Assembly: GCF_015475875.1 (NCBI RefSeq)
Contig: NZ_JADKYM010000001.1
Location: forward strand, 1 to 64,000
Direction of reading: 5' to 3'
Source of the DNA: Sphingopyxis solisilvae
Lineage (GTDB): Bacteria > Pseudomonadota > Alphaproteobacteria > Sphingomonadales > Sphingomonadaceae
Length of the DNA: 64,000 nucleotides
Part shown: positions 1-64,000 of the stretch, piece after piece
How the letters are laid out: every line of letters starts with the position of its first letter
Numbering within the stretch: position 1 is the stretch's first letter
The notes under the pieces: model-generated
Seen by the model: the letters and a program-made list of their open reading frames with translations, nothing else
The model's database searches: none
What the model was told of the DNA's origin: nothing
Made by a program: the position numbers and the translations under genes

Positions 1-53
1 TGATCGAAGCGACGCTGTCGGGCGCCGCCGAGGTCGAAGCCTATGAGATGTAG
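1..53 (+). CDS. 3' end of an unidentified gene
   Basis: Only the last 16 or so codons are present, ending in TAG at 51-53. The frame was chosen because its third codon positions are strongly GC and the tail reads ...IEATLSGAAEVEAYEM. Sphingomonad genomes often carry tpiA upstream of secG, but this tail does not look like a TpiA C-terminus, so no product is assigned. Confidence 0.5.
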   Translation, partial: IEATLSGAAEVEAYEM

Positions 54-56
54 CCT

Positions 57-194
57 GATCCTCCCTGTGGCGAAGCCATGGGGAGGGGGACCGTCGCCGC
101 AGGCGATGGTGGAGGGGCGACGACCGTTGCGCCATGGCCCCTCCGTCAGCGCTTCGCGCTGCCACCTCCCCATGGCTGCGCCACAGGGAGGATC
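57..194. repeat. Intergenic inverted-repeat element, family A copy 1
   Basis: The two ends are near-perfect inverted copies of a roughly 30-bp arm (GATCCTCCCTGTGGCGAAGC... against ...GCTGCGCCACAGGGAGGATC), with an internal palindrome around AGCGCTTCGCGCT. Related copies lie at 3199-3334 and 9954-10088. All three are intergenic, directly after a stop codon, so they may act as transcript 3' ends. That role is inference. Confidence 0.85.
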
Positions 195-288
195 ATCGCG
201 CGGCGACGATATGCTTGAAGCCCGGCCGCTTCGTCTCTATGTGCGCCGCGGGCGCGGTTCCTTGTCGGCCGTGCAAGTTCGGGAAAAT

Positions 289-732
289 ATGATGTCCAGC
301 CTTTTCACCTTTGTGCTTGTCCTGCAGGCGCTGGTTGCCGCCGCGATGATCGGCGTCATTCTGATGCAGAAGTCCGAAGGCGGCGGCCTGGGAGTCGGCG
401 GCAGCCCCGGCGGCATGTTGTCGGCGCGCGGCGCGGCGGATTTCATGACGCGGGCGACGACCATCCTGGCCTGCCTGTTCGTCGGCCTGTCGATCGTCCT
501 CGCCGCGATGGCGTCGGTCGGCCGCAGCGGATCGACGATCGACACCTCGCTGTCGAAGACCGCACAGCCCGGCGGCGCGGCGCCGACGTCGTCGCTGACG
601 GCTCCGGCCCAGCCGGCGCCCGACGCGCCCGCCAATGCGGCACCGGCGCCGGTCAGCAACGATCCGCTCGCCGCAGCCGCGGCAGCCGCGACGCAGGACG
701 CCGCACCGATCGAGGCACCCGCGAAAAAATAG
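289..732 (+). CDS. secG: Preprotein translocase subunit SecG
   Basis: A small inner-membrane subunit of the SecYEG channel that assists SecA-driven export. From the ATG at 289 (or the adjacent ATG at 292) the 147-residue protein has TM1 at about residues 5-25, the conserved cytoplasmic loop LMQKSEGGGLG at 25-35, and TM2 at about 55-76 after RGAADFMTRAT. This is the classical SecG hairpin. The frame is open further upstream, to 43, but that part lies in an intergenic repeat, so the start was placed at 289. The tail from about residue 80 is Ala/Pro-rich and low-complexity, making the protein longer than the roughly 110 residues of E. coli SecG. pyrG follows 110 bp downstream, a common alphaproteobacterial order. 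Confidence 0.95.
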   Translation: MMSSLFTFVLVLQALVAAAMIGVILMQKSEGGGLGVGGSPGGMLSARGAADFMTRATTILACLFVGLSIVLAAMASVGRSGSTIDTSLSKTAQPGGAAPTSSLTAPAQPAPDAPANAAPAPVSNDPLAAAAAAATQDAAPIEAPAKK

Positions 733-842
733 TCCGCGCGGCTTCGGCCGACCGGTTCCAGCCCGCAAGGCGGAAATATTTCCGCTCTTTGCGATTCGAC
801 GGCTTGCGCCGTCCCCCTCCCTTTGAGTAAGTCTTTCCTCCC

Positions 843-2474
843 ATGGCGCGGTTCATTTTTATCACCGGCGGCGTGGTCTCCTCGCTTGGCAAAGGTTTGA
901 TGGCGGCTAGTCTGGCCGCCCTGCTGCAAGCGCGTGGCTATCGCGTCCGCATCCGGAAATTCGATCCCTATCTGAACGTCGATCCCGGGACGATGTCGCC
1001 CTATCAGCACGGCGAGGTCTATGTGACCGACGACGGGGCGGAAACCGACCTCGACCTTGGCCATTACGAACGCTTCACCGGCGTGGCGGCGCGGCAGAGC
1101 GACAATGTCACCTCGGGCCGCATCTATCAGGGCATCATCGCCAAGGAACGCCGCGGCGACTATCTGGGCGCGACGGTGCAGGTCGTCCCGCACGTCACCG
1201 ACGCGATCAAGGAGTTTGCCCGCGCCGAAACCGACGACCTCGATTTCGTGCTGTGCGAGATTGGCGGCACCGTCGGCGACATCGAATCGCTGCCGTTCAT
1301 CGAGGCGATCCGCCAGCTGAAAAACGAAGTCGGCCGCGAAAATGCCATTTCGGTCCACGTCACCTTGGTCCCCTATATTGCCGCCGCAGGCGAGCTGAAG
1401 ACCAAGCCGACGCAGCACAGCGTGCGCGAACTGGCGTCGCTCGGCGTCCAGCCCGACATTTTGCTCTGCCGCTGCGAAAAGCCGCTGCCCGAAACCGAGC
1501 GCGCGAAGATCGCGCAATTTTGCAACGTGCGCAAAGAAGCGGTGATCCCGGCGCTCGACGCCGACAGCATCTATTCGGTGCCGGTCCAATATCATGGCGA
1601 AGGGCTCGACGCCGAAGTGCTCCATGCCTTTGGGATCCACGACGCCCCCGCGCCCGACCTGACGGCCTGGTACGACATCATGGACCGCAAGCAGCATCCC
1701 GAGGGCGAAGTGACGATCGGCGTCGTCGGCAAATATGTGTCGCTGCCCGACGCATACAAGTCGCTCAACGAGGCGTTGGTCCATGGCGGCATGGCGCACC
1801 GGGTGAAGGTCAATATCCGCTGGCTCGACGCCGAAATGTTCGAGCGCGACGAGGATCTGGCGGCCAATCTGGAGCCGCTGCACGGCATATTGGTGCCCGG
1901 CGGGTTCGGCGAGCGCGGGTCCGAGGGCAAGATTTCGAGCGTGCGTTTCGCCCGCGAGCGCGGGGTGCCCTTCTTCGGCATCTGTCTGGGCATGCAAATG
2001 GCGTGCATCGAGGCGGCGCGCAACACCAGCGGGATCGCCGACGCATCGAGCACCGAATTCGGTTCGACGAACGAGCCGGTGGTCGGCATGATCACCGAAT
2101 GGATGAGCGCCGAAGGGCTGCAAAAGCGCGGCGCCGACACCGATCTGGGCGGTACGATGCGGCTGGGCGCGTATGAGGCGAAGCTGTCGCCGAACAGCCA
2201 TGTCGCGACGATCTATGGTGAGAACGACATCAGCGAGCGCCACCGCCACCGCTACGAGGTCAACGGCGCCTATCGCGAGCGGCTGGAGAAGGGCGGGCTG
2301 GTGTTTTCGGGCATGTCGCCCGACGGCATGTTGCCGGAAATCGTTGAGCGGCCCGACCATCCGTGGTTTATCGGGGTGCAATTCCATCCGGAGCTCAAGT
2401 CAAAGCCGTTCGATCCGCATCCGTTGTTTGCGGGCTTTATCGAAGCGGCGGTGAAGCAGAGTCGGCTGGTCTGA
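843..2474 (+). CDS. pyrG: CTP synthase
   Basis: Converts UTP to CTP with glutamine and ATP, the last step of pyrimidine nucleotide synthesis, in the cytosol. At 543 residues it matches the family length (about 545). The synthetase domain begins at the N-terminus with [14 protein letters not shown] (residues 5-18). The class I glutamine amidotransferase domain follows from about residue 290, with nucleophile Cys381 in GICLGMQ and the His515/Glu517 pair in [10 protein letters not shown]. The ATG at 843 starts exactly at the conserved [10 protein letters not shown]. The full catalytic triad is present, so it should be functional. Confidence 0.98.
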
Positions 2475-2501
2475 CCGTTCGGATTAGGGGGTATCAGGGG
2501 C

Positions 2502-3185
2502 ATGGATCACGCAAAACTAGCCGCGTTGCAGAGCCCCGACAGCATCTTTTCCGGCCTGTCGATCGACGATTGGGCCGAAATCGCCCGCCGCGCGGTGCAG
2601 GTGAATTTCGCCAAGGGCAAGGAACTGCTGGTCCAGGGCGACCCCGGCGACATGATGCTGATCCTGACCGAAGGCACAGCGCGCGTGTCGATGCTGACCG
2701 CGGGCGGACGCGAGATCGTGCTCGCCTATGCCGAACCCGGCGCGGTGCTGGGCGAGATCGCGCTGCTCGACGGCGGCGAACGCACCGCGTCGGTCGTTGC
2801 GACGAGCGCTGGGAGCGCGCTGCAACTGGGGCGCAATGCGCTCAAGGATTTTGCCGCGAGCCATCCCGAATTCGCCTGGTCGCTGATGCAGCAACTGGCA
2901 CGGCGGCTGCGTACCGCCGACCAGACGATCGAAAGCGATCGCGCCTATGCGTCGGGGCCGCGGCTGGCGCGGTATCTGAAACGGTTGATCCGCAAGGATG
3001 TCGGGGCTGCGCAGCGCGTCGAGCTGAGCCAGACCGAGCTGGGCAATTTCGCGGGAATGAGCCGCGAGCATATCAACCGCCAGCTGAAAAGCTGGGAGGA
3101 ATCGGGGGTGATTTCGCTCGAGCAGGGGCGGGTACGGGTGCTCGATACCGCCATGCTGGAGGATATCAGCGAGAGCGAGGGGTAG
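2502..3185 (+). CDS. Crp/Fnr family transcriptional regulator (Crp-like)
   Basis: A 227-residue one-component regulator. A cyclic-nucleotide-binding beta-roll (about residues 15-130) contains the phosphate-binding-type motif GEIALLDGGERTASV. A C-terminal winged helix-turn-helix (about 170-215) contains SQTELGNFAGMSREHINRQL. There are no cysteines, which argues against an Fnr-type Fe-S sensor, and the Glu-Arg-Thr in the phosphate cassette fits cAMP binding. It starts 27 bp after pyrG on the same strand and may share its transcript. Targets cannot be read from the sequence. Confidence 0.92.
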   Translation: MDHAKLAALQSPDSIFSGLSIDDWAEIARRAVQVNFAKGKELLVQGDPGDMMLILTEGTARVSMLTAGGREIVLAYAEPGAVLGEIALLDGGERTASVVATSAGSALQLGRNALKDFAASHPEFAWSLMQQLARRLRTADQTIESDRAYASGPRLARYLKRLIRKDVGAAQRVELSQTELGNFAGMSREHINRQLKSWEESGVISLEQGRVRVLDTAMLEDISESEG

Positions 3186-3198
3186 GGGAGCGGTAATT

Positions 3199-3334
3199 CC
3201 TCCCTGTGGCGTAGCCATGGGGAGGTGGCAGCGCGAAGCGCTGACGGAGGGGCAATGGCGCCGACGTCGCGGCCCCATCCACCATCCGCTTCGCGAGCGG
3301 TCCCCCTCCCCATCGCTGCGCGACAGGGAGGATC
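3199..3334. repeat. Intergenic inverted-repeat element, family A copy 2
   Basis: Same architecture as the copy at 57-194: CCTCCCTGTGGCGTAGCCAT at the left end and its near inverse ending GCGACAGGGAGGATC at the right. It follows the stop codon of the Crp-type gene by 13 bp. Confidence 0.85.
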
Positions 3335-3725
3335 GGCGATGTCGCCTCTTCGCAACCCGGTTGTCAGTTCCGTTTGCGGAAAGCCCCGAATCACAACGCC
3401 CGGGCCTCTTGCGAAACCCGGGCGCGTGTGACGAACACTCGCCATCCCCTTTTGTTGCAGGCCTGGCGAAAGGCCTGCACTCCCTGGAACCGGGCCTTGG
3501 GCCGCTTGATCCAGAAGTCATCGGGCTAGGCGCAAGGGGGCGGTTTGTCACCCTGTGGAAGCCATCCGCCGCCGCTTTTGCTGCCGGTTGTGGCCAATGG
3601 GCAACATATTGTGCGATTCGTTCGCAACAGCCGCGCGCGCGAGCGGCCATTGCCAGCCGCGGCGATGCCCCGTAAAGCCGCCGCATGTGTGTCATTTCGC
3701 ATGCGCCGCAACGGCCGGTCGCCCC
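3335..3725. other. 391-bp gap with hairpins, no gene recognised
   Basis: No open frame here has convincing coding character. There are two perfect 8-bp hairpins: 3397-3404 with 3417-3424 (CGCCCGGG/CCCGGGCG) and 3456-3463 with 3472-3479 (TGCAGGCC/GGCCTGCA). A GC-rich stretch follows to about 3600. Neither hairpin is followed by a T-run, so they are not standard intrinsic terminators. A structured RNA or a long lolC leader is possible. Confidence 0.35.
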
Positions 3726-4976
3726 ATGATCCTGCGTCCGTACGAACGCACCATCTTCAAACGCTATTTGCTGCCCCAGCGCGGGGAGGGGTTCATCTTT
3801 GTCGCCGCGGCGTTCAGCTTTGTCGCGGTGACCTTGGGCGTCGCGGCGCTGGTGATCGTGATGAGCGTGATGAACGGGGTGCGCGCCGACCTGTTCGACA
3901 AGATCGTCGGGCTCAATGGCCATGCGGTGGTGCAGGGGTTCGGCGGCCGGCTCGACGACTGGCGCGATGTGCTGAAACAGGCGAAGGCGACGACGGATGT
4001 GGTGTCTGCAACCCCGCTGATCGAACAGCCGTTGCTCGCGACATTCAGCGGCCGCGTCGAGGCGGTGCTCGTGCGGGGGATGACGGTGCCCGACATCCTC
4101 GACAACGATACGCTGGGCGCCAAGGTGCTGCAGGGCAATCTGGCCACGCTGACCGCCAATGCCGGCAATATCGCGATCGGCAGCGAGCTGGCGCGCAACC
4201 TGGGCGCGACGGTCGGGTCGAACCTGACGATCATCAACCCGCAGGGGCGCCCGACACCGTTCGGCACCGTGCCGCGCGAGATCAGTTACCGCGTGACCGC
4301 GGTGTTCGAGATTGGCGTCTATGATTTCGACAAGGCCTATGTCGTGATGCCGATGGAGGATGCGCAGCTGCTCCTGCTCACCGGCGATCAGGTCGGGATG
4401 ATCGAGGTCAAGGTCACCGATCCCGACAAGGTGGGCGACATCTTGGCGCCGCTGAAGGAAAAGGTCGCGGCACAGGCGGTGATTTCGGACTGGCGGCAGA
4501 TGAACAGCAGCCTGTTCGAGGCGCTGTCGATCGAACGGGTGGCGATGTTCGTGATCCTCTCGCTCATCATCCTCGTCGCCTCGTTCAACATCATTTCGTC
4601 GCTGATCATGCTCGTGCGCGCCAAGACGCGCGACATGGCGATATTGCGCACGATGGGCGCGCCGCGCGATTCGGTGATGCGGATCTTCATGGCGATCGGG
4701 CTGTCGATCGGGATCGCCGGGACGCTGATGGGCATGGCGCTGGGGTTCGGCCTGCTCTATTTCCGGCAGGGGGTGCTGCGCGGGGTCGAGTTTCTGACCG
4801 GCCAGCCGCTCTGGGATCCGTCGATCCGGTTCCTGACCGAATTGCCGTCGAAGCCCGATCCGTTCGAAATCACCGGGATTGCGGTGATGGCGGTCGTGTT
4901 CAGTTTCCTCGCGACGCTGTATCCCGCGTTCAAGGCGGCGAATACCGACCCGGTGCAGGTGCTGCGTTATGAATGA
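3726..4976 (+). CDS. lolC: Lipoprotein-releasing ABC transporter permease LolC/LolE
   Basis: Inner-membrane permease of the LolCDE complex, which extracts outer-membrane lipoproteins and hands them to LolA. It has 416 residues with an N-terminal TM at about 23-47 after the conserved [20 protein letters not shown] large periplasmic domain follows, then the C-terminal FtsX-type three-TM block beginning near [18 protein letters not shown]. The frame is open 57 codons further upstream, but that part lacks family character. The ATG at 3726 gives the MILRPYER start usual for alphaproteobacterial LolC/E. It overlaps lolD by 8 bp, so the two are translationally coupled. As in other alphaproteobacteria, one permease gene probably serves as a homodimer (inference). 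Confidence 0.94.
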
Positions 4977-5646
4977 TCTGGCGCTGGAACTGGTCGGCCT
5001 GAAGCGCAGCTTTACGCAGGGCGAAGTGACGATCGAGGTGCTGCGCGGCGTCGACGCGCACCTGAAACGCGGCGAGATCGTCGCGCTGCTCGGGCCGTCG
5101 GGGTCGGGCAAGTCGACGATGTTGCAGGCGGTCGGGCTGCTCGAGGGCGGCTTCGACGGGACGATCCGCATCGACGGCGCCGACGTGACGCAATATGAGC
5201 AGGGCGAGCGGACCAAGACGCGGCGCGAAAAGATCGGCTTTGTCTATCAGTTCCACCATCTGCTGCCCGATTTCAACGCGATCGAGAATGTCGTGCTGCC
5301 GCAGCTGATCCGCGGTGCGGTGCAGGCCGAGGCGGAGGAACGCGCCGCCGATCTGCTCGGGCGGCTGGGGCTGGGCGAGCGGTTGCATCACAAGCCGAGC
5401 AAGCTGTCGGGCGGCGAACAGCAGCGCGTCGCGGTGGCGCGCGCGCTGGCGAACCGGCCGTTGCTTGTGCTCGCCGATGAGCCGACGGGCAACCTCGACG
5501 AGGCGACCGCCGACCGGGTGTTCGACCAGTTTGTGAAGCTGGTGCGCGACCATGGGTCGGCGGCGCTGGTCGCGACGCACAATGAGCGGCTGGCGACCAG
5601 GATGGACCGCGTGCTGCGCTTGCACGAGGGACGGATCGAGACGTAA
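4969..5646 (+). CDS. lolD: Lipoprotein-releasing ABC transporter ATPase LolD
   Basis: ATPase partner of LolC/E, powering lipoprotein release from the inner membrane. It has 225 residues with Walker [10 protein letters not shown] at 42-50, the Q-loop near [20 protein letters not shown] signature [15 protein letters not shown], Walker [14 protein letters not shown] and the H-loop in [21 protein letters not shown] is characteristic of the LolD/MacB subfamily. The ATG lies inside the last codons of lolC. Confidence 0.96.
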
Positions 5647-5656
5647 TTTGCTTCAA

Positions 5657-5814
5657 CCCCTCCCACTTGCGGGAGGGGCAGGGAGATTTGGCAGCTTGCT
5701 GCCTAGTCGCAACGGGGTGGGCCGGGACAGAGCGGTTCCACAGCCCACCCCGCTGCGACTAGGCCTGGCTACGCCAAGCCAAGTCTCGCTGCCCCTCCCC
5801 TGAAGGGGAGGGGC
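5657..5814. repeat. Intergenic palindromic element, family D copy 1
   Basis: It begins CCCCTCCCACTTGCGGGAGG and ends CCCCTCCCCTGAAGGGGAGG, each end a hairpin. The middle carries an inverted pair (TAGTCGCAACGGGGTGGG with CCCACCCCGCTGCGACTAG). A related copy is at 26221-26346. It fills the lolD to glutathione peroxidase gap. Confidence 0.8.
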
Positions 5815-5833
5815 TATTATGGGAGATAAGACC

Positions 5834-6310
5834 ATGAGCCTTTATGATTTTTCGGCACCGCTGCCCGGCGGGGCAAGCCAGTCGATGGCGGATTATCGCG
5901 GCAAGGTGCTGCTGATCGTCAACACCGCGTCGAAATGCGGCTTTACCCCGCAATATGAGGGGTTGGAGGAGCTGTACCGCGATTACAAGGATCGCGGGTT
6001 CGAGGTGCTGGCCTTTCCGTGCAACCAGTTCGGGGCGCAGGAGCCGGGCGATGCCGACGAGATCAAGAATTTCTGTTCGCTGACCTATGACGTCAGCTTT
6101 CCGGTGATGGCCAAGATCGAGGTCAATGGCGACGGCGCCGACCCGATCTTCAAGCATCTGAAGCAGGAAAAGTCCGGGCTGTTGGGCAGCGGGATCAAGT
6201 GGAACTTTACGAAGTTTCTGGTGGACCGCGACGGCAAGGTGGTGTCGCGGCATGCGCCGACGACGAAGCCCGAGCAGCTGCGCAAAGAGATTGAGGAGTT
6301 GTTGGGGTAA
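5834..6310 (+). CDS. Glutathione peroxidase family thiol peroxidase
   Basis: Reduces hydrogen and organic peroxides using glutathione or thioredoxin. It has 158 residues, full length for the family. The peroxidatic Cys35 lies in NTASKCGFTPQY; the conserved Gln is in FPCNQFGAQEPG and the Trp/Asn in IKWNFTKFLVDRDG. It is a Cys rather than a selenocysteine form. The ATG at 5834 was preferred to the in-frame ATG at 5819 because GGGAG (5821-5825) gives a normal Shine-Dalgarno spacing and the family starts at SLYDFSA. A family B palindrome follows. Confidence 0.94.
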   Translation: MSLYDFSAPLPGGASQSMADYRGKVLLIVNTASKCGFTPQYEGLEELYRDYKDRGFEVLAFPCNQFGAQEPGDADEIKNFCSLTYDVSFPVMAKIEVNGDGADPIFKHLKQEKSGLLGSGIKWNFTKFLVDRDGKVVSRHAPTTKPEQLRKEIEELLG

Positions 6311-6324
6311 CCCCCCAAACGCAT

Positions 6325-6400
6325 CGTCATTGCGAGCGAAGCGAAGCAATCCAGAGTGTGACAAGCCGCCCTGGATTGCTTCGCTTCGCTCGCAATGACG
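6325..6400. repeat. Intergenic inverted repeat, family B copy 1
   Basis: A perfect-ended stem: CGTCATTGCGAGCGAAGCGA... pairs with ...CGCTTCGCTCGCAATGACG around a short loop. The motif 'GCAATCCAG ... CTGGATTGC' marks the family. Other copies: 11794-11878, 23511-23588, 39686-39780 and 53341-53420. Confidence 0.9.
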
Positions 6401-6453
6401 ATTTTGTGCATAGGGCGGTGGTCGAATCAATGGCGCGGCGTTAGCGTCGCCCC

Positions 6454-9400
6454 ATGGCCTACAGCCCCTTTGTCCCCCTGCGCGTCTTTTCCAGTTACAC
6501 GATGCTCGAAGGGGCGATCGAGCCCAAGGCGATTGCCAAGGCCGCACGCGATCGGGGGTTTCCGGCGATCGCGATTTGCGATCGCAACGGGCTGTACGGC
6601 GCGATGGCGTTTGGCGAGGCGTGCAAGGCGGCGGGGGTGCAGCCGATCGTCGGCGCGCTGCTGAGCGTCGCGCGGCCGGGGCAGCGGCTGGCGAATGGCG
6701 CGCCGCTGATCGACTGGCTGGCGCTGTTTGCGCAGGACGAGGCGGGTTACAACAATCTGTGCGCGCTGGTGTCGGCGGCGCATCTCGGGCGGCCGGTCGA
6801 GCAGGAACCGCATGTGCTGTTGTCGGGCATGGCGGGCAAGACCGAGGGGCTGATCTGCCTGACCGGTGGCGGCGAAGGTGCACTCGCGCGCTTGCTGGCG
6901 GGCGAGCAACAAAGCGCCGCCGAGGATTATGTCGAGCAGTTGGAGGCGCTGTTCGACGGACGCCTGTATATCGAATTGTCGCGGCGGAACGACGCGACCG
7001 AAATGGCGGCCGAAAACGCACTGATCGATCTCGCCTATGCGCGCGCGCTGCCGCTGGCCGCGACCAATCCCGCCAATTTTGTCGAGCCGCAATTCCACCC
7101 CGCGCACGATGCGATGCTCTGCATCGCGCAGTCGGCCTATGTCGAAAGCGAGGACCGACGGGTGTCGAGTCCCGAAGCGTGGCTGAAGCCTGCCGAGGCG
7201 ATGGAGGATGCGTTTTCGGACCTGCCCGAGGCGATCCGCAACACGCTGGTCATCGCGCAGCGCTGCGCCTTCATGGCGCCCAAACGCGCGCCGATCCTGC
7301 CCAGCCTGGCGGGCGACCGCGAGGGTGAGGCGGCGCAGCTGAAGGCCGACGCCCATGCCGGTCTCGCGGCCCGGCTGGCGCTCTATCCCGATCTCTCGGA
7401 CGAAGATCGGCAGGCCTATGTCGAACGGCTCGACTTCGAGGTCGACGTCATCACCCAGATGGGGTTTCCCGGTTATTTCCTGATCGTTGCCGACTTCATC
7501 AAATGGGCGAAGGCGCAGGATATTCCGGTGGGGCCGGGGCGCGGGTCGGGCGCGGGCAGCGTCGTTGCGTGGGCGCTGACGATCACCGATCTCGATCCGC
7601 TCAAGCTGGGGTTGCTGTTCGAGCGCTTCCTCAATCCCGAGCGCGTGTCGATGCCCGACTTCGACATCGATTTCTGCGAAACGCGGCGCGGCGAAGTGAT
7701 CCGCTATGTGCAGGAAAAATACGGCCGCGATACCGTCGCGCAGATCATCACGTTCGGGAAATTGAAGGCGCGCGCAGTTCTCAAGGACACCGGGCGCGTG
7801 CTCCAGATGAGCTATGGCCAGGTCGACCGGCTGGCGAAGCTGGTACCGAACCATCCGACCGATCCGTGGACGCTCGAACGCGCGCTGAACGGCGTCAGCG
7901 AGCTGATGACCGAGTATAAGCAGGACGACGGCGTCCGCCGCCTGTTCGACATGGCGCGCCAGCTGGAAGGACTGCCGCGGCACAGTTCGACCCACGCCGC
8001 GGGGGTGGTGATCGGCGACCGGCCGCTCGACCAGCTCGTGCCGCTCTATCGCGACCCGCGCTCGGACATGCCGGTGACGCAATTCGACATGAAATATGTC
8101 GAGAGCGCGGGGCTGGTGAAGTTCGACTTTCTCGGATTGAAGACGCTGTCGGTGCTGAAAGAGGCGCGGCGGCTGCTGGCGCTGCGCGGGATCGACGTCG
8201 ATCTCGATACGCTGAGCTGGGACGATCCGGCGGTTTACGAATTGCTCCAACGCGGCGAGACGGTCGGGGTGTTCCAGCTGGAATCCGAAGGAATGCGGCG
8301 GACGCTGTCGGCGGTGAAGCCGACCAGTTTCGGCGACATCATCGCGCTCGTCGCGCTCTATCGACCGGGGCCGATGGACAATATCCCGTTGTTTGGCGCG
8401 CGCAAGAACGGGCGCGAGCCGATCGCCTATCCGCACCCGTTGCTCGAGGGCATTCTCGCCGAAACATACGGCATCTTTGTCTATCAGGAACAGGTGATGC
8501 AGGCGGCGCAGATCCTGGCGGGTTACAGCCTGGGCGGCGCCGACCTGCTGCGCCGCGCGATGGGCAAGAAGGTGCAGGCGGAGATGGACGCGCAGCGCGA
8601 CACCTTTGTCAAAGGCTGCGGCGAGCATAACCAGATCGCACCAAAGGCGGCGAACGAGCTGTTCGACTTGATCGATAAATTCGCGGGCTATGGCTTCAAC
8701 AAGAGCCACGCCGCCGCTTATGCGTTGCTGTCCTATCAGACGGCGTGGCTGAAGGCGCATTATCCACACGAGTTTTTCGCGGCGTCGATGTCGTTCGACA
8801 GTCACCAGACCGACAAATTGTCGATCTTTATCGACGACATGCGGCGGCTGGGGGTGGCGGTGGCGCCGCCGTCGATCAACGAGAGCGAGGCCGATTTTTC
8901 GGTCGGACAGAGCGGCGACGAGCTGACGGTGCGCTTTGCACTCGGCGCGCTGAAGGGCGTCGGAGAACGCGCGATGGAGGCGCTGGTCGCCGAGCGGCAG
9001 GCGAAGGGGGATTTTGCGAGCCTCGACGATTTCGCCAACCGGATAGATCCCAAGCTGCTTAACCGGCGACAAATCGAGGCGCTGGCGGGGGCGGGGGCGT
9101 TCGATTGTGTCGAGCCCAACCGCCCGCGCGTCTATGCCGGCGCCGAAAGCCTGCTTGCCTGCGCCAACAGTTCGGCGCACGAGCGATCGACGGGGCAGGC
9201 CGGGCTGTTCGGCGGCGACATCGACGTCGCGCCGGTGCTGCAACTGCCCGCCGCCGAACCCTGGACGCTGGCCGAGCGGATGACGCGCGAGAAGGAAGCG
9301 TTCGGTTTCTATTTCTCGTCGCATCCGGTGGAGCAATATGAGGCGATCGTCGCGGCGCGCGGCGCGCGCAGCTATGGCGACATCTGCGCCAATGTCGAAA

Positions 9401-9945
9401 TGACCCCCGGCACCCGCATCCCGATGATGATGGCGGGCATGGTCGAAAACGCCAAGGCGCGCGTGTCGCAGCGCGGCAACCGCTTCCTCAACCTGACCTT
9501 GTCCGACCGCAGCGGGCAGTTCCAGTCGAGCTGTTTCGACGAGCAGACGTGCAAGCTGCTGGAGACGCTGGCCGCCGACGGCGGCTGTGCGATGCTGTCG
9601 GTCGAACTCGACCTGCTGGAAGGCGAAGAGACGCCGCGCGTGACGGTGCGCGGGGCGCAGCCGCTGGCCGAGATCGCCGCGACCGCGGCGCTGGAGCTGA
9701 CGTGCCGCGTCGCGCTGCCCGAGGCGATTGCCGACATGGCGCGGTTGCTGGAAAAGCGCGACGATGCGCGCGGCAAGGTGATTGTCGTGGCGGACGACCC
9801 CGACACCGGCGGCGAGATCAGGATATGCCTGGGCCGCCGCTTCGCGCTCGGCCCCGATGTTGTATCGCGGCTCGAAACCGTCGCGGGGATCAGCGAAACC
9901 GCGCTGGCGCTGGTGACGCCGCGCGATTTTCGGGTGCGCGGATAG
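6454..9945 (+). CDS. dnaE: DNA polymerase III subunit alpha
   Basis: Catalytic subunit of the replicative polymerase. Its 1163 residues match the DnaE1 length (about 1160). In order: PHP domain (about 1-280); palm with GPGRGSGAGS and the catalytic PDFDIDF (Asp402, Asp404, Asp406); fingers; tandem HhH; OB-fold (about 960-1050, GMVENAKARVSQRGNRF); C-terminal tau-binding region. The PHP domain opens FVPLRVFSSYTMLEGAI, where active PHP domains have HxH, so its metal site looks degenerate. This fits a proofreading-deficient PHP relying on DnaQ elsewhere. The downstream ATG of MAYSPFVPLRV is the only sensible start. Confidence 0.97.
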   Translation: MAYSPFVPLRVFSSYTMLEGAIEPKAIAKAARDRGFPAIAICDRNGLYGAMAFGEACKAAGVQPIVGALLSVARPGQRLANGAPLIDWLALFAQDEAGYNNLCALVSAAHLGRPVEQEPHVLLSGMAGKTEGLICLTGGGEGALARLLAGEQQSAAEDYVEQLEALFDGRLYIELSRRNDATEMAAENALIDLAYARALPLAATNPANFVEPQFHPAHDAMLCIAQSAYVESEDRRVSSPEAWLKPAEAMEDAFSDLPEAIRNTLVIAQRCAFMAPKRAPILPSLAGDREGEAAQLKADAHAGLAARLALYPDLSDEDRQAYVERLDFEVDVITQMGFPGYFLIVADFIKWAKAQDIPVGPGRGSGAGSVVAWALTITDLDPLKLGLLFERFLNPERVSMPDFDIDFCETRRGEVIRYVQEKYGRDTVAQIITFGKLKARAVLKDTGRVLQMSYGQVDRLAKLVPNHPTDPWTLERALNGVSELMTEYKQDDGVRRLFDMARQLEGLPRHSSTHAAGVVIGDRPLDQLVPLYRDPRSDMPVTQFDMKYVESAGLVKFDFLGLKTLSVLKEARRLLALRGIDVDLDTLSWDDPAVYELLQRGETVGVFQLESEGMRRTLSAVKPTSFGDIIALVALYRPGPMDNIPLFGARKNGREPIAYPHPLLEGILAETYGIFVYQEQVMQAAQILAGYSLGGADLLRRAMGKKVQAEMDAQRDTFVKGCGEHNQIAPKAANELFDLIDKFAGYGFNKSHAAAYALLSYQTAWLKAHYPHEFFAASMSFDSHQTDKLSIFIDDMRRLGVAVAPPSINESEADFSVGQSGDELTVRFALGALKGVGERAMEALVAERQAKGDFASLDDFANRIDPKLLNRRQIEALAGAGAFDCVEPNRPRVYAGAESLLACANSSAHERSTGQAGLFGGDIDVAPVLQLPAAEPWTLAERMTREKEAFGFYFSSHPVEQYEAIVAARGARSYGDICANVEMTPGTRIPMMMAGMVENAKARVSQRGNRFLNLTLSDRSGQFQSSCFDEQTCKLLETLAADGGCAMLSVELDLLEGEETPRVTVRGAQPLAEIAATAALELTCRVALPEAIADMARLLEKRDDARGKVIVVADDPDTGGEIRICLGRRFALGPDVVSRLETVAGISETALALVTPRDFRVRG

Positions 9946-9953
9946 GTGTAGCT

Positions 9954-10088
9954 GATCCTCCCTGTCGCGCAGCGATGGGGAGGTGGCAGCGCGAAGCGCT
10001 GACGGAGGGGCTTTCACACTACCGGCGGCGCCCCTCCACCACCGCTTCGCGGCGGTCCCCCTCCCCATGGCTTCGCCATAGGGAGGAC
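9954..10088. repeat. Intergenic inverted-repeat element, family A copy 3
   Basis: It opens GATCCTCCCTGTCGCGCAGC and closes with the near-inverse arm ending CTTCGCCATAGGGAGGA. It shares the internal GGCAGCGCGAAGCGCTGACG block with the copies at 57-194 and 3199-3334, and starts just after the dnaE stop codon. Confidence 0.85.
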
Positions 10089-10164
10089 CTCCAGTTTCGG
10101 ATGCCCCTTGCCACATGGACCGTCCTCGCCTTATCCCTTGCGGAAACAAGAGAGGAATGCCGAA

Positions 10165-11772
10165 ATGTCCGGAATGCAAAGCCAGCCGTTGCTGGTCACC
10201 AGCCTGATCGATCATGCCGCGCGCGAACATGCGGGACGCGAGATTGTGTCGCGCTGGGCCGACGGCAGTGTGACGCGATCGAACTGGGGCGAGGTCGGGC
10301 AGGATGCGCGGCGGTTTGGCGCGGCGATGGTCAAGCTGGGGATGAAGAAGGGCGACCGTATCGCGACGCTGGCGATGAACCACGGCCACCATCTGGTCAG
10401 CTGGTACGGTAGCGCCGGGATGGGCGGGGTGCTGCACACGGTGAACCCGCGGCTGTTCGACGAACAGCTGGTCTATATCATCAACCATGCCGAGGACCGC
10501 GTGCTGTTGTTCGACGCGATGTTCCTGCCGATCGTCGAACGGCTGCGCGATCAATTGCCGACCGTCGAGCATTTTGTGCTGTTCGACGCGCCCGCGCAGG
10601 GCGATTACAAATCGTACCGCGACCTGATTGATGCCGAGGACGGCAGCTTTCAGTGGGTCCACCTCGACGAGCGCGATCCGGTCGGGCTTTGCTACACCAG
10701 CGGCACGACCGGTAATCCCAAGGGCGTGCTGTACGAGCATCGCTCGAACGTCATCCACGCGATCACCGAGATTCAGCCCGACGCGTTTGATTTGTCGAGC
10801 CGCAGCGTGATCCTGCCGATCGTGCCGATGTTCCATGCGAACAGCTGGGGCATCCCCTTTGCGGCGGCGACGGTGGGGGCGAAGCTCGTGTTTTCGGCGA
10901 CCAACGACGCGCAAGTCCTCTGCGACCTGATGCACGCCGAGGGCGTTACGCATAGCGCCGGGGTGCCGACGGTATGGCTTGCGATGTTTGCGCATATGGA
11001 CGCGACGGGGATGGGTTATGGCGCGCTCCATCATGTCATCATCGGCGGGTCGGCGGCGCCGCGCGCGATGATCGAACGCTTTATGAAGGCAGGGGTCTAT
11101 GTCGGCCACGCCTGGGGGATGACCGAAACCAGCCCGATCGGGACGATGGGCAAGCGCCCGTGGAACTGGGACGCGTTGAGCTTCGACGAACAGGTCGACA
11201 TTATCTGCCGTCAGGGCTGTCCGCCATTCGGGGTCGAACTGCGGATCGTCGATGACGAGGGCGGCGAACTGCCGCGCGACGGACAGACCAGCGGGCGGCT
11301 GCAGATCCGCGGGCCGTGGATCATCCAGCGCTATTTCAAGGCCGATGCCGATGCAGCGGATACCGACGGCTGGTTCGACACCGGCGACGTGTCGGTGATC
11401 CACCCCGACGGGGTCATGCAGATCACCGACCGGGCGAAGGATGTGATCAAGTCGGGCGGCGAATGGATTTCGTCGATCGAGCTGGAAAATGCCGCGGTGG
11501 GTGCGCCGGGGGTCCAGGAAGCGGCGGCGGTTGGTGTCTATCACCCAAAGTGGGACGAGCGGCCGATCCTGCTGATCGTCAAGAAACCCGGCGCCGAGAC
11601 GAGCGAGGCGGCGATCATCGATTATCTGAAGGACAAGGTCGCGAAATGGTGGCTGCCCGACGAGGTCGTGTTCGTCGACGAGCTACCGCACACCGCGACG
11701 GGCAAGATTTTGAAGCGGCAGATCCGGGACGATTATAAGGATTATAAACTGCGGTCGTTGGCTGAGGCGTAA
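10165..11772 (+). CDS. Medium/long-chain fatty acid--CoA ligase (AMP-binding)
   Basis: Activates fatty acids to acyl-CoA through an acyl-adenylate, feeding beta-oxidation. It has 535 residues. The P-loop-like motif [11 protein letters not shown] lies about one third in. [10 protein letters not shown] is the A5-type motif, [17 protein letters not shown] the A7 region, [20 protein letters not shown] the A8 hinge, and [15 protein letters not shown] carries the catalytic C-terminal Lys. The ATG at 10165 has AGAGGA (10151-10156) eight bases upstream; the frame is open 19 codons earlier into the repeat. Overall length and motifs resemble the AlkK-like medium-chain group, but chain length is not readable from sequence. 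Confidence 0.9.
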
Positions 11773-11793
11773 AGGCGCCAACCGCAAAAGCTG

Positions 11794-11878
11794 CGTCATT
11801 GCGAGGAGCCGAAGACGACGCGGCAATCCAGAGGAGGTATAAACCGCTCTGGATTGCTTCGCTTCGCTCGCAATGACG
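11794..11878. repeat. Intergenic inverted repeat, family B copy 2
   Basis: CGTCATTGCGAGGAGCCGAA at the left, CTTCGCTCGCAATGACG at the right, with GCAATCCAGAG/CTCTGGATTGC inner arms. It lies between the convergent acyl-CoA ligase and radical SAM genes, where it could end both transcripts. Confidence 0.85.
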
Positions 11879-11886
11879 ATGTGCCT

Positions 11887-13005
11887 CTAGAACAGCTCCA
11901 TCTGCCCATCGCGCTCGGGCGGTCTGAACAGGTCGCTGCGCAGTGGCGGAAACCGCCTGTCCATGTCATGTTCGCGCGCCGCGCGTTTGACGCGGGTGCG
12001 GATCAGTTGCGCCCAGACGCCCTGACCCTTCATGCGGGTGAAGAACTCCGCGTCATTGTCGCGCCCGCCGCGGATGTCCTGCACCATGTGCATCACCTTG
12101 TCGGCGCGGTCGGGGTAGTGGGCGGCGAGCCACGCGCGGAACAAGGGCGCGACTTCATAGGGCAGGCGCATCAGGATGTAGGAGGCGCGGATGGCGCCCG
12201 CCTGCGCGGCGGCGGCCATGATCGCTTCGATCTCGTGATCGGTGATCGCGGGGATGATCGGCGAAATATTGACCTGCGTCGGAACCCCGGCGTCGATCAG
12301 CTGGCGGATCGCGGCGAGGCGGCGTTTGGGGTGTGGGGCTCGCGGTTCGAGGGTGCGCGCAAGCGCGGGGTCGAGCGTCGTGACCGAGATCGCGACGCCG
12401 ACCAGATTGTCGCGCGCCATGGCGGCGAGCAGGTCGATGTCGCGGAGCAGCCGGTCGGACTTGGTGGTGATGAGCAGCGGGTGGCGCGTTTCGGCGAGCA
12501 CTTCGATCACCGAGCGGGTGATGCCCCATTCGCGCTCGATCGGCTGGTAACCGTCAGTGTTGGTGCCGATCGCGAGCGGGGCGGGCGTGTAGCCGCGCTT
12601 GGCCAGTTCTGCGCGCAGCAGTTTGGCGGCGTCGGGTTTGGCGAACAGGCGGCTTTCGAAATCGAGCCCGGGCGACAGGTCGTGAAAAGCGTGGGTCGGG
12701 CGCGCGTAGCAATAGATGCAGCCATGCTCGCAGCCGCGATAGGGGTTGATCGAGCGGTCGAAGCCGATGTCGGGCGATGTGTTGCGCGCGATGATGGTTT
12801 TGGGCTGTTCGACGGTGACGGTGGTGCGCAAAGGCGGCGGGGCGCCGTCAACATCTTGCGCTGTGTCGAGCCAGTCGCCGTCGGCCTCGCGATCCAGCGA
12901 GCCGGTGCGCGTCGGGCGCGGGTTGGCGGGCGCGCCGCGGCCGGAAATCGGGGGGAGGGGTTTGGCGGTTTCCACTGGGCGAGGATATCGCGGCGATAGG
13001 AACAA
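11887..13005 (-). CDS. PA0069-family radical SAM protein
   Basis: A radical S-adenosylmethionine protein of unknown substrate, related to the SplB-like PA0069/Rv2578c group. The [4Fe-4S] signature CEHGCIYC (C-x3-C-x2-C) follows the family hallmark SINPYRG. NTDGYQPIER and the TKSDRLLRDIDLL segment are also typical. The extent given uses a TTG at 13005 (372 residues). A GTG ten codons in (at 12975) is as likely, because no clear ribosome-binding site is visible for either. It faces the acyl-CoA ligase gene across a family B palindrome. Confidence 0.88.
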   Translation of the reverse strand: MFLSPRYPRPVETAKPLPPISGRGAPANPRPTRTGSLDREADGDWLDTAQDVDGAPPPLRTTVTVEQPKTIIARNTSPDIGFDRSINPYRGCEHGCIYCYARPTHAFHDLSPGLDFESRLFAKPDAAKLLRAELAKRGYTPAPLAIGTNTDGYQPIEREWGITRSVIEVLAETRHPLLITTKSDRLLRDIDLLAAMARDNLVGVAISVTTLDPALARTLEPRAPHPKRRLAAIRQLIDAGVPTQVNISPIIPAITDHEIEAIMAAAAQAGAIRASYILMRLPYEVAPLFRAWLAAHYPDRADKVMHMVQDIRGGRDNDAEFFTRMKGQGVWAQLIRTRVKRAAREHDMDRRFPPLRSDLFRPPERDGQMELF

Positions 13006-13025
13006 AGAAAGAACATTATTGCATC

Positions 13026-13101
13026 GTCATCCCGGCGAAGGCCGGGATCTCGCCCTATCATCACCCATCACCGGTGAGATCCCGCCCTTCGCCGGGATGA
13101 C
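13026..13101. repeat. Intergenic inverted repeat, family C copy 1
   Basis: GTCATCCCGGCGAAGGCCGG at the left and CCCTTCGCCGGGATGAC at the right form a long hairpin. Other copies: 33479-33556, 35251-35326, 43891-43966 and a degenerate one at 59973-60037. Confidence 0.9.
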
Positions 13102-13111
13102 GGAGTGGGAG

Positions 13112-13636
13112 CTATTCCATCAACCGCGGCATCAGGTCGACGAAATTGCAGGGCTTGTGCCGACTATCGAGCTGGGTTGCCAAAATGCCTTCCCACGCAT
13201 CGGTCACCGCGCCCGTCGAACCCGGCAGCGCGAAGATGTAGGTGCCGCGCGCGACGACGGCGCAGGCGCGCGACTGGATCGTCGAGGTACCGATCGTCTG
13301 GTAGCTGAGCCAGCGGAACAGTTCGCCGAAACCGGGAATATCCTTGCCGTCCAGCCGGTGTAGCGCTTCGGGGGTCACGTCGCGGCCAGTGAGGCCGGTG
13401 CCACCAGTGGTGATCACGACGTCGACGTCGGGATCGTCGATCCAATTGTGGAGGCGCGAGACGATCAGCGACGTTTCGTCCTTGATGATCGCGCGCGCGG
13501 CGAGAATGTGGCCCGCGGCGGTCAGCAATTCCTCGAGCTTGTCGCCCGAGCGGTCTTCTGCTGCGCTGCGGCTGTCCGAAATCGTCAGCAGCGCGATCCG
13601 GACCGGTTTGAAGGTCAGACTTTCGTCAATCGGCAT
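13112..13636 (-). CDS. moaB: Molybdenum cofactor biosynthesis protein MoaB
   Basis: MoaB/MogA-fold protein that adenylylates molybdopterin for molybdenum insertion (family knowledge). The 174-residue protein carries TTGGTGLTGRDVTPEA and PGSTGAVTDAWEGI, the two substrate-binding signatures. Its start lies 11 bp inside the end of the lytic transglycosylase gene, so the two are probably co-transcribed, although no functional link is obvious. Confidence 0.93.
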   Translation of the reverse strand: MPIDESLTFKPVRIALLTISDSRSAAEDRSGDKLEELLTAAGHILAARAIIKDETSLIVSRLHNWIDDPDVDVVITTGGTGLTGRDVTPEALHRLDGKDIPGFGELFRWLSYQTIGTSTIQSRACAVVARGTYIFALPGSTGAVTDAWEGILATQLDSRHKPCNFVDLMPRLME

Positions 13637-15404
13637 TGGCGAGGCCGCCTGCCCAGGTCAGCCGGGTGCGGTCCTTGCCGTCGGGGAAGCGCGGCCATTT
13701 GCCCTGCGCCAGCGCGGCGCGGCTGACCGATGGCTTGCCCTGTTGCGCCTCGTACATCCAGTAATTGCGCAGCACGATGCCGACATAGCCGCGCGTTTCC
13801 CAATAGGGGATCGATTCCATGTAGAGCAAAGGATCGCCATTATCGCGGATTTCGGACTGCCAGCGGGCGATCGGGGCGGGACCGGCGTTGTACGCGGCGA
13901 TCACCTTGGGCAGCTGGCCACCGGTCGAGGCGTCGCGGGCCAGATATTGCAGATAGCTTTGCCCCATGTCCATGTTGACCGCGGGGATCGACAGGTCGCG
14001 TGTGTCGATCGTGTCGCCGCGCCAGCGCGCGACGTCGCGCGCGGTGCCGGGGCGCACCTGCATCAATCCCTTGGCGCCCGCCGGGCTGACCACGGCGCGC
14101 TGGAAGCGCGATTCCTGCAAGGTGTGAGCGAACACCAGCGCCGGATCGACCTTCCACCCGCCATTGGGTTCCCATTTGGGCTGCGGATAGCGTGCCTGTG
14201 CGGCAGGCTTGCGGCCCTGCGGGGTGTTGTGCGCGAGGTAGAGCTGCGTTTCGGGCAGGCTGAGCGCGCCTGCAATGGCGAGCAATTGTTCGTGTTGGCG
14301 CGGATCGCCGATCCGCGCCTGGTGGCGCAGCACGGCGTCGGCATATTTATCTTCGCCGATTTCGGCGAGCGCCATGGCGGCGCGGACATTGGGCAACTCG
14401 TCGAGCGCGCGCCACGCGCTGCGATCTGCACGGACCAGCTCGCGCTGGTTATTGACCGCAATGCCCAGCGTTTCGACCGCCAGCATGCCGTAAAAGGTTT
14501 CCTCGTTGGCGGCGGCGGAGCGCAGGCGCGCCTGTACCGAAGCCGGTTCGCCCGCCGCGACGGCGGCACGAGCGGCCCAATAATAGGCGGCCGCGCGCAG
14601 TTCGGCGTCGGGCGCCTCGCGCGAAACGCGGTCAAACGCTGCCAGCGCGGTGCGATAATCGCGGGTTCGCCATGCCGCGAGCGCCTGAACCCACGCGCCT
14701 TGCGTCGACCAGGCACCCCGTCCGGCAGCACATTCGCTCGCGAGACGGAGCGCATTGGCGTCGTCGTTTTCGATATAATAGGACCAGGCGACCTTTTGCC
14801 GCCATTCGTCGCGCGCTTCGGGCGTCAGGCGGTCGATGACGGCGTTAAGCAGCGCCTCGGCGCCCGCCGGGTCGTCGTTCTTGATCCGGTCGGGGATCGT
14901 GCGTGCGAGACCGGCAGCGACCGGATCGCTGTTGACGGTGTCGGCGTTCAGCCGTCGCGGCGCGCTTCCCGCCCAGGTCAGGCGAGCCTGCAAGGGGAGT
15001 GTCGGCAGATCGGTCGCACCGCGCCGCGCCGCCAGCCGGCCAAGCTGTTCGGCCTGCGGCAAATGCGGCGATCGCGCGAGGATCGGCATGATGTCGGTCA
15101 CTTCGGCGCGGGGACTGTTCGCTGCGGTGAGCAGTTCGGCCCGCAGGAAATCGTTGAGCGGGCCCCCTTTTGCGTCGGCGTCGGCGCTATCGAGCAATGC
15201 CTTGGCATCGGCCCAGCGCTGGCCGCGGATTGCGGTCAGCACCTGCGTATAGAGCTGTTTCTGTTTCGCCGACAAAATGTCGGGAACGGTTTGCGGCGCG
15301 GCGACAAGATCGCGGCTGCTGGCATCGACCGCCCAGACCGGTGTCGCTGTCGCGGTCGCGGCCAAAACGGCCGCCGAAACAAGGTTTCTGGTCATCATCG
15401 TCAT
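13626..15404 (-). CDS. Soluble lytic murein transglycosylase, Slt70-like
   Basis: Periplasmic enzyme that cleaves peptidoglycan glycan strands to 1,6-anhydro ends. It has 592 residues with a signal peptide ending near ATATPVWA-VDA, a long alpha-helical superhelix (about 40-420) and a C-terminal SLT domain. The catalytic Glu is in FAHTLQESRFQ, followed by SPAGAKGLMQVRPGTA and VIAAYNAGPAPIARW. All catalytic signatures are intact. The order here (UDG-like gene, transglycosylase, moaB), with gaps of 3 bp and an 11-bp overlap, indicates one operon. Confidence 0.94.
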   Translation of the reverse strand: MTMMTRNLVSAAVLAATATATPVWAVDASSRDLVAAPQTVPDILSAKQKQLYTQVLTAIRGQRWADAKALLDSADADAKGGPLNDFLRAELLTAANSPRAEVTDIMPILARSPHLPQAEQLGRLAARRGATDLPTLPLQARLTWAGSAPRRLNADTVNSDPVAAGLARTIPDRIKNDDPAGAEALLNAVIDRLTPEARDEWRQKVAWSYYIENDDANALRLASECAAGRGAWSTQGAWVQALAAWRTRDYRTALAAFDRVSREAPDAELRAAAYYWAARAAVAAGEPASVQARLRSAAANEETFYGMLAVETLGIAVNNQRELVRADRSAWRALDELPNVRAAMALAEIGEDKYADAVLRHQARIGDPRQHEQLLAIAGALSLPETQLYLAHNTPQGRKPAAQARYPQPKWEPNGGWKVDPALVFAHTLQESRFQRAVVSPAGAKGLMQVRPGTARDVARWRGDTIDTRDLSIPAVNMDMGQSYLQYLARDASTGGQLPKVIAAYNAGPAPIARWQSEIRDNGDPLLYMESIPYWETRGYVGIVLRNYWMYEAQQGKPSVSRAALAQGKWPRFPDGKDRTRLTWAGGLANAD

Positions 15405-15407
15405 CTG

Positions 15408-16196
15408 TCAACGTCCCCGGTTGAGCAGTTTCAGGCTGTCCCACACCGCCGCCTTTTGCGCGGGCCGGGCCAGGAGCATCGCGGGATGCGCCACAGCCAC
15501 CGCCTCCACCTTGCCGCCATCTTGGTTAATATCGAGTAACTTTCCGCGGGTTTCGGGCAGCCCGGCCGCCGCCGCCATCCGCACGATGTCGCTGCCGATC
15601 AGCAGCAGCCTTTCGGGCCGCGCCAGTTTGAGGTGATGCCATAGCAAGCGGTCGAGTTCGGCAGCATCGGCGCCGTCGCAACGCCCGCCCGCGGGGCGGG
15701 TGACCGCAAGACTCGCCATATAACAGGCGTCGCGGGTCATCCCGATCGCGCGCAGCATCGCGTCGAGCAACTGGCCTGCGGCGCCGGTGAACAATGTGCC
15801 GTCGCGCTGGTCGTCGATTTCGGGCCAGGCGGTAAGCAGCATCAGCGGCATGCCCGCCTGACCGACCGGCAACACGCGGCGCGCGTCCCACTGGCTGCCC
15901 GGCACGTCGTCGCCGGTTGCCAGCCAGCGCTGAAATTCGTCCCAATCGTCGGGAAAGACGACCGGGCCCTTGGGCGCCGCCACCTCTGGTGCCTCGTGCC
16001 GCTGGAGTGCGGCGGGGAGGGGGGCGGCTTCGGCTTCCGGCGCCAGCGTCGGTCTGAGCCGCACCGCCGTAGCGTCATTCGCCGGGGGCAGCACCAGCCA
16101 GCCCGCCGGTTCCTCACCGACGAGCGCGTCGACGCCCGCCAGCGACCACCAGTCGGTTATGCTTTCCGCCAGCGCCAATGATTGTGGCCCACCCAT
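15408..16196 (-). CDS. Divergent uracil-DNA glycosylase superfamily protein
   Basis: 262 residues. The C-terminal half keeps the superfamily pattern: DGTLFTGAAGQLLDAMLRAI (equivalent to the G-x-PF-x-G-x-AGQLL region), LLLIGSDIVR, and VAVAHPAMLLARPAQKAAVW (equivalent to the HP-x2-LL-R motif). The first catalytic motif (GEAPG in type 4 enzymes) is replaced by LLTAWPE. Only two cysteines are evident, so the four-Cys iron-sulfur site of type 4/5 enzymes is missing. It may be a variant glycosylase or an inactive relative. It heads the operon with the lytic transglycosylase and moaB, divergent from the ETF-QO gene. Confidence 0.7.
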   Translation of the reverse strand: MGGPQSLALAESITDWWSLAGVDALVGEEPAGWLVLPPANDATAVRLRPTLAPEAEAAPLPAALQRHEAPEVAAPKGPVVFPDDWDEFQRWLATGDDVPGSQWDARRVLPVGQAGMPLMLLTAWPEIDDQRDGTLFTGAAGQLLDAMLRAIGMTRDACYMASLAVTRPAGGRCDGADAAELDRLLWHHLKLARPERLLLIGSDIVRMAAAAGLPETRGKLLDINQDGGKVEAVAVAHPAMLLARPAQKAAVWDSLKLLNRGR

Positions 16197-16314
16197 GGGA
16201 AATGTTCAAACAGGCTGTTGACGGACACGTCAATTGGCGGGCATCGCAATTCGTGACAGAATGAGCGCAGGACACGATGAATGTCCGCGCTGGGACGGCA
16301 GAAAGGTATTTGCG

Positions 16315-17970
16315 GTGAGCGAACGGGAATCGATGCCCTATGACGTGGTCATCGTCGGCGCGGGTCCAGCGGGGCTTTCGGCGGCGATCCGCCTGAAACA
16401 ACTTGCGAATGAAGCGGGCAGCGAGCTGTCGGTCTGTATCCTGGAAAAAGGGTCCGAGGTCGGCGCGCACATCCTGTCGGGCGCGGTGATCGATCCCAAA
16501 TCGCTCGACCAACTGCTCCCCGAATGGCGCGACATGGGCTGTCCGATGGCCGAGGTGCCGGTCAACGACAACCAGCATTGGGTGCTGACCAAGACCAGGA
16601 AAATCGGGGTGCCGCACTTCATCACGCCCGGTTTCATGCACAACAAGGGGACTTATACGGGCAGCTTGGGCAATCTGTGCCGCTGGCTCGCCGAGCAGGC
16701 CGAAGGGCTGGGGGTTGAAATCTTCCCGGGCTTTCCGGCGGCGGAAATCCTCTATAACGATGACGGTTCGGTCAAAGGCGTCGCGACCGGCGACATGGGC
16801 GTCGCGCGCGATGGCAGCCACAAGGCGGATTATGCGCCGGGGCTGGAACTCCACGCCAAATATACCTTCTTTGGCGAAGGGGTGCGCGGGCATCTGACCA
16901 AGATTTTGAAACCGCAATTTGCGCTCGACGCCGATTGCGAGCCACAGGTTTACGGGCTGGGCGTCAAGGAATTGTGGGACATCGATCCCGAAAATCACGC
17001 GCCGGGCCGGGTGATCCACACGCAGGGCTGGCCGCTTGACGAGCATGCCAATGGCGGCGGCTTTCTGTACCACCAGGCAAACGGACAGGTTGCGCTGGGG
17101 TTCGTGACCTGGCTCAATTACCGCAATCCCCACATCTCGCCGTTCCAGGAGATGCAGAAGTGGAAAACGCATCCCGAGATTGCGAAGATTTTGAAGGGCG
17201 GCAAGCGCGTGTCCTATGGCGCGCGCGCGATCAGCGACGGCGGTTATCAGTCGGTGCCGAAACTGGCCTTTCCCGGCGGCGCGCTGATCGGAGACAGCGC
17301 CGGTTTCCTCAATGTCCCGCGCATCAAGGGTACCCACACCGCGATGAAATCGGGGATGATGGCGGCCGAGGCAGCGTTCGCGGCGGTGACCGCAGGACGC
17401 GGCGGCGACACGCTTGATGCCTATCAGGCGGCGTATGACGACAGCTGGGTCAAGAAGGAACTCAGCGTCGTGCGCAACGTGCTGCCGCTCGTCGAGAAAT
17501 GGGGCGATCTGGGCGGGACGATCCTGTCGGGGATCACGATGTGGCTGGAAACGCTCAAGATCAAAGTGCCGTTCACGATGAAACATCATCCGGACAATGA
17601 GAGCCTTTACCGCGCCGACATGATGCCGAAGCCCGATTATCCGAAGCCCGACGGCGTGCTGACCTTTGACCGCCTGTCGTCGGTGTTCATTTCGAACACC
17701 AACCATGAGGAAGACCAGCCGGTCCATTTGCAACTGAAAGACCCGTCGATCCCGGTCGCGTACAACCTGCCGCTCTATGACGAACCCGCGCAGCGCTATT
17801 GCCCGGCGGGGGTTTACGAGATTGTCGGCGAGGAAGAGGGCGATCCGAAGTTCGTGATCAACGCCCAGAATTGCGTCCATTGCAAGACGTGCGACATCAA
17901 GGATCCGACCCAGAATATCAACTGGGTCACCCCCGAAGGCGGCGGAGGCCCCAATTACCCGAACATGTAA
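16315..17970 (+). CDS. Electron transfer flavoprotein-ubiquinone oxidoreductase
   Basis: Passes electrons from ETF (fatty acid and amino acid oxidation) to ubiquinone at the membrane. It has 551 residues, the usual length. The FAD-binding Rossmann motif VIVGAGPAGLSAAIRL is near the N-terminus. The C-terminal [4Fe-4S] domain has RYCPAGVYE, NAQNCVHCKTCDIKDP and the terminal INWVTPEGGGGPNYPNM. The GTG at 16315 was chosen: GAAAGG at 16301-16306 is well spaced and the Rossmann fold follows directly. The frame stays open 27 codons further upstream without family character. Confidence 0.96.
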   Translation: MSERESMPYDVVIVGAGPAGLSAAIRLKQLANEAGSELSVCILEKGSEVGAHILSGAVIDPKSLDQLLPEWRDMGCPMAEVPVNDNQHWVLTKTRKIGVPHFITPGFMHNKGTYTGSLGNLCRWLAEQAEGLGVEIFPGFPAAEILYNDDGSVKGVATGDMGVARDGSHKADYAPGLELHAKYTFFGEGVRGHLTKILKPQFALDADCEPQVYGLGVKELWDIDPENHAPGRVIHTQGWPLDEHANGGGFLYHQANGQVALGFVTWLNYRNPHISPFQEMQKWKTHPEIAKILKGGKRVSYGARAISDGGYQSVPKLAFPGGALIGDSAGFLNVPRIKGTHTAMKSGMMAAEAAFAAVTAGRGGDTLDAYQAAYDDSWVKKELSVVRNVLPLVEKWGDLGGTILSGITMWLETLKIKVPFTMKHHPDNESLYRADMMPKPDYPKPDGVLTFDRLSSVFISNTNHEEDQPVHLQLKDPSIPVAYNLPLYDEPAQRYCPAGVYEIVGEEEGDPKFVINAQNCVHCKTCDIKDPTQNINWVTPEGGGGPNYPNM

Positions 17971-17983
17971 GATCGTCCGCCTG

Positions 17984-19627
17984 TTGCTGGCGGCCGGGAC
18001 ATTGGCCGCTGCCGTTCCGGCACAGGCGGCCGACCAGGGCGGCGGCGCCGCGATCAATGCGCTGGTACGGGCGCGGCTCGCCGAGGAACGGGGGGATGCC
18101 GCTGGGGCACTGGCGGCGCTGACCAGCGTTTCGAGCCTGGCGCCGGACCTGCCGGGGATACGCGGCCGCATCCTCGAACAGGCGATCGAAGCGGGCGATC
18201 TGGCCGCGGCGCGCATTGCGGCCTTGCAATCGTGGAACAGCGGCGAGCGCCGCTTCGACGCGCAGCTGGTCCTGCTGGTCGATGCGATGCGGCGGTCGGA
18301 CTGGAAAGGCGCGCGCGCGGCGATCGCGGGACGTGACGACAAGACCGGGACCGATGTCATCGGGCGGCTGGTGATGCCGACGGTCAATGCCTGGATCGAC
18401 GTCGGGGCACGGCAGGCGACGCCCGAACGGTATCTGCTGGCGGCGCAGGGCCGGACCCGGCCCGAACCCTCGCTGGCGTTGCAGGCGGCACTGATCCAAC
18501 TTGCGACGCGGCGGACGGACGAGGCGGCGGCACTGGCCGACGACATCGTGCTGAGCGACCGGACAAGCCAGCTTGTCGCCCTGCGGCTGGCGGCCACGCT
18601 GGACAAGGCGGGTCGGCGCGACGCCGCGGTCAGGCTGCGCGGGCGAACGCTGCTCGCCGCGGCGCAGCGCGAGGACCCGATGCTGCTGCTGCCCGACCAG
18701 CCGGTCGTGACAGCACGCGCCGGGGTGGCGCAATGGCTGGGTCTGCTCGCGGACGGGCTGGTCCGGGTGCCGAACAGCAACACCAAGCTGCCGCTGCTGT
18801 TCGCGCGCGCGGCGCATTGGCTGAACGATAAAGACTGGGCGGTGCAGGCGACACTGGTCGAGGTGCTCGATCGCAATGGCCAGCGCGACGCAGCGGTCGC
18901 CCTGTTGAGCGGCGGGCGTTCGGCGCTGCCGCCGGTGCTCGTCATGCGGCGCGCCGAATTGCTGGCCGATAGCGGCGATCTCGCCGGTGCGGCCAAGCTG
19001 GCAGAAACAGCGGCGGCGGGCGAAACCGCGCGTAGTCTGCTCGTCCGGCTCGCCGATATTGCACGGCGATCGGAAGATCGGAAGGCTGCGGCGGACGCGT
19101 ATGAGCGGCTGGAAGCGGCTTTGGGAGAGGAACAGGGCGACCAGCAGTTGCGGGGAACGCTGTTGATCGCGCGCGCCGAGCTGTTGCTGCAAGCCGATGA
19201 CTGGGACGCGGCGGCACCGCTGATCGAACAGGCCGTGGCGTTGCGCCCTGCCGACGCGATGATCCTCAACTTTGCCGGCTATTCGGCCCTGGAGCGGCGC
19301 AAGGACGTGCCGCAATCGCTGGCGCGGATCGAGGCGGCGTGGGCGAAGGAGCCGCAGAATGCCAGCATCACCGACTCGCTTGGCTGGGCCTATTTCCTGA
19401 CCGGGCGCACCGGCGAGGCGGTCGAGTTGCTGGAAAAGGCGCAGCGTGGCGAGCCGACCAACGCGGTGATCGTCGAACATCTGGGCGATGCCTATTGGCA
19501 GGCGGGACGCAGGTTCGAGGCGCGCTATAAATGGCGCGCCGCGGTGCTGCTCGCCGAGGCGGAGATGGCGACGCGGCTTGAGGCGAAATTGCGCGACGGG
19601 CTGACCCCGGCGACGGTGGCGCCATGA
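17984..19627 (+). CDS. Exported tetratricopeptide repeat protein
   Basis: About 547 residues, helical and Ala/Leu/Arg-rich, with TPR-like units, clearest near the C-terminus (NFAGYSALERRK..., DSLGWAYFLTGRTGEAVELL, EHLGDAYWQAGRRFEARYKW). The N-terminus LLLAAGTLAAAVPAQA-AD looks like a signal peptide. The start is a problem: no ATG or GTG is properly placed. TTG (17984) or CTG (17981) would remove the basic KIVR that precedes the hydrophobic stretch in the same frame. It follows the ETF-QO stop by 13 bp and overlaps ispE by four bases (ATGA). Family members are predicted periplasmic or outer-membrane scaffold proteins; a specific role is unknown. Confidence 0.8.
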   Translation: MLAAGTLAAAVPAQAADQGGGAAINALVRARLAEERGDAAGALAALTSVSSLAPDLPGIRGRILEQAIEAGDLAAARIAALQSWNSGERRFDAQLVLLVDAMRRSDWKGARAAIAGRDDKTGTDVIGRLVMPTVNAWIDVGARQATPERYLLAAQGRTRPEPSLALQAALIQLATRRTDEAAALADDIVLSDRTSQLVALRLAATLDKAGRRDAAVRLRGRTLLAAAQREDPMLLLPDQPVVTARAGVAQWLGLLADGLVRVPNSNTKLPLLFARAAHWLNDKDWAVQATLVEVLDRNGQRDAAVALLSGGRSALPPVLVMRRAELLADSGDLAGAAKLAETAAAGETARSLLVRLADIARRSEDRKAAADAYERLEAALGEEQGDQQLRGTLLIARAELLLQADDWDAAAPLIEQAVALRPADAMILNFAGYSALERRKDVPQSLARIEAAWAKEPQNASITDSLGWAYFLTGRTGEAVELLEKAQRGEPTNAVIVEHLGDAYWQAGRRFEARYKWRAAVLLAEAEMATRLEAKLRDGLTPATVAP

Positions 19628-20475
19628 GTGCGGTGATGGAGGAAACCGGCTGGGCGAAGATCAATCTCGCGCTGCACGTGCGCGCCCGGCGGAACGACGG
19701 CTATCATGAGATCGAAACGCTGTTTGCCTTTGTCGATGGCGGCGACGGGATTGTTGCCGAGGTGGCGGATGCAGATCGGCTGACGATCGAAGGTGAATTT
19801 GCCAAGGGATTGAGCGACGGCGCCGACAATCTGGTGATGCAGGTGCTCGCGCTGCTGCGCGCGCGCTATGGTACCGATCGGGTGCCGCCGCTGGCGGTGA
19901 CCTTGACCAAGCACTTGCCGGTCGCGGCGGGGATTGGCGGCGGGTCGGCCGATGCAGCGGCGATGGCGCGGTTGGTGCGGACGCATTTCCTGCCCGAACT
20001 GGGTGATGCCGTGCTGGCACGGATCATCAGTCCGCTGGGCGCCGATATTGCTGCTTGTGTAGCGAGCACGACCTGTCTGGGGGTCGGGGTGGGCGAGGAG
20101 TTGCGCGCGGTCCCCGAACTGCGGCTGGGCGGGACACCGGTGCTGCTGGTCAATCCGCGCCAGCCGGTCGCGACCGGGCCAGTGTTTGCGGCATGGGACG
20201 GGATCGACCGTGGGGAACTGTTCGGCGATCCCGCCGGGCGGGCGCAGCTGCTGGCGGCACGCAACGATCTGCAACGTCCGGCAACGGCGCAATGTCCTGC
20301 GATAACCGACATGTTGACCGAATTGGGAGCGCTTGGCCCCTGGCTGGCGCGGATGTCGGGGTCGGGGGCAACCTGTTTTGCGCTGTTCGACGCCGCCGCA
20401 ACGCGCGACGCGGCGGGGGTTCGACTGGCGCAAAGCCATCCGCATTGGTGGTACATGGCGGGCGCGCTGCGATGA
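19624..20475 (+). CDS. ispE: 4-(cytidine 5'-diphospho)-2-C-methyl-D-erythritol kinase
   Basis: GHMP kinase of the MEP isoprenoid pathway, phosphorylating CDP-methylerythritol. It has 283 residues. The substrate-side motif AKINLALHVRARRNDGYHE is at the start, the glycine-rich ATP loop PVAAGIGGGSADAAAMARL in the middle, and ARMSGSGATCFALFD as the third GHMP motif near the C-terminus. The ATG overlaps the stop codon of the TPR gene (ATGA), and its own stop overlaps the next start the same way. Confidence 0.95.
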   Translation: MSAVMEETGWAKINLALHVRARRNDGYHEIETLFAFVDGGDGIVAEVADADRLTIEGEFAKGLSDGADNLVMQVLALLRARYGTDRVPPLAVTLTKHLPVAAGIGGGSADAAAMARLVRTHFLPELGDAVLARIISPLGADIAACVASTTCLGVGVGEELRAVPELRLGGTPVLLVNPRQPVATGPVFAAWDGIDRGELFGDPAGRAQLLAARNDLQRPATAQCPAITDMLTELGALGPWLARMSGSGATCFALFDAAATRDAAGVRLAQSHPHWWYMAGALR

Positions 20476-21203
20476 GTGAGGCGTGGCGGCAGCTCGGAAC
20501 GCCGCGCGCTGGCGGCACCCTGCTGATTGCCGATCATGCGTCGAACCATGTTCCCGATGACATTGATCTCGGCATCGATCGGGCGCTGCTGACCAATCAT
20601 ATCGCGATCGACATCGGGGTCGCCGAAGTCGCGGCACGACTGGTCGAAGGTGGCGCGGTTGATGCGGCGATCCTGGGCGGGGTGTCGCGGCTGGTGGTCG
20701 ATTGCAACCGCGACGAGGACGCGCCGGGGGTGCTGCCGATCGCCAGCGACGGCCATGCGGTGCCCGGCAACGCGCTTGACGACAGCGCGCGCGAGGCGCG
20801 GCTGGCGCGCTTCTTCCGTCCCTATCACGACCATATCGCCGCGACGATCGCGGCGCAGCGGCCCGCGATGATCCTGTCGCTGCACAGCTTTACCCCGGCG
20901 CTGGCGGCGCATCCCGACCAGGTGCGACCGTGGCATGTCGGGGTGCTGTATAATGAGGATGACCGGCTGGCGGCGGCCGCGATTGCGGCGCTGGCCGATG
21001 AAGGGCTGAACGTCGGCGACCAGCTGCCCTATTCGGGCAAGCTGCTCAACGCGACGATGAACCGCCATGCCGAAGCGAACGACATACCCTATGTGGGGAT
21101 CGAGATGCGGCAGGATCTGGTCGGCGACGCGGTGGGACAGGCATTGTTCGCCGAGCGACTGGCGCGCATGTGCCGGAAAGTGGCGTTGAACATCGGGGCT
21201 TAG
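20472..21203 (+). CDS. N-formylglutamate amidohydrolase family protein
   Basis: A zinc-dependent amidohydrolase fold that hydrolyses N-formylglutamate, or a related N-acyl amino acid, as in the last step of some histidine degradation pathways. The 243-residue protein has ADHASNHVP, VVDCNRDEDAPGVLP, LSLHSFTPAL and IEMRQDLVGD, all family landmarks. The start is the ATG at 20472 overlapping the ispE stop; earlier codons in the same frame are inside ispE. No hut genes are nearby, so the substrate is uncertain. Confidence 0.88.
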   Translation: MSEAWRQLGTPRAGGTLLIADHASNHVPDDIDLGIDRALLTNHIAIDIGVAEVAARLVEGGAVDAAILGGVSRLVVDCNRDEDAPGVLPIASDGHAVPGNALDDSAREARLARFFRPYHDHIAATIAAQRPAMILSLHSFTPALAAHPDQVRPWHVGVLYNEDDRLAAAAIAALADEGLNVGDQLPYSGKLLNATMNRHAEANDIPYVGIEMRQDLVGDAVGQALFAERLARMCRKVALNIGA

Positions 21204-21262
21204 GCGTGTAGAGGCGCATCTCGCCGCTGGTCTGCGAAACAAAATTATCAGGATTGAGTAAA

Positions 21263-23119
21263 ATGCCTTCTTATCGTTCGCGAACCACGACCCACGGCCG
21301 CAACATGGCGGGCGCGCGCGGCCTGTGGCGCGCGACGGGCATGAAGGACAGCGATTTCGGCAAGCCAATCATCGCGGTGGTCAACAGCTTTACCCAGTTT
21401 GTGCCGGGCCATGTCCATCTGAAGGATCTGGGCCAGATGGTCGCGCGCGAGATCGAGGCGGCGGGCGGCGTCGCCAAGGAATTCAATACGATCGCGGTCG
21501 ACGATGGCATCGCGATGGGGCACGACGGGATGCTCTATAGCCTGCCGAGCCGCGACCTGATCGCAGACTCGGTCGAATATATGGTCAATGCGCATTGCGC
21601 CGACGCGATGGTTTGCATTTCCAACTGCGACAAGATCACTCCGGGAATGCTCATGGCGGCGCTGCGCATCAACATCCCCGTGGTCTTCGTGTCGGGCGGG
21701 CCGATGGAAGCGGGCAAGGTTGTCCTGAACGGGAAGACAGTTGCCCTCGATCTGGTCGATGCGATGGTTGCGGCGGCGGATGAAAAATATACCGATGAAG
21801 AAGTCACCGCGATCGAGCAGGCGGCGTGTCCGACCTGCGGTTCGTGCTCGGGAATGTTCACCGCCAATTCGATGAACTGCCTGACCGAGGCGCTGGGGCT
21901 GTCACTGCCGGGCAATGGCTCGACTCTGGCTACGCATGCCGACCGCAAGGAGCTGTTCCTGCGCGCCGGGCGGATCGTCGTCGAAATGTGCCGCCGCCAT
22001 TATGAGGAGGGCGACGACAGCGTGCTGCCGCGGAATATCGCGACCTTCGAGGCGTTCGAAAATGCCATGAGCCTCGACATCGCGATGGGCGGGTCGACCA
22101 ACACGGTGCTGCACCTGCTCGCGGCGGCGTTCGAGGCGGGGGTCGATTTCACCATGACCGACATCGACCGGCTGTCGCGCCGGGTTCCATGCCTGTCGAA
22201 GGTCGCGCCGGCCAAGTCAGACGTCCATATGGAGGACGTCCACCGCGCGGGGGGGATCATGGCGATCCTTGGTCAGCTGGAACGTGCCGGGCTGATCCAC
22301 GCGCATCTGCCGACGGTGCACAGCGCGACGCTGGGCGACGCGCTGAACAAATGGGATATTTCGCGGACCAGCGATCCTGATGTGCAGAAATTCTTCATGG
22401 CGGCGCCGGGCGGGGTGCCGACGCAGACCGCGTTCAGCCAGGACCGGCGCTGGGATTCGCTTGATCTGGACCGTGAGACCGGGGTGATCCGTTCGGCGGA
22501 CCATGCGTTCAGCCGGGATGGCGGGCTGGCGGTGCTGTCGGGCAATCTGGCGGTCGATGGCTGTATCGTGAAGACCGCCGGGGTGGACGAGAGCATCCTG
22601 AAATTTTCGGGTCCGGCCAGAGTTTATGAAAGCCAGGACGCCGCGGTGGCGGGCATATTGACCGGGCAGGTGACGGCGGGCGACGTCGTCGTCATCCGTT
22701 ACGAAGGGCCGAAGGGCGGACCGGGGATGCAGGAAATGCTCTATCCGACGAGTTACCTCAAATCGAAGGGGCTGGGCGCGGCTTGCGCGCTGGTCACCGA
22801 CGGGCGCTTTTCGGGCGGCACATCGGGGTTGTCGATCGGTCATGTCTCGCCTGAAGCCGCCGAGGGCGGAACGATTGCGCTGGTCGAGGACGGCGACCTG
22901 ATCGACATCGACATCCCGTCGCGGACGATCACGCTGGCGGTGGCGGACAGCGTGCTCGCCGAGCGCCGCGCGGCGATGGAGGCGATGGGCGAGGCCGCAT
23001 GGCAACCCGCCAAACCGCGCCCGCGCAAGGTTTCGGTAGCACTTCAGGCCTATGCCGCGATGACGACGAGCGCGGCGCGCGGCGCGGTGCGCGACCTGTC
23101 GCAGTTGAAGGGCAAGTAA
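21263..23119 (+). CDS. ilvD: Dihydroxy-acid dehydratase
   Basis: Fe-S dehydratase of valine, isoleucine and pantothenate synthesis. It has 618 residues (E. coli IlvD has 616). Cluster cysteines lie in [14 protein letters not shown] and in [17 protein letters not shown], followed by LSLPGNGS. The C-terminal signature [20 protein letters not shown] is complete. The ATG at 21263 has AGGA nine bases upstream. A lipoprotein gene begins on the last base of its stop codon. Confidence 0.97.
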
Positions 23120-23505
23120 TGCGGACGTGGGGAGGCATTGCGGGGTTGCTGTTGCTGGCGGCGTGTGGTGGCGCCCCCGACAATGGCGATCTGGCCGAGG
23201 CCGAGGCGCGCGGGGCGCGCGAAGCAGCCGCCGACGGCCGGATCGAATGCGCGCTGGAGGGCGCCAAGCTGTTCGATCGTACCTGTACCGTCGAACAGAT
23301 CAGCGGAGCGGACGGGACGGTGCTGGTCGTCGGGCGCGCCAATGTCGGCTATCGCCGGTTGCAGATCACGACCGACGGGCGCGGGGTTGTATCGGCAGAT
23401 GGGGCCGAACCGGCGAAGGTGACGATCGTCGGCGACGGAGTGATCGAGGTGGCAATCGGCAGCGACCGGTACCGGTTGCCGGCGAATACGGGTGGCACGA
23501 CCTAA
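23119..23505 (+). CDS. Small putative lipoprotein, unknown function
   Basis: 128 residues. A lipoprotein signal sequence ends with the lipobox LLAAC, giving lipidated Cys16, followed by a short linker and a beta-rich C-terminal part. The region contains two more cysteines (IECALEG and RTCTVEQ) that could form a disulfide in the periplasm. It starts at TAATG, overlapping the ilvD stop by one base, so it is co-transcribed with ilvD. No family was recognised. Confidence 0.75.
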   Translation: MRTWGGIAGLLLLAACGGAPDNGDLAEAEARGAREAAADGRIECALEGAKLFDRTCTVEQISGADGTVLVVGRANVGYRRLQITTDGRGVVSADGAEPAKVTIVGDGVIEVAIGSDRYRLPANTGGTT

Positions 23506-23510
23506 GGAAC

Positions 23511-23588
23511 TCGTCATTGCGAGCGCAGCGAAGCAATCCAGAGCAGTTCATGCCTCTCTGGATTGCTTCGCTGCGCTCGCAATGACGA
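23511..23588. repeat. Intergenic inverted repeat, family B copy 3
   Basis: TCGTCATTGCGAGCGCAGCG pairs with CGCTGCGCTCGCAATGACGA, with GCAATCCAGAG/CTCTGGATTGC inner arms. It lies just downstream of the lipoprotein gene. Confidence 0.9.
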
Positions 23589-23646
23589 GATATAATGGCG
23601 GGAGCTTCCATCGCGACTTTTCGGTCAACCGTGCTAGTCTAGCGCC

Positions 23647-25014
23647 ATGCTCATCCCCGCCGACGCCCCGATCCTGACCAGCGCCGCGATGCGCGAAGCC
23701 GAGGCGGCGTGTGCGGCGCAAGGGACGTCGCTGTCCGAATTGATGGAGCGCGCGGGGGCGGCGGTGGCGGACACCGCATGGCGCATGGCGGCGGGCGCGC
23801 CGGTGCTGATCCTGTGTGGCCCCGGCAACAATGGCGGCGATGGCTATGTGGCGGCGCGGATACTGGCGGCGCGGGGTGCGGCGGTGCGCGTGGCGGCGTT
23901 GGCCGAACCGGCAACTGATCTGGCGACGGCGGCGCGCGCGGGGTGGCAGGGTGCCGTCGAACCGATCACCGAGGCGCTGGCGCCCGCTCCGGTGATTGTG
24001 GATGCGCTGTTCGGGGTCGGGTTGTCGCGGCCGCTGGACGATGGAATGGCCGCTACGCTGCGTCGGTTTAGCGGTCGCCGCGTGCTGGCCGTCGATATGC
24101 CTAGCGGCGTGGAGAGCGACGGCAATGCCGGCTGGATGCCGCCGCTGCCAGCCGATGTCACGCTGGCGCTGGGCGCATTGAAGCCCGCGCATGTGCTGCT
24201 GCCGACCGCCGCCGCGTGCGGCAGCGTGCTGCTCGCGCCGATCGGGATCGCTGCGCAGGCAACGATGCGGACGCTGCCGAGCCCGACGGTCGCAACACCC
24301 GCCGCGGCGGCGCATAAATTCGACCGCGGGATGGTGCTGGTCTTTGCCGGGCCGATGCCCGGCGCGGCGGGGCTGGCGGCGGCAGCGGCGCTGCGCGCGG
24401 GGGCGGGCTATGTCGTGCTGGAAGGCAGCGAACGCGCTCCGCTGTCGGCGATCATCACCGAAAGCGATGCGCGCTTCGGCGAAAGGCTGAGCGATCCGCG
24501 GGTCGGTGCGGTGGTGATCGGGCCGGGCTTTCCCGCCAGCGACGAGTTGCTGTTCGACGTCGAGGCAGCGCTCGATTCGGGCAAGCCGCTGGTGCTCGAT
24601 GCGGCCGCAATCGCCGCAGCCCTACCGCGCTTGTGCGAAACGCCGTGCCGCGCGATTCTGACCCCGCATGAAGGCGAGTTCGCGCGCACCTTTCCCGAGC
24701 TTTACGGGAGCAAGATCGACCGCGCCAAGGCGGCGGCAGTGCGAACTGGGGCGGTCGTCGTCTATAAGGGCGCCGACACCGTCATTGCCGCGCCCAATGG
24801 CCGGGTCGCTGCGGGGTGGCCGGGTAGCCCATGGCTCGCGACGGCGGGGACGGGCGATGTGCTGGCGGGGGCGTGCGGCGCGATGCTGGCGCGCGGCGGT
24901 GATCCTTTCGACGCCGCGGTTGCCGCGGTGGGGTGGCATATTGCGCGCGCAAAGGCTATCGGCCCCGGCCTTGTCGCCGACGATCTGGTTGCCGACGATC
25001 GTATGAAAGCCTGA
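23647..25014 (+). CDS. nnrD: Bifunctional NAD(P)H-hydrate epimerase / ADP-dependent NAD(P)H-hydrate dehydratase
   Basis: Repairs hydrated NADH and NADPH. At 455 residues it is a two-domain fusion, slightly shorter than the E. coli YjeF (about 515). The N-terminal epimerase domain has LCGPGNNGGDGYVAARIL (about 57-74). The C-terminal ribokinase-like dehydratase domain begins near 215 with KFDRGMVLVFAG, then ILTPHEGEFART and GTGDVLAGACGAML. The methyltransferase gene follows after a single base. Confidence 0.94.
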   Translation: MLIPADAPILTSAAMREAEAACAAQGTSLSELMERAGAAVADTAWRMAAGAPVLILCGPGNNGGDGYVAARILAARGAAVRVAALAEPATDLATAARAGWQGAVEPITEALAPAPVIVDALFGVGLSRPLDDGMAATLRRFSGRRVLAVDMPSGVESDGNAGWMPPLPADVTLALGALKPAHVLLPTAAACGSVLLAPIGIAAQATMRTLPSPTVATPAAAAHKFDRGMVLVFAGPMPGAAGLAAAAALRAGAGYVVLEGSERAPLSAIITESDARFGERLSDPRVGAVVIGPGFPASDELLFDVEAALDSGKPLVLDAAAIAAALPRLCETPCRAILTPHEGEFARTFPELYGSKIDRAKAAAVRTGAVVVYKGADTVIAAPNGRVAAGWPGSPWLATAGTGDVLAGACGAMLARGGDPFDAAVAAVGWHIARAKAIGPGLVADDLVADDRMKA

Positions 25015-25015
25015 T

Positions 25016-26215
25016 GTGACCGAAACCGCTTTGATTACCCGCATTGCCGCGCGCGGCGACGGCGTCACGGCCGATGGCCGCCATGTTGCGGGCGGTGTGC
25101 CGGGCGACAGGGTGCGGGGCGACGGGATCATCATCCCGGGACCGAACCGCGCCGAACCGCTGTGCCGCCATTTCGGCAAATGCGGCGGGTGCGAGTTGCA
25201 GCATGTCGCCGAAGGCGCGCTCGCCGATTTCGTGCGCCACCGGGTGGTTGGCGCCCTGGCGGCGCAGGATGTTGCCGCGGGCAACGTGCTGCCCGCGCTG
25301 CTGTCGCCGCCGCAGAGCCGACGCCGCGCGGCGCTGACCGCGCTGCGTACCGGCAGGCAGGTCGCGATCGGCTTCAACGCCGCGCAGAGCAACCAGATCG
25401 TCGACATGCAGCAGTGCCCGCTGCTGCTGCCCGAATTGTTCGCGCTGATCGCGCCGCTGCGCGAGCTGTTGACCGAGATTGCGCAGCCAAGGCGGCCGGT
25501 GAAGGTCAAGCTCCAGATGCTCGATCAGGGGGTCGAGGTGTTACTGGAGGGGGTCAAGGCAGAGGGGCTTGACGCGGCCATGGCGTTGCAGGACTTCGCG
25601 GGCGTGCATCGGCTGTCGCGCTTTGCCGTCGATCAGGGCTATGGCCTGGAAACCCTGTGGCAGCCTGAACCGCCGACGGTGGGGTTCGGCGAGGTAATGG
25701 TCGAAGTGCCGACCTTTGCCTTTCTGCAAGCCACCGCGGCGGGGCAGGCGGCGCTGGTCGAGGCTGTGACGAACGCGATCGGCGATGCCCCTGCCGTGGC
25801 CGATTTGTTCGCCGGGGTCGGGACATTTGCACTGTCGATCCAGAAGGGGCGCAAAGTTTATGCCGCCGAGGGGGCGCGCGATGCGATCGCGGCGCTGACT
25901 GCCGCCGCGAACCGCACCGGGGCGCTGGTCGCGACCGAGCATCGCGACCTGTTCCGCCGCCCGCTGATCGCCGCGGAGCTGAACCGATTTGGCGCGGTCA
26001 TTCTCGATCCGCCGCGCGCGGGGGCGGAGGAGCAGGTGGTGCAACTGGCGGCGTCGGCGGTCCCGGTGATCGCTTATGTCAGTTGCAATCCCGCCAGCTT
26101 TGCGCGCGATGCGAAGCTGCTGGTCGCGGGTGGTTACACGCTCGATTGGGTGCAGCCGGTCGGGCAGTTCCGCTGGTCGACGCATGTCGAATTGGCCGGA
26201 CGGTTCAGCCGGTAG
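25016..26215 (+). CDS. RNA m5U-type methyltransferase (TrmA/RlmC/RlmD family)
   Basis: SAM-dependent methyltransferase that makes 5-methyluridine in 23S rRNA or tRNA. It has 399 residues. An N-terminal [4Fe-4S] site (Cys50, Cys56, Cys59 in CRHFGKCGGCELQHV and a fourth Cys in DMQQCPLL) matches RlmC/RlmD rather than TrmA. The SAM motif VADLFAGVGTFAL and the catalytic VSCNPASFARD follow, with LDPPRAGAEEQV between. The start is GTG at 25016; the overlapping ATG is immediately followed by a stop. Which uridine it modifies cannot be told from the sequence. Confidence 0.92.
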   Translation: MTETALITRIAARGDGVTADGRHVAGGVPGDRVRGDGIIIPGPNRAEPLCRHFGKCGGCELQHVAEGALADFVRHRVVGALAAQDVAAGNVLPALLSPPQSRRRAALTALRTGRQVAIGFNAAQSNQIVDMQQCPLLLPELFALIAPLRELLTEIAQPRRPVKVKLQMLDQGVEVLLEGVKAEGLDAAMALQDFAGVHRLSRFAVDQGYGLETLWQPEPPTVGFGEVMVEVPTFAFLQATAAGQAALVEAVTNAIGDAPAVADLFAGVGTFALSIQKGRKVYAAEGARDAIAALTAAANRTGALVATEHRDLFRRPLIAAELNRFGAVILDPPRAGAEEQVVQLAASAVPVIAYVSCNPASFARDAKLLVAGGYTLDWVQPVGQFRWSTHVELAGRFSR

Positions 26216-26220
26216 CAGAA

Positions 26221-26346
26221 GCCCCTCCCCTTCAGAGGAGGGGATGGGGTGGGGCCATCAGCCTTGCGCAAGGCGTCGGACCCCCACCCGCTGCGACTAA
26301 CGAACAAGTTCGCAAGTCTCGCTGCCCTCCCCTGAAGGGGAGGGCG
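26221..26346. repeat. Intergenic palindromic element, family D copy 2
   Basis: CCCCTCCCCTTCAGAGGAGG at the left and CCCTCCCCTGAAGGGGAGGG at the right, with AAGTCTCGCTGCCC as in the copy at 5657-5814. It separates two convergent genes. Confidence 0.8.
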
Positions 26347-26354
26347 TAAGGGCT

Positions 26355-26789
26355 TCAGTTCAACACAAACCCCATGAACGCATGCACGCACAGCGCGAGC
26401 AGCGCGAGGCTGGCCAGCGCGAACACCAGGAACCGCCACATCACGCGGTTGACCGTCACCTGGATCAGGCTGTGAACGATCCGCAAGACCACATAGGCCC
26501 AGGCAAGCTGGGCGTTCAGCCCGCCGCCCATGCCGCCGACCGCCAGCGCAATGGCGACCGCGTAGAACACCGTCGGTTGTTCCATCAGATGGTTATAATT
26601 ATGCGCCTTCCACTGCACTTCGGCGGGCAGCACGTCGTCGAGCCCCTTGCCGGTGCCGCCGACCATCTTGGCGGCGTCGATCTTAGCGCGTTGCATGGCG
26701 GGAATGCGAGTCGCGTACATCCACACCCACATGATCATCGACCACAGCGCGAGCGTGGCGACCGGCCCAAGAATATCGTTCGTATCCAT
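26355..26789 (-). CDS. MAPEG family membrane protein (copy 1)
   Basis: 144 residues with four predicted TM helices (about 8-28, 72-92, 95-112, 120-140). The loop HNYNHLMEQPTVFYAV is the MAPEG signature, where glutathione binds in characterised members. MAPEG proteins include glutathione transferases and peroxidases of lipid substrates; the reaction here is unknown. It lies 12 bp downstream of a second MAPEG gene with obvious similarity along its whole length, pointing to a tandem duplication. Confidence 0.85.
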   Translation of the reverse strand: MDTNDILGPVATLALWSMIMWVWMYATRIPAMQRAKIDAAKMVGGTGKGLDDVLPAEVQWKAHNYNHLMEQPTVFYAVAIALAVGGMGGGLNAQLAWAYVVLRIVHSLIQVTVNRVMWRFLVFALASLALLALCVHAFMGFVLN

Positions 26790-26801
26790 ATATCTTCCCC
26801 C

Positions 26802-27233
26802 TCAACCCAAAGTGGCGATCACCGCCAGCAACGCCAACGCGATCAGACAGAATGTCGCCAGCGCAAAAATCGCGAAGCGCACCGGAACGCGGTTCACGGT
26901 CGCTTGGTACAGGCTGTGGATGACCCGCAGCACGACGTAGGCCCACGCCAGCCCGCGTGTCAGGTCGGTGCTGCCGCCCGACAGATGCAGAAAGATGATC
27001 ACCGCGTAGAACAGCGTCGGCTGTTCGAGCAGATGTGTATAATTGTGCGATTTCCAGTTGGTAAGCGGCGGCAAAACACCTTCCAGATCGACCCCGCGTC
27101 CACCCGGGGGTGCAGTCTTGAGGTCGAGGCCGACCTTGCCGAACGCCTGAAATCGCGTGACCGCGGCCCAGCCGAGCATGATGAGTGTCCACAGCGCGAG
27201 TACGGCGCCCGGCGCGAGCAGGTTTTCAGGCAT
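26802..27233 (-). CDS. MAPEG family membrane protein (copy 2)
   Basis: 143 residues with four TM helices. It carries SHNYTHLLEQPTLFYAV, then AWAYVVLRVIHSLYQATVNR, nearly matching AWAYVVLRIVHSLIQVTVNR of the adjacent paralogue. The N-terminal halves differ more, which suggests diverged roles or heteromer formation. It is preceded on the same strand by the CoA-transferase gene, 65 bp away. Confidence 0.85.
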   Translation of the reverse strand: MPENLLAPGAVLALWTLIMLGWAAVTRFQAFGKVGLDLKTAPPGGRGVDLEGVLPPLTNWKSHNYTHLLEQPTLFYAVIIFLHLSGGSTDLTRGLAWAYVVLRVIHSLYQATVNRVPVRFAIFALATFCLIALALLAVIATLG

Positions 27234-27298
27234 GTCGTTCCCCCTTCCAGAATAAGCGCGATGCTAGGGCGCGCGCACAGCAAAGCAATCGCGGAAAT

Positions 27299-28453
27299 TC
27301 AGCCCTGCCGTGCCGCCAGTTCGGCGCGGATCGCCGCGCCGTCGCCATCGACCCTTGGCGCAAAACCCAAGTCGCCGGGGGGCGACGCGCCATATTTCAC
27401 CGGCGGCTGTATTTCGTGGAACGCGCCGATGTCGGGGTGGACGCGGGGACGGAAAAAGCCGGTGGCGACGAAATGCGGGTCGTCCTTGATGTCCTGCAAA
27501 TCGCGCGCGGCCATCGCGGGGATGTCGTTCGCAGCGAACAGCGCCAGCCATTCGGCGGTGGTCTTGGCCGGGGTCTTGCGCGCGATCTCGCGGTAAACGA
27601 TCGGCATGTGCTCGCCCTTCGCTTTCGCCGCCTCGAATTCGGGGGTTTGGGTCAGTCCTTCGCTGCCGAGGAGCGCCATCAGCCGCGCCGTCGATTCGGC
27701 GGTATAGGGGACGATCGCCAGATAGCCGTCGCTCGTCGGAAAGGGCTGGCGCGTCGGATCGAGCTGGCGCGGATAGCCCGCGGGGCCGAGTGGGGGGTCG
27801 AGCGCCGCGTCGCGCAGATGTTCGGTCAACATGAAAGATGCGAAACATTCGAACATCGGCACCTCGACCGCCTGCCCCTCGCCGGTGCGCAGCTTGTGGA
27901 TCAGCGCGACGAGAATCGCCTGCGCGCCAAACTGGCCCGCAATCTTGTCGGCGATCAGCGACGGGAAATAGCGCGGGCGCGGGTCGCCATCGACGCGTGG
28001 GAGCAGGCTGGTGGTGCCGGTCGCCGCCTGGATCACATCGTCATACGCCTGCAAATCGGCATAGGGGCCGTCCTGCCCGAACCCGGTGCCATGGACGTAG
28101 ATGATGTCGTCCTTGATCGCCTTGCACCCGGCATAGTCGAACCCCAGCTTGGCGATCGCCTTGCCGCGGACATTGTGAAAAAATACGTCGGCGGTGGCGA
28201 CCAGGTTGCGGAGCACCGCCGCGTCTTCGGGCTTTTTGAGGTCGAGCGCGATCGAGCGTTTGCCGCGGTTCACCGTCAGGTGGATCGACCCCATCGTCGG
28301 GTCGGGAACCCCGCTGCCCAGATAACGCGAAATGTCGCCCGTGCCCGGTGTCTCGACCTTGATGACCTCGGCCCCCAGATCGGCGAGCATCTGCGTCGCA
28401 TAGGGGCCGAAGATGACGGTGGTCAGGTCGATGATTCGGATGCCGGACAGCAA
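27299..28453 (-). CDS. CaiB/BaiF family (class III) CoA transferase
   Basis: Moves CoA between carboxylic acids. The 384-residue protein begins LLSGIRIIDLTTVIFGPYATQMLADLGAEVIKVE, with the expected N-terminal Rossmann pattern. The catalytic-Asp region is in LVATADVFFHNVRGKAI and GFDYAGCKAIKDDIIY. The start was placed at the TTG at 28453: the upstream AAGGAGGGAGAG seven bases away is an excellent ribosome-binding site, and the 43 codons before it look non-coding. Substrate unknown. It probably leads an operon with the two MAPEG genes. Confidence 0.88.
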   Translation of the reverse strand: MLSGIRIIDLTTVIFGPYATQMLADLGAEVIKVETPGTGDISRYLGSGVPDPTMGSIHLTVNRGKRSIALDLKKPEDAAVLRNLVATADVFFHNVRGKAIAKLGFDYAGCKAIKDDIIYVHGTGFGQDGPYADLQAYDDVIQAATGTTSLLPRVDGDPRPRYFPSLIADKIAGQFGAQAILVALIHKLRTGEGQAVEVPMFECFASFMLTEHLRDAALDPPLGPAGYPRQLDPTRQPFPTSDGYLAIVPYTAESTARLMALLGSEGLTQTPEFEAAKAKGEHMPIVYREIARKTPAKTTAEWLALFAANDIPAMAARDLQDIKDDPHFVATGFFRPRVHPDIGAFHEIQPPVKYGASPPGDLGFAPRVDGDGAAIRAELAARQG

Positions 28454-28700
28454 GGCGCGTCTCTCCCTCCTTGTGGTTCGGCAAGGATAGAATGATTTCG
28501 ATATGAAACGGAAGAGGAGATGTGGTGGGTCGCGCGGCGATCGGCGACGCCCCGGCATCCGTTGCGATGGCAACGGGTGCAAGGACGCCGCCGACTGACG
28601 GGCATGTGGGTCGCAGAAACGCCGCCAGTGACGGGATCAAAGCCGATTCGGCGGCGCACCGCATCCTCCATTTGAAGGACGGACGCGCGCTCGCGCTCGA

Positions 28701-29783
28701 TCAGGTAGGTGCGTTTGCGCCAATGCGCGCCAGCAGCGCGGCGAGATCGGCCTGCCGCGCACACCCGGTCTTTTCCAGCACGCGGCGCAGCTGGGTCCGT
28801 ACCGTGCTGATCGCAACATCGCCTTCGGTCGCGAGCGCCTCGGGCGTTTCGCCCGCGGCAATGCCGCGCGCGATGCGCGCCTCGGCGGGCGTCAGGTCGA
28901 ACAGCGATTTCATCAAGGTCGCGCTCGGCGCGCGATCCGACGCGACGGGGATGAGCAGCAGCAGCGCGAAGCTGTCGCCGAACACGTCATGCGCGCCGCG
29001 CCGGACGGGAATGACATGCGCGACGAGTCCAGGCAGGCCGTCGTCGCCGCGCACTGGAAAGGAGCGAACCCTGTCGCCGGCATCCTGATCGAGCGCAGCG
29101 ATCGCGTCGGTCAAGATCTGGTCTGCCTTGCCATCGCGCAGGCGCAGGCGTCCGTGCGCGCCATGAACAACATGATCGCTGAGGTCGGCGGCGAGCGGGC
29201 TGGTTTCGGTAACCTCGCCCGTCGCCTTGAGCAGAAAGGCGGGGAGCTGGAGGGCGGTCAACGCCTCGGTCGCGCCCTGCGCCCGCTTGTGCTGGAGACG
29301 GGCGCTGACCAGCGCGCTGCGTGCAAGGTGGGGCCGGATCATGTTCAGCCGCGCAACACTATCGGGATCGACGGGGCCGTCGGCAAAGGGGCGTTCGACG
29401 CTGAACACGATATTGTCGCCGGTCGGCACCTGCAGCCCGGTCCCCGCCGACCAGCCCAGGCCGCGCGGGCGAAAGAAATCGCGATAAACGGGGTCGGCGT
29501 CGATTTCCGCGTCGCTCCAGAAATCATGCTCTACGAAGAAGGACGGCGCGTCCTGGCTCATCAGGCAGACGCGGCGGCTGCATTTTCCGAACCAGCCGTC
29601 GTTGACATATTCGGCAAACACGTCGGCGACCCGTTCCGATGCCGTCCAATTCAGCGCCTTGCGTGCGGAGAATAGCAGACCGCCGACCGCTCCGGACAGC
29701 GCCGCGACATCATCGAGCACCGCCGGCCACGCCTCGGGCACGACCGAGCATTCATAGATACGGTCGATCAGATCGTCCTGCAT
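28701..29783 (-). CDS. LuxR-type transcriptional regulator
   Basis: 360 residues. The C-terminal LuxR/GerE helix-turn-helix is clear: LTPAEARIARGIAAGETPEALA, then STVRTQLRRVLEKTGCARQADL. The N-terminal 280 residues have no recognised sensor domain; they start MQDDLIDRIYECSVVPEAWP, a pattern common in sphingomonad and other alphaproteobacterial LuxR orphans. The ATG at 29783 was preferred over an in-frame start 16 codons upstream. It is divergent from the TauD-like gene and shares an AT-rich promoter region containing an inverted repeat, so it may control that pair. Confidence 0.88.
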   Translation of the reverse strand: MQDDLIDRIYECSVVPEAWPAVLDDVAALSGAVGGLLFSARKALNWTASERVADVFAEYVNDGWFGKCSRRVCLMSQDAPSFFVEHDFWSDAEIDADPVYRDFFRPRGLGWSAGTGLQVPTGDNIVFSVERPFADGPVDPDSVARLNMIRPHLARSALVSARLQHKRAQGATEALTALQLPAFLLKATGEVTETSPLAADLSDHVVHGAHGRLRLRDGKADQILTDAIAALDQDAGDRVRSFPVRGDDGLPGLVAHVIPVRRGAHDVFGDSFALLLLIPVASDRAPSATLMKSLFDLTPAEARIARGIAAGETPEALATEGDVAISTVRTQLRRVLEKTGCARQADLAALLARIGANAPT

Positions 29784-29884
29784 TCCGCCCCCGGTTGTTG
29801 CGACGTCGCGGCGACTTTCCAGTGCCGGCACCTTTTTTGCAAGTGTGGTTGCGGGAAAATGTACCGTCGTCGGACGGTGAAATG

Positions 29885-29902
29885 TTTCGACAACTATCGA
29901 AA
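29885..29902. promoter_or_regulatory. Inverted repeat TTTCGA-N6-TCGAAA in divergent promoter region
   Basis: A perfect 6-bp inverted repeat with a 6-bp spacer sits in an unusually AT-rich stretch (about 29870-29960) between the LuxR gene and the TauD-like gene. A TTGACG at 29909 and a TATAAT at 29921 lie next to it, but their spacing is not canonical. It is a plausible operator for the adjacent LuxR-type regulator (inference). Confidence 0.4.
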
Positions 29903-30006
29903 TAAGAATTGACGACCGCTTATAATTCGATAATTCCGGAAATATAGAATCAAATCGGGCATGGCGGATGAACCGCCTGCGCGGAAAAGTACCGGAAGGA
30001 AGCGAA

Positions 30007-30996
30007 ATGGTTTCGATGGTGACGTCGCCTGCGCCCTGGCGCGGCGAGGCTTTGCAAGACCGGCCAGAGCAGTGGCTCTATCTGCCGAACGAAGCCGAAA
30101 TACGGACGATCGTGACGGCGGCGCAATCGGCGGTCGCGGCGGGCGTGCCGCTGGGCGAACTGGCGCGTGAAGATTATCCGATGACCGGGTTGGAGGCGGC
30201 GCTGGACGACTGGCGCGCGCGGATCGATAGCGGGCATGGCATGGTGCTGATCCGCGGGCTTCCGGTCCGGCGCATCGGGCGGGAGGTTGCGGCGGCGGCC
30301 TATTGGCTGATCGGCTTGCATCTCGGCCAGCCGACCGCGCAGAATCCGGCGGGCGAGATGCTGGTCGATATTCGCGACACCGGTGCGCCGGCCAGCGACC
30401 ACAATGTCCGGCTGTACAAGACGCGCGCCGAACTGGCCTTTCACACCGACGGTGCCGACATCATCGGGCTGCTCTGCCTGCGCGGCGCGCGGGCGGGCGG
30501 GGTCAGCCGCATCTGCTCGTCGGTCGAGGTGTATAATCAGGTCGTCGCGCGGCGACCCGAGCTAGTGCCGCTGATGGAGCGGGAATTTCATCATCACGCG
30601 CACGGACAGCTGGGACCGGATGGCCCGAAGACCTTTCGCTATCCGATCGTCAGCCGCGATAGCGGGATTTTCCGGATGATGTTGCTGACCTGGTATATCC
30701 GTAATGCCGCCGAGGATTTCCCGGAGATTGCGGCGCTGAGCGACGACGAGCAGAGCCTGCTCGACCTGCTCGAATGGCTGCCCTTTGAACCGGGCATGGC
30801 GCTCGACATGAATTTTCAGGAAGGCGACATGCAGTTCCTCAAAAACTCGGTCGTACTGCATGCGCGCACAGATTATGAGGATTGGGACTCAGCCGAGGAA
30901 AAACGGCATTTGCTCCGGCTGTGGCTGAACGTTCCGGAATTTGCCGACGGCGATGACCGGTTGCGGCATGGTTTTGCCAAAGAGACCAACGGATGA
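30007..30996 (+). CDS. TauD/TfdA-family 2-oxoglutarate/Fe(II) dioxygenase
   Basis: A non-heme iron dioxygenase of 329 residues. The HxD pair is in AFHTDGADIIGLLCLRGA. The distal His is in SVVLHARTDYEDW, and the 2-oxoglutarate-binding Arg in RHLLRLWLNVPEF. It resembles the clavaminate-synthase-like branch rather than true taurine dioxygenase, so the substrate is open. The ATG at 30007 has GGAAGGA six bases upstream; an earlier in-frame ATG at 29968 lacks this. It overlaps the flavin monooxygenase gene by four bases, so both probably act in one pathway. Confidence 0.85.
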   Translation: MVSMVTSPAPWRGEALQDRPEQWLYLPNEAEIRTIVTAAQSAVAAGVPLGELAREDYPMTGLEAALDDWRARIDSGHGMVLIRGLPVRRIGREVAAAAYWLIGLHLGQPTAQNPAGEMLVDIRDTGAPASDHNVRLYKTRAELAFHTDGADIIGLLCLRGARAGGVSRICSSVEVYNQVVARRPELVPLMEREFHHHAHGQLGPDGPKTFRYPIVSRDSGIFRMMLLTWYIRNAAEDFPEIAALSDDEQSLLDLLEWLPFEPGMALDMNFQEGDMQFLKNSVVLHARTDYEDWDSAEEKRHLLRLWLNVPEFADGDDRLRHGFAKETNG

Positions 30997-32024
30997 TCGA
31001 TCATCAGTTTGTGGTGATCGGGGCCGGACAGGCGGGGCTGGCGGCAGCACGTCGTTTGCAACGCGCGGGTGCCGACTTCTTGATCGTCGATGCCGAGCAG
31101 GCTGTCGGCGGCTCGTGGCGCCATTACTACGACAGTCTCGAGCTGTTTTCGCCGGTGCGCTACTCGTCATTGCCGGAATTTCCGATGCAGGGCGCGCCCG
31201 ACGCCTATCCGACGCGCGACGATGTCGTCGACTATCTGCAGCGGTATCGCGACCATTTCGCCTTTCCTTTGAAACTGGCGACGCGCATATCGTCGGTCAC
31301 CCGCGATCCCGATGGGTTTGTGTTGATGCCCGAAGGCGGAACGGCGATCCGCGCGCAAAAGCTGATCGTCGCGTCGGGCGCCTTTGGCGCGCCGAACCTG
31401 CCGCAGATCGCCGGGCAAGCCGAATATCGGGGCCGCATCGCCCATTCATCGGAGTACCGCAATCCGGATGCCCATCTGGGCCAGCGGATCATCGTGGTCG
31501 GCGCCGGAAATTCAGCGGTGCAGATTGCCGTCGAGCTGGCGGATCATGCCGACGTGACCTTGGCCGTCCGAGACAAGCTGCGCTTTCTGCCGCAGCGGGT
31601 GCTGGGCCGCGATATTCACTGGTGGTTCGACAAGCTGCGCCTCAACGGCCTGAACCTGTTTTCGGACCATGGCGTCCCCATCGTCGACGATGGCCGCTAC
31701 AAGGCTGCGTTGCGCGCCAATCGCCCCACAACGCGAAAGATGTTCCGTGCCTTTACCGCCGACGGTGTCGTGTGGCCCGACGGCACGACCGAGCGGATCG
31801 ACCAGGTCATTTTCGCCACAGGCTTCCGTCACGCGATGGACTTTCTCCGCCCATCGGGCGCGCTCGACGCGCAGGGGCAGCCGCTGCATCGGCGTGGGGT
31901 GTCGACCAGCGTCCGCGGGCTCGGCTTCGTGGGACTCTCGGGACAGAACGGCTTTGCATCGGCGACGCTGCGCGGCGTCGGGCGCGACGCCGATTACGTC
32001 ATCCCCCGTATCGCCGCGATGTGA
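30993..32024 (+). CDS. FAD-dependent monooxygenase/oxidoreductase (CzcO-like)
   Basis: 343 residues with two dinucleotide-binding folds: VIGAGQAGLAAARRL (FAD, about residue 7) and IVVGAGNSAVQIAVEL (NAD(P)H, about 169). A late FATGFRHAMDF follows, as in flavin-containing monooxygenases. The loop GGSWRHYYDSLELFSP is typical of the CzcO/YUCCA-like group. Its start overlaps the stop of the TauD-like gene (ATGA). Two coupled oxygenases suggest oxidative breakdown or tailoring of one compound, but nothing identifies it. Confidence 0.87.
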   Translation: MIDHQFVVIGAGQAGLAAARRLQRAGADFLIVDAEQAVGGSWRHYYDSLELFSPVRYSSLPEFPMQGAPDAYPTRDDVVDYLQRYRDHFAFPLKLATRISSVTRDPDGFVLMPEGGTAIRAQKLIVASGAFGAPNLPQIAGQAEYRGRIAHSSEYRNPDAHLGQRIIVVGAGNSAVQIAVELADHADVTLAVRDKLRFLPQRVLGRDIHWWFDKLRLNGLNLFSDHGVPIVDDGRYKAALRANRPTTRKMFRAFTADGVVWPDGTTERIDQVIFATGFRHAMDFLRPSGALDAQGQPLHRRGVSTSVRGLGFVGLSGQNGFASATLRGVGRDADYVIPRIAAM

Positions 32025-32046
32025 TCCAATTGCCGCGCGGCGGTGA

Positions 32047-33240
32047 TCAGAACAGCTTGGTCACCGTTGCGCTGCGGCGTTCCTGTTCGACTTCGCCGGT
32101 GTAGAGGCTGGTCATCGGTTCGTCGCTGACGACATGCGTTTCGTCGGCGCCGAAGCCGTTGAACTTGGTCCGCATCGCGCAACCATAAGCACCGAGCATC
32201 CCGATTTCGATGAAATCGCCCGCCTTGATGTCGGCCGGCAGGAAGAAGGGACCGGCCATATGGTCAAGGTCGTCGCAGGTCGGGCCATAAAAGCTGAACG
32301 GCACCAGCTCGGCATCGCTTTCGACATCGCGTTGCAGCGATACCGGGAAGCGCCAGCCGACATGCGCGGCGTCGAACAATGCGCCATAGGCACCGTCGTT
32401 GATGTATAGCTCCTCGCCGCGGCGCTTTTCGACGCGGACGATCAGCGAGCTGTATTCGGCGGACAGCGCGCGGCCCGGTTCGCACCAGAGTTCGGCCGAA
32501 TAGCTGATCGGCAGGCTTTCGAAGCTGCGGTGGATGGTGTCGAAATAGGCGTCGAGCGGCGGCGGCTCCATGCCCGGATAGGACGACGGAAAGCCCCCCC
32601 CGACATCGATGATGTCGACGGTGACCGACGCGGCGACAATCGCGGCGCGGACACGCTCCATCGCCTGGGCATAGGCGTGCGGGGTCATTGCCTGGCTGCC
32701 GACGTGGAAACAGATGCCAAGCGCGTCGGCGGCCTGCCGCGTGGCCATCAGCAGTTCGGCCACTTCGTCGGCTTCGGCACCGAATTTGGCGGCGAGGCTG
32801 AGCTTGCTGTGGTCGGACGAGACGCGCAGACGCACGAGCAGGTTGAGGTCGGCGGCGCCTTCGGTGGCACGGACGATCTTTTCCAGCTCGTCCATCGTGT
32901 CGAGCGAGAAGGTGCGCACGCCATGCTTCCAATAGGCTTCGGAAATCGCTTCCTCGGCCTTCACCGGATGCATGAAGCAGAGGGTCGCCTGCGGCAGGGT
33001 GCGCGACACCAGCCGGACCTCGGCGATCGAGGCGACGTCATAATGGGTGATGCCCGAATCCCACAGTACGCGCAGCAGGTCGGCGGACGGATTTGCCTTG
33101 ACCGCATACATGGTCGTGCCGGGAAACCGGTCGATGAAGAAACGCGCTGCGCGCCGCGCGGCGTGCGGGCGGACGAGCGTGACGGGTTCGACCGGCGAAA
33201 GTGCCTGAATCAGCCCGTGGGCGCTATGATGCTGGTGCAA
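32047..33240 (-). CDS. Type III PLP-dependent ornithine/lysine decarboxylase
   Basis: Alanine-racemase-fold decarboxylase that forms putrescine (or cadaverine). It has 397 residues. The PLP-binding Lys48 is in MYAVKANPSADLL. The glycine-rich phosphate loop is IIDVGGGFPSSYPG, CEPGRALSAEY follows, INDGAYGALFDA is near the C-terminus, and the catalytic Cys is in GPTCDDLD. The start is a TTG at 33240, just before HQHHSAHGLIQALSPVEPV. The frame is open 77 codons further upstream, but this is the GC-rich leader. Whether it prefers ornithine or lysine cannot be read directly. The adjacent polyamine genes favour ornithine. Confidence 0.9.
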   Translation of the reverse strand: MHQHHSAHGLIQALSPVEPVTLVRPHAARRAARFFIDRFPGTTMYAVKANPSADLLRVLWDSGITHYDVASIAEVRLVSRTLPQATLCFMHPVKAEEAISEAYWKHGVRTFSLDTMDELEKIVRATEGAADLNLLVRLRVSSDHSKLSLAAKFGAEADEVAELLMATRQAADALGICFHVGSQAMTPHAYAQAMERVRAAIVAASVTVDIIDVGGGFPSSYPGMEPPPLDAYFDTIHRSFESLPISYSAELWCEPGRALSAEYSSLIVRVEKRRGEELYINDGAYGALFDAAHVGWRFPVSLQRDVESDAELVPFSFYGPTCDDLDHMAGPFFLPADIKAGDFIEIGMLGAYGCAMRTKFNGFGADETHVVSDEPMTSLYTGEVEQERRSATVTKLF

Positions 33241-33478
33241 TGCAAGGGACCCCCAAAAGTGTAACGGTAAACGACAAGGCTGCCTTGCGGTTATTGGAAG
33301 TCCCCCTGGGGCAGCGGAGAGCGCATATATGGAGGGGGGTCCCCCCTGTAAAGTCCCTATCGCGCAATTTTGTAATAGTGCGGTAACACAAAGGGCGAAG
33401 CGGGGCCGTAGTGCGCCGAACGGGGCAAAATCGAGACAAGCTGGTGGTCCCGCGTTATGGTTGAACTCCATTTTGTTT
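33241..33478 (-). promoter_or_regulatory. Long structured leader of the ornithine decarboxylase gene
   Basis: A 238-base gene-free stretch lies upstream of the decarboxylase. Read on the minus strand it contains the inverted run GGGGGGACCCCCC (plus-strand 33336-33348), repeated GGGGGAC/GGGGGTC blocks, and a CAAGGC-A-GCCTTG hairpin near plus-strand 33275-33287, ahead of TTTTGGGGGTCCC and the TTG start. Alphaproteobacterial ornithine decarboxylase genes are known to carry the speF RNA motif (Rfam RF00518) in their 5' leader, and position and size fit. I cannot match the consensus from memory, so identity is inference. Confidence 0.4.
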
Positions 33479-33556
33479 CGTCACCCCGGCGAAGGCCGGG
33501 GTCTTGCCGGTGCATACTGACGCGACGTTGAGATCCCGGCCTTCGCCGGGATGACG
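33479..33556. repeat. Intergenic inverted repeat, family C copy 2
   Basis: CGTCACCCCGGCGAAGGCCG at the left and CCGGCCTTCGCCGGGATGAC at the right. It separates two divergent genes. Confidence 0.9.
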
Positions 33557-33577
33557 AGGAAGGGAAGCTGGCAACCA

Positions 33578-35248
33578 ATGGTCTCACCCGCCGATGTGAA
33601 TCATACGTTTAGCGGCGCAGAGCTCGACGAACTGCGCGCTTTTGGTACCGTCGAATCGCATCGCGCTGGCGAATTGCTCGTTGCAGAGGGGACGATGGCG
33701 CCCGATTGCATCGTCACCCTGTCGGGGCACACCGACATCTTTGCCTCGACCGATGACGGGCCAAAGCGCGTCGGGTGGATGGAGCGCGGGCAGTTTGCGG
33801 GTGATTTGTCGGTGCTGACGGGACAGCGGCATTTGTCGCGGGTCGAAATGGGGATCGATGGCGAAATCTTGCGGATCGCCCATGCGGATTTCCAGCGGCT
33901 GATCGCGGGCAATTCGCATTTTTCGGACATCTTCGTCCGAATTTTCGCGGCGCGGCGCGAGTTCAGCAACAGCCGCGGTTTTGCGGCGATCATCGTGATC
34001 GGCGCGGCGATGGACCGCAGCGTTTACGCCATGCGTGACCTGCTGACCAAGCATGGCGTCGCGCATCGATGGTTCGATCCCGCCGATGGCCCGGTTGCGG
34101 GGCATCTGATGACTGAGCGCGACTTGATCGCCGAGCAGTTGCCCGCGGTGATACTTGGCGCCGCCGACGTGCTGGTTCAGCCGACCCCGGAGCAGCTTGC
34201 GGCCGCGCTGGGGCTCGACCTGCTGCCCGACGGGGCGACCGCGGATGTCATTGTCGTTGGCAGCGGTCCCGGCGGGCTAGCGGCGGCTGTCTATGCCGCG
34301 TCTGAAGGGCTGACCGTGATTGCGATCGACGCGCTGGCGCCGGGCGGGCAGGCGGGGACATCGTCAAAGATCGAAAATTATCTTGGCTTTCCGACCGGCA
34401 TTTCGGGCAACGAGCTGGCGCGGCGCGCGACGGTGCAGGCGCAGAAATTCGGCGCGCGGCTGGTGGCGCCGGTGCGCGGCGCGGCGATTGACCGCGATGG
34501 TGAGGCCTATTGCCTGAAGCTTGCCGATGGCCGCAAGCTGCGCAGCCGCGCGGTGGTGATCGCGAGCGGCGCGCAATATCAGCGGCTGCCGATCGACGAC
34601 ATCGAGCACTACGAAGGCCGCGGCATCTTTTATGGCGCCACCCCGATGGAGGCACAACTGTGCGGCAATGCCGAGGTCACGGTCGTCGGCGCGGGCAATT
34701 CAGCGGGGCAGGGGGCGATCTACCTCGCCAATGCGGCGCGCAAGGTGCATGTCATTTTTCGCCGCGCGTCGTTGCGCGAGACGATGTCCGAATATCTGGT
34801 CAAGCGGCTCGAGGAGCATCCGAACATCGAGCTGCACGCGATGACCGACGTCGTCGCGCTGCACGGCGCCGACGCGGGGGACGGGTGGCTCGACGGGATT
34901 ACTTATCGCTGCCGTGAGACGGGGGCAGAGAGCGGTTGCGACTGCCGGTTCCTGTTCCTGTTTCTCGGCGCCCGTCCGAATACGGGCTGGCTGCCGAAGG
35001 AAATGGTGTGCGATGAACGCGGGTTTGTGAAGACCGGTGCCGACATAGCGCCGGTCGAGCTGGTCAAGGCGGGCTGGTCGCTGAACCGTATGCCGAGCCG
35101 CTATGAAACCAGCTGGCCGCGGATCTATGCGGTCGGGGACGTGCGCAAGGGATCGGTCAAGCGCGTGGCGTCGTCGGTGGGCGAGGGGTCGGTGGTGGTC
35201 AGCGATATTCACGCGGCGCTGGCGGAGATTGGCTCCGCCGAATTTTAG
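33578..35248 (+). CDS. Cyclic-nucleotide-domain thioredoxin reductase-like flavoprotein
   Basis: 556 residues in three parts. An N-terminal cNMP-binding-type domain (about 1-130; GQFAGDLSVLTGQRHLSRVE in the phosphate-cassette position) comes first. A thioredoxin-like region follows (about 135-215). Last is a TrxR-type FAD/NAD(P)H module from about 225 (VIVVGSGPGGLAAAVYAASE, TVVGAGNSAGQGAIYLA, IYAVGDVRKG). The redox CxxC of thioredoxin reductase is absent: its place reads FYGATPMEAQLCG. So it is unlikely to reduce thioredoxin by the usual mechanism. The ATG at 33578 (after GAAGGGAAG) was preferred to one at 33551 within the repeat. Confidence 0.9.
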   Translation: MVSPADVNHTFSGAELDELRAFGTVESHRAGELLVAEGTMAPDCIVTLSGHTDIFASTDDGPKRVGWMERGQFAGDLSVLTGQRHLSRVEMGIDGEILRIAHADFQRLIAGNSHFSDIFVRIFAARREFSNSRGFAAIIVIGAAMDRSVYAMRDLLTKHGVAHRWFDPADGPVAGHLMTERDLIAEQLPAVILGAADVLVQPTPEQLAAALGLDLLPDGATADVIVVGSGPGGLAAAVYAASEGLTVIAIDALAPGGQAGTSSKIENYLGFPTGISGNELARRATVQAQKFGARLVAPVRGAAIDRDGEAYCLKLADGRKLRSRAVVIASGAQYQRLPIDDIEHYEGRGIFYGATPMEAQLCGNAEVTVVGAGNSAGQGAIYLANAARKVHVIFRRASLRETMSEYLVKRLEEHPNIELHAMTDVVALHGADAGDGWLDGITYRCRETGAESGCDCRFLFLFLGARPNTGWLPKEMVCDERGFVKTGADIAPVELVKAGWSLNRMPSRYETSWPRIYAVGDVRKGSVKRVASSVGEGSVVVSDIHAALAEIGSAEF

Positions 35249-35250
35249 TG

Positions 35251-35326
35251 GTCATCCCGGCGAAGGCCGGGATTTCGACCTCGCTCAACGACGCACCGGC
35301 GAGATCCCGGCCTTCGCCGGGATGAC
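35251..35326. repeat. Intergenic inverted repeat, family C copy 3
   Basis: GTCATCCCGGCGAAGGCCGG at the left and CCGGCCTTCGCCGGGATGAC at the right, between two convergent genes. Confidence 0.9.
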
Positions 35327-35335
35327 GGAAACGGA

Positions 35336-36508
35336 TCAACTCAGCCGCGTCTTGAAATCCTCATAGCCGAACTCGCGGATGAGTTTGAGCTCGTCGGTTT
35401 CGCTGTCCCACAACCAGATCGACGGCAGCGGGACACCGTTGAACGTATTGGTCTTCACCATTGAATAATGCGCCTGGTCGAGGAACGCGAAGCGCTGGCC
35501 GATGCGCGCACCGCCGGGGACACGGTAATCGCCGATGACGTCGCCCGCGAGGCAGGACGGGCCGCCGAGGCGCACCGGCATGCCTTCGTCGCCCTCGCCC
35601 AGCATCGCGGGACGATAGGGTGCCTCGATCACGTCGGGCATGTGGCAGGTCGCCGAAATGTCGGTGATGCCGATGGGCATGCCATTGTCGAACAGATCAA
35701 GGATCTCGCCGACAAGGATACCCGCGTCGAGCGCGATCGCTTCGCCGGGTTCGATCATCACGTCGCAGTCGGTTGCGGCGCGGACCTGTTTCAGGAAGGC
35801 GATCAGGTCGTCGACCTGATAATCGGCGCGGGTGACATGGTGGCCGCCGCCGAAGTTGATCCATTTGAGCTGGCCGAAAAAGGGCCGCAGCATCGGCTGG
35901 ACGGCGTCCCAGGTGCGGGCCAGCGGCGGGAAATCCTGTTCGCACAGGCTGTGCATGTGGATGCCGTCGATGCCCTCCATATGGTCGGGCAGCAACTGGG
36001 TGACCGGAAAGCCAAGGCGGCTGCACGGCGCGGCAGGATCATATTTGGCGACCTCACCCTCGCTGTGCATCGGGTTGATGCGCAGGCCGATGTCGAAGGC
36101 CACGCCCTGCGTGCGCAATTGGTCGAGCAACGGGCGGAAGCGGGCGATCTGCCCGGGCGAGTTGAAGATCAGATGATCGGACAGCGCCGCGATTTCGGGC
36201 AGGTCGGCTTCCTTATACCCCGCGCAATAGGTCGCGACTTCACCGCCATATTCGGCGCGGCCCAGCTTGGCTTCGTACAGGCCGGACGCGCAAACGCCGT
36301 CGAGATATTCGGCGACCGTCGGGCCGAGTGACCACATCGAAAACGCTTTGAGCGCCGCGAGCACGCGTGCACCCGACGCGTCGCCGATATGGCGGAGCAC
36401 CGACAGATTGGCGCGGACCTTTGCCGCATCGACGACAAAGGCGGGCGAGGGGACGCGGCTGAGGTCGAAGCTTGTGAAAGCTCCCGGATCGCCGGCACGG
36501 GTTTCCAT
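35336..36508 (-). CDS. nspC: Carboxynorspermidine/carboxyspermidine decarboxylase
   Basis: PLP-dependent fold-III enzyme that decarboxylates carboxyspermidine or carboxynorspermidine to the free triamine. It has 390 residues. PLP Lys54 is in LAALKAFSMWS. Family landmarks are PCSRLGF, HMHSLCEQDF, INFGGGHH, IEPGEAIALDAG, ATCHMPDVIE and the catalytic Cys in LGGPSCLAGDVIGDY. It is the last gene of an operon with a small membrane protein (13-bp gap) and the matching dehydrogenase, so both enzymes of the aspartate-semialdehyde route are adjacent. Confidence 0.94.
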   Translation of the reverse strand: METRAGDPGAFTSFDLSRVPSPAFVVDAAKVRANLSVLRHIGDASGARVLAALKAFSMWSLGPTVAEYLDGVCASGLYEAKLGRAEYGGEVATYCAGYKEADLPEIAALSDHLIFNSPGQIARFRPLLDQLRTQGVAFDIGLRINPMHSEGEVAKYDPAAPCSRLGFPVTQLLPDHMEGIDGIHMHSLCEQDFPPLARTWDAVQPMLRPFFGQLKWINFGGGHHVTRADYQVDDLIAFLKQVRAATDCDVMIEPGEAIALDAGILVGEILDLFDNGMPIGITDISATCHMPDVIEAPYRPAMLGEGDEGMPVRLGGPSCLAGDVIGDYRVPGGARIGQRFAFLDQAHYSMVKTNTFNGVPLPSIWLWDSETDELKLIREFGYEDFKTRLS

Positions 36509-36521
36509 GGGTTATCGGTTC

Positions 36522-36875
36522 CTATGCGACCGCAATCGGCCCCTTGAAGATGAAGAAAGCCCCCGCCGCAATCAGGACAAAGCCGACGAGATGGTTCACG
36601 GTCAGCTTCTCACCGAGCCAGAAGACCGCGAACCCCGCGAATATGACGAGGGTGATGACTTCCTGCAAGGTTTTGAGTTCGGCGGCGGTGTAAACGCCGT
36701 AACCGATGCGGTTGGCGGGGACCGCGAGGCAATATTCGAAAAAGGCGATACCCCACGCAATCAGCACCGCGAGCCACAGCGGCCGCGACATATCGCCGAG
36801 GTGGCCGTACCAAGCGAAGGTCATGAAGATGTTGGAGATGATCAGCAGCCCGATCGGGGCGAGATAGGCGGTCAT
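36522..36875 (-). CDS. DMT-superfamily DUF486 membrane protein
   Basis: 117 residues with four TM helices (about 3-21, 31-50, 68-87, 93-112), starting MTAYLAPIGLLIISNIFMTF. An ATG four codons upstream is also possible. The pattern AWYGHLGDMSRPLWLAVLIAWGIAFFEYCLAVPANRIGYGVYT is typical of DUF486, a small branch of the drug/metabolite transporter fold. Placed between the two carboxyspermidine genes, it could move a polyamine or precursor. That is inference from position only. Confidence 0.85.
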   Translation of the reverse strand: MTAYLAPIGLLIISNIFMTFAWYGHLGDMSRPLWLAVLIAWGIAFFEYCLAVPANRIGYGVYTAAELKTLQEVITLVIFAGFAVFWLGEKLTVNHLVGFVLIAAGAFFIFKGPIAVA

Positions 36876-36930
36876 GGCTGCTTCCAATCACAGGCTCCTG
36901 TACCCCTGCTTTCGCAGGGGCGCAGTTCGT

Positions 36931-38139
36931 TTAGAAATCCAGCGGTGCGTCCAATTCCTTCACCTGCCACGGCAGGCCGTGCTGGTTCAGCATCTCCATG
37001 AACGGATCGGGATCCATCTGTTCCATGTTGAACACCCCGTCGCCGCTCCACGTGTTCGTCACCATCATCGCGGCGCCGATCATCGCGGGGACGCCGGTCG
37101 TGTAACTCACCGCCTGATTGCCGGTTTCGGCATAAGCGTCTTCATGGTCGCAGATATTGTAGAGATAGAGCGTCTTTTCCTTGCCGTCCTTGCCCAGCCC
37201 GGTCGCGATGACGCCGATGTTGGTCTTGCCCTTCGTCGTCTCGCCCAGGCTCGAGGGTTCGGGGAGAACGGCTTTGAGGAATTGCAGCGGAATGATCTCG
37301 CGACCTTCATAGATCACCGGGTCGATGCGCGTCATGCCGACATTCTGCAGCACGTTGAGGTGGGTGATATAGGCCTCGCCAAAGGTCATCCAGAAGCGGA
37401 TGCGCTGGATTTCGGGGAGGTGCGTTTTCAGGCTTTCGATTTCCTCATGGTACATGAGGTACATCGTCTTTTCGCCGACCGCTTCGAAGTCGAATGTCTG
37501 CTTGACCGACATCGGCGGGGTTTCGACCCAGTCGCCATTTTCCCAGTGGCGCGCGACCGCGGTGACTTCGCGGATGTTGATTTCGGGATTGAAGTTGGTC
37601 GCGAAATGCTGGCCATGATCGCCACCGTTGCAGTCGAGGATGTCGAGCGTGTCGATCCGGTCGAAATGATGTTTCTTGAGCCAGGTCGTGAACACGCTCG
37701 TCACGCCGGGGTCGAAGCCCGAACCGAGCAAAGCCATCAGCCCCGCATCCTTGAAGCGGTCGTGATACGCCCATTGCCAATGATATTCGAACTTCGCCTC
37801 GTCGCGCGGTTCGTAGTTGGCGGTGTCCATATAATGCGCGCCGGTCGACAGGCACGCCTCCATGATCGTCAGATCCTGATAGGGCAGCGCAAGGTTGACC
37901 ACATGCGTCGCGCCGATCTCGCGGATCAGCGCTGCGGTCGCGTCGATATGGTCGGCGTCGACCTCGGCGGTCTTGATCGTCACGCCGGTGCGCGCCTTGA
38001 CCGACTCGGCGACCGCATCGCATTTGAACTTGCGGCGGCTGGCCAACGTAATGTCCGGAAAGATGTCCGCGTTCATCGCCATCTTGTGCACCGCGACCGA
38101 GCCGACGCCGCCTGCGCCGATCACCAGAACCTTGCTCAT
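36931..38139 (-). CDS. Carboxy(nor)spermidine dehydrogenase (saccharopine dehydrogenase family)
   Basis: NADPH-dependent enzyme that condenses aspartate semialdehyde with putrescine or diaminopropane. It has 402 residues. The N-terminal Rossmann motif VLVIGAGGVGSVAVHKMA starts at residue 4. VNLALPYQDLTIMEACL and HYMDTANYEPRDEAKFEYHWQW are typical of the bacterial Lys1-like/CANSDH group rather than lysine-pathway saccharopine reductase. The conserved LLGSGFDPGVTSVF is intact. It heads the operon that ends in nspC, which fixes the assignment; no lysine 2-aminoadipate genes are near. It is divergent from the threonine dehydratase gene. Confidence 0.91.
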   Translation of the reverse strand: MSKVLVIGAGGVGSVAVHKMAMNADIFPDITLASRRKFKCDAVAESVKARTGVTIKTAEVDADHIDATAALIREIGATHVVNLALPYQDLTIMEACLSTGAHYMDTANYEPRDEAKFEYHWQWAYHDRFKDAGLMALLGSGFDPGVTSVFTTWLKKHHFDRIDTLDILDCNGGDHGQHFATNFNPEINIREVTAVARHWENGDWVETPPMSVKQTFDFEAVGEKTMYLMYHEEIESLKTHLPEIQRIRFWMTFGEAYITHLNVLQNVGMTRIDPVIYEGREIIPLQFLKAVLPEPSSLGETTKGKTNIGVIATGLGKDGKEKTLYLYNICDHEDAYAETGNQAVSYTTGVPAMIGAAMMVTNTWSGDGVFNMEQMDPDPFMEMLNQHGLPWQVKELDAPLDF

Positions 38140-38202
38140 CGAAAATCTCCTGCGCCTAGCTATGCGGCTTGTCTTGTATGCCCGGCCCTATAGGACGAAG
38201 CC

Positions 38203-39192
38203 ATGACACAGCAAAGCCCCGATCCCCTCCTCGATCCCGCCCGCGCGCCGACGCTGGCGGGGGTCGAACGCGCCGCGGCGAAAGTCGCTGCATTACTGCC
38301 GCAAACACCACTTTTGCCGATGGAAATCGACGGGCGTACGATCTGGTGCAAGGCCGAATGCCTGCAACCGGTCGGGGCGTTCAAGATCCGCGGCGCCTGG
38401 CACCGCCTGACCGACCTGACGCCCGAGCAAGCGGCGGCCGGAGTGGTCGGGGTGTCGAGCGGCAACCATGCGCAGGGGGTCGCCTGGGCGGCGAAGCGGC
38501 TGGGCATTTCGGCGACGATCGTGATGCCGAGCAACGCACCCAAGATGAAGCTGGCCGCAACGCGCGCGCTGGGGGCCGAGGTGGTGCTGTACGACCGCGT
38601 GGCCGAATCGCGCGACGCGGTGGCGGCGAAACTGCTCGAAGCGAGCGGCGGGACGCTCGTCCATGCCTATGGCGATCCGTGGATCATCGAAGGGCAGGGG
38701 AGCGCCGGGATCGAGGCGCGGGCGCAGCTGGCGGCGCGCGGCATATCCGGACCCGACAAGGTTATCGCCTGTTGCGGCGGTGGCGGGCTGTCGGCTGGGC
38801 TGGCGCTCGCCTGTCCCGATGCGGAGATTATCGCGGTCGAACCCGAAGGGTGGGACGATGTGACGCGGTCGCTCGCAGCGGGGGAAATCTTGTCGGTCGA
38901 GGATCTGGCTTATCCGACCGAATGCGATGCGCTGCAAACGCCGCAGACCTGGCCGATCAATTTCGCGGTGCTGCAAGCGCGCGGGGTGCGCGGCACGGTT
39001 GTGACCCGTGCCGAGGTGCGCCATGCGATGCGGGTGGCGTTCGAGCGGCTGCATCTGGTGGTCGAACCCGGCGGTGCGGCGGCGCTGGCGGCGGTGCTGG
39101 CAGGCAAGGTGGACTTGGGCGAGGCGACGCTGGTCACCCTGTCGGGGGGCAATGTCGATCCCGGGCATTATGCTGAGATTTTGGCCGGATAA
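38203..39192 (+). CDS. Threonine/serine dehydratase, PLP fold II
   Basis: Deaminates threonine (or serine) to 2-oxobutyrate (or pyruvate). It has 329 residues. PLP Lys61 is in GAFKIRGAW, SSGNHAQGVAWAAK is the substrate loop, and CCGGGGLSAGLALA the phosphate-binding glycine loop. It lacks the C-terminal ACT-type regulatory domains of biosynthetic IlvA, so it is more like the catabolic or serine-racemase-like short form. Near ilvD it might still supply 2-oxobutyrate, but that is only suggestive. Confidence 0.92.
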   Translation: MTQQSPDPLLDPARAPTLAGVERAAAKVAALLPQTPLLPMEIDGRTIWCKAECLQPVGAFKIRGAWHRLTDLTPEQAAAGVVGVSSGNHAQGVAWAAKRLGISATIVMPSNAPKMKLAATRALGAEVVLYDRVAESRDAVAAKLLEASGGTLVHAYGDPWIIEGQGSAGIEARAQLAARGISGPDKVIACCGGGGLSAGLALACPDAEIIAVEPEGWDDVTRSLAAGEILSVEDLAYPTECDALQTPQTWPINFAVLQARGVRGTVVTRAEVRHAMRVAFERLHLVVEPGGAAALAAVLAGKVDLGEATLVTLSGGNVDPGHYAEILAG

Positions 39193-39241
39193 GCGGATAT
39201 AGGTCACACTCCATGCGTTGCGATGGCGAAGGAGAAGCGAG

Positions 39242-39670
39242 ATGAAAAAGAGCGTGATTCTGACTGGTGCGGCGACACTTATGTTGCTGACCGGGTGCGA
39301 AAAGGCCGAAGCCCCCGCGCCTGCCGAAACGGCGGCAACCGAAGCCCCTGTCGACACGGCGGCACCGGAAGAGGCCGCCGCTGCGTCGCATCGCTATGCC
39401 GCCTGGGCGGGCAAGTGGACCGGGGTGGAGGGCATGTATGTGACGATCACTCCCGGCGAGCCGGGAAAATACAAGCTGGAGATGCAGTCCGACCTCGACA
39501 CCAAGGGATCGTATGACGGCAGCGACAGCGACGGGGGCATTGCGTTCACCCGTGGCACCGAAACGCTGACGCTGGCAGCCTCGACCGGCGATGCGACGGG
39601 CCTGAAATATCTGGCGGGCAAGAAGGATTGCCTGAAGGTCAAGGACGGCGAGGGTTATTGCCGCGATTGA
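39242..39670 (+). CDS. Small lipoprotein, unknown function
   Basis: 142 residues. The signal sequence ends in lipobox LLTGC (Cys19), followed by an Ala/Pro/Glu-rich linker to about residue 50 and a small beta-rich domain beginning HRYAAWAGKWTGVEGMYVTI. The last third ends LAGKKDCLKVKDGEGYC, with two cysteines able to pair. The ATG has GGAGAAGCGAG in front, an acceptable ribosome-binding site. The domain resembles lipocalin-like 'weight of evidence' proteins only loosely; no function is given. Confidence 0.8.
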   Translation: MKKSVILTGAATLMLLTGCEKAEAPAPAETAATEAPVDTAAPEEAAAASHRYAAWAGKWTGVEGMYVTITPGEPGKYKLEMQSDLDTKGSYDGSDSDGGIAFTRGTETLTLAASTGDATGLKYLAGKKDCLKVKDGEGYCRD

Positions 39671-39685
39671 ATACCTAGGGTCCTT

Positions 39686-39780
39686 GTCATTGCGAGCGCA
39701 GCGAACCAATCCAGACTTGCGTAACCCGCTCTGGATTGGTTGGCCTACGGCCGCCTTCGGCTCGCTGCGCTCGCAATGAC
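39686..39780. repeat. Intergenic inverted repeat, family B copy 4
   Basis: GTCATTGCGAGCGCAGCGAA at the left and CTCGCTGCGCTCGCAATGAC at the right. The right half has an extra GGCCTACGGCCGCCTTCGG insertion compared with the other copies. Confidence 0.85.
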
Positions 39781-39797
39781 GACGGGGGAGGGGGGAA

Positions 39798-40388
39798 ATG
39801 GACCAAGTTAGCGTTGCGACCGCAGCCGATCACCCCGCGCTGATCGAAACGCTCGCGCAGGCCTTCCGGACCGACCCGGCGCTGTCATGGATATTGCCCG
39901 ACCCCGCCCACCGCGCGCGGGCGCTGCGTAGCCTGTTCCGCACCCTCGTCCCCGCCGACATGCGCGCCGGTGTTGCGTTGCGGTCGGCGGGCGACGAAGC
40001 GGCAGCGCTGTGGCGCGCGCCGGGGCAGGCACATGGCGGGACGCTGGAATCCCTGCGCACGGCCCTGCCGCTGATCGCCACCTTTGGTACCGCCTTGCCG
40101 CGCGGGCTGCGCGTACAGGGCGGCATCGACGCGCATCGTCCCAAAGGGTGCTTCTGGTATCTCCACTATGTCGGCGTGCGCACGGAGCATCAGGGAAAAG
40201 GTCATGGCGGACGGATCATCCGGGCGCAAACCGCGGTTGCCGACGCTGAACGACTGCCGTGCTGGCTGGAAACCGCGACGCCGGAAAATGTGTCGCTTTA
40301 CGAGCGACTGGGCTTTGTCACGCAGGTCGAATGGGATGTGCCGGACGGCGGGCCGCATTTCTGGGGCATGATGCGGCCTGTGGCCTGA
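39798..40388 (+). CDS. GNAT family N-acetyltransferase
   Basis: 196 residues. The acetyl-CoA-binding motif A reads VRTEHQGKGHGGRIIRAQT (Q-x-x-G-x-G/A), preceded by the beta strand CFWYLHYVGV and followed by LETATPENVSLYERLGFVTQ, the usual C-terminal GNAT signature. Substrate unknown. It starts 10 bp after a GGGGGAGGGGGGAA purine run, which serves as the ribosome-binding site. Confidence 0.88.
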   Translation: MDQVSVATAADHPALIETLAQAFRTDPALSWILPDPAHRARALRSLFRTLVPADMRAGVALRSAGDEAAALWRAPGQAHGGTLESLRTALPLIATFGTALPRGLRVQGGIDAHRPKGCFWYLHYVGVRTEHQGKGHGGRIIRAQTAVADAERLPCWLETATPENVSLYERLGFVTQVEWDVPDGGPHFWGMMRPVA

Positions 40389-40391
40389 TCG

Positions 40392-41081
40392 TCAGTCGTC
40401 GAACCCTATAAACCGGGCCGCTTCCGCAACGCTTTTGCGATTCGATACCACCGCATTGGCGGGAAAATCGTCGTCGGGCCAGCCGAGCGCGACGCAGATC
40501 ATGATCACCTGATCGTCGGGGATTTTCGCATGCTCGCGCACCACCGGGCTTTGCATGATGCCCTGGCTGTTGATGACGCAGCCCAGCCCCCGCGACCATG
40601 CGGCATTGACCAGCGCGTTGGTGACCGCGCCGCAATCGAAGGGTGCGATGTCGCTGCCGAGCAGGACGCGGTCATAGGTGACGACGATGCTGACCGGTGC
40701 GTCGAACTGGCGGAAACCGCGCAGCACCCAATCCTGCCGCCCGTCCTTGTCATCGCGGTCGATGCCCATCGCGCCGAACAATTGTTTGGCGACCTCGATC
40801 TGGCGGCCGCGATGTTCGTCGGGGACGACGTTGAACGTCCGAAATTCGCGGCTGTCGGGCTTGCCCGCCAGGATACCGTCGGTGTTCCCGCGGCGGATCG
40901 CGTCGAGCGGTGCGCCGGTGACGACCGAGAAATTCCAGCACTGGTTGTTGTAGGACGAAGGCGCGCGCATCGCGACCTCGATGATCTCGGCGATCAGTGC
41001 CTTCGGGACGGGCTTGTCGAGGAAGCCGCGGATCGAGCGGCGCCCTACGACAATGGCGTCGTAAGCGGCAGCGGCTTTCAC
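40392..41081 (-). CDS. Nitroreductase family protein
   Basis: FMN-dependent oxidoreductase of 229 residues. The FMN phosphate contacts are in [15 protein letters not shown] near the N-terminus and the [15 protein letters not shown] loop. The C-terminal LGCVINSQ and [17 protein letters not shown] match the family. It overlaps hemA by four bases on the same strand, so the two are translationally coupled. Nitroreductases include BluB-like and quinone-reducing members; the coupling to 5-aminolevulinate synthase hints at a role near tetrapyrrole metabolism but does not prove it. Confidence 0.88.
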
Positions 41082-42292
41082 GCGGCCTTGCGCAGTTCGA
41101 GCCGGTCCCAGATTTCGACGAGTGCCTGCGTCAGCTCGCGCATCATCGCCTCGTCATGCGCCGGACCGGGCGTAAAGCGCAGGCGTTCGGTGCCGCGCGG
41201 CACGGTCGGGAAATTGATCGGCTGAACGTAAACGCCATATTCGGCGAGCAGGATGTCGCTGATCTTTTTCGCGCGCACCGGGTCGCCGACCATCAGCGGG
41301 ACGATGTGCGTCGTCGAGTCCATCACCGGCAGGCCCGCGTCGCGAAAGCATTGTTTGAGATAAGCGGCGGCGGCCTGCTGCGCCTCGCGCTCGACGCTCG
41401 ATTCCTTGAGGTGGCGGACGCTGGCCAGCACCCCGGCGACGAGCACCGGCGACAGGCTGGTCGTAAAGATAAAGCCGGGCGCATAGCTGCGAATGACGTC
41501 GATGATATTCCTGTCGGCGGCGATATAGCCGCCCATCACGCCGAACGCCTTGCCCAACGTACCTTCGATGATTGTCACGCGGTGGGCGGCTTCGTCACGG
41601 TCGGTAATGCCGCCGCCCCGCGGGCCGTACATGCCGACGGCATGGACTTCGTCGCAATAGGTGAGCGCGTTATATTTTTCGGCGAGGTCGCAGATCGCGT
41701 GGATCGGCGCGACGTCGCCGTCCATCGAATAGACGCTTTCGAACGCGATCAGCTTGGCTGCGTCGGGATCGTCCTGCGCAAGCAGTTCTTCGAGGTGATC
41801 GAGGTCGTTGTGACGCCATACGCGCTTTTCGCAGCCCGAATTGCGGATGCCGGCGATCATCGAGGCGTGGTTTAATTCGTCCGAATAGATGATGCAGTTC
41901 GGCAGCAGTTTGCCGAGCGTGCCGAGCGTCGCCTCGTTCGAAATATAGCCCGAGGTGAACAGCAGCGCGCCTTCCTTGCCGTGCAGGTCGGCAAGCTCAG
42001 CCTCGAGATCGACATGGTAATGGGTGTTGCCGCCAATGTTGCGCGTGCCGCCCGACCCGGCGCCGACATCGTGCAACGCCTCTTCCATCGCGGCGACGAC
42101 CTTGGGGTGCTGGCCCATGGCGAGATAGTCGTTCGAGCACCAGACGGTGATCGGTTTCGGGCCATTGTGGCCGGCGAAGCAGCGGGCATTTGGAAAGGCG
42201 CCCTTGTTGCGGAGAATGTCGATAAAGACGCGGTAGCGTCCCTCTTCGTGCAGCCGGTCGATCGCGCGCGCGAAAATATCGTTGTAGTTCAC
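41078..42292 (-). CDS. hemA: 5-aminolevulinate synthase
   Basis: PLP enzyme that condenses glycine and succinyl-CoA to 5-aminolevulinate, the first step of heme synthesis in alphaproteobacteria. It has 404 residues. [16 protein letters not shown] is near the N-terminus and [19 protein letters not shown] follows. The PLP Asp lies in [13 protein letters not shown] and the PLP Lys in [15 protein letters not shown]. The C-terminal [16 protein letters not shown] is conserved. No CP-type heme regulatory motif is evident at the N-terminus. Confidence 0.96.
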
Positions 42293-42500
42293 GTTCCAGC
42301 CCCGCAGTCAGGTGCCAATATCAGGCCTTTGGCCGCTCCCTCGGGCGGCTGTTAACATGCGCGCCAATAACGGCGAAACGCCGCAAAGGCCAGTGCAAAC
42401 GATTCGCAAATCACCGCGTCGATCAGTGTCATCGACGCACCGGGACGTTGACCGACAGCGCGGAAGTTGCGAACCACGGTTTCGGAAAGGAACGGTCCCG

Positions 42501-43025
42501 ATGCGCCCGATCACCATCGCTTTGTTGTCGCTGGCTGCCGCGGGCGTGGCGGCGTGGCCCGCCCCCGCGGCGTCGCCCGCGCCGTTCGATGGTGCCTGGA
42601 TGTCCTGCGAGACCTATCGCGGCGCGCGGATTTGCTCGTACAAATTGCTCGTGCAACGCGAAGAACGGCTTTGCGGGGTACAACGCTATTTCGCGACCAG
42701 CGCCTATTACGAACAACGGTTCGTCGGGACGGTGAAAGCGAATGTCGCACATATCGAGAAGATCTGCGGCGACCCGGGGTCGGAAACCGACACCTATTGC
42801 GCCGGGCAGGCGCCGGACGATGCCGCGCGCGTCGGATGGGGTACATCGGACGAAAGGCTGTTCCGGTGCCGCGGTCGCTTGCTGAGTGCGACCGGCGACG
42901 AGGCGACCAGTTGCCAGGGCGTCATGCGCGGTGCCGGGTTGCCGAAAGTGCACACGCTGGGTGGCGAGGGGCCAGACCCCGACGACCGTGCCTGGCTCGC
43001 CTCCTGCGCCGCCGGACGCGAATAG
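42501..43025 (+). CDS. Exported cysteine-rich protein, unknown function
   Basis: 174 residues. The signal peptide MRPITIALLSLAAAGVAAWPAPAA is followed by a mature domain with about eight cysteines (in AWMSCETYRGARICSY, ERLCGVQ, EKICGDPG, DTYCAGQ, LFRCRGR, ATSCQGV, LASCAAG), enough for four disulfides. The ATG at 42501 has AAGGA nine bases upstream; the open frame before it is non-coding. It is divergent from hemA. No family was recognised. Confidence 0.72.
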   Translation: MRPITIALLSLAAAGVAAWPAPAASPAPFDGAWMSCETYRGARICSYKLLVQREERLCGVQRYFATSAYYEQRFVGTVKANVAHIEKICGDPGSETDTYCAGQAPDDAARVGWGTSDERLFRCRGRLLSATGDEATSCQGVMRGAGLPKVHTLGGEGPDPDDRAWLASCAAGRE

Positions 43026-43028
43026 CGT

Positions 43029-43832
43029 TCAGATCGTTTCGATCCGGCCAATGCCATAGGGGGCGAGCGTCGCCAGCGGAGGCGGGAGGCGTTCGGCGCT
43101 GCGGGTAAAGGCGGCGATTCCGGGCGAGGCTGCGGCAGGCCAGGGCTGCCCGTGCGTCAGGTCCGCAACCCGCCGCGCGATGCCCTCGGCACCGTCGATC
43201 AGGCGCACGGACGGGCCGGCGACGGCCTGCAATTCGGCGGCGAGGAGCGGAAAGTGGGTGCAGGCAAGGACGATCACATCAATCGCGTCGCCGCCCGGCT
43301 GGTCGCGTAGGCCGCCTACCGCGCGTGCGATCACTTGGCGATCGACCGGCTCGCCGCACAATTTCGCTTCGGCGGCGGTCACCAGGCCGGGGCTGCCGTA
43401 TCGCAGGACGCGCTTGTCCCCGGCAAAACGCGCGCTGAGATCGTCGACATAAGGCTGGCGCACCGTTGCCTCGGTCCCGAGCACGCCGATCGTGCCGGTC
43501 CTGGTGAGGGCAGCGGCAGGTTTGATTGCAGGGACGGTGCCGACGATCGGCAGGTCGAGCGCGGCGCGGACGTGGGCGAGGGCGATGGTCGAGGCGGTGT
43601 TGCACGCGATCACCGCCAGTCGCGGCTGATAGCGTTCGACCAGCCGCCCGAGCAGCGCCGGGACGCGCGCTGCCAGCTCGGCTTCGCTTTTCTGGCCGTA
43701 GGGCAGCCCAGCATAATCGGCGGCATAGACGATCGGCGCGGTCGGCAGCAGCGCGCGCGTCGGACCGAGAACGGTAAGGCCGCCGAGGCCGGAATCGAAG
43801 AACAGGATGGGGGCGTCGGCGGCGGGGTTCAT
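43029..43832 (-). CDS. murI: Glutamate racemase
   Basis: Makes D-glutamate for peptidoglycan. It has 267 residues. FFDSGLGGLTVLGPTRA is at the N-terminus. The two catalytic cysteines are in AVIACNTASTIA and IVLACTHFPLL; DYAGLPYGQKS and GSPGLVTAAEA support the assignment. The ATG at 43832 gives MNPAADAPILFFDSGLG; the frame stays open to 44069 through a family C repeat but is not coding there. Confidence 0.95.
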   Translation of the reverse strand: MNPAADAPILFFDSGLGGLTVLGPTRALLPTAPIVYAADYAGLPYGQKSEAELAARVPALLGRLVERYQPRLAVIACNTASTIALAHVRAALDLPIVGTVPAIKPAAALTRTGTIGVLGTEATVRQPYVDDLSARFAGDKRVLRYGSPGLVTAAEAKLCGEPVDRQVIARAVGGLRDQPGGDAIDVIVLACTHFPLLAAELQAVAGPSVRLIDGAEGIARRVADLTHGQPWPAAASPGIAAFTRSAERLPPPLATLAPYGIGRIETI

Positions 43833-43890
43833 GCGCGGCGCGTAGCAGGGGGGAGGGCAGTGCTCAATCGGTTCCGATTGTCCCAACGTC

Positions 43891-43966
43891 GCCATCCCGG
43901 CGAAGGCCCGGATATCATCGCCGCGGTCCGACCCAACGGCGAGGTCCCGGCCGTCGCCGGGATGAC
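43891..43966. repeat. Intergenic inverted repeat, family C copy 4
   Basis: GCCATCCCGGCGAAGGCCCG at the left and CCGGCCGTCGCCGGGATGAC at the right, with slight divergence from the other copies. It lies between the divergent murI and plsY genes. Confidence 0.85.
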
Positions 43967-44067
43967 AAGGGATGATGCTTGTCCAATTCGGCGACAAAGG
44001 AATCCGAATCCGTTGCCTGCGCCCCCCAACTTCGCCACAACCCTCCCGAACGGAGCCAAGGAACATC

Positions 44068-44673
44068 ATGACCGTCTATCTGCTGATTGCCGCTGGCTAC
44101 CTGCTCGGCTCGATTCCCTTCGGCGTGATCCTGACCCGGCTGTTCGGCGCGGGTGATCTCCGCCAGATCGGTTCGGGCAATATCGGCGCGACCAACGTGT
44201 TGCGGACGGGGCGCAAGGGGCTCGCCGCCGCAACCCTGTTGCTCGACGGGGCAAAGGGGGCCGTGGCCGTCCTGCTGGCGCGCCACTTCGCCCCCGAATT
44301 GGGTGACCACGGCGCGATGATCGCGGGCGCCGCGGCGATGATCGGGCATTGCTATCCGCTGTGGCTGAAGTTCCGCGGCGGCAAGGGCGTTGCCACCTTG
44401 CTGGGACTTGCGCTCGCGCTCGCCTGGCCGATCGGGCTGGTGTTCGCGGCGGTGTGGCTGGGTGCGGTGCTGCTGCTGAAGATTTCCTCGCTCGGCGGGA
44501 TGCTGGGGGCGGTTGCCGCGCCGATCGCGGCGCTGTCGCTGGGCTATCCAACCTATGCGATCGGCCTTGCCGGGCTTGCCGTTATCGTGCTGTGGCGGCA
44601 CCGCGAGAATATCGCGCGGCTGCGCGCCGGGACCGAGCCGCGCGTCGGCGCGAAAAAGGACGGCGCTGCATGA
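44068..44673 (+). CDS. plsY: Glycerol-3-phosphate acyltransferase PlsY
   Basis: Membrane enzyme that acylates glycerol 3-phosphate from acyl-phosphate, the first step of phospholipid synthesis. It has 201 residues and five TM helices. The three catalytic motifs are GSIPFGVILTRLFGAGDLR with IGSGNIGATNVLR, then GAKGAVAVL, then HCYPLWLKFRGGKGVAT. The ATG at 44068 follows CCAAGGA. dprA starts within its stop codon (ATGA). Confidence 0.95.
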   Translation: MTVYLLIAAGYLLGSIPFGVILTRLFGAGDLRQIGSGNIGATNVLRTGRKGLAAATLLLDGAKGAVAVLLARHFAPELGDHGAMIAGAAAMIGHCYPLWLKFRGGKGVATLLGLALALAWPIGLVFAAVWLGAVLLLKISSLGGMLGAVAAPIAALSLGYPTYAIGLAGLAVIVLWRHRENIARLRAGTEPRVGAKKDGAA

Positions 44674-45767
44674 CGCATGCGGAACGGATCGCGCGGCTGC
44701 GTCTGATCCGCACCCCGCATGTCGGCCCGGTCAGCTGGCACCAGTTGATGCAGCGTTTCGGTTCGGGCGAGGCAGCACTCGACGCGCTGCCCGATCTCGT
44801 GCTGCGCGGTGGAGCCGGCAAGGTCCGGGTCGCAGCGCTGGACGTCGCGACGCGCGAGTTCGAGCGTGTTGCCGCGCTCGGCGCGCGCCACATCTTCAGC
44901 GACGAGGCCGATTATTCGCCGCTGCTGCGCGAGGTCGAGGGCGCGCCGCCGGTCATCATCGTGCGTGGCGACACCGCGATGCTGCGACGCCCTTGCGTCG
45001 CGATCGTCGGCGCGCGCAACGCCTCTGCTATTGCTTGCCGTTTTGCCCGCCAGCTCGCTGTCGACCTGGCGGCGCGCGATGTGACGGTGGTCAGCGGTCT
45101 GGCGCGCGGCGTCGATACGGCGGCGCATGTCGGCGCGCTCGGTGGATCGACCGCTGCGGTGATCGCCAGCGGCATCGACATCGCCTTTCCGCCCGAAAAC
45201 GCCGCGTTGCAGGAAAAGATCGCCACCGACCAGCTGCTGATCGCCGAACAGCCGCCGGGCAGCGAGCCGCTGGCACGCCACTTTCCATCGCGCAACCGGA
45301 TCATCGCCGGGCTGGCGCACGGCACGGTGGTCATCGAAGCCGCACCGCGCTCGGGGTCGTTGATCACCGCGCGCCGCGCCGGCGACTATGGGCGCGAGGT
45401 GATGGCGGTGCCCGGCTCGCCGCTCGACCCGCGCGCGCAGGGCTGCAACCTGCTGATCCGCGAAGGCGCGACGTTGGTCCAGAATATCGACGATGTGATC
45501 GAAGCGGTAGGGCCGATCGATACGCGCATGGTACGCGAGGGCGCCCTCCCTGCCTTCGATTTCTCGGTCGAGCCGTTGTGCTCGGCGGAAATACGTGATG
45601 CCGAACGTAGGGAAATAATCGATCTTCTCGGTCCCACGCCAGTAGCTGTCGATGAAGTCATCCGCCAATCCGGTCACCCCGCATCGGCAGTCCAACTGGT
45701 CCTTCTTGAACTCGAGCTGGCCGGGCGCCTGGAACGTCATGCCGGTTCCCGTGTTAGCGCAGTCTGA
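44670..45767 (+). CDS. dprA: DNA processing protein DprA
   Basis: Loads RecA onto incoming single-stranded DNA during natural transformation. It has 365 residues. An N-terminal helical domain (about 1-65) is followed by the Rossmann-type DprA domain with CVAIVGARNASA, VVSGLARGVDTAAHVGAL and VIASGIDIAFPPEN, then FPSRNRIIAGLAHGTVVIEA and SGSLITARRAG. A C-terminal winged-helix segment LLGPTPVAVDEVIRQSGHPA is also present. The 4-base overlap with plsY places both in one operon. In many alphaproteobacteria topA follows directly; here it is about 4 kb further on. Confidence 0.95.
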   Translation: MTHAERIARLRLIRTPHVGPVSWHQLMQRFGSGEAALDALPDLVLRGGAGKVRVAALDVATREFERVAALGARHIFSDEADYSPLLREVEGAPPVIIVRGDTAMLRRPCVAIVGARNASAIACRFARQLAVDLAARDVTVVSGLARGVDTAAHVGALGGSTAAVIASGIDIAFPPENAALQEKIATDQLLIAEQPPGSEPLARHFPSRNRIIAGLAHGTVVIEAAPRSGSLITARRAGDYGREVMAVPGSPLDPRAQGCNLLIREGATLVQNIDDVIEAVGPIDTRMVREGALPAFDFSVEPLCSAEIRDAERREIIDLLGPTPVAVDEVIRQSGHPASAVQLVLLELELAGRLERHAGSRVSAV

Positions 45768-45775
45768 CTGGCCGA

Positions 45776-46756
45776 TCAGGGGACGTAACGCTTCGCTCGA
45801 ATCCAGCGCGAGGCGATATATTTCGTCCCGCTGAGGACCGGCATTCCGCAATGTTCCGACATGGGATCAACAGCACCATCATCCAGCGTATTGCGGAAAA
45901 GCAGCAGATCGCCCTTTCGCGCCTTGAACTTCAGCGGTGTTTTGACGAAGCTCGTTTCACCACCTTTGTAATCGTGGTTCAGGTAGATGAGCGCGGTCGC
46001 GACGCGCTGATTTTCCAGCTGCGGATTGAAATCATAGTGTGCGCGATACTGCTGGCCGGTGCGATACCGTAATAACTGGATCGCCTCGCCATGATCAGCG
46101 GGAATGCCCGCAACAGCAGCGATCCGCCGATTGATCGCGTGGACAACCGGGTCTTCGATCAACCAGTGAATGGTAAATTCGTCGCTGTTGCGTATCGGGT
46201 CGAGCCGGGTCCCGCCGCGGCCGTCATTGATCTGCGCCGGCCGATAATTTTTGCCGCCGACGTCGAGAAGATAGGAACATTCGGCCGCTGTTGCGAAGGC
46301 AGGAAAGCGCAGCACGTCAGGGGATTCGGCCAATCGCTCGGGCTCCCGGCATCGCTCGGGCTCGCCCGTCGGTGTCAGCGCCATCTTTCCGAGCAGTTCT
46401 AACTGGATCCTTCGCCGCGGATCGATGGCGACCTCACCAGGCATCCGCGCCAGCGCCGTAAGCCAGTCGCGCGAGCCGGCGATGCCGTTGGCGAGCAGGT
46501 TGGTGGCAAGTACCCGCGCCGCGGGATGTCCCGCCTTGCCGGCAAGTTCAAATTGAACCCGCGCCGCTACCGGGTCGGAACCCAATATCCCGCCGCTCCA
46601 CAGGTTTCGGGCCAGCACGAACAAGCCGTCGCGATCGCCCTTCGCGGCAAGTTGCCGGATGAGCAAAATCGCTTCTTCTGTGTGGCCGGCGCCGACGAGT
46701 GCCTCGGCGCGAGCAAGGACCGGGTGTGGTTGCTGGGGGCGATGCTGCGTTGCCAT
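45776..46756 (-). CDS. Prolyl 4-hydroxylase-like 2-oxoglutarate/Fe(II) oxygenase with Sel1/TPR-like N-terminus
   Basis: 326 residues. Residues 1-125 are helical and resemble Sel1/TPR repeats (ILLIRQLAAKGDRDGLFVLA, VQFELAGKAGHPAARVLATN). Residues 150-325 form a P4Hc domain with iron ligands His240 and Asp242 in YRAHYDFNP and His302 in SEHCGMPVLSG, and 2-oxoglutarate-binding Lys312. All catalytic residues are present. Bacterial relatives hydroxylate prolines or cap small peptides. The substrate may be the Pro-rich VWA protein encoded divergently 148 bp away (inference). Confidence 0.88.
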   Translation of the reverse strand: MATQHRPQQPHPVLARAEALVGAGHTEEAILLIRQLAAKGDRDGLFVLARNLWSGGILGSDPVAARVQFELAGKAGHPAARVLATNLLANGIAGSRDWLTALARMPGEVAIDPRRRIQLELLGKMALTPTGEPERCREPERLAESPDVLRFPAFATAAECSYLLDVGGKNYRPAQINDGRGGTRLDPIRNSDEFTIHWLIEDPVVHAINRRIAAVAGIPADHGEAIQLLRYRTGQQYRAHYDFNPQLENQRVATALIYLNHDYKGGETSFVKTPLKFKARKGDLLLFRNTLDDGAVDPMSEHCGMPVLSGTKYIASRWIRAKRYVP

Positions 46757-46904
46757 GCAACGCCCCTTAGCGCGCCACGTCGCTGTATGACAATGTGATC
46801 GAGCACACAGACGACCCACCGCAGTTCACCCACCGTTCACCGCAGCGGCCGCAATTGACAGGCGGGTTCGCGTCATCCGACCAGGCATTTTCCGGGGAGC
46901 GTTC

Positions 46905-48491
46905 ATGACCAACAGATTTCTGACATCGACGACAATATTTGCGGTTCTGGCGACGGGCGCTGGTCCGATACCGATCACCGCTATCCAGGCCAGGGAGGCG
47001 CCCCAGCAGGGCTATTGCCGGAACGCGGGCCCGTTGCCGCAACTAGCCCCCGAATCGCAGTGGCAGGCGCAGCAGTCTAACGATGGTCCCAGAGCGATGG
47101 GCGGTAAGCGTGATCGGGGCAGCCGGATCGAAGCAGTGCCCCCGCCACCACCTCCGCCGCCCGCGCCCCCGCCGCCGGTGATGGCGCCGCCGCCGGTCGC
47201 GATGGATTCCAGTGGATCTGCAGAGGTTGTTGTCACCGGCTCGCGCGTCGGCGCGGAAAGCGCCTCGTCCGCGGGACGCGGTGCGGACATGGCTGCCGAG
47301 GCGCCGGCGCCAGGTTCGATCGATGGGGCGCGCATCCTGCCGCCGCGGCCCTATCCCCGTCCCCAACCGCAGTCGGGTATTTTGACCGCCGGTGAGCATG
47401 ATGATTTGTTGAACCCGGAGCTGTATGCGGCCTACGTCAATCGGAACGGCAATCTCGGGCAACAGATCCGCGATTTGCCGCGCGTCGATACGATGCGGAT
47501 GGTGACGGTCCAGATCCGTGATCGCGCCGGCCGTGCAGTCCCCTTCGCCGACGTCGTCGTGACGTGCAGTGACGGCAACAGCATCACAATGGCAACGCAG
47601 GCGGACGGCACCGCGGTTTTCTTTCCCGGTCTCGACCGGCTGAGCGAACAGGTTACCGTGTCGGCGCGCAAGGCGGGGCGAACAATCGCCGACGCGCGGC
47701 CGATCATCGTCGCCAATGCGCCCGGCGGCCAATATGTCGGGCTGACAGCGACCGAGGCGGCAACGCGGGCAACCAAACTCGACCTCATGCTGGTGATCGA
47801 CACGACCGGCAGCATGGGCGACGAAATCGCCTATCTGCAATCCGAATTGCGGTCGATCATTAGCGCCATTTCGGCCAAGCACCGCGATCTCGATATCCGG
47901 ATCGGTTTTGTGTTCTACCGCGATATTGGTGACGAATATGTCACGCGCACCGTGGCGTTCGATCGCGACATCGGCCGCGTTCAGGGCGTCCTGGCGCGGC
48001 AGAATGCCAACGGCGGCGGCGACTATCCCGAGGCGATGGACCAGGCGATGATCCGCGCGGTCGGACAGGACTGGCGCCCCGACGCGGTCAAGTCGCTCTT
48101 GCTGGTCGCCGACGCGCCGCCGCACGACGACAAATTTGGCCGGACGTGGGCGGCGGCCGAGGCCGCGCGCGCCAAACGCATTCACATCACGCCGGTCGCC
48201 GCGTCGGGGGTCGCCGACAAGGCGGAATATGCGATGCGCGCGATGGCGGCCGCAACCCAGTCGCGGTACCTGTTCCTGACCGACGACAGCGGTGTCGGCA
48301 ACCCGCACGCACCGCCGGCGGTCGACTGCTATCTGGTAACCCGCCTCGACGCGCTGGTCCGCCGGGTGATCGACAGCCAGATCAGTGGCCGCCGGATCGA
48401 GCCTGACAAACAGGAAATTATTCGCAGCGTCGGCAATTACGACGCCGGCAAATGTATCCTGCCCGCCGATTTCAAATGGCAGAACGGGTGA
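46905..48491 (+). CDS. Exported VWA-domain protein with Pro-rich and TonB-plug-like N-terminus
   Basis: 528 residues. A signal peptide (about 1-29) is followed by a polyproline segment (about 79-98), then GSAEVVVTGSRVG (about 105-118), the sequence usually seen at the start of sphingomonad TonB-dependent receptor plugs. A Pro-rich linker and a carboxypeptidase-regulatory-like beta domain (about 200-280) come next, then a VWA domain with MIDAS Asp299-Thr-Thr-Gly-Ser303 in LVIDTTGSMGDEIAY and DAPPHDDKFGRTW. It is not a receptor because the beta-barrel is absent. No operon partner is clear; the next gene begins 125 bp downstream. Confidence 0.85.
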   Translation: MTNRFLTSTTIFAVLATGAGPIPITAIQAREAPQQGYCRNAGPLPQLAPESQWQAQQSNDGPRAMGGKRDRGSRIEAVPPPPPPPPAPPPPVMAPPPVAMDSSGSAEVVVTGSRVGAESASSAGRGADMAAEAPAPGSIDGARILPPRPYPRPQPQSGILTAGEHDDLLNPELYAAYVNRNGNLGQQIRDLPRVDTMRMVTVQIRDRAGRAVPFADVVVTCSDGNSITMATQADGTAVFFPGLDRLSEQVTVSARKAGRTIADARPIIVANAPGGQYVGLTATEAATRATKLDLMLVIDTTGSMGDEIAYLQSELRSIISAISAKHRDLDIRIGFVFYRDIGDEYVTRTVAFDRDIGRVQGVLARQNANGGGDYPEAMDQAMIRAVGQDWRPDAVKSLLLVADAPPHDDKFGRTWAAAEAARAKRIHITPVAASGVADKAEYAMRAMAAATQSRYLFLTDDSGVGNPHAPPAVDCYLVTRLDALVRRVIDSQISGRRIEPDKQEIIRSVGNYDAGKCILPADFKWQNG

Positions 48492-48615
48492 AGGCTTCGC
48501 ACATCAGGCCATCTTATCCTCCATCTGGATGATGCGGCGACCGCAGCCGCCTCGATAACTTGCCTCGCGGTCCGGTTGAGTCGGGCCGCGGGGCAGGGCA
48601 TCGAGGGGGTTTACG

Positions 48616-49608
48616 ATGAAACGACTATTATCGGCATTGGCCGTCTTGGCGCTGCTAGCGCAGCCCGCAGTGGTTGCGGCGAATGGAAAGGAACCGGTCA
48701 AGATCGCCGGCCCCGCCAACGCCAAGGGCGTTACCATCGTTGCCGTTGGCGCCTTCAACGTCGGCTTTATCTTTGAATCGACCGATCAGACCAAAGCCAC
48801 CGGCGGACTGATGGGCGCATTCGGCGGCACCACCAAGGCGAGGAGCGAACTGGTCGGGGTGACGCCAGAAATGATGCAGGCGGTGACCGACGCGGCCTAT
48901 GCCGATTTTGTCGCGCAGCTGACGGCGAGCGGATATGTTGTGCAGCCGGCTGCCGACCTGTTCGGCCATGCTGCACTCGCCCGGATCAAATCGCAGGATG
49001 CGCCGCTCGACATCAATATCGCGCTCGAAAAGGGCAGCAAGGGCAAGGCGACCTATTTCAAACCGTCGGCGTTGCCGTCGCTGTTGATGATCCCCGGTGA
49101 TTTCCTGGGATCGGGGATGAGCAGCATGGGAATGAACATGGCGGCGGGACAGTCGGGCATGGCGTTCGCCAATTATGCCAAGGCCGCCGGGGTCGGGGTG
49201 ATCGACGTCGTCTATCTGATCGATTTTTCGGAACAAAAGCGTCCCGGCGCGTTCAGTTTTGGCGGCTTGCAGGTCAACAGCGGCCTGTCGGTGACCGCCG
49301 ACTATTCGCGGATGACGTTGATCGCGCCGAGCGGTAAACAGTCGGTGATTACCGTCAAGGCGCCGGTCGCGGTCGAGGGCGAGTTTGTCGAAAAGGCCGA
49401 TGCGTCGAGCGGCACCGACAAGGCGCTGCAGTCCGGCGCGAACGTCGCGGGCGGTCTGGCTGCGGTTGCGGGTCTTGGCGGGATGCGTTTCGGCAAGACG
49501 CGCAAGTTCCAGTTCACGGCGAAGCCCGGCGCTTATGAAGAGGGTGCGGCAAAGGCCGCCAGCCTGGCCAGCGCGCTGCTGATCGGGCGATTGGGCACGC
49601 TGCGCTGA
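48616..49608 (+). CDS. Exported protein, unknown function
   Basis: 330 residues. The signal peptide is MKRLLSALAVLALLAQPAVVAA. The mature part is Gly/Ala/Ser-rich, with a lysine-rich positively charged start, a hydrophobic GSGMSSMGMNMAAGQSGMAF stretch around 175, and a C-terminal ASSGTDKALQSGANVAGGLAAVAGLGGMRF region. GAGGGGGTTTACG-like purine-rich sequence (GAGGGGG) precedes the ATG. No family was recognised. It sits between the VWA gene and topA, all on the plus strand. Confidence 0.75.
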   Translation: MKRLLSALAVLALLAQPAVVAANGKEPVKIAGPANAKGVTIVAVGAFNVGFIFESTDQTKATGGLMGAFGGTTKARSELVGVTPEMMQAVTDAAYADFVAQLTASGYVVQPAADLFGHAALARIKSQDAPLDINIALEKGSKGKATYFKPSALPSLLMIPGDFLGSGMSSMGMNMAAGQSGMAFANYAKAAGVGVIDVVYLIDFSEQKRPGAFSFGGLQVNSGLSVTADYSRMTLIAPSGKQSVITVKAPVAVEGEFVEKADASSGTDKALQSGANVAGGLAAVAGLGGMRFGKTRKFQFTAKPGAYEEGAAKAASLASALLIGRLGTLR

Positions 49609-49732
49609 TCCTTGCTATCGTGCCCGCCCCGGCGGGGACGATGCAGCGCCGCAATCCCTCTTGACGGCGACCGCCAAGCCCCGCCACCCTCGCGCGTACG
49701 TACGTGAGGTTTATCGGGGAACGAATTTTTCC

Positions 49733-52282
49733 ATGCAGTTGGTCATTGTGGAATCGCCCGCCAAGGCGAAGACGATCGAGAAATATCTGGGACGCGATTT
49801 CAAGGTGCTGGCCAGCTATGGCCATGTCCGCGACCTGCCGCCGAAGGACGGGTCGGTCGATCCCGACGACGGCTTTGCGATGCAGTGGCAGCTGTATCCC
49901 GACAAGACGAAGCGGATGAAGGAAATTCAGGACGCAGCCAAGGGCGCCGACCGCCTGATCCTCGCGACCGACCCTGACCGCGAGGGCGAGGCGATCAGTT
50001 GGCATGTGCAGGAATTGCTGCGCAGCAAAAAAGCTCTGCCGGCCGCGGTCGACCGCGTGACGTTCAACGCGATCACCAAGCAGGCGGTGACTGACGCGAT
50101 GGCGCATCCGCGCGCGCTCGACACCGACCTGATCGACGCCTATCGCGCGCGCCGGGCGCTTGACTATCTCGTTGGTTTTACACTGTCACCCGTGCTCTGG
50201 CGCAAGCTGCCGGGTGCCAAATCGGCGGGCCGCGTCCAGTCGGTCGCGCTGCGGCTGGTGGTCGAACGCGAGCGCGAAATCGAAGCTTTTGTTGCGCAGC
50301 AATATTGGTCGGTCACCGGCCTTTTCGAAATGGGGGGCACGCCGTTCAAGGCGCGGCTGTCGCGTTGGAAGGGCGACAAGATCGAGCGGCTGTCAATCAC
50401 CAGCGAAGCCGACGCGCGCGCCGCCGAGACCGATGTGAAGGCGGGCCATTTTACCGTCAATACGGTCGAAACCAAACCGCTGACGCGCAACCCGCCGCCG
50501 CCTTTCACCACCTCGACCTTGCAGCAGGAAGCGGCGCGCAAGCTGGGTTTTTCCGCCAGCCACACGATGCGGATCGCGCAGGCGCTCTACGAGGATGGCG
50601 CGATCACCTATATGCGGACCGACGGCGTCCAGATGGACGGCAGCGCGATCAGCGCCGCGCGGAAAGCCATCGCGACGCGCTACGACGGCGGCTATGTCCC
50701 CGATCAGCCGCGGCAATATCAGACCAAGGCGAAGAATGCGCAGGAAGCGCACGAGGCAATCCGCCCGACCGACTTTTCGAAGGACAAGGCGGGCAGCGGC
50801 GATCACGCGCGCCTCTACGAGCTGATCTGGAAGCGCGCACTCGCGAGCCAGATGGCGTCGGCGCGGCTCGAACGCACCAGCGTCGACCTCTCCGATGGCA
50901 CGGGCAAGACGGTGTTGCGCGCGACCGGGCAGGTGGTGAAATTCCCCGGCTTCCTCGCGCTCTATGACGAAGGCCGCGATGATGCCGATGACGAGGACGC
51001 ACGTTTGCTCCCCGCGATGGCGAAGGGCGACGCGCCCGCCAAGACCGGGGTCGAGGTCGAAAGCCACGAAACCCAGCCGCCGCCGCGCTATTCGGAAGCA
51101 AGCCTGGTCAAGAAGATGGAGGAGCTCGGCATCGGGCGCCCGTCGACCTATGCCTCGATCCTTCAGGTGCTCAAGGACCGCGCCTATGTGACGGTGGAGA
51201 AGAACCGCTTCATTCCCGAGGAGAGCGGGCGGCTACTTACGGCGTTCCTCGAACGCTTTTTCGAACGCTATGTCGGCTATGATTTCACCGCCGGGCTGGA
51301 GGAAGAGCTTGACGATGTGTCGGGCGGCCGCGCGCAATGGCAGGCGGTGCTCGAACGCTTCTGGCGCGATTTCAAGCCGCGCACCGGCGAAGTGATGGAG
51401 CAGAAGCCGTCGGAGATCACCGCGGCGCTCGACGAATTTCTCGGCCCCTATCTCTTCCCCGACAAGGGCGACGGCAGCGACCCGCGACTCTGCCCCAATT
51501 GCGGCACCGGGCGGCTCGCGTTGCGCGGCGGCAAGTTCGGCCCATTCATTGCGTGCAGCAATTATCCCGACTGCAAATTCACCCGCAAATTCGCGCAGCC
51601 GGGCGGCAGCGATGCGGGCGACACCGGCCCCGAGACGCTCGGCACCGACCCCGACAGCGGGCTGGAAGTGACCAAGCGCAGCGGGCGTTTCGGCCCCTAT
51701 GTCCAGCTCGGCGATGGCAAGGAGGCGAAGCGTTCGTCGATCCCGAAAGATATCCCGGGCGAGGATTTCGACCTCGATTACGCGCTGCGTTTGCTCAGCC
51801 TGCCGCGCGAGGTCGGGGTGCATCCCGAAAGCGGCAAGCCGATCATGGCGGGGCTGGGGCGCTATGGCCCCTATCTGCTCCACGACGGCAAATATGCCAA
51901 GCTGACCGGCACCGCCGAAATCTTTGACATCGGCATGAACGCCGCGGTCGTGCGCATCGCCGAGGCCGCCGCAGGCGGCGGGCGCGGGCGGACCAAGGCC
52001 GAACCGCTCAATACCTTCGGCCCGCACCCGACCAGCGGCGGCGAGATGAAGCTGATGGAGGGACGATTTGGACCCTATGTCACCGACGGCACTACCAATG
52101 CGACGCTTCCCAAGACCGCCGATCCCGCCGCACTGACACTGGAAGAAGCAATCGCGCTGATCGACGCGCGCGCGGCGAAAGGGCCGGCCAAGGGCAAGAA
52201 AAAGGCCGCCCCGAAAAAAGCAGCGGCCAAGAAGGCGCCGGCAAAGAAAAAGGCTGCGGCGACGAAGAAAGCGGCGAGCTGA
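49733..52282 (+). CDS. topA: DNA topoisomerase I
   Basis: Type IA topoisomerase that relaxes negative supercoils. It has 849 residues. The Toprim domain starts MQLVIVESPAKAKTIEKYL; the DxD-type metal motif is ATDPDREGEAISWHVQ. The active-site Tyr is in AITYMRTDGVQM, and LGIGRPSTYASILQVLKDR follows. After the core come a zinc-binding CPNCGTGRLALRGGKFGPFIACSNYPDC module and three GRFGPYV/GRYGPYL/EGRFGPYV repeats. The end is a Lys/Ala-rich, histone-H1-like tail of about 35 residues. The start is the ATG at 49733; the open frame before it is non-coding. Confidence 0.96.
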   Translation: MQLVIVESPAKAKTIEKYLGRDFKVLASYGHVRDLPPKDGSVDPDDGFAMQWQLYPDKTKRMKEIQDAAKGADRLILATDPDREGEAISWHVQELLRSKKALPAAVDRVTFNAITKQAVTDAMAHPRALDTDLIDAYRARRALDYLVGFTLSPVLWRKLPGAKSAGRVQSVALRLVVEREREIEAFVAQQYWSVTGLFEMGGTPFKARLSRWKGDKIERLSITSEADARAAETDVKAGHFTVNTVETKPLTRNPPPPFTTSTLQQEAARKLGFSASHTMRIAQALYEDGAITYMRTDGVQMDGSAISAARKAIATRYDGGYVPDQPRQYQTKAKNAQEAHEAIRPTDFSKDKAGSGDHARLYELIWKRALASQMASARLERTSVDLSDGTGKTVLRATGQVVKFPGFLALYDEGRDDADDEDARLLPAMAKGDAPAKTGVEVESHETQPPPRYSEASLVKKMEELGIGRPSTYASILQVLKDRAYVTVEKNRFIPEESGRLLTAFLERFFERYVGYDFTAGLEEELDDVSGGRAQWQAVLERFWRDFKPRTGEVMEQKPSEITAALDEFLGPYLFPDKGDGSDPRLCPNCGTGRLALRGGKFGPFIACSNYPDCKFTRKFAQPGGSDAGDTGPETLGTDPDSGLEVTKRSGRFGPYVQLGDGKEAKRSSIPKDIPGEDFDLDYALRLLSLPREVGVHPESGKPIMAGLGRYGPYLLHDGKYAKLTGTAEIFDIGMNAAVVRIAEAAAGGGRGRTKAEPLNTFGPHPTSGGEMKLMEGRFGPYVTDGTTNATLPKTADPAALTLEEAIALIDARAAKGPAKGKKKAAPKKAAAKKAPAKKKAAATKKAAS

Positions 52283-52295
52283 CTGGTCGCGGCGT

Positions 52296-52913
52296 TCAGA
52301 TCACCGCCATATTGTAGCAATGCCAGCTAAAGATCGCCGCGGCGCCGCGGTGGGGGCGCCAGGCCTCGGCGAGTGCGCGCGCTTCCTTCTCGCCGGGACG
52401 CGAGCCCAGTTGCAGGATGCGGCCCACCGCTTCCTGTACCGCGAGGTCGCCCGCGGGCCAGATGTCAGGGCGCCCTTCGGCAAACAGCAGGTAGATCTCC
52501 GCCGACCAGCGGCCGATGCCCTTGACCCGCGTTAACAGCGCGATCGCTTCCTCGTCGTCGGCGGGCAGGGCGTCAAACGTCAGTTCGCCGTCGAGCACCA
52601 ACTGCGCGAGGCTTTTGGCATAGCCCTGTTTCTGTCCCGACAGGCCGCAGGCGCGCAGCGTGTCGAAATCGGCCGCCGCCACCGCTTCGACCGGGCAGTC
52701 GGCGCCAAACCGTGCTTCCAGCTTGTTCCAGATCGAGGTTGCGGCGGCAACGCTCACCTGCTGGCCGACAATCGTCCGGAGCAGGGTGGCATAGCCGCGT
52801 TCGCGGATGCGCGGTTCGGGGTAACCGGCATGACCCAGCGCGCGGGCGAAATTGGCGTCGCGCGCCGCCAGGGCGTCGATCCCCGCGTTCAGCTGCTCCT
52901 GTGTCAGTCCCAC
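52296..52913 (-). CDS. DNA-3-methyladenine glycosylase (HhH-GPD, AlkA-like)
   Basis: Base-excision repair glycosylase for alkylated purines. It has 205 residues. The helix-hairpin-helix is [18 protein letters not shown], followed by the catalytic Asp region in [37 protein letters not shown] matches the family. There is no Fe-S cluster Cys set, as expected for AlkA. It is convergent with topA across only 13 bp. Confidence 0.93.
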
Positions 52914-53014
52914 CCTTCATTCCCCTTTTGTTCCTACCCGAGGCTTTAGCAGCGCTTGATTTGCCGCGCAACGCGCGACATAGCGCCAGCAACTTCGAAG
53001 ATATGGGGACTAGC

Positions 53015-53332
53015 ATGGCCAAGCTGATTGTCGTGACGCGTGACGGAACCGAACATGAGATCGAGGGCGATACCGGCCTGACGGTGATGGAAAATATCCG
53101 CGACGCCGGTTTCGACGAACTGCTGGCGCTGTGCGGCGGTTGCTGTTCGTGCGCGACGTGCCATGTCCATGTCGAGGCGGGGGCAAGCGACGCGATGCCG
53201 GCGATGAGTGAGGACGAAAACGACCTGCTCGATTCGACCACCGACCGCGATGCCACCTCGCGCCTGTCGTGCCAGATTCCGTTCAGCGACGCGCTCGACG
53301 GGCTGCGTGTGCGGATCGCCGCCGAGGACTGA
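53015..53332 (+). CDS. Adrenodoxin-type [2Fe-2S] ferredoxin
   Basis: 105 residues. Cluster cysteines follow the C-x5-C-x2-C pattern in [17 protein letters not shown], with the fourth in [22 protein letters not shown] sits between, as in vertebrate-type/putidaredoxin-type ferredoxins that serve cytochromes P450 or Fe-S assembly. The ATG at 53015 (after GGGGAC) was chosen; an in-frame ATG four codons earlier is possible. It is not next to a reductase or P450 gene here. Confidence 0.92.
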
Positions 53333-53340
53333 TTAATAAC

Positions 53341-53420
53341 GTCATTGCGAGCGGCGAAGCCGCGCGGCAATCCAGAGTAGCGTAAATCGCTCTGGATTGC
53401 TTCGCTTCGCTCGCAATGAC
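53341..53420. repeat. Intergenic inverted repeat, family B copy 5
   Basis: GTCATTGCGAGCGGCGAAGC at the left and CGCTTCGCTCGCAATGAC at the right, with GCAATCCAGAG/CTCTGGATTGC inside. It lies between the convergent ferredoxin and rRNA methyltransferase genes. Confidence 0.9.
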
Positions 53421-53431
53421 GAGGCTTGGTT

Positions 53432-54202
53432 TCAGCTCTGGCCCGCGGTCGCCACCGCGTAGAGCGCGATCGCCGCGGCGTTCGAGATGTTGAGGCTCTC
53501 CATGCGCGGCGAGATCGGCAGCTTGGCCAGCACGTCGCAATGCTCCATGACATTGTGACGCATCCCGTCGCCCTCGGACCCCAGCACCAGCGCGACCTTG
53601 CTGCCGTCGAGCGTCGACCCCAGCGTCGTTTCGGTGTCGCCCATCAGCCCGATGCGCCAATATTGCGCCTCGGCGATTTCTTCCAGCGCGCGCGACAGGT
53701 TGACGACACGCACCCACGGCACGGTTTCGAGCGCCCCCGACGCCGATCGCGCGATCACGCCGCTTTCGGGCGGGCTGTGCCGGTCCTGCGTGATGATCGC
53801 GGCGGCATCGAACGCCGCCGCCGAGCGCAGCACCGCGCCGATATTGTGCGGATCGGTGACCTGGTCGAGGATGACAAGCGGGCGTTTGCTTCCGGCGTCG
53901 ACCTCGTCCTGCAACAGGTCACCGAGAAAGACGCCCTCCAGCGGATCGACCTCGATCACCAGCCCCTGATGCGGCGCGTCGCGCGCGACGAGCCGCGCCA
54001 GGTCGGCGACGTCGGCGTAGCTGATCGGAATCACCGGCGGCAGGTCGAGCTGCCCCAGCGCCTCACGCGTGCCCCAGATCCGCTTGACGGTGCGGTCGGG
54101 ATTGGCGAGCGCGGCGAGGACGGCGTGACGACCCCAGAAACGAATGGCCTGACCACGTTGATTGCCGCCGGCCGGGCGGCGGTGACGGGAAAATTGTCTC
54201 AT
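53432..54202 (-). CDS. rlmB: 23S rRNA 2'-O-methyltransferase RlmB-like (SpoU/TrmH family)
   Basis: SAM-dependent trefoil-knot methyltransferase, probably methylating G2251 of 23S rRNA. It has 256 residues. The N-terminal substrate-binding part begins IRFWGRHAVLAALANPDRTV. The knot has LDQVTDPHNIGAVLRSAAAF (motif 1), VLGSEGDGMRHNVM (motif 2) and LPISPRMESLNISNAAAIAL (motif 3). The ATG at 54202 gives MRQFSRHRRP; codons further upstream run towards the tRNA. It is divergent from tRNA-Tyr. Confidence 0.93.
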   Translation of the reverse strand: MRQFSRHRRPAGGNQRGQAIRFWGRHAVLAALANPDRTVKRIWGTREALGQLDLPPVIPISYADVADLARLVARDAPHQGLVIEVDPLEGVFLGDLLQDEVDAGSKRPLVILDQVTDPHNIGAVLRSAAAFDAAAIITQDRHSPPESGVIARSASGALETVPWVRVVNLSRALEEIAEAQYWRIGLMGDTETTLGSTLDGSKVALVLGSEGDGMRHNVMEHCDVLAKLPISPRMESLNISNAAAIALYAVATAGQS

Positions 54203-54280
54203 GCGCGCGCCTTTCCCATGACTGGCATTGACAGGCAAGCATCGTTTCGCCATTGGACCGCTTCCCAAAGCGGGCCCCAT

Positions 54281-54366
54281 GGACAGGTGGCCGAGTGGTT
54301 AAAGGCAGCAGACTGTAAATCTGCCCGGGTTTCCGTACGCTGGTTCGAATCCAGCCCTGTCCACCA
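54281..54366 (+). tRNA. tRNA-Tyr (anticodon GTA)
   Basis: An 86-base class II tRNA. The acceptor stem GGACAGG pairs with CCTGTCC, followed by discriminator A and an encoded CCA (54364-54366). The anticodon stem GCAGA/TCTGC encloses GTA at 54315-54317. A long variable arm CCGGGTTTCCGT-type and the TTCGAAT T-loop are clear. It is divergent from rlmB and followed by the pectin locus. Confidence 0.97.
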
Positions 54367-54631
54367 ACCTCCGGTCCGAGGGCATCTCTGCGATCATAAT
54401 GGGATGGGCGTGGCGTTCCGATGTCGGAGGAGACGCCGCAACCCAGTCTCCTTTCGGCCTCCAAAGCGCGATCGTCGAGCGTGGTGGTACATGGCACCAA
54501 GCTCGCCTTCATCAGCTCAACAGGGGCTCGCGCGCCTCTGGCCTTTCCTGTCTTGACGCGTCGGATAAATGCGCCATTTAGGATCTATCAACCTGACCTT
54601 TTGATCGCCGGCAGGGGCCGAAGATCTCGCG
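54367..54631. other. Gap between tRNA-Tyr and the LacI gene
   Basis: 265 bp with no convincing gene. Base composition is less GC-rich than the neighbours. No integrase fragment or repeat of the tRNA 3' end is visible inside the gap. Confidence 0.4.
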
Positions 54632-55681
54632 TCATTGGGGTGCGGCGACCGACTGTCGTTGGATGAAGGTCGATCGGAGCACCGCCGCCCCACCATCATC
54701 GACCTCCGCTGTGAAGGGAAGAAAGTCGGGTACGAGCGTCTTTGCCGCACGCACCCCCATTTCGCGGATCGGCCAGCGCACGGTGCTGAGCGCGGGCCAG
54801 ATATGTGTCGCTGTCGGGCTGTCGTCGAAGCCGATGATCGACAGCGCGCCGGGGACTTCGATGCGCTTGGCGTGCGCAACGCTCATCACCCCGGCGGCCA
54901 TCTCGTCGTTCGAACAGAAGATTGCGGTCGGCGGTTCGCCAAGCGACAGCAATGCCTCGCCCGCGTCGATCCCGGCGGCGTAGCGGTAATTGCCCGGCGC
55001 ATTATAAGCATCGGGAAGGTCGAGACCCGCCTCCGCCAGCGCTTCGCGGAAACCCTTTTCGCGCTCGGCGGCCGAGCGGAAACCCTGCGGGCCGCGCACA
55101 AAACCGATACGGCGATGGCCGAGCGCGATCAGCGCGCGCACCGCCTCCGCAACCACCTCGCGGTCGTTCGACGACACGCAATGCTTGGCATCGTCGAGCG
55201 GCGCCGATCCGACGCGCACATAGCGCACGCCCAGATCTTCGCAGAGCGCGGCGAGGGCGTCGTTTTCGGAGATCGGTGGCAGCAGCAGCGCGCCGATCGG
55301 GCGCTGCTTTTCCAGAAAGGTGCGGACGTCGTCGAGCATCCGCTCCGATCCGCGATCGACCGGGCGGACGAGCAGCGCGAGGTCGCTGTCCTTGATCGCG
55401 TCGAGCACGCCTTGCTGAAAATTCAGCACCGTCTGGGCATTGGGATTGTCGTGGAGCAGCGCGATCAGGAAGTTGCGGCGGAACGCCAGCGCGCGCGCCT
55501 GCGGGTTGGGGACGAACCCAAGCGTCTCGATCGCCTGCTCAACCGCCTTGCGCGTCTTTTCAGTCAGAAATTCGGAGCGGTTGATGACGCGGCTGACGGT
55601 CTTTTTCGACACCCCGGCGAGCGCGGCGACATCGTTGATCGTCGGCTGCTTGCCACTTGCGCCCTTTTTCTGTGCCGCCAT
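54632..55681 (-). CDS. LacI-family transcriptional regulator of the pectin/uronate locus
   Basis: 349 residues. The N-terminal HTH is PTINDVAALAGVSKKTVSRV with the hinge helix NPQARALAFRR. A periplasmic-binding-like sensor domain follows (about 70-340), with LLRP, SNDREVVAEAVRALIALGHRRIGFV, ICSNDEMAAGVM and IIGFDDSPTATHIWPALSTVR. The ATG at 55681 gives MAAQKKGASG; an open stretch before it is ignored. It faces the uronate operon and two palindromic ACCGGT operators lie in the shared gap, so auto-regulation plus repression of the operon is likely. The effector may be a keto-deoxy-uronate such as KDG (inference from neighbours). Confidence 0.92.
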   Translation of the reverse strand: MAAQKKGASGKQPTINDVAALAGVSKKTVSRVINRSEFLTEKTRKAVEQAIETLGFVPNPQARALAFRRNFLIALLHDNPNAQTVLNFQQGVLDAIKDSDLALLVRPVDRGSERMLDDVRTFLEKQRPIGALLLPPISENDALAALCEDLGVRYVRVGSAPLDDAKHCVSSNDREVVAEAVRALIALGHRRIGFVRGPQGFRSAAEREKGFREALAEAGLDLPDAYNAPGNYRYAAGIDAGEALLSLGEPPTAIFCSNDEMAAGVMSVAHAKRIEVPGALSIIGFDDSPTATHIWPALSTVRWPIREMGVRAAKTLVPDFLPFTAEVDDGGAAVLRSTFIQRQSVAAPQ

Positions 55682-55789
55682 ATGCGTCCAATCCTCTGCG
55701 GGTTCGGGCTGCTGTCCCGCCATTCGCCCGGTGTGATGGGCGCTTGGCGTGGCGAAATCAACCGCGACAAGCCGCCATCTGCCGAAAAC

Positions 55790-55803
55790 GGATACCGGTG
55801 TCT
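55790..55803. promoter_or_regulatory. LacI-type operator, site A (upstream of the LacI gene)
   Basis: GGATACCGGTGTCT matches the reverse complement of TGACACCGGTTACC at 11 of 14 positions, with the central ACCGGT palindrome intact. It lies 109 bp upstream of the LacI start codon and about 35 bp from site B. Confidence 0.65.
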
Positions 55804-55835
55804 AGGTTAGCTTCGCAATCGCATTGATCTGATCG

Positions 55836-55864
55836 TTGACACCGGTTACCAAAATCACTAGCGT
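55836..55864 (+). promoter_or_regulatory. Promoter with overlapping LacI-type operator, site B
   Basis: A perfect -35 TTGACA at 55836-55841, a 17-bp spacer and a weak -10 TAGCGT at 55859-55864 precede the isomerase gene (ATG at 55894). Operator TGACACCGGTTACC at 55837-55850 overlaps the -35 box, so bound repressor would block RNA polymerase. The same 14 bases recur exactly at 62842-62855. Confidence 0.7.
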
Positions 55865-55893
55865 GTCGCAAAATCCAGCAAAGGAACCGCATC

Positions 55894-56547
55894 ATGAAGA
55901 TCGCGCTGATCACCGAAAACAGCCAGGCCGCAAAGAACGGCATCATCCACGACGCGCTGACCACAGTCGCCGAGCCGCTGGGGCATGAGGTGTTCAATTA
56001 CGGCATGTATTCGGCCGACGACACGGCGTCGCTGACCTACATCATGAACGGCCTGCTCGCGGGCATCCTGCTCAACGCGAAGGCTGCCGATTTCGTCGTG
56101 ACCGGTTGCGGCACGGGTATGGGCTCGATGCTCGCCTGCAACGCGATGCCGGGGGTTTTCTGCGGTCTGGTGATCGACCCGACCGACGCCTTCCTGTTCG
56201 GCCAGATCAACGACGGCAACGCGATTTCGATGCCCTATGCCAAGGGTTTCGGCTGGGCGGCCGAGCTCAACCTGCAGGACGTCTATCGCAAGCTGTTCGA
56301 CGGCGAACGCGGGCTGGGCTACCCCAAGGAGCGCGCCGAAATCATGCGGACGAACCGCGGCATCCTGAAAGATCTCAAGGCCGCGTCGTGCCACGACATG
56401 CTGACCGTGCTGAAGACGGTCGATCAGGATCTGCTGCGCGCGGCGATCGCGGGCGAAAAGTTTGCGGAATATTTCTACGCCAATTCGCAGGACGACGAGA
56501 TCAGCGCCTATCTGAAGAGCGTGTCGGCGGAGCGGGCGCTCGCCTGA
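55894..56547 (+). CDS. RpiB/LacAB-family isomerase, probable 5-keto-4-deoxyuronate isomerase
   Basis: 217 residues. The first 150 match the RpiB/LacA/LacB sugar-phosphate isomerase fold (MKIALITENSQAAKNGII, ADFVVTGCGTGMGSMLACNAMPG, FGQINDGNAISMPYAKG); an extra C-terminal 65 residues follow. It sits where KduI would be expected, ahead of kduD and kdgK. RpiB-fold DhuI enzymes are known to isomerise unsaturated uronate-derived 4-deoxy-5-hexosulose uronate, so the same reaction is predicted here. The catalytic Cys (VTGCGTG) is present. Start: ATG at 55894 after AAAGGAA. Confidence 0.85.
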   Translation: MKIALITENSQAAKNGIIHDALTTVAEPLGHEVFNYGMYSADDTASLTYIMNGLLAGILLNAKAADFVVTGCGTGMGSMLACNAMPGVFCGLVIDPTDAFLFGQINDGNAISMPYAKGFGWAAELNLQDVYRKLFDGERGLGYPKERAEIMRTNRGILKDLKAASCHDMLTVLKTVDQDLLRAAIAGEKFAEYFYANSQDDEISAYLKSVSAERALA

Positions 56548-56548
56548 C

Positions 56549-57304
56549 ATGGCCGGGTTGTTCGATCTTTCGGGACAGGTCGCGCTGGTCACGGGTGCGA
56601 ACACGGGCATCGGGCAGGGGATTGCGCTCGCGCTCGCCGAAGCCGGAGCGGACATTGCTGCAGCGGGCCGGTCGGCAGCGGACGAGACGGTCGGCAAAGT
56701 GCGCGGGCTGGGCCGGAAGGGCGAGAATTTTTCCGCCGATCTGTCGAGCGTCGGCGCGGTACAGCCGCTCGTTGACGCGGTGCTCGCCGAGTATGGTCGC
56801 ATCGACATACTCGTCAACAATGCCGGGATCATCCGCCGCGCCGACGCGGTCGATTTCACCGAAGAGGATTGGGATGCCGTCATGGACACCAATCTTAAGA
56901 CCTTGTTCTTCCTCTGTCAGAGCGTGGGGCGTCACATGATCGCGCGCGGCAGTGGCAAGATCATCAACATCGCCTCGATGCTGACCTTTCAGGGCGGCAT
57001 CCGCGTGCCGAGCTATACCGCGTCGAAATCCGGCGTCGGGGGGCTGACCAAGCTGCTCGCCAATGAATGGGCGGCGAAGGGAATCAACGTCAACGCGATC
57101 GCGCCCGGCTATATTGCGACGAACAACACTGCGGCACTGCAAAGCGACGAGACCCGAAACCGCCAGATCATGGAGCGCATCCCGACAGGACGCTGGGGCG
57201 ATCCCGGCGACATCGGGGGTGCTGCGGTATTCCTGGCGTCACGTGCGTCGGATTATGTGCAGGGCCATATCCTTGCCGTCGACGGCGGCTGGCTGGCGCG
57301 GTAG
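56549..57304 (+). CDS. kduD: 2-dehydro-3-deoxy-D-gluconate 5-dehydrogenase (KduD, SDR family)
   Basis: Reduces 2,5-diketo-3-deoxygluconate to 2-keto-3-deoxygluconate (KDG) in uronate breakdown. It has 251 residues. The NAD motif is ALVTGANTGIGQGIALAL and NNAGIIRRADAVDF is the NNAG region. The catalytic Ser/Tyr/Lys are in IINIASMLTFQGG and VPSYTASKSGVGGL. AIAPGYIATNNT follows, then the C-terminal FLASRASDYVQGHILAVDGGW. One base separates it from the isomerase gene, so they are one transcript. Confidence 0.94.
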   Translation: MAGLFDLSGQVALVTGANTGIGQGIALALAEAGADIAAAGRSAADETVGKVRGLGRKGENFSADLSSVGAVQPLVDAVLAEYGRIDILVNNAGIIRRADAVDFTEEDWDAVMDTNLKTLFFLCQSVGRHMIARGSGKIINIASMLTFQGGIRVPSYTASKSGVGGLTKLLANEWAAKGINVNAIAPGYIATNNTAALQSDETRNRQIMERIPTGRWGDPGDIGGAAVFLASRASDYVQGHILAVDGGWLAR

Positions 57305-57319
57305 GCTTGGAACAATCAC

Positions 57320-57384
57320 CGTAGCCCTGAGCCTGTCGAAGGGCGCTTATCCGATAGGCGCCCGTCGACAGGCTCAGGGCTACG
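57320..57384. repeat. Intergenic inverted repeat, family E
   Basis: CGTAGCCCTGAGCCTGTCGA at the left and TCGACAGGCTCAGGGCTACG at the right form a perfect 20-bp stem. Only this copy is in the window. It lies between kduD and kdgK. Confidence 0.9.
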
Positions 57385-57423
57385 GTTGAGATATAACCCG
57401 CATCAGGGGCAAACGGAGTAAGG

Positions 57424-58437
57424 ATGGCGCAAGGCAAGCTGGTCTTTTTCGGCGAATTGCTGATCCGCCTGACCGCGCCGGGCAACGAGCTGCTGATGCA
57501 ATCGCCGTCGCTGGCGCTCCACGTTGGCGGCGCCGAGGCGAATGTCGCGATCGGGCTCGCGCATCTGGGCCATGACTGCGCGATGGTCAGCAAGATACCG
57601 GACAATGCACTGGGGCGCGGAGCCGTGGCGGCGGTGCGCGGTGCGGGCGTCGATTGCAGCGCCGTCACCAGCGGCCCAGGCCGCATGGGGCTGTATTTCC
57701 TCAGCGTCGGCGCGGGTCTGCGCTCGTCCGAGATTGTGTATGACCGTGCGGCGTCGAGTTTTGCGGCGACCGGCGCCGATGATTACGGCTGGGATGCGCT
57801 GCTTGGCGGTGCGCGCCTGCTCCACCTGTCGGGGATCACCCCCGCGCTCGGGCCGCGTTCGACCGAAGCGGCGCTCGCTGCGGCGCGCGCGGCGAAACGT
57901 CTGGGCGTGCCGGTCAGCTTCGATGGCAATTACCGCGCGATGCTGTGGGACGCATGGGACAGCGATCCACGCGCAGTGCTGTCCGAACTCATCGGCCTGA
58001 CTGACATTTTGTTCGGCAACCACCGCGACCTCTCGCTGGTGCTTGGACAGGAATTCAGCGGTGAAGGCGAACACCGGCGCCGTGAGGCGGCCGAGGCGGG
58101 TTTTGCCGCTTTCCCCCACCTCAAGCTGATCGCCTCGACCGCGCGGCACACGATCGCTGCCGATCACCACCGCATCGCGGCGCGGGTCGATCTGCGCGGC
58201 GGCGGGCATCAGACCGCCGAGATCGACGTCACCGGCATCGTCGACCGCATCGGCGCGGGCGACGCCTTTGCCGCCGGGGTGCTCCACGCGCACCTGGCGG
58301 GCGGCGATGCGCGGGCCATGGCCGAAAGCGGCCTCGCGCTAACCGCGCTCAAACATTCGCTGCCCGGCGATGCGAGCCGCTTTGGGCAGGCCGACATCGA
58401 CGCCTTCCACGGCGGCGGGCTCGATGTCAGGCGATAG
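57424..58437 (+). CDS. kdgK: 2-keto-3-deoxygluconate kinase (PfkB family)
   Basis: Phosphorylates KDG to KDPG. It has 337 residues. The N-terminal FFGELLIRLTAPGNELLMQS resembles KdgK rather than ribokinase. SLALHVGGAEANVAIGLAHLG is the first PfkB signature region, and DRIGAGDAFAAGVLHA (catalytic Asp in GAGD) the second. The gene stops inside the start of the carboxylesterase, overlapping by 14 bp. KDPG would be split by an aldolase not found in the window. Confidence 0.93.
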   Translation: MAQGKLVFFGELLIRLTAPGNELLMQSPSLALHVGGAEANVAIGLAHLGHDCAMVSKIPDNALGRGAVAAVRGAGVDCSAVTSGPGRMGLYFLSVGAGLRSSEIVYDRAASSFAATGADDYGWDALLGGARLLHLSGITPALGPRSTEAALAAARAAKRLGVPVSFDGNYRAMLWDAWDSDPRAVLSELIGLTDILFGNHRDLSLVLGQEFSGEGEHRRREAAEAGFAAFPHLKLIASTARHTIAADHHRIAARVDLRGGGHQTAEIDVTGIVDRIGAGDAFAAGVLHAHLAGGDARAMAESGLALTALKHSLPGDASRFGQADIDAFHGGGLDVRR

Positions 58438-59947
58438 GCTGACGCGGCGGTACCTGCTCGCCGCAGGCACGGCGTCGCTGCTGATGCCTCTGGTCGCCAA
58501 GGCCGAGATTGTTAAGCCGATTCATCATGTTGGCGGGGTCGAAGCCCGGGACGGATTCTATCGATTGGGCACGCGGCGAAGCCTTGGCGATGGTTCGGTC
58601 TGGGCCTTCACCGGCATCCGCTACGCTCGCGCCCGGCGCTTTGCGGCCCCGGTTGCGGTGACCAAAGCCGAGCAGTTGAAGGGCGACAGCTTCGGTCCAG
58701 TCTGTCCGCAGGTGGGCGACCGCTACCAGCCGCAATCAGAGGACTGCCTGTTCCTCAACGTCTGGACCCCCGACATCGAGGATCAGCGCAAGCGCCCGGT
58801 GATGGTCTATTTCCACGGCGGCGCCTATTCGACTGGCAGCGTCAGCGACCCGATCAACGATGGTGCCGTGCTCGCCGCGCGCGGTGATGTTGTGGTTGTC
58901 ACGGTCAATCACCGGTTGAACGCGCTGGGCTACCTCTATCTCGCGCGGCTCGATCCGCGCTTTCCAGACAGCGGCAACGCCGGGCAACTCGACCTGATTG
59001 CTGCGCTCCAATGGGTCCAGCGCAATATCGCGGCCTTCGGCGGCGATCCCGCCAATATCACCGTGTTCGGCCAGTCGGGCGGCGGCGCCAAGATCGCGAC
59101 GCTGATGGCGATGCCCGCGGCGAAGGGGCTGTTCCACAAGGCGATCACGATGAGCGGGCAGCAGGTAACCGCCTCGGGGCCGCTCAACGCGACCAGGCGC
59201 GCCGAGGCATTTCTTGCCAAGCTGGGCGACGGCACCGACCCCGCAACCGCGCCGGTCGAGCAACTGGTTGCGGCGCTGGCGGCGACCGATCCGGTGCTCG
59301 GCGGCGGGGTGTATATGGGACCGGTGCTCGACATTCAGCACCTGACGCGCCACCCCTTTTGGCCCGATGCCGCGCCGCAGTCGCTCGGCATCCCGATGCT
59401 GCTCGGCAACACGGTGCTGGAAACGCGCGCCTTTTATGCGCGCGACGGCAAGCAGCTTTCCGGGCTCACATTCGACAATCTCGCTGCCCGGATCGCCCCC
59501 GAAATGCGCATCGACGCGCATCCCGAATGGGTCGTCAGCGAATTTCGCGCGCGCTATCCGAAGGCTACGCCGATCGACCTGTTCCACCGCATCGTCACCG
59601 CGGCGCGCAGCTGGCGCGGGCAGATCGAGGAAGCCGAAGCGCGCGCCCGCGCGGGTGCACCGGCCTTCGTCTATCAGCTCGATTTCGAGGATGCGAAGCA
59701 TGCCGACGACATCGGGCTCAGCTTCGGTACCATCCCCGATCCAACCGCTGCGCAGCAGGCGATGAGCGACAGGATGATGGATGCGTTCGTGCGTTTCGCG
59801 CGCACCGGCAATCCGGGCTGGCCAGCCTATGATTTGAGACAGCGGCAGACGATGGTGTTCGATACCGACAGTCGGGTGTTGAACGATCCGCGCCAATGGG
59901 AGCGCGAGCTGTTCGCGCGGGTGCCGTATATTCAGCCCGGCACCTGA
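58424..59947 (+). CDS. Tat-exported carboxylesterase, type B family
   Basis: 507 residues. The N-terminus LTRRYLLAAGTASLLMPLVAKA has a twin-arginine Tat-type signal. The mature part is a carboxylesterase/cholinesterase-fold hydrolase. Its nucleophile Ser218 is in FGQSGGGAK, the oxyanion loop is MVYFHGGAYSTGS, and EDCLFLNVWTPDI is also conserved. The ATG at 58424 overlaps the end of kdgK by 14 bp. The partner esterase, cupin and pectate lyase genes nearby suggest it removes an ester substituent (such as methyl, acetyl or feruloyl) from pectin fragments; the specific ester is inference. Confidence 0.88.
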   Translation: MSGDRLTRRYLLAAGTASLLMPLVAKAEIVKPIHHVGGVEARDGFYRLGTRRSLGDGSVWAFTGIRYARARRFAAPVAVTKAEQLKGDSFGPVCPQVGDRYQPQSEDCLFLNVWTPDIEDQRKRPVMVYFHGGAYSTGSVSDPINDGAVLAARGDVVVVTVNHRLNALGYLYLARLDPRFPDSGNAGQLDLIAALQWVQRNIAAFGGDPANITVFGQSGGGAKIATLMAMPAAKGLFHKAITMSGQQVTASGPLNATRRAEAFLAKLGDGTDPATAPVEQLVAALAATDPVLGGGVYMGPVLDIQHLTRHPFWPDAAPQSLGIPMLLGNTVLETRAFYARDGKQLSGLTFDNLAARIAPEMRIDAHPEWVVSEFRARYPKATPIDLFHRIVTAARSWRGQIEEAEARARAGAPAFVYQLDFEDAKHADDIGLSFGTIPDPTAAQQAMSDRMMDAFVRFARTGNPGWPAYDLRQRQTMVFDTDSRVLNDPRQWERELFARVPYIQPGT

Positions 59948-59972
59948 CTGAAGAGCGCTCGTCCCTTGACAT

Positions 59973-60037
59973 CGTCATCCCGGCGAAGGCCGGGATCTCA
60001 CCGGTGCGCAAGTCCGTGAGGTCGAGATCCTGGCCTT
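59973..60037. repeat. Intergenic inverted repeat, family C copy 5 (degenerate)
   Basis: CGTCATCCCGGCGAAGGCCG at the left; the right arm ends GATCCTGGCCTTGTCACAGG and has lost its pairing to the GATGAC end. It lies between convergent esterase and hydrolase genes. Confidence 0.7.
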
Positions 60038-60038
60038 G

Positions 60039-61010
60039 TCACAGGATCTTCTGCGACCCCAACCAGTTCCACAGCAGCTCGGGCCAGATCGCGACCGGTA
60101 AGCCAGCCGTCCTCATCAACCCGAAACCATGCTCGCCGCGCTCGAAAAAATGCGCCTCGCACGGCGCCCCGACTGCGCGCGTGGCTTCGCGCAACCGGAC
60201 ACTGTTTTCGACCTTCACCACGCTGTCGTCCTCGGCGTGGAGCAGCCAGAGCGTCGGCTGATCGGCGCGGACATTCAGTTCGGGAGAATAGAGCCTTTCG
60301 CGCGCCGCGTCGGGGTTGGCGCCGATCAGTTTCTCGCGGCTCACCGCATGTGCGATCGCCGGGTCCATCGATACCACGGGATAAATGGCGGCAAGTGCGT
60401 CGGGGCGCGCTGATAGCTGGTCGGTGCTGTCGACCGGCGCACAGGCCTTCGCATCGAATCGCGTGAGCAGGCTCGTCGCGACCTGCCCGCCCGCGGAAAA
60501 ACCGCCGAAGGTGACGCGCGCCTGGTCGATTTGATCGACCGCCGCGCGGCTGCGCACCAGCCGCACTGCGCGCTGCGCATCGGCGAGCGGGACATCGGAT
60601 CCGTTTTCCCAGCCATCTCCGGGCAGGCGGTAGAAGAGGACGTATACGGTGATGCCGCGATCCTTCAGCCAGCGCGCGAGTTCATAGCCCTCCTTGTCGA
60701 TCACGACATAGCGATAGCCGCCACCGGGCGCGAGGATCACTGCGGCCCCAGTGGGCTTGGCCGGGCGGAAGATGTCGAGTCGCGGGCGGGTGATGCCTTG
60801 CAGCATCCGGTCGCTGGCATCCGGATCGTCGCTGCGCTGGACGACCTGTTCGACCAGACCTGCGGGCAGTCGGAGGTGACGGCTTGGCCAAAGCGGAACG
60901 CTGGCATCGGGGGTTACGCCCGCGGGCCGGGTCCAGGCGGCTTGTGCGGCGGCGGTAGCGAAGGGTACGGCGAGTCCCGCCGCCAGCAGCGCGCGGCGGT
61001 CGATCGTCAT
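60039..61010 (-). CDS. Exported alpha/beta hydrolase (acetylesterase-like)
   Basis: 323 residues. The N-terminus MTIDRRALLAAGLAVPFATA has a twin-arginine Tat-type signal. The oxyanion loop is VILAPGGGYRYV, the nucleophile Ser is in FGGFSAGGQVA, and the catalytic Asp/His are near LHAEDDSVV and RGEHGFGL. The pattern fits the xylan/pectin acetylesterase-like BD-FAE group. It is last in the minus-strand cluster with the cupin and pectate lyase genes (overlap with the cupin gene of four bases), so deacetylation of pectin is a reasonable guess. Confidence 0.86.
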   Translation of the reverse strand: MTIDRRALLAAGLAVPFATAAAQAAWTRPAGVTPDASVPLWPSRHLRLPAGLVEQVVQRSDDPDASDRMLQGITRPRLDIFRPAKPTGAAVILAPGGGYRYVVIDKEGYELARWLKDRGITVYVLFYRLPGDGWENGSDVPLADAQRAVRLVRSRAAVDQIDQARVTFGGFSAGGQVATSLLTRFDAKACAPVDSTDQLSARPDALAAIYPVVSMDPAIAHAVSREKLIGANPDAARERLYSPELNVRADQPTLWLLHAEDDSVVKVENSVRLREATRAVGAPCEAHFFERGEHGFGLMRTAGLPVAIWPELLWNWLGSQKIL

Positions 61011-61405
61011 GGCGCATGCGGGTTGTTCGGGTACGCGATGATCAGCACCAGCGGCTCGCTGCCGGTCTGGCGGATGCCGACATTGGCGCCCTTGTAGAGC
61101 CATGCCGCTGTGCCAGCTTTCAGCTCGTTCTGGATGCCATCCGAATGGACGACGCCGGTACCCGACAGCACATAATAGATTTCATCATGGTCGATCGGGT
61201 GGATGCCGATCGCGGCGCCGATGTGCAGCGCACGCTTGCGGAATTCGAAGCTGCGCGGTGCTGGGATAGCGTCGCTGATCCGGTACGCCGTGGACGTACC
61301 GATTGCGCCATGCGGCGGCGGTTCTTCGCGCACCGTGGCGGCTTCGTCGATCACGATCATTGCGGGTGCCTCGGCCCCGGCGAGCAGCAGCGCGGCGAGC
61401 CACAT
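61007..61405 (-). CDS. Exported cupin-domain protein
   Basis: 132 residues. The signal peptide is MWLAALLLAGAEAPA. A single cupin domain has the metal-ligand motif GIHPIDHDEIYYVLSGTGVV and the second motif region around GTAAWLYKGANVGIRQTG. The ATG at 61405 lies two bases after the pectate lyase stop codon; codons upstream in the same frame belong to the lyase. Cupins of this size next to lyases can be sugar isomerases or binding proteins; no reaction is assigned. Confidence 0.82.
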   Translation of the reverse strand: MWLAALLLAGAEAPAMIVIDEAATVREEPPPHGAIGTSTAYRISDAIPAPRSFEFRKRALHIGAAIGIHPIDHDEIYYVLSGTGVVHSDGIQNELKAGTAAWLYKGANVGIRQTGSEPLVLIIAYPNNPHAP

Positions 61406-61407
61406 CG

Positions 61408-62784
61408 TCACTGGCCGGTCCGCGAAGCGCGGTCGCGTGGCGACAGGATTTCCTGTGGCGTCGGTGCGGTCTGGCCGGGATAGAGGCCCGAGTTCGGCTC
61501 CATGGTCGCTAGATCCCATGCGCTCTCGACAAATGGCGCGCGGACGGCCTCCTTGACCTTGGGATAGGCGCTTACCTCGCGCTCGTCGTCGATCACCTCG
61601 CCGCGCCCTTCGGCGATGAAGTATAGGACGCGGATTTCCTCCGGGTCACGAGCCCAAGGGCGCGCGCCGGCGGTGGCAAGGACCGAGGTTTCGACGTCCC
61701 GAACTGGCAGGATCCGGTAAGCGCCGGTCGGTGCAAGCGGCGCCTTCGCGCGGATCAGTTGCGCGCGTGTTTCGCCATAGCGGCCGAATTCGGGAAGCGG
61801 CTTGCCGTGGCGGTCGACCGCCAGATTGTCCTTGCCATAATAAGCAAGGTCGCCGTCGCCGCCGAGCATCAGAAAGGGCAGGCCGTCATCCGTATCATTG
61901 CCGCCGCGCAGGACGTTGCCGATCGCGGTGATTTCGCCGGTTACATAAGGTTGCCCGACCCATTCAAGATTCATCAAATTGTAATGCACCGCGCGGTGCT
62001 GCGGGTTGTAGATCAGGTTGTTTATCATCAACACCTGCGCGCCCCCCTTTACCAGCGGATTGCGCTCGACATTGTGCGCCCACACATTGCGGTAAAAGAC
62101 GATGCCGGTCGCATTGTCGTGGATCAAGGATCCCTTGCTGTGCTCGCCTTTGGGATGACTGGCATCGGCAAGTCCTTCCGCGGCAAGATTGTTGGAAAAG
62201 CTGATATTGCGGCTTGTGCCGCCGCGCCAATCATCCACCGTTTTGCCGGTAAACCGGGGGCCAGACGCCGACATATTCTCGTCGATCGCCCACAAGAAGG
62301 TGCAATGGTCAATGATGACATTGTGTGCCGCGACGGTCGACAGCGCATCGGCTTCCCAGCCGCTGCGCTTCGCCTGGCCATCGGCGCCGGTGTAAACGCG
62401 CAGGTGGCGGATGATGACATCGTGGGTCCGCACGTCGATGCCGGTACGGATTAGCGTGATCCCCGGTCCCGGGGCGGTCTGGCCTGCTATGGTAAGATAG
62501 GGGTGCTTGATGTCGATTGTCTGGCGGCCAAGGTCGATCACTCCGCCGACCTCGAACACGATGATGCGCGGTCCCGGCGTCTCGATTGCAGCCTTTAGGG
62601 ATCCCGGTCCGTCAGGCGCCAGTGTCGTGACGCGCAGGATCTGGCCGCCGCGTCCACCGACGGTGGTGGCGGCCGGTCCGACCGCTCCAGGGAATGCAAG
62701 CGTTGTCGCGTGTGCCGCCGCAACCAGCCCCGCAGGCTGCACGATCGCCAGAAAAAATGCGGTTATCCAAGTTCTTACAGCCAT
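61408..62784 (-). CDS. Exported pectate lyase-like protein (right-handed beta-helix)
   Basis: 458 residues. The signal peptide ends near VAAAHA-TTLAFPGA. The parallel beta-helix has many short repeats (VIDLGRQTIDI, PYLTIAGQTAPGPGITLI, VIIRHLRVYTG, NVIIDHCTFLWAIDENMS, NISFSNNLAAEG). The DHCTFLWAIDENMS region and a positively charged GGTSRNISF fit the PL1/PL9-like pectate lyases that leave 4,5-unsaturated galacturonate ends. Such products feed the isomerase-KduD-KdgK route encoded on the plus strand. It is first in its operon, divergent from the TonB-dependent receptor. Confidence 0.87.
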   Translation of the reverse strand: MAVRTWITAFFLAIVQPAGLVAAAHATTLAFPGAVGPAATTVGGRGGQILRVTTLAPDGPGSLKAAIETPGPRIIVFEVGGVIDLGRQTIDIKHPYLTIAGQTAPGPGITLIRTGIDVRTHDVIIRHLRVYTGADGQAKRSGWEADALSTVAAHNVIIDHCTFLWAIDENMSASGPRFTGKTVDDWRGGTSRNISFSNNLAAEGLADASHPKGEHSKGSLIHDNATGIVFYRNVWAHNVERNPLVKGGAQVLMINNLIYNPQHRAVHYNLMNLEWVGQPYVTGEITAIGNVLRGGNDTDDGLPFLMLGGDGDLAYYGKDNLAVDRHGKPLPEFGRYGETRAQLIRAKAPLAPTGAYRILPVRDVETSVLATAGARPWARDPEEIRVLYFIAEGRGEVIDDEREVSAYPKVKEAVRAPFVESAWDLATMEPNSGLYPGQTAPTPQEILSPRDRASRTGQ

Positions 62785-62809
62785 ATTGCCTCTCCGCTTT
62801 TTTGGGGTA

Positions 62810-62839
62810 TTGACACCGCTATACCGATCCTCCTATCTT
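62810..62839 (+). promoter_or_regulatory. Promoter of the TonB-dependent receptor gene
   Basis: -35 TTGACA at 62810-62815, an 18-bp spacer and -10 TATCTT at 62834-62839 form the strongest sigma70-like promoter seen in the window. The -35 begins the partial operator TGACACCG-CT-ATACC, and site C sits at the expected +1. Confidence 0.65.
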
Positions 62840-62841
62840 TC

Positions 62842-62855
62842 TGACACCGGTTACC
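62842..62855. promoter_or_regulatory. LacI-type operator, site C
   Basis: TGACACCGGTTACC, identical to site B at 55837-55850. It overlaps the predicted +1 of the promoter at 62810-62839. Confidence 0.7.
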
Positions 62856-62984
62856 CCAATCGGTCAACGAGAAAATATGTCGAGGGAGAGGGGATAGGGC
62901 GGTCGGTCGTAGTCGCGGCGACGCCATCATCACTCTCGAAAAATTCCTGGCCGGGCGATCTCGCCGATTTGTTCGGTCCAACAA

Positions 62985-62998
62985 AGTAACCGGTGTCA
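62985..62998. promoter_or_regulatory. LacI-type operator, site D
   Basis: AGTAACCGGTGTCA matches the reverse complement of site C at 13 of 14 positions. It lies 130 bp downstream of site C and 46 bp before the receptor start codon. It could serve as a second site for DNA looping or for the pectate lyase promoter. Confidence 0.65.
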
Positions 62999-63043
62999 TT
63001 TCTTGTGCAATCAGGAATTTCAGCCGATCAAGGGAGGATGATA

Positions 63044-64000
63044 ATGGCAATTCAAGCACTGCGGGTTCTCACGACATTGGCGTGCGGCGCCTCGCTGTCG
63101 GCGTTGGCTGCGTCGCCCGCATGGGCGCAGGATGCGGCGCCCGTTGATAGCGAAGCGGATGCGGCCGAGGGAGAAATCGTCGTCACCGGCTTTCGTGCCT
63201 CGCTCGATGCGGCGTTGAATGCCAAGCGTGCCGACGGCGGAATTGTCGATGTCATCAAGGCCGAGGATATCGGCAAGTTTCCTGACACCAATCTTGCCGA
63301 GTCGCTGCAGCGCGTCCCCGGCGTCGTGATCGATCGCGACGCAGGTGAAGGGCGTTCGATCACCGTGCGTGGTCTCGGTCAAGATTTTACCCGTATCCGC
63401 ATCAACGGGATCGAGGCTCTGGCGACCACGGGCGGGACCGACAGTTCGGGCGGCGCCAACCGGTCGCGTGGTTTTGATTTCAATGTGTTTGCCTCGGAAC
63501 TGTTCAATTCGATCACCGTGCGAAAAAGCGCATCGGCCAATGTCGATGAAGGCTCGCTCGGCGCGACGGTCGATCTTCAGGCGGCACGACCTTTCGACTT
63601 CAACGGCTTTCGCCTCGCGGGTTCGGTCAAGGCGCGATACAACGACCTCAACGAAAAGGTCGATCCGCGCGCAGCGCTGCTGGTCTCCAATACCTTTGCC
63701 GATGGACGCTTCGGTGTGCTTGTTTCGGCCGCCTATTCGAAGCGGCGCCTGTACGAGGAGGGTTTCAGCACTGTACGTTGGGACAATGGTCCTTCGTCCC
63801 AAGGCTGGTGCGCGCCGATCGGGCTGACGTCGCAGGGTACCAACGCGACGCAGGCAACCTGCGGGCCCGCTGCGCAAGGTGTGGCTCGCCTGCCCGACAC
63901 GCCCGCCAACCGGGCGGCCTTTCTGGCGGCCAGCGACCCGGCCAATTTCCATCCGCGCCTGCCGCGCTACGGGCGTCTGACACACGACCAGGACCGTCTG
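63044..64000 (+). CDS. TonB-dependent receptor (partial, runs off the window end)
   Basis: An outer-membrane active-transport receptor, 319 codons visible with no stop. The signal peptide (about 1-27) is followed by AAEGEIVVTGFRASLDAALN, the conserved start of sphingomonad TBDR plugs. TonB-plug residues follow: DVIKAEDIGKFPDTNLAESL, QRVPGVVIDRD and TVRGLGQDFTRIRINGIEAL. Early barrel strands include ARPFDFNGFRLAGS, KARYNDLNEKVD and AYSKRRLYEEGFS. AGGGAGG six bases before the ATG at 63044 is the ribosome-binding site; a second ATG six bases upstream is less well placed. It probably imports pectin oligosaccharides for this locus. Confidence 0.9.
   Translation, partial: MAIQALRVLTTLACGASLSALAASPAWAQDAAPVDSEADAAEGEIVVTGFRASLDAALNAKRADGGIVDVIKAEDIGKFPDTNLAESLQRVPGVVIDRDAGEGRSITVRGLGQDFTRIRINGIEALATTGGTDSSGGANRSRGFDFNVFASELFNSITVRKSASANVDEGSLGATVDLQAARPFDFNGFRLAGSVKARYNDLNEKVDPRAALLVSNTFADGRFGVLVSAAYSKRRLYEEGFSTVRWDNGPSSQGWCAPIGLTSQGTNATQATCGPAAQGVARLPDTPANRAAFLAASDPANFHPRLPRYGRLTHDQDRL

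Follow-up and report, generated by a model that had tools for sequence, protein, structure and literature searches.

DhuI and KduI are isomerases that both convert DHU to DK-II, and in vitro either of them has been combined with either reductase, DhuD or KduD, on DHU, according to the sections of the published account available to us (PMC6045597). The same sections say that unsaturated glucuronate and unsaturated galacturonate are an identical compound, so KduD can act on the product of DhuI. In Streptococcus agalactiae, dhuD-dhuI belongs to a glycosaminoglycan cluster, whereas in the locus described here dhuI-kduD lies among pectin genes. The available part of Nishimura et al. 2025 (PMC12838403), from which the streptococcal arrangement is taken, gives kduI-kduD (type A) as the commonest cluster and describes type G dhuI-kduD hybrids in Sphingomonadaceae and Erythrobacteraceae, 13 strains among 3,550, whose DhuI correlates with a clade 2. 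The dhuI-kduD hybrid of Sphingomonadaceae is thus already known since that 2025 publication, and because this gene pair has been reported, nothing is overturned by our locus, which has the same pair in the same order and from the same families. A further relative, PDB entry 3C5Y from Novosphingobium aromaticivorans, bears the name 'Ribose/galactose isomerase' and appears in the accessible part of PMC3212906, in a list of RpiB structures, as a JCSG entry that lacks a primary citation.

Family of the protein encoded upstream of kduD

The window, meaning the whole stretch of 64,000 nucleotides of Sphingopyxis solisilvae DNA that was analysed, carries at 55894..56547 on the forward strand an open reading frame for 217 residues. 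It is free of internal stops, and its GC content of 0.87 at codon position 3 and 0.41 at position 2 is a coding pattern. The last base of its stop codon is 56547 and the ATG of kduD starts at 56549, leaving one base between the two genes. The kduD gene (56549..57304, forward strand) encodes the DK-II reductase, or 2-dehydro-3-deoxy-D-gluconate 5-dehydrogenase, as indicated by its membership in TIGR01832 (405.6 bits, cut-off 338.85).

We predict that the upstream gene, dhuI, encodes an RpiB-fold DHU isomerase. Its product belongs to NF006753 (PRK09273) over residues 1-211 with 329.4 bits (cut-off 137), a full-length family match; the model itself is titled 'hypothetical protein' and is linked to DhuI through the protein's similarity to gbs1892 of S. 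agalactiae. The N-terminal domain matches PF02502 with 65.7 bits (cut-off 24.7), confirming the RpiB fold, and residues 164-210 correspond to PF12408 (DUF3666; 81.8 bits, cut-off 25), which gives the domain pair of the DhuI family. Another trait of this family, being encoded beside a DK-II reductase (DhuD or KduD), is seen in the adjacent KduD. Judged by profiles and neighbourhood, the protein is a clear member of the DhuI family, and PF04962, the family of KduI, is absent among the families that it matches. The ORF, the PF02502 match and the TIGR01832 match of its neighbour bear out the description in the earlier note of a 217-residue protein of RpiB/LacAB fold one base before kduD.

The four closest PDB sequences are 3c5y, 4u8e/4u8f, 2ppw and 3ono, and all of them align from residue 1 to 210-212, the PF12408 part included. 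We take 4u8e/4u8f, which represent gbs1892 of S. agalactiae, to be the published DhuI structures; they show the same domain pair and 58.1% identity over 210 residues. The C-terminal extension beyond the RpiB core pointed out in the earlier note is real, while its description as unusual does not hold, since it is the family's own PF12408 and common to the four closest PDB sequences. Cys72 of the GCGTG motif is invariant in an alignment of eight rows and, by analogy with RpiB, is likely the catalytic residue.

The pectin locus and its operator sites

Divergent from dhuI lies the gene of a LacI-family regulator (54632..55723, reverse strand; PF00356 and PF13377 above cut-off), the presumed repressor of the pectin regulon. 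Between the two genes, a putative operator matches TGACACCGGTTACC exactly (55837..55850, forward strand) and an operator-like palindrome GATACCGGTGTC is found at 55791..55802 as well as in congeners (L065, L067, L071). Downstream of kduD follows an inverted repeat with 18-base arms and one mismatch (57325..57379), whose two arms are the sole matches in the window of the repeat search (0.01 expected) and which may represent either a terminator or a repeat element. The next gene, kdgK (57424..58437, forward strand), encodes a PfkB sugar kinase (PF00294 above cut-off) that is likely a KDG kinase, with the NCBIfam KDG-kinase models matching below their cut-offs. It is followed by a carboxylesterase-family protein (58370..59947, forward strand; PF00135) that is part of the conserved locus. 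Encoded on the reverse strand are a PaeX-like pectin acetylesterase (60039..61103; NF041902 294.9 bits, below the cut-off of 550), a small cupin protein of uncertain start codon (61007..61519; PF07883 29.1 bits, cut-off 27.2), possibly a KdgF-like ring opener, and a PelZ-like pectate lyase (61408..62784; NF041900 336.7 bits, below the cut-off of 840). A second exact TGACACCGGTTACC copy (62842..62855, forward strand), again a putative operator, lies between this lyase and a TonB-dependent receptor, and a third putative operator with one mismatch, TGACACCGGTTACT, is found at 62985..62998 on the reverse strand. The receptor (62993..64000, forward strand; TIGR01782 692.7 bits, cut-off 310) has an uncertain start codon and extends beyond the window as far as contig position 65977. 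Past the window end the series reads, in the order listed, TonB-dependent receptor, second PelZ-like lyase, hydratase-like protein and MFS transporter.

For comparison, we took regions of at most 20 kb surrounding the 43 other dhuI genes and the kduI candidates and mapped the window genes on them by tblastn. We defined a locus as pectin-type if a stretch of 20 kb or shorter contained a tblastn match to PelZ, the carboxylesterase or the cupin, which yielded 24 dhuI and 32 kduI loci among the family genomes, 56 altogether. LacI and kinase homologues were each present in all 24 dhuI and in 30 of the 32 kduI loci. A lyase homologue was found in 24/24 dhuI and 19/32 kduI loci and a carboxylesterase homologue, whose presence is one way to qualify, in 51 of the 56; counts for PelZ, carboxylesterase and cupin are partly circular because these three define the class.

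Genome-wide, TGACACCGGTTACC-type sites with at most one mismatch occur three times (55837, 62842 and 62985), all in the pectin locus. A wider operator regulon was considered and rejected: with up to two mismatches the genome contains 15 sites, compared with 15 for the reversed control motif, which leaves the three sites of 0-1 mismatch as the meaningful ones. Within 300 bp upstream of the isomerase gene, the operator was found with at most one mismatch in 24/24 dhuI loci and exactly in 18/32 kduI loci of pectin type; extending the search to 2.5 kb gave 24/24 (at most one mismatch) and 29/32 (exact), respectively, while the reversed control never came closer than three mismatches in these 56 loci. 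Taking all dhuI-kduD loci, 39 of 41 have an operator of 0-1 mismatch in the 2.5 kb upstream. Ten solitary kduI loci had no site with fewer than three mismatches over the same distance. Control of the locus probably lies with the LacI regulator and the TGACACCGGTTACC operator.

Alternation of dhuI and kduI before kduD

A PF04962 (KduI/IolB) profile search of the Sphingopyxis solisilvae assembly (50 contigs, 99.97% complete) gave 0 matches, and PF12408 gave one, which is dhuI. A kduI gene with the same operator elsewhere in the genome, which would have refuted the proposal in the earlier note, was thus not encountered by this search. Surveying 298 genomes of the family, we found PF12408 in 44, PF04962 (which includes IolB) in 57 and both in 7. 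That dhuI and kduI strictly exclude each other across whole genomes is not supported, given these seven genomes; the overlap is not strong mutual exclusion, and exclusion instead sits in the slot before kduD.

The ten strongest PF04962 matches (G075, G245, G081, G067, G083, G186, G141, G182, G274 and G284) were set aside as IolB; nine of them pass the NCBIfam IolB cut-off, which G284 does not reach although it also matches the IolB model. The regions compared do not include two 29-bit matches in G043, and a 34-bit match in G267 (L155) showed no KduI by tblastn. KduI identity was confirmed with NCBIfam in 5/5 loci checked and assigned by tblastn similarity in the remaining loci. When genes no more than 400 bp apart are counted as neighbours, dhuI lies before kduD in 41 of the 298 genomes and kduI in 39, and both arrangements occur in a single genome, G057. 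The dhuI-kduD gap is at most 133 bp in 40 genomes and 325 bp in G057. The check proposed in the earlier note was whether homologues co-occur with kduD in the absence of kduI. Of the 44 family genomes that have dhuI, 41 show this co-occurrence; among these 41 dhuI-kduD genomes, 37 are without kduI and four, G057 included, have some kduI.

The exchange can be followed within the window's own genus, where four of seven sampled genomes have dhuI only, one (G293) has kduI only and two have neither. In G293, the gene preceding kduD is kduI (NF002091, 377.1 bits), the gene series is the same as in the window from kduD on, and from the kduD start codon the DNA is again similar to that of the window (86%). 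An operator lies upstream of kduI in G293 as well; no LacI homologue was found in its 20-kb stretch, and the evidence for a shared regulator does not extend to this genome. G057 has two kduD-kdgK copies (L100 and L109) with 97.5% DNA identity over 1778 bp. One follows dhuI and the other kduI, which we read as a recent duplication or exchange. On a KduD tree of 80 proteins the isomerase type changes 10 times, with 5 changes forced by starred branches, although the exact number is unsure because this quick tree leaves 31 of its 77 inner branches open and includes two flagged long rows. Shuffling the labels gave about 27 changes on average, and 0 of 500 shuffles came as low as 10. The two unrelated enzymes thus appear to have been exchanged several times in the same operon slot. 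That relatives hold kduI at this very position of the locus supports the proposal in the earlier note of an RpiB-fold enzyme in KduI's place.

Among the matches listed for named genomes, the nearest dhuI loci belong to Sphingopyxis, with DhuI 93-97% identical, and the dhuI-kduD pair also occurs in Hyphomonas, Maricaulis and other alphaproteobacterial records. The best 80 of at least 581 dhuI relatives, which are a sample of close relatives, comprise 50 dhuI-kduD loci, 18 with kduD nearby in another arrangement and 12 without a kduD-like gene of more than 45% identity nearby. Seven of the 18 have kduI in the same locus (L162, L163, L165, L166, L177, L200 and L204, from Asticcacaulis and Brevundimonas of the Caulobacterales), so dhuI and kduI are not always alternatives.

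Two further groups were observed. Three genomes of one genus (L073, L078, L081) carry a solitary dhuI with neither kduD nor pectin genes nearby, together with a solitary kduI; the operator-like sites upstream have 1, 1 and 2 mismatches, and the reversed control reaches 2 in one of them. A divergent KduI group (L113, L114, L115, L117, L154) shows no kduD nearby and no operator. Beside it, L117 encodes a sulfatase and L113 a DUF5060 protein; the clusters to which these two belong occur in five loci each, none of which are dhuI or ordinary kduI loci.

Proposed pathway role and comparison with known systems

The sequences show the family of the protein, the order of the genes, the lack of kduI, the alternation in one slot and the common operator motif. 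On our best reading, the gene is dhuI and its product would isomerise pectin-derived DHU in place of KduI, to which we assign a probability of about 0.9. The reaction, its substrate, regulation and the order of steps are those we infer from this context. DhuI would convert DHU to DK-II, replacing the unrelated cupin-fold KduI of related pectin loci, and KduD would then reduce DK-II to KDG. The kinase would phosphorylate KDG, and a presumed Entner-Doudoroff aldolase would split the product. No activity test of a DhuI from this clade was found in the open-licence literature.

An ordinary sugar-phosphate isomerase (RpiB or LacAB) placed beside kduD by chance would share the fold and the PF02502 match above cut-off, but the dedicated models score well below their thresholds (NF004051 31.8 bits against 135, TIGR00689 21.6 against 88.3 and TIGR01119 28.6 against 312.55) and PDB entries named RpiB align over about 50-110 residues only, with E values of 2.5e-5 or weaker. 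We rejected this identity on the failed models, and chance adjacency is further at odds with the recurrence of dhuI before kduD and of the operator upstream of the pair, which makes this explanation extremely improbable. Only slightly less remote is the idea that DhuI is redundant or serves a minor form of DHU while a third, unrecognised isomerase performs the main step. It is consistent with the seven loci with kduI among the best 80 of at least 581 and with the 13 of 41 type H strains for which the available part of PMC12838403 reports kduI-kduD-dhuI in tandem. However, no kduI was found in 37 of 41 dhuI-kduD genomes, and KduD needs an isomerase before it.

More weight, while still improbable, can be given to a different uronate step, such as taking over the UxaC conversion of galacturonate to tagaturonate, or to action on an alginate-type 4-deoxy-uronate. 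The window's genome is without UxaC (PF02614), a gene of about 481 residues is present in 11 kduI and 0 dhuI loci with its representative in L139 coinciding with a UxaC match, seven dhuI-kduD loci include a member of the PF05426 (alginate lyase) family, and some Caulobacterales carry dhuI and kduI together. Gene neighbourhoods suggested that DhuI generally stands in for UxaC, but this was rejected on genome-wide counts: UxaC is found in 20/24 dhuI and 24/32 kduI pectin-type genomes, so dhuI is not a general UxaC substitute. The exchange of kduI for dhuI in the same slot and with the same operator likewise favours the KduI reaction. Three congeners of the window's genome that have dhuI (G042, G122, G224) do contain UxaC. 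The PF05426 genes (L059, L074, L075, L077, L087, L097 and L098; the L059 gene was assigned by Pfam, the other six through blastp against it) suggest another uronate polymer as a source of DHU, and one kduI locus, L150, also has such a gene.

The unsaturated digalacturonide hydrolase named as supplier of the substrate in the earlier note has no counterpart in profile searches of the window's genome, which gave 0 matches for GH88/GH105 (PF07470), PL22 (PF14583) and GH28 (PF00295). The GH28 search covered this genome; for the other two families, 48 of the 56 pectin-type genomes, all 24 dhuI ones included, showed neither above cut-off. The unsaturated monomer would be made either by an exo-acting lyase or by an unrecognised enzyme. 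One candidate for such an enzyme is the hydratase-like protein just past the window (L017:5310-6086, contig position 67310-68086), which is preceded by an operator-like GACACCGGTGTC and whose gene is found in 50 of the 56 pectin-type loci (20/24 dhuI, 30/32 kduI). It is a distant relative of NahK (profile E 3.7e-15) and of 2-keto-4-pentenoate hydratase (1.1e-14), and glutamates E101, E103 and E133 are kept in the 18 sequences aligned out of 69 usable ones, presumably the metal site of the 2-keto-4-pentenoate hydratase fold. A broader proposal, unlikely although not negligible, is that most such sphingomonad pectin loci run without known releasers of unsaturated monogalacturonate, that the hydratase-like protein gives DHU by adding water to the 4,5 double bond, either in unsaturated galacturonides or in the free unsaturated monomer, and that the isomerase slot is an exchangeable module of two unrelated enzymes.

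With respect to known systems, the available part of the type G account (PMC12838403) has no mention that we found of a pectin locus, an operator or same-slot alternation with kduI, and no description of these three features was found in the open-licence literature; they are what is added here. DhuI, mainly treated as a glycosaminoglycan enzyme in the parts of the literature found, is thereby tied to a plant-pectin locus. At 86.2% identity over 210 residues, 3C5Y is practically the structure of the window protein, so its present name is probably wrong, and a likely function can be offered for a protein group named ribose/galactose isomerase, one member of which has a crystal structure. This should be of use for annotation and pathway models. 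KduI (5-dehydro-4-deoxy-D-glucuronate isomerase) resembles DhuI in its slot before kduD, its operator motif and its inferred reaction, and differs in family, as PF04962 has no match in the DhuI protein. The swap of these unrelated enzymes in one slot, with operator and reductase kept, is a tidy natural case of non-homologous replacement among close relatives.
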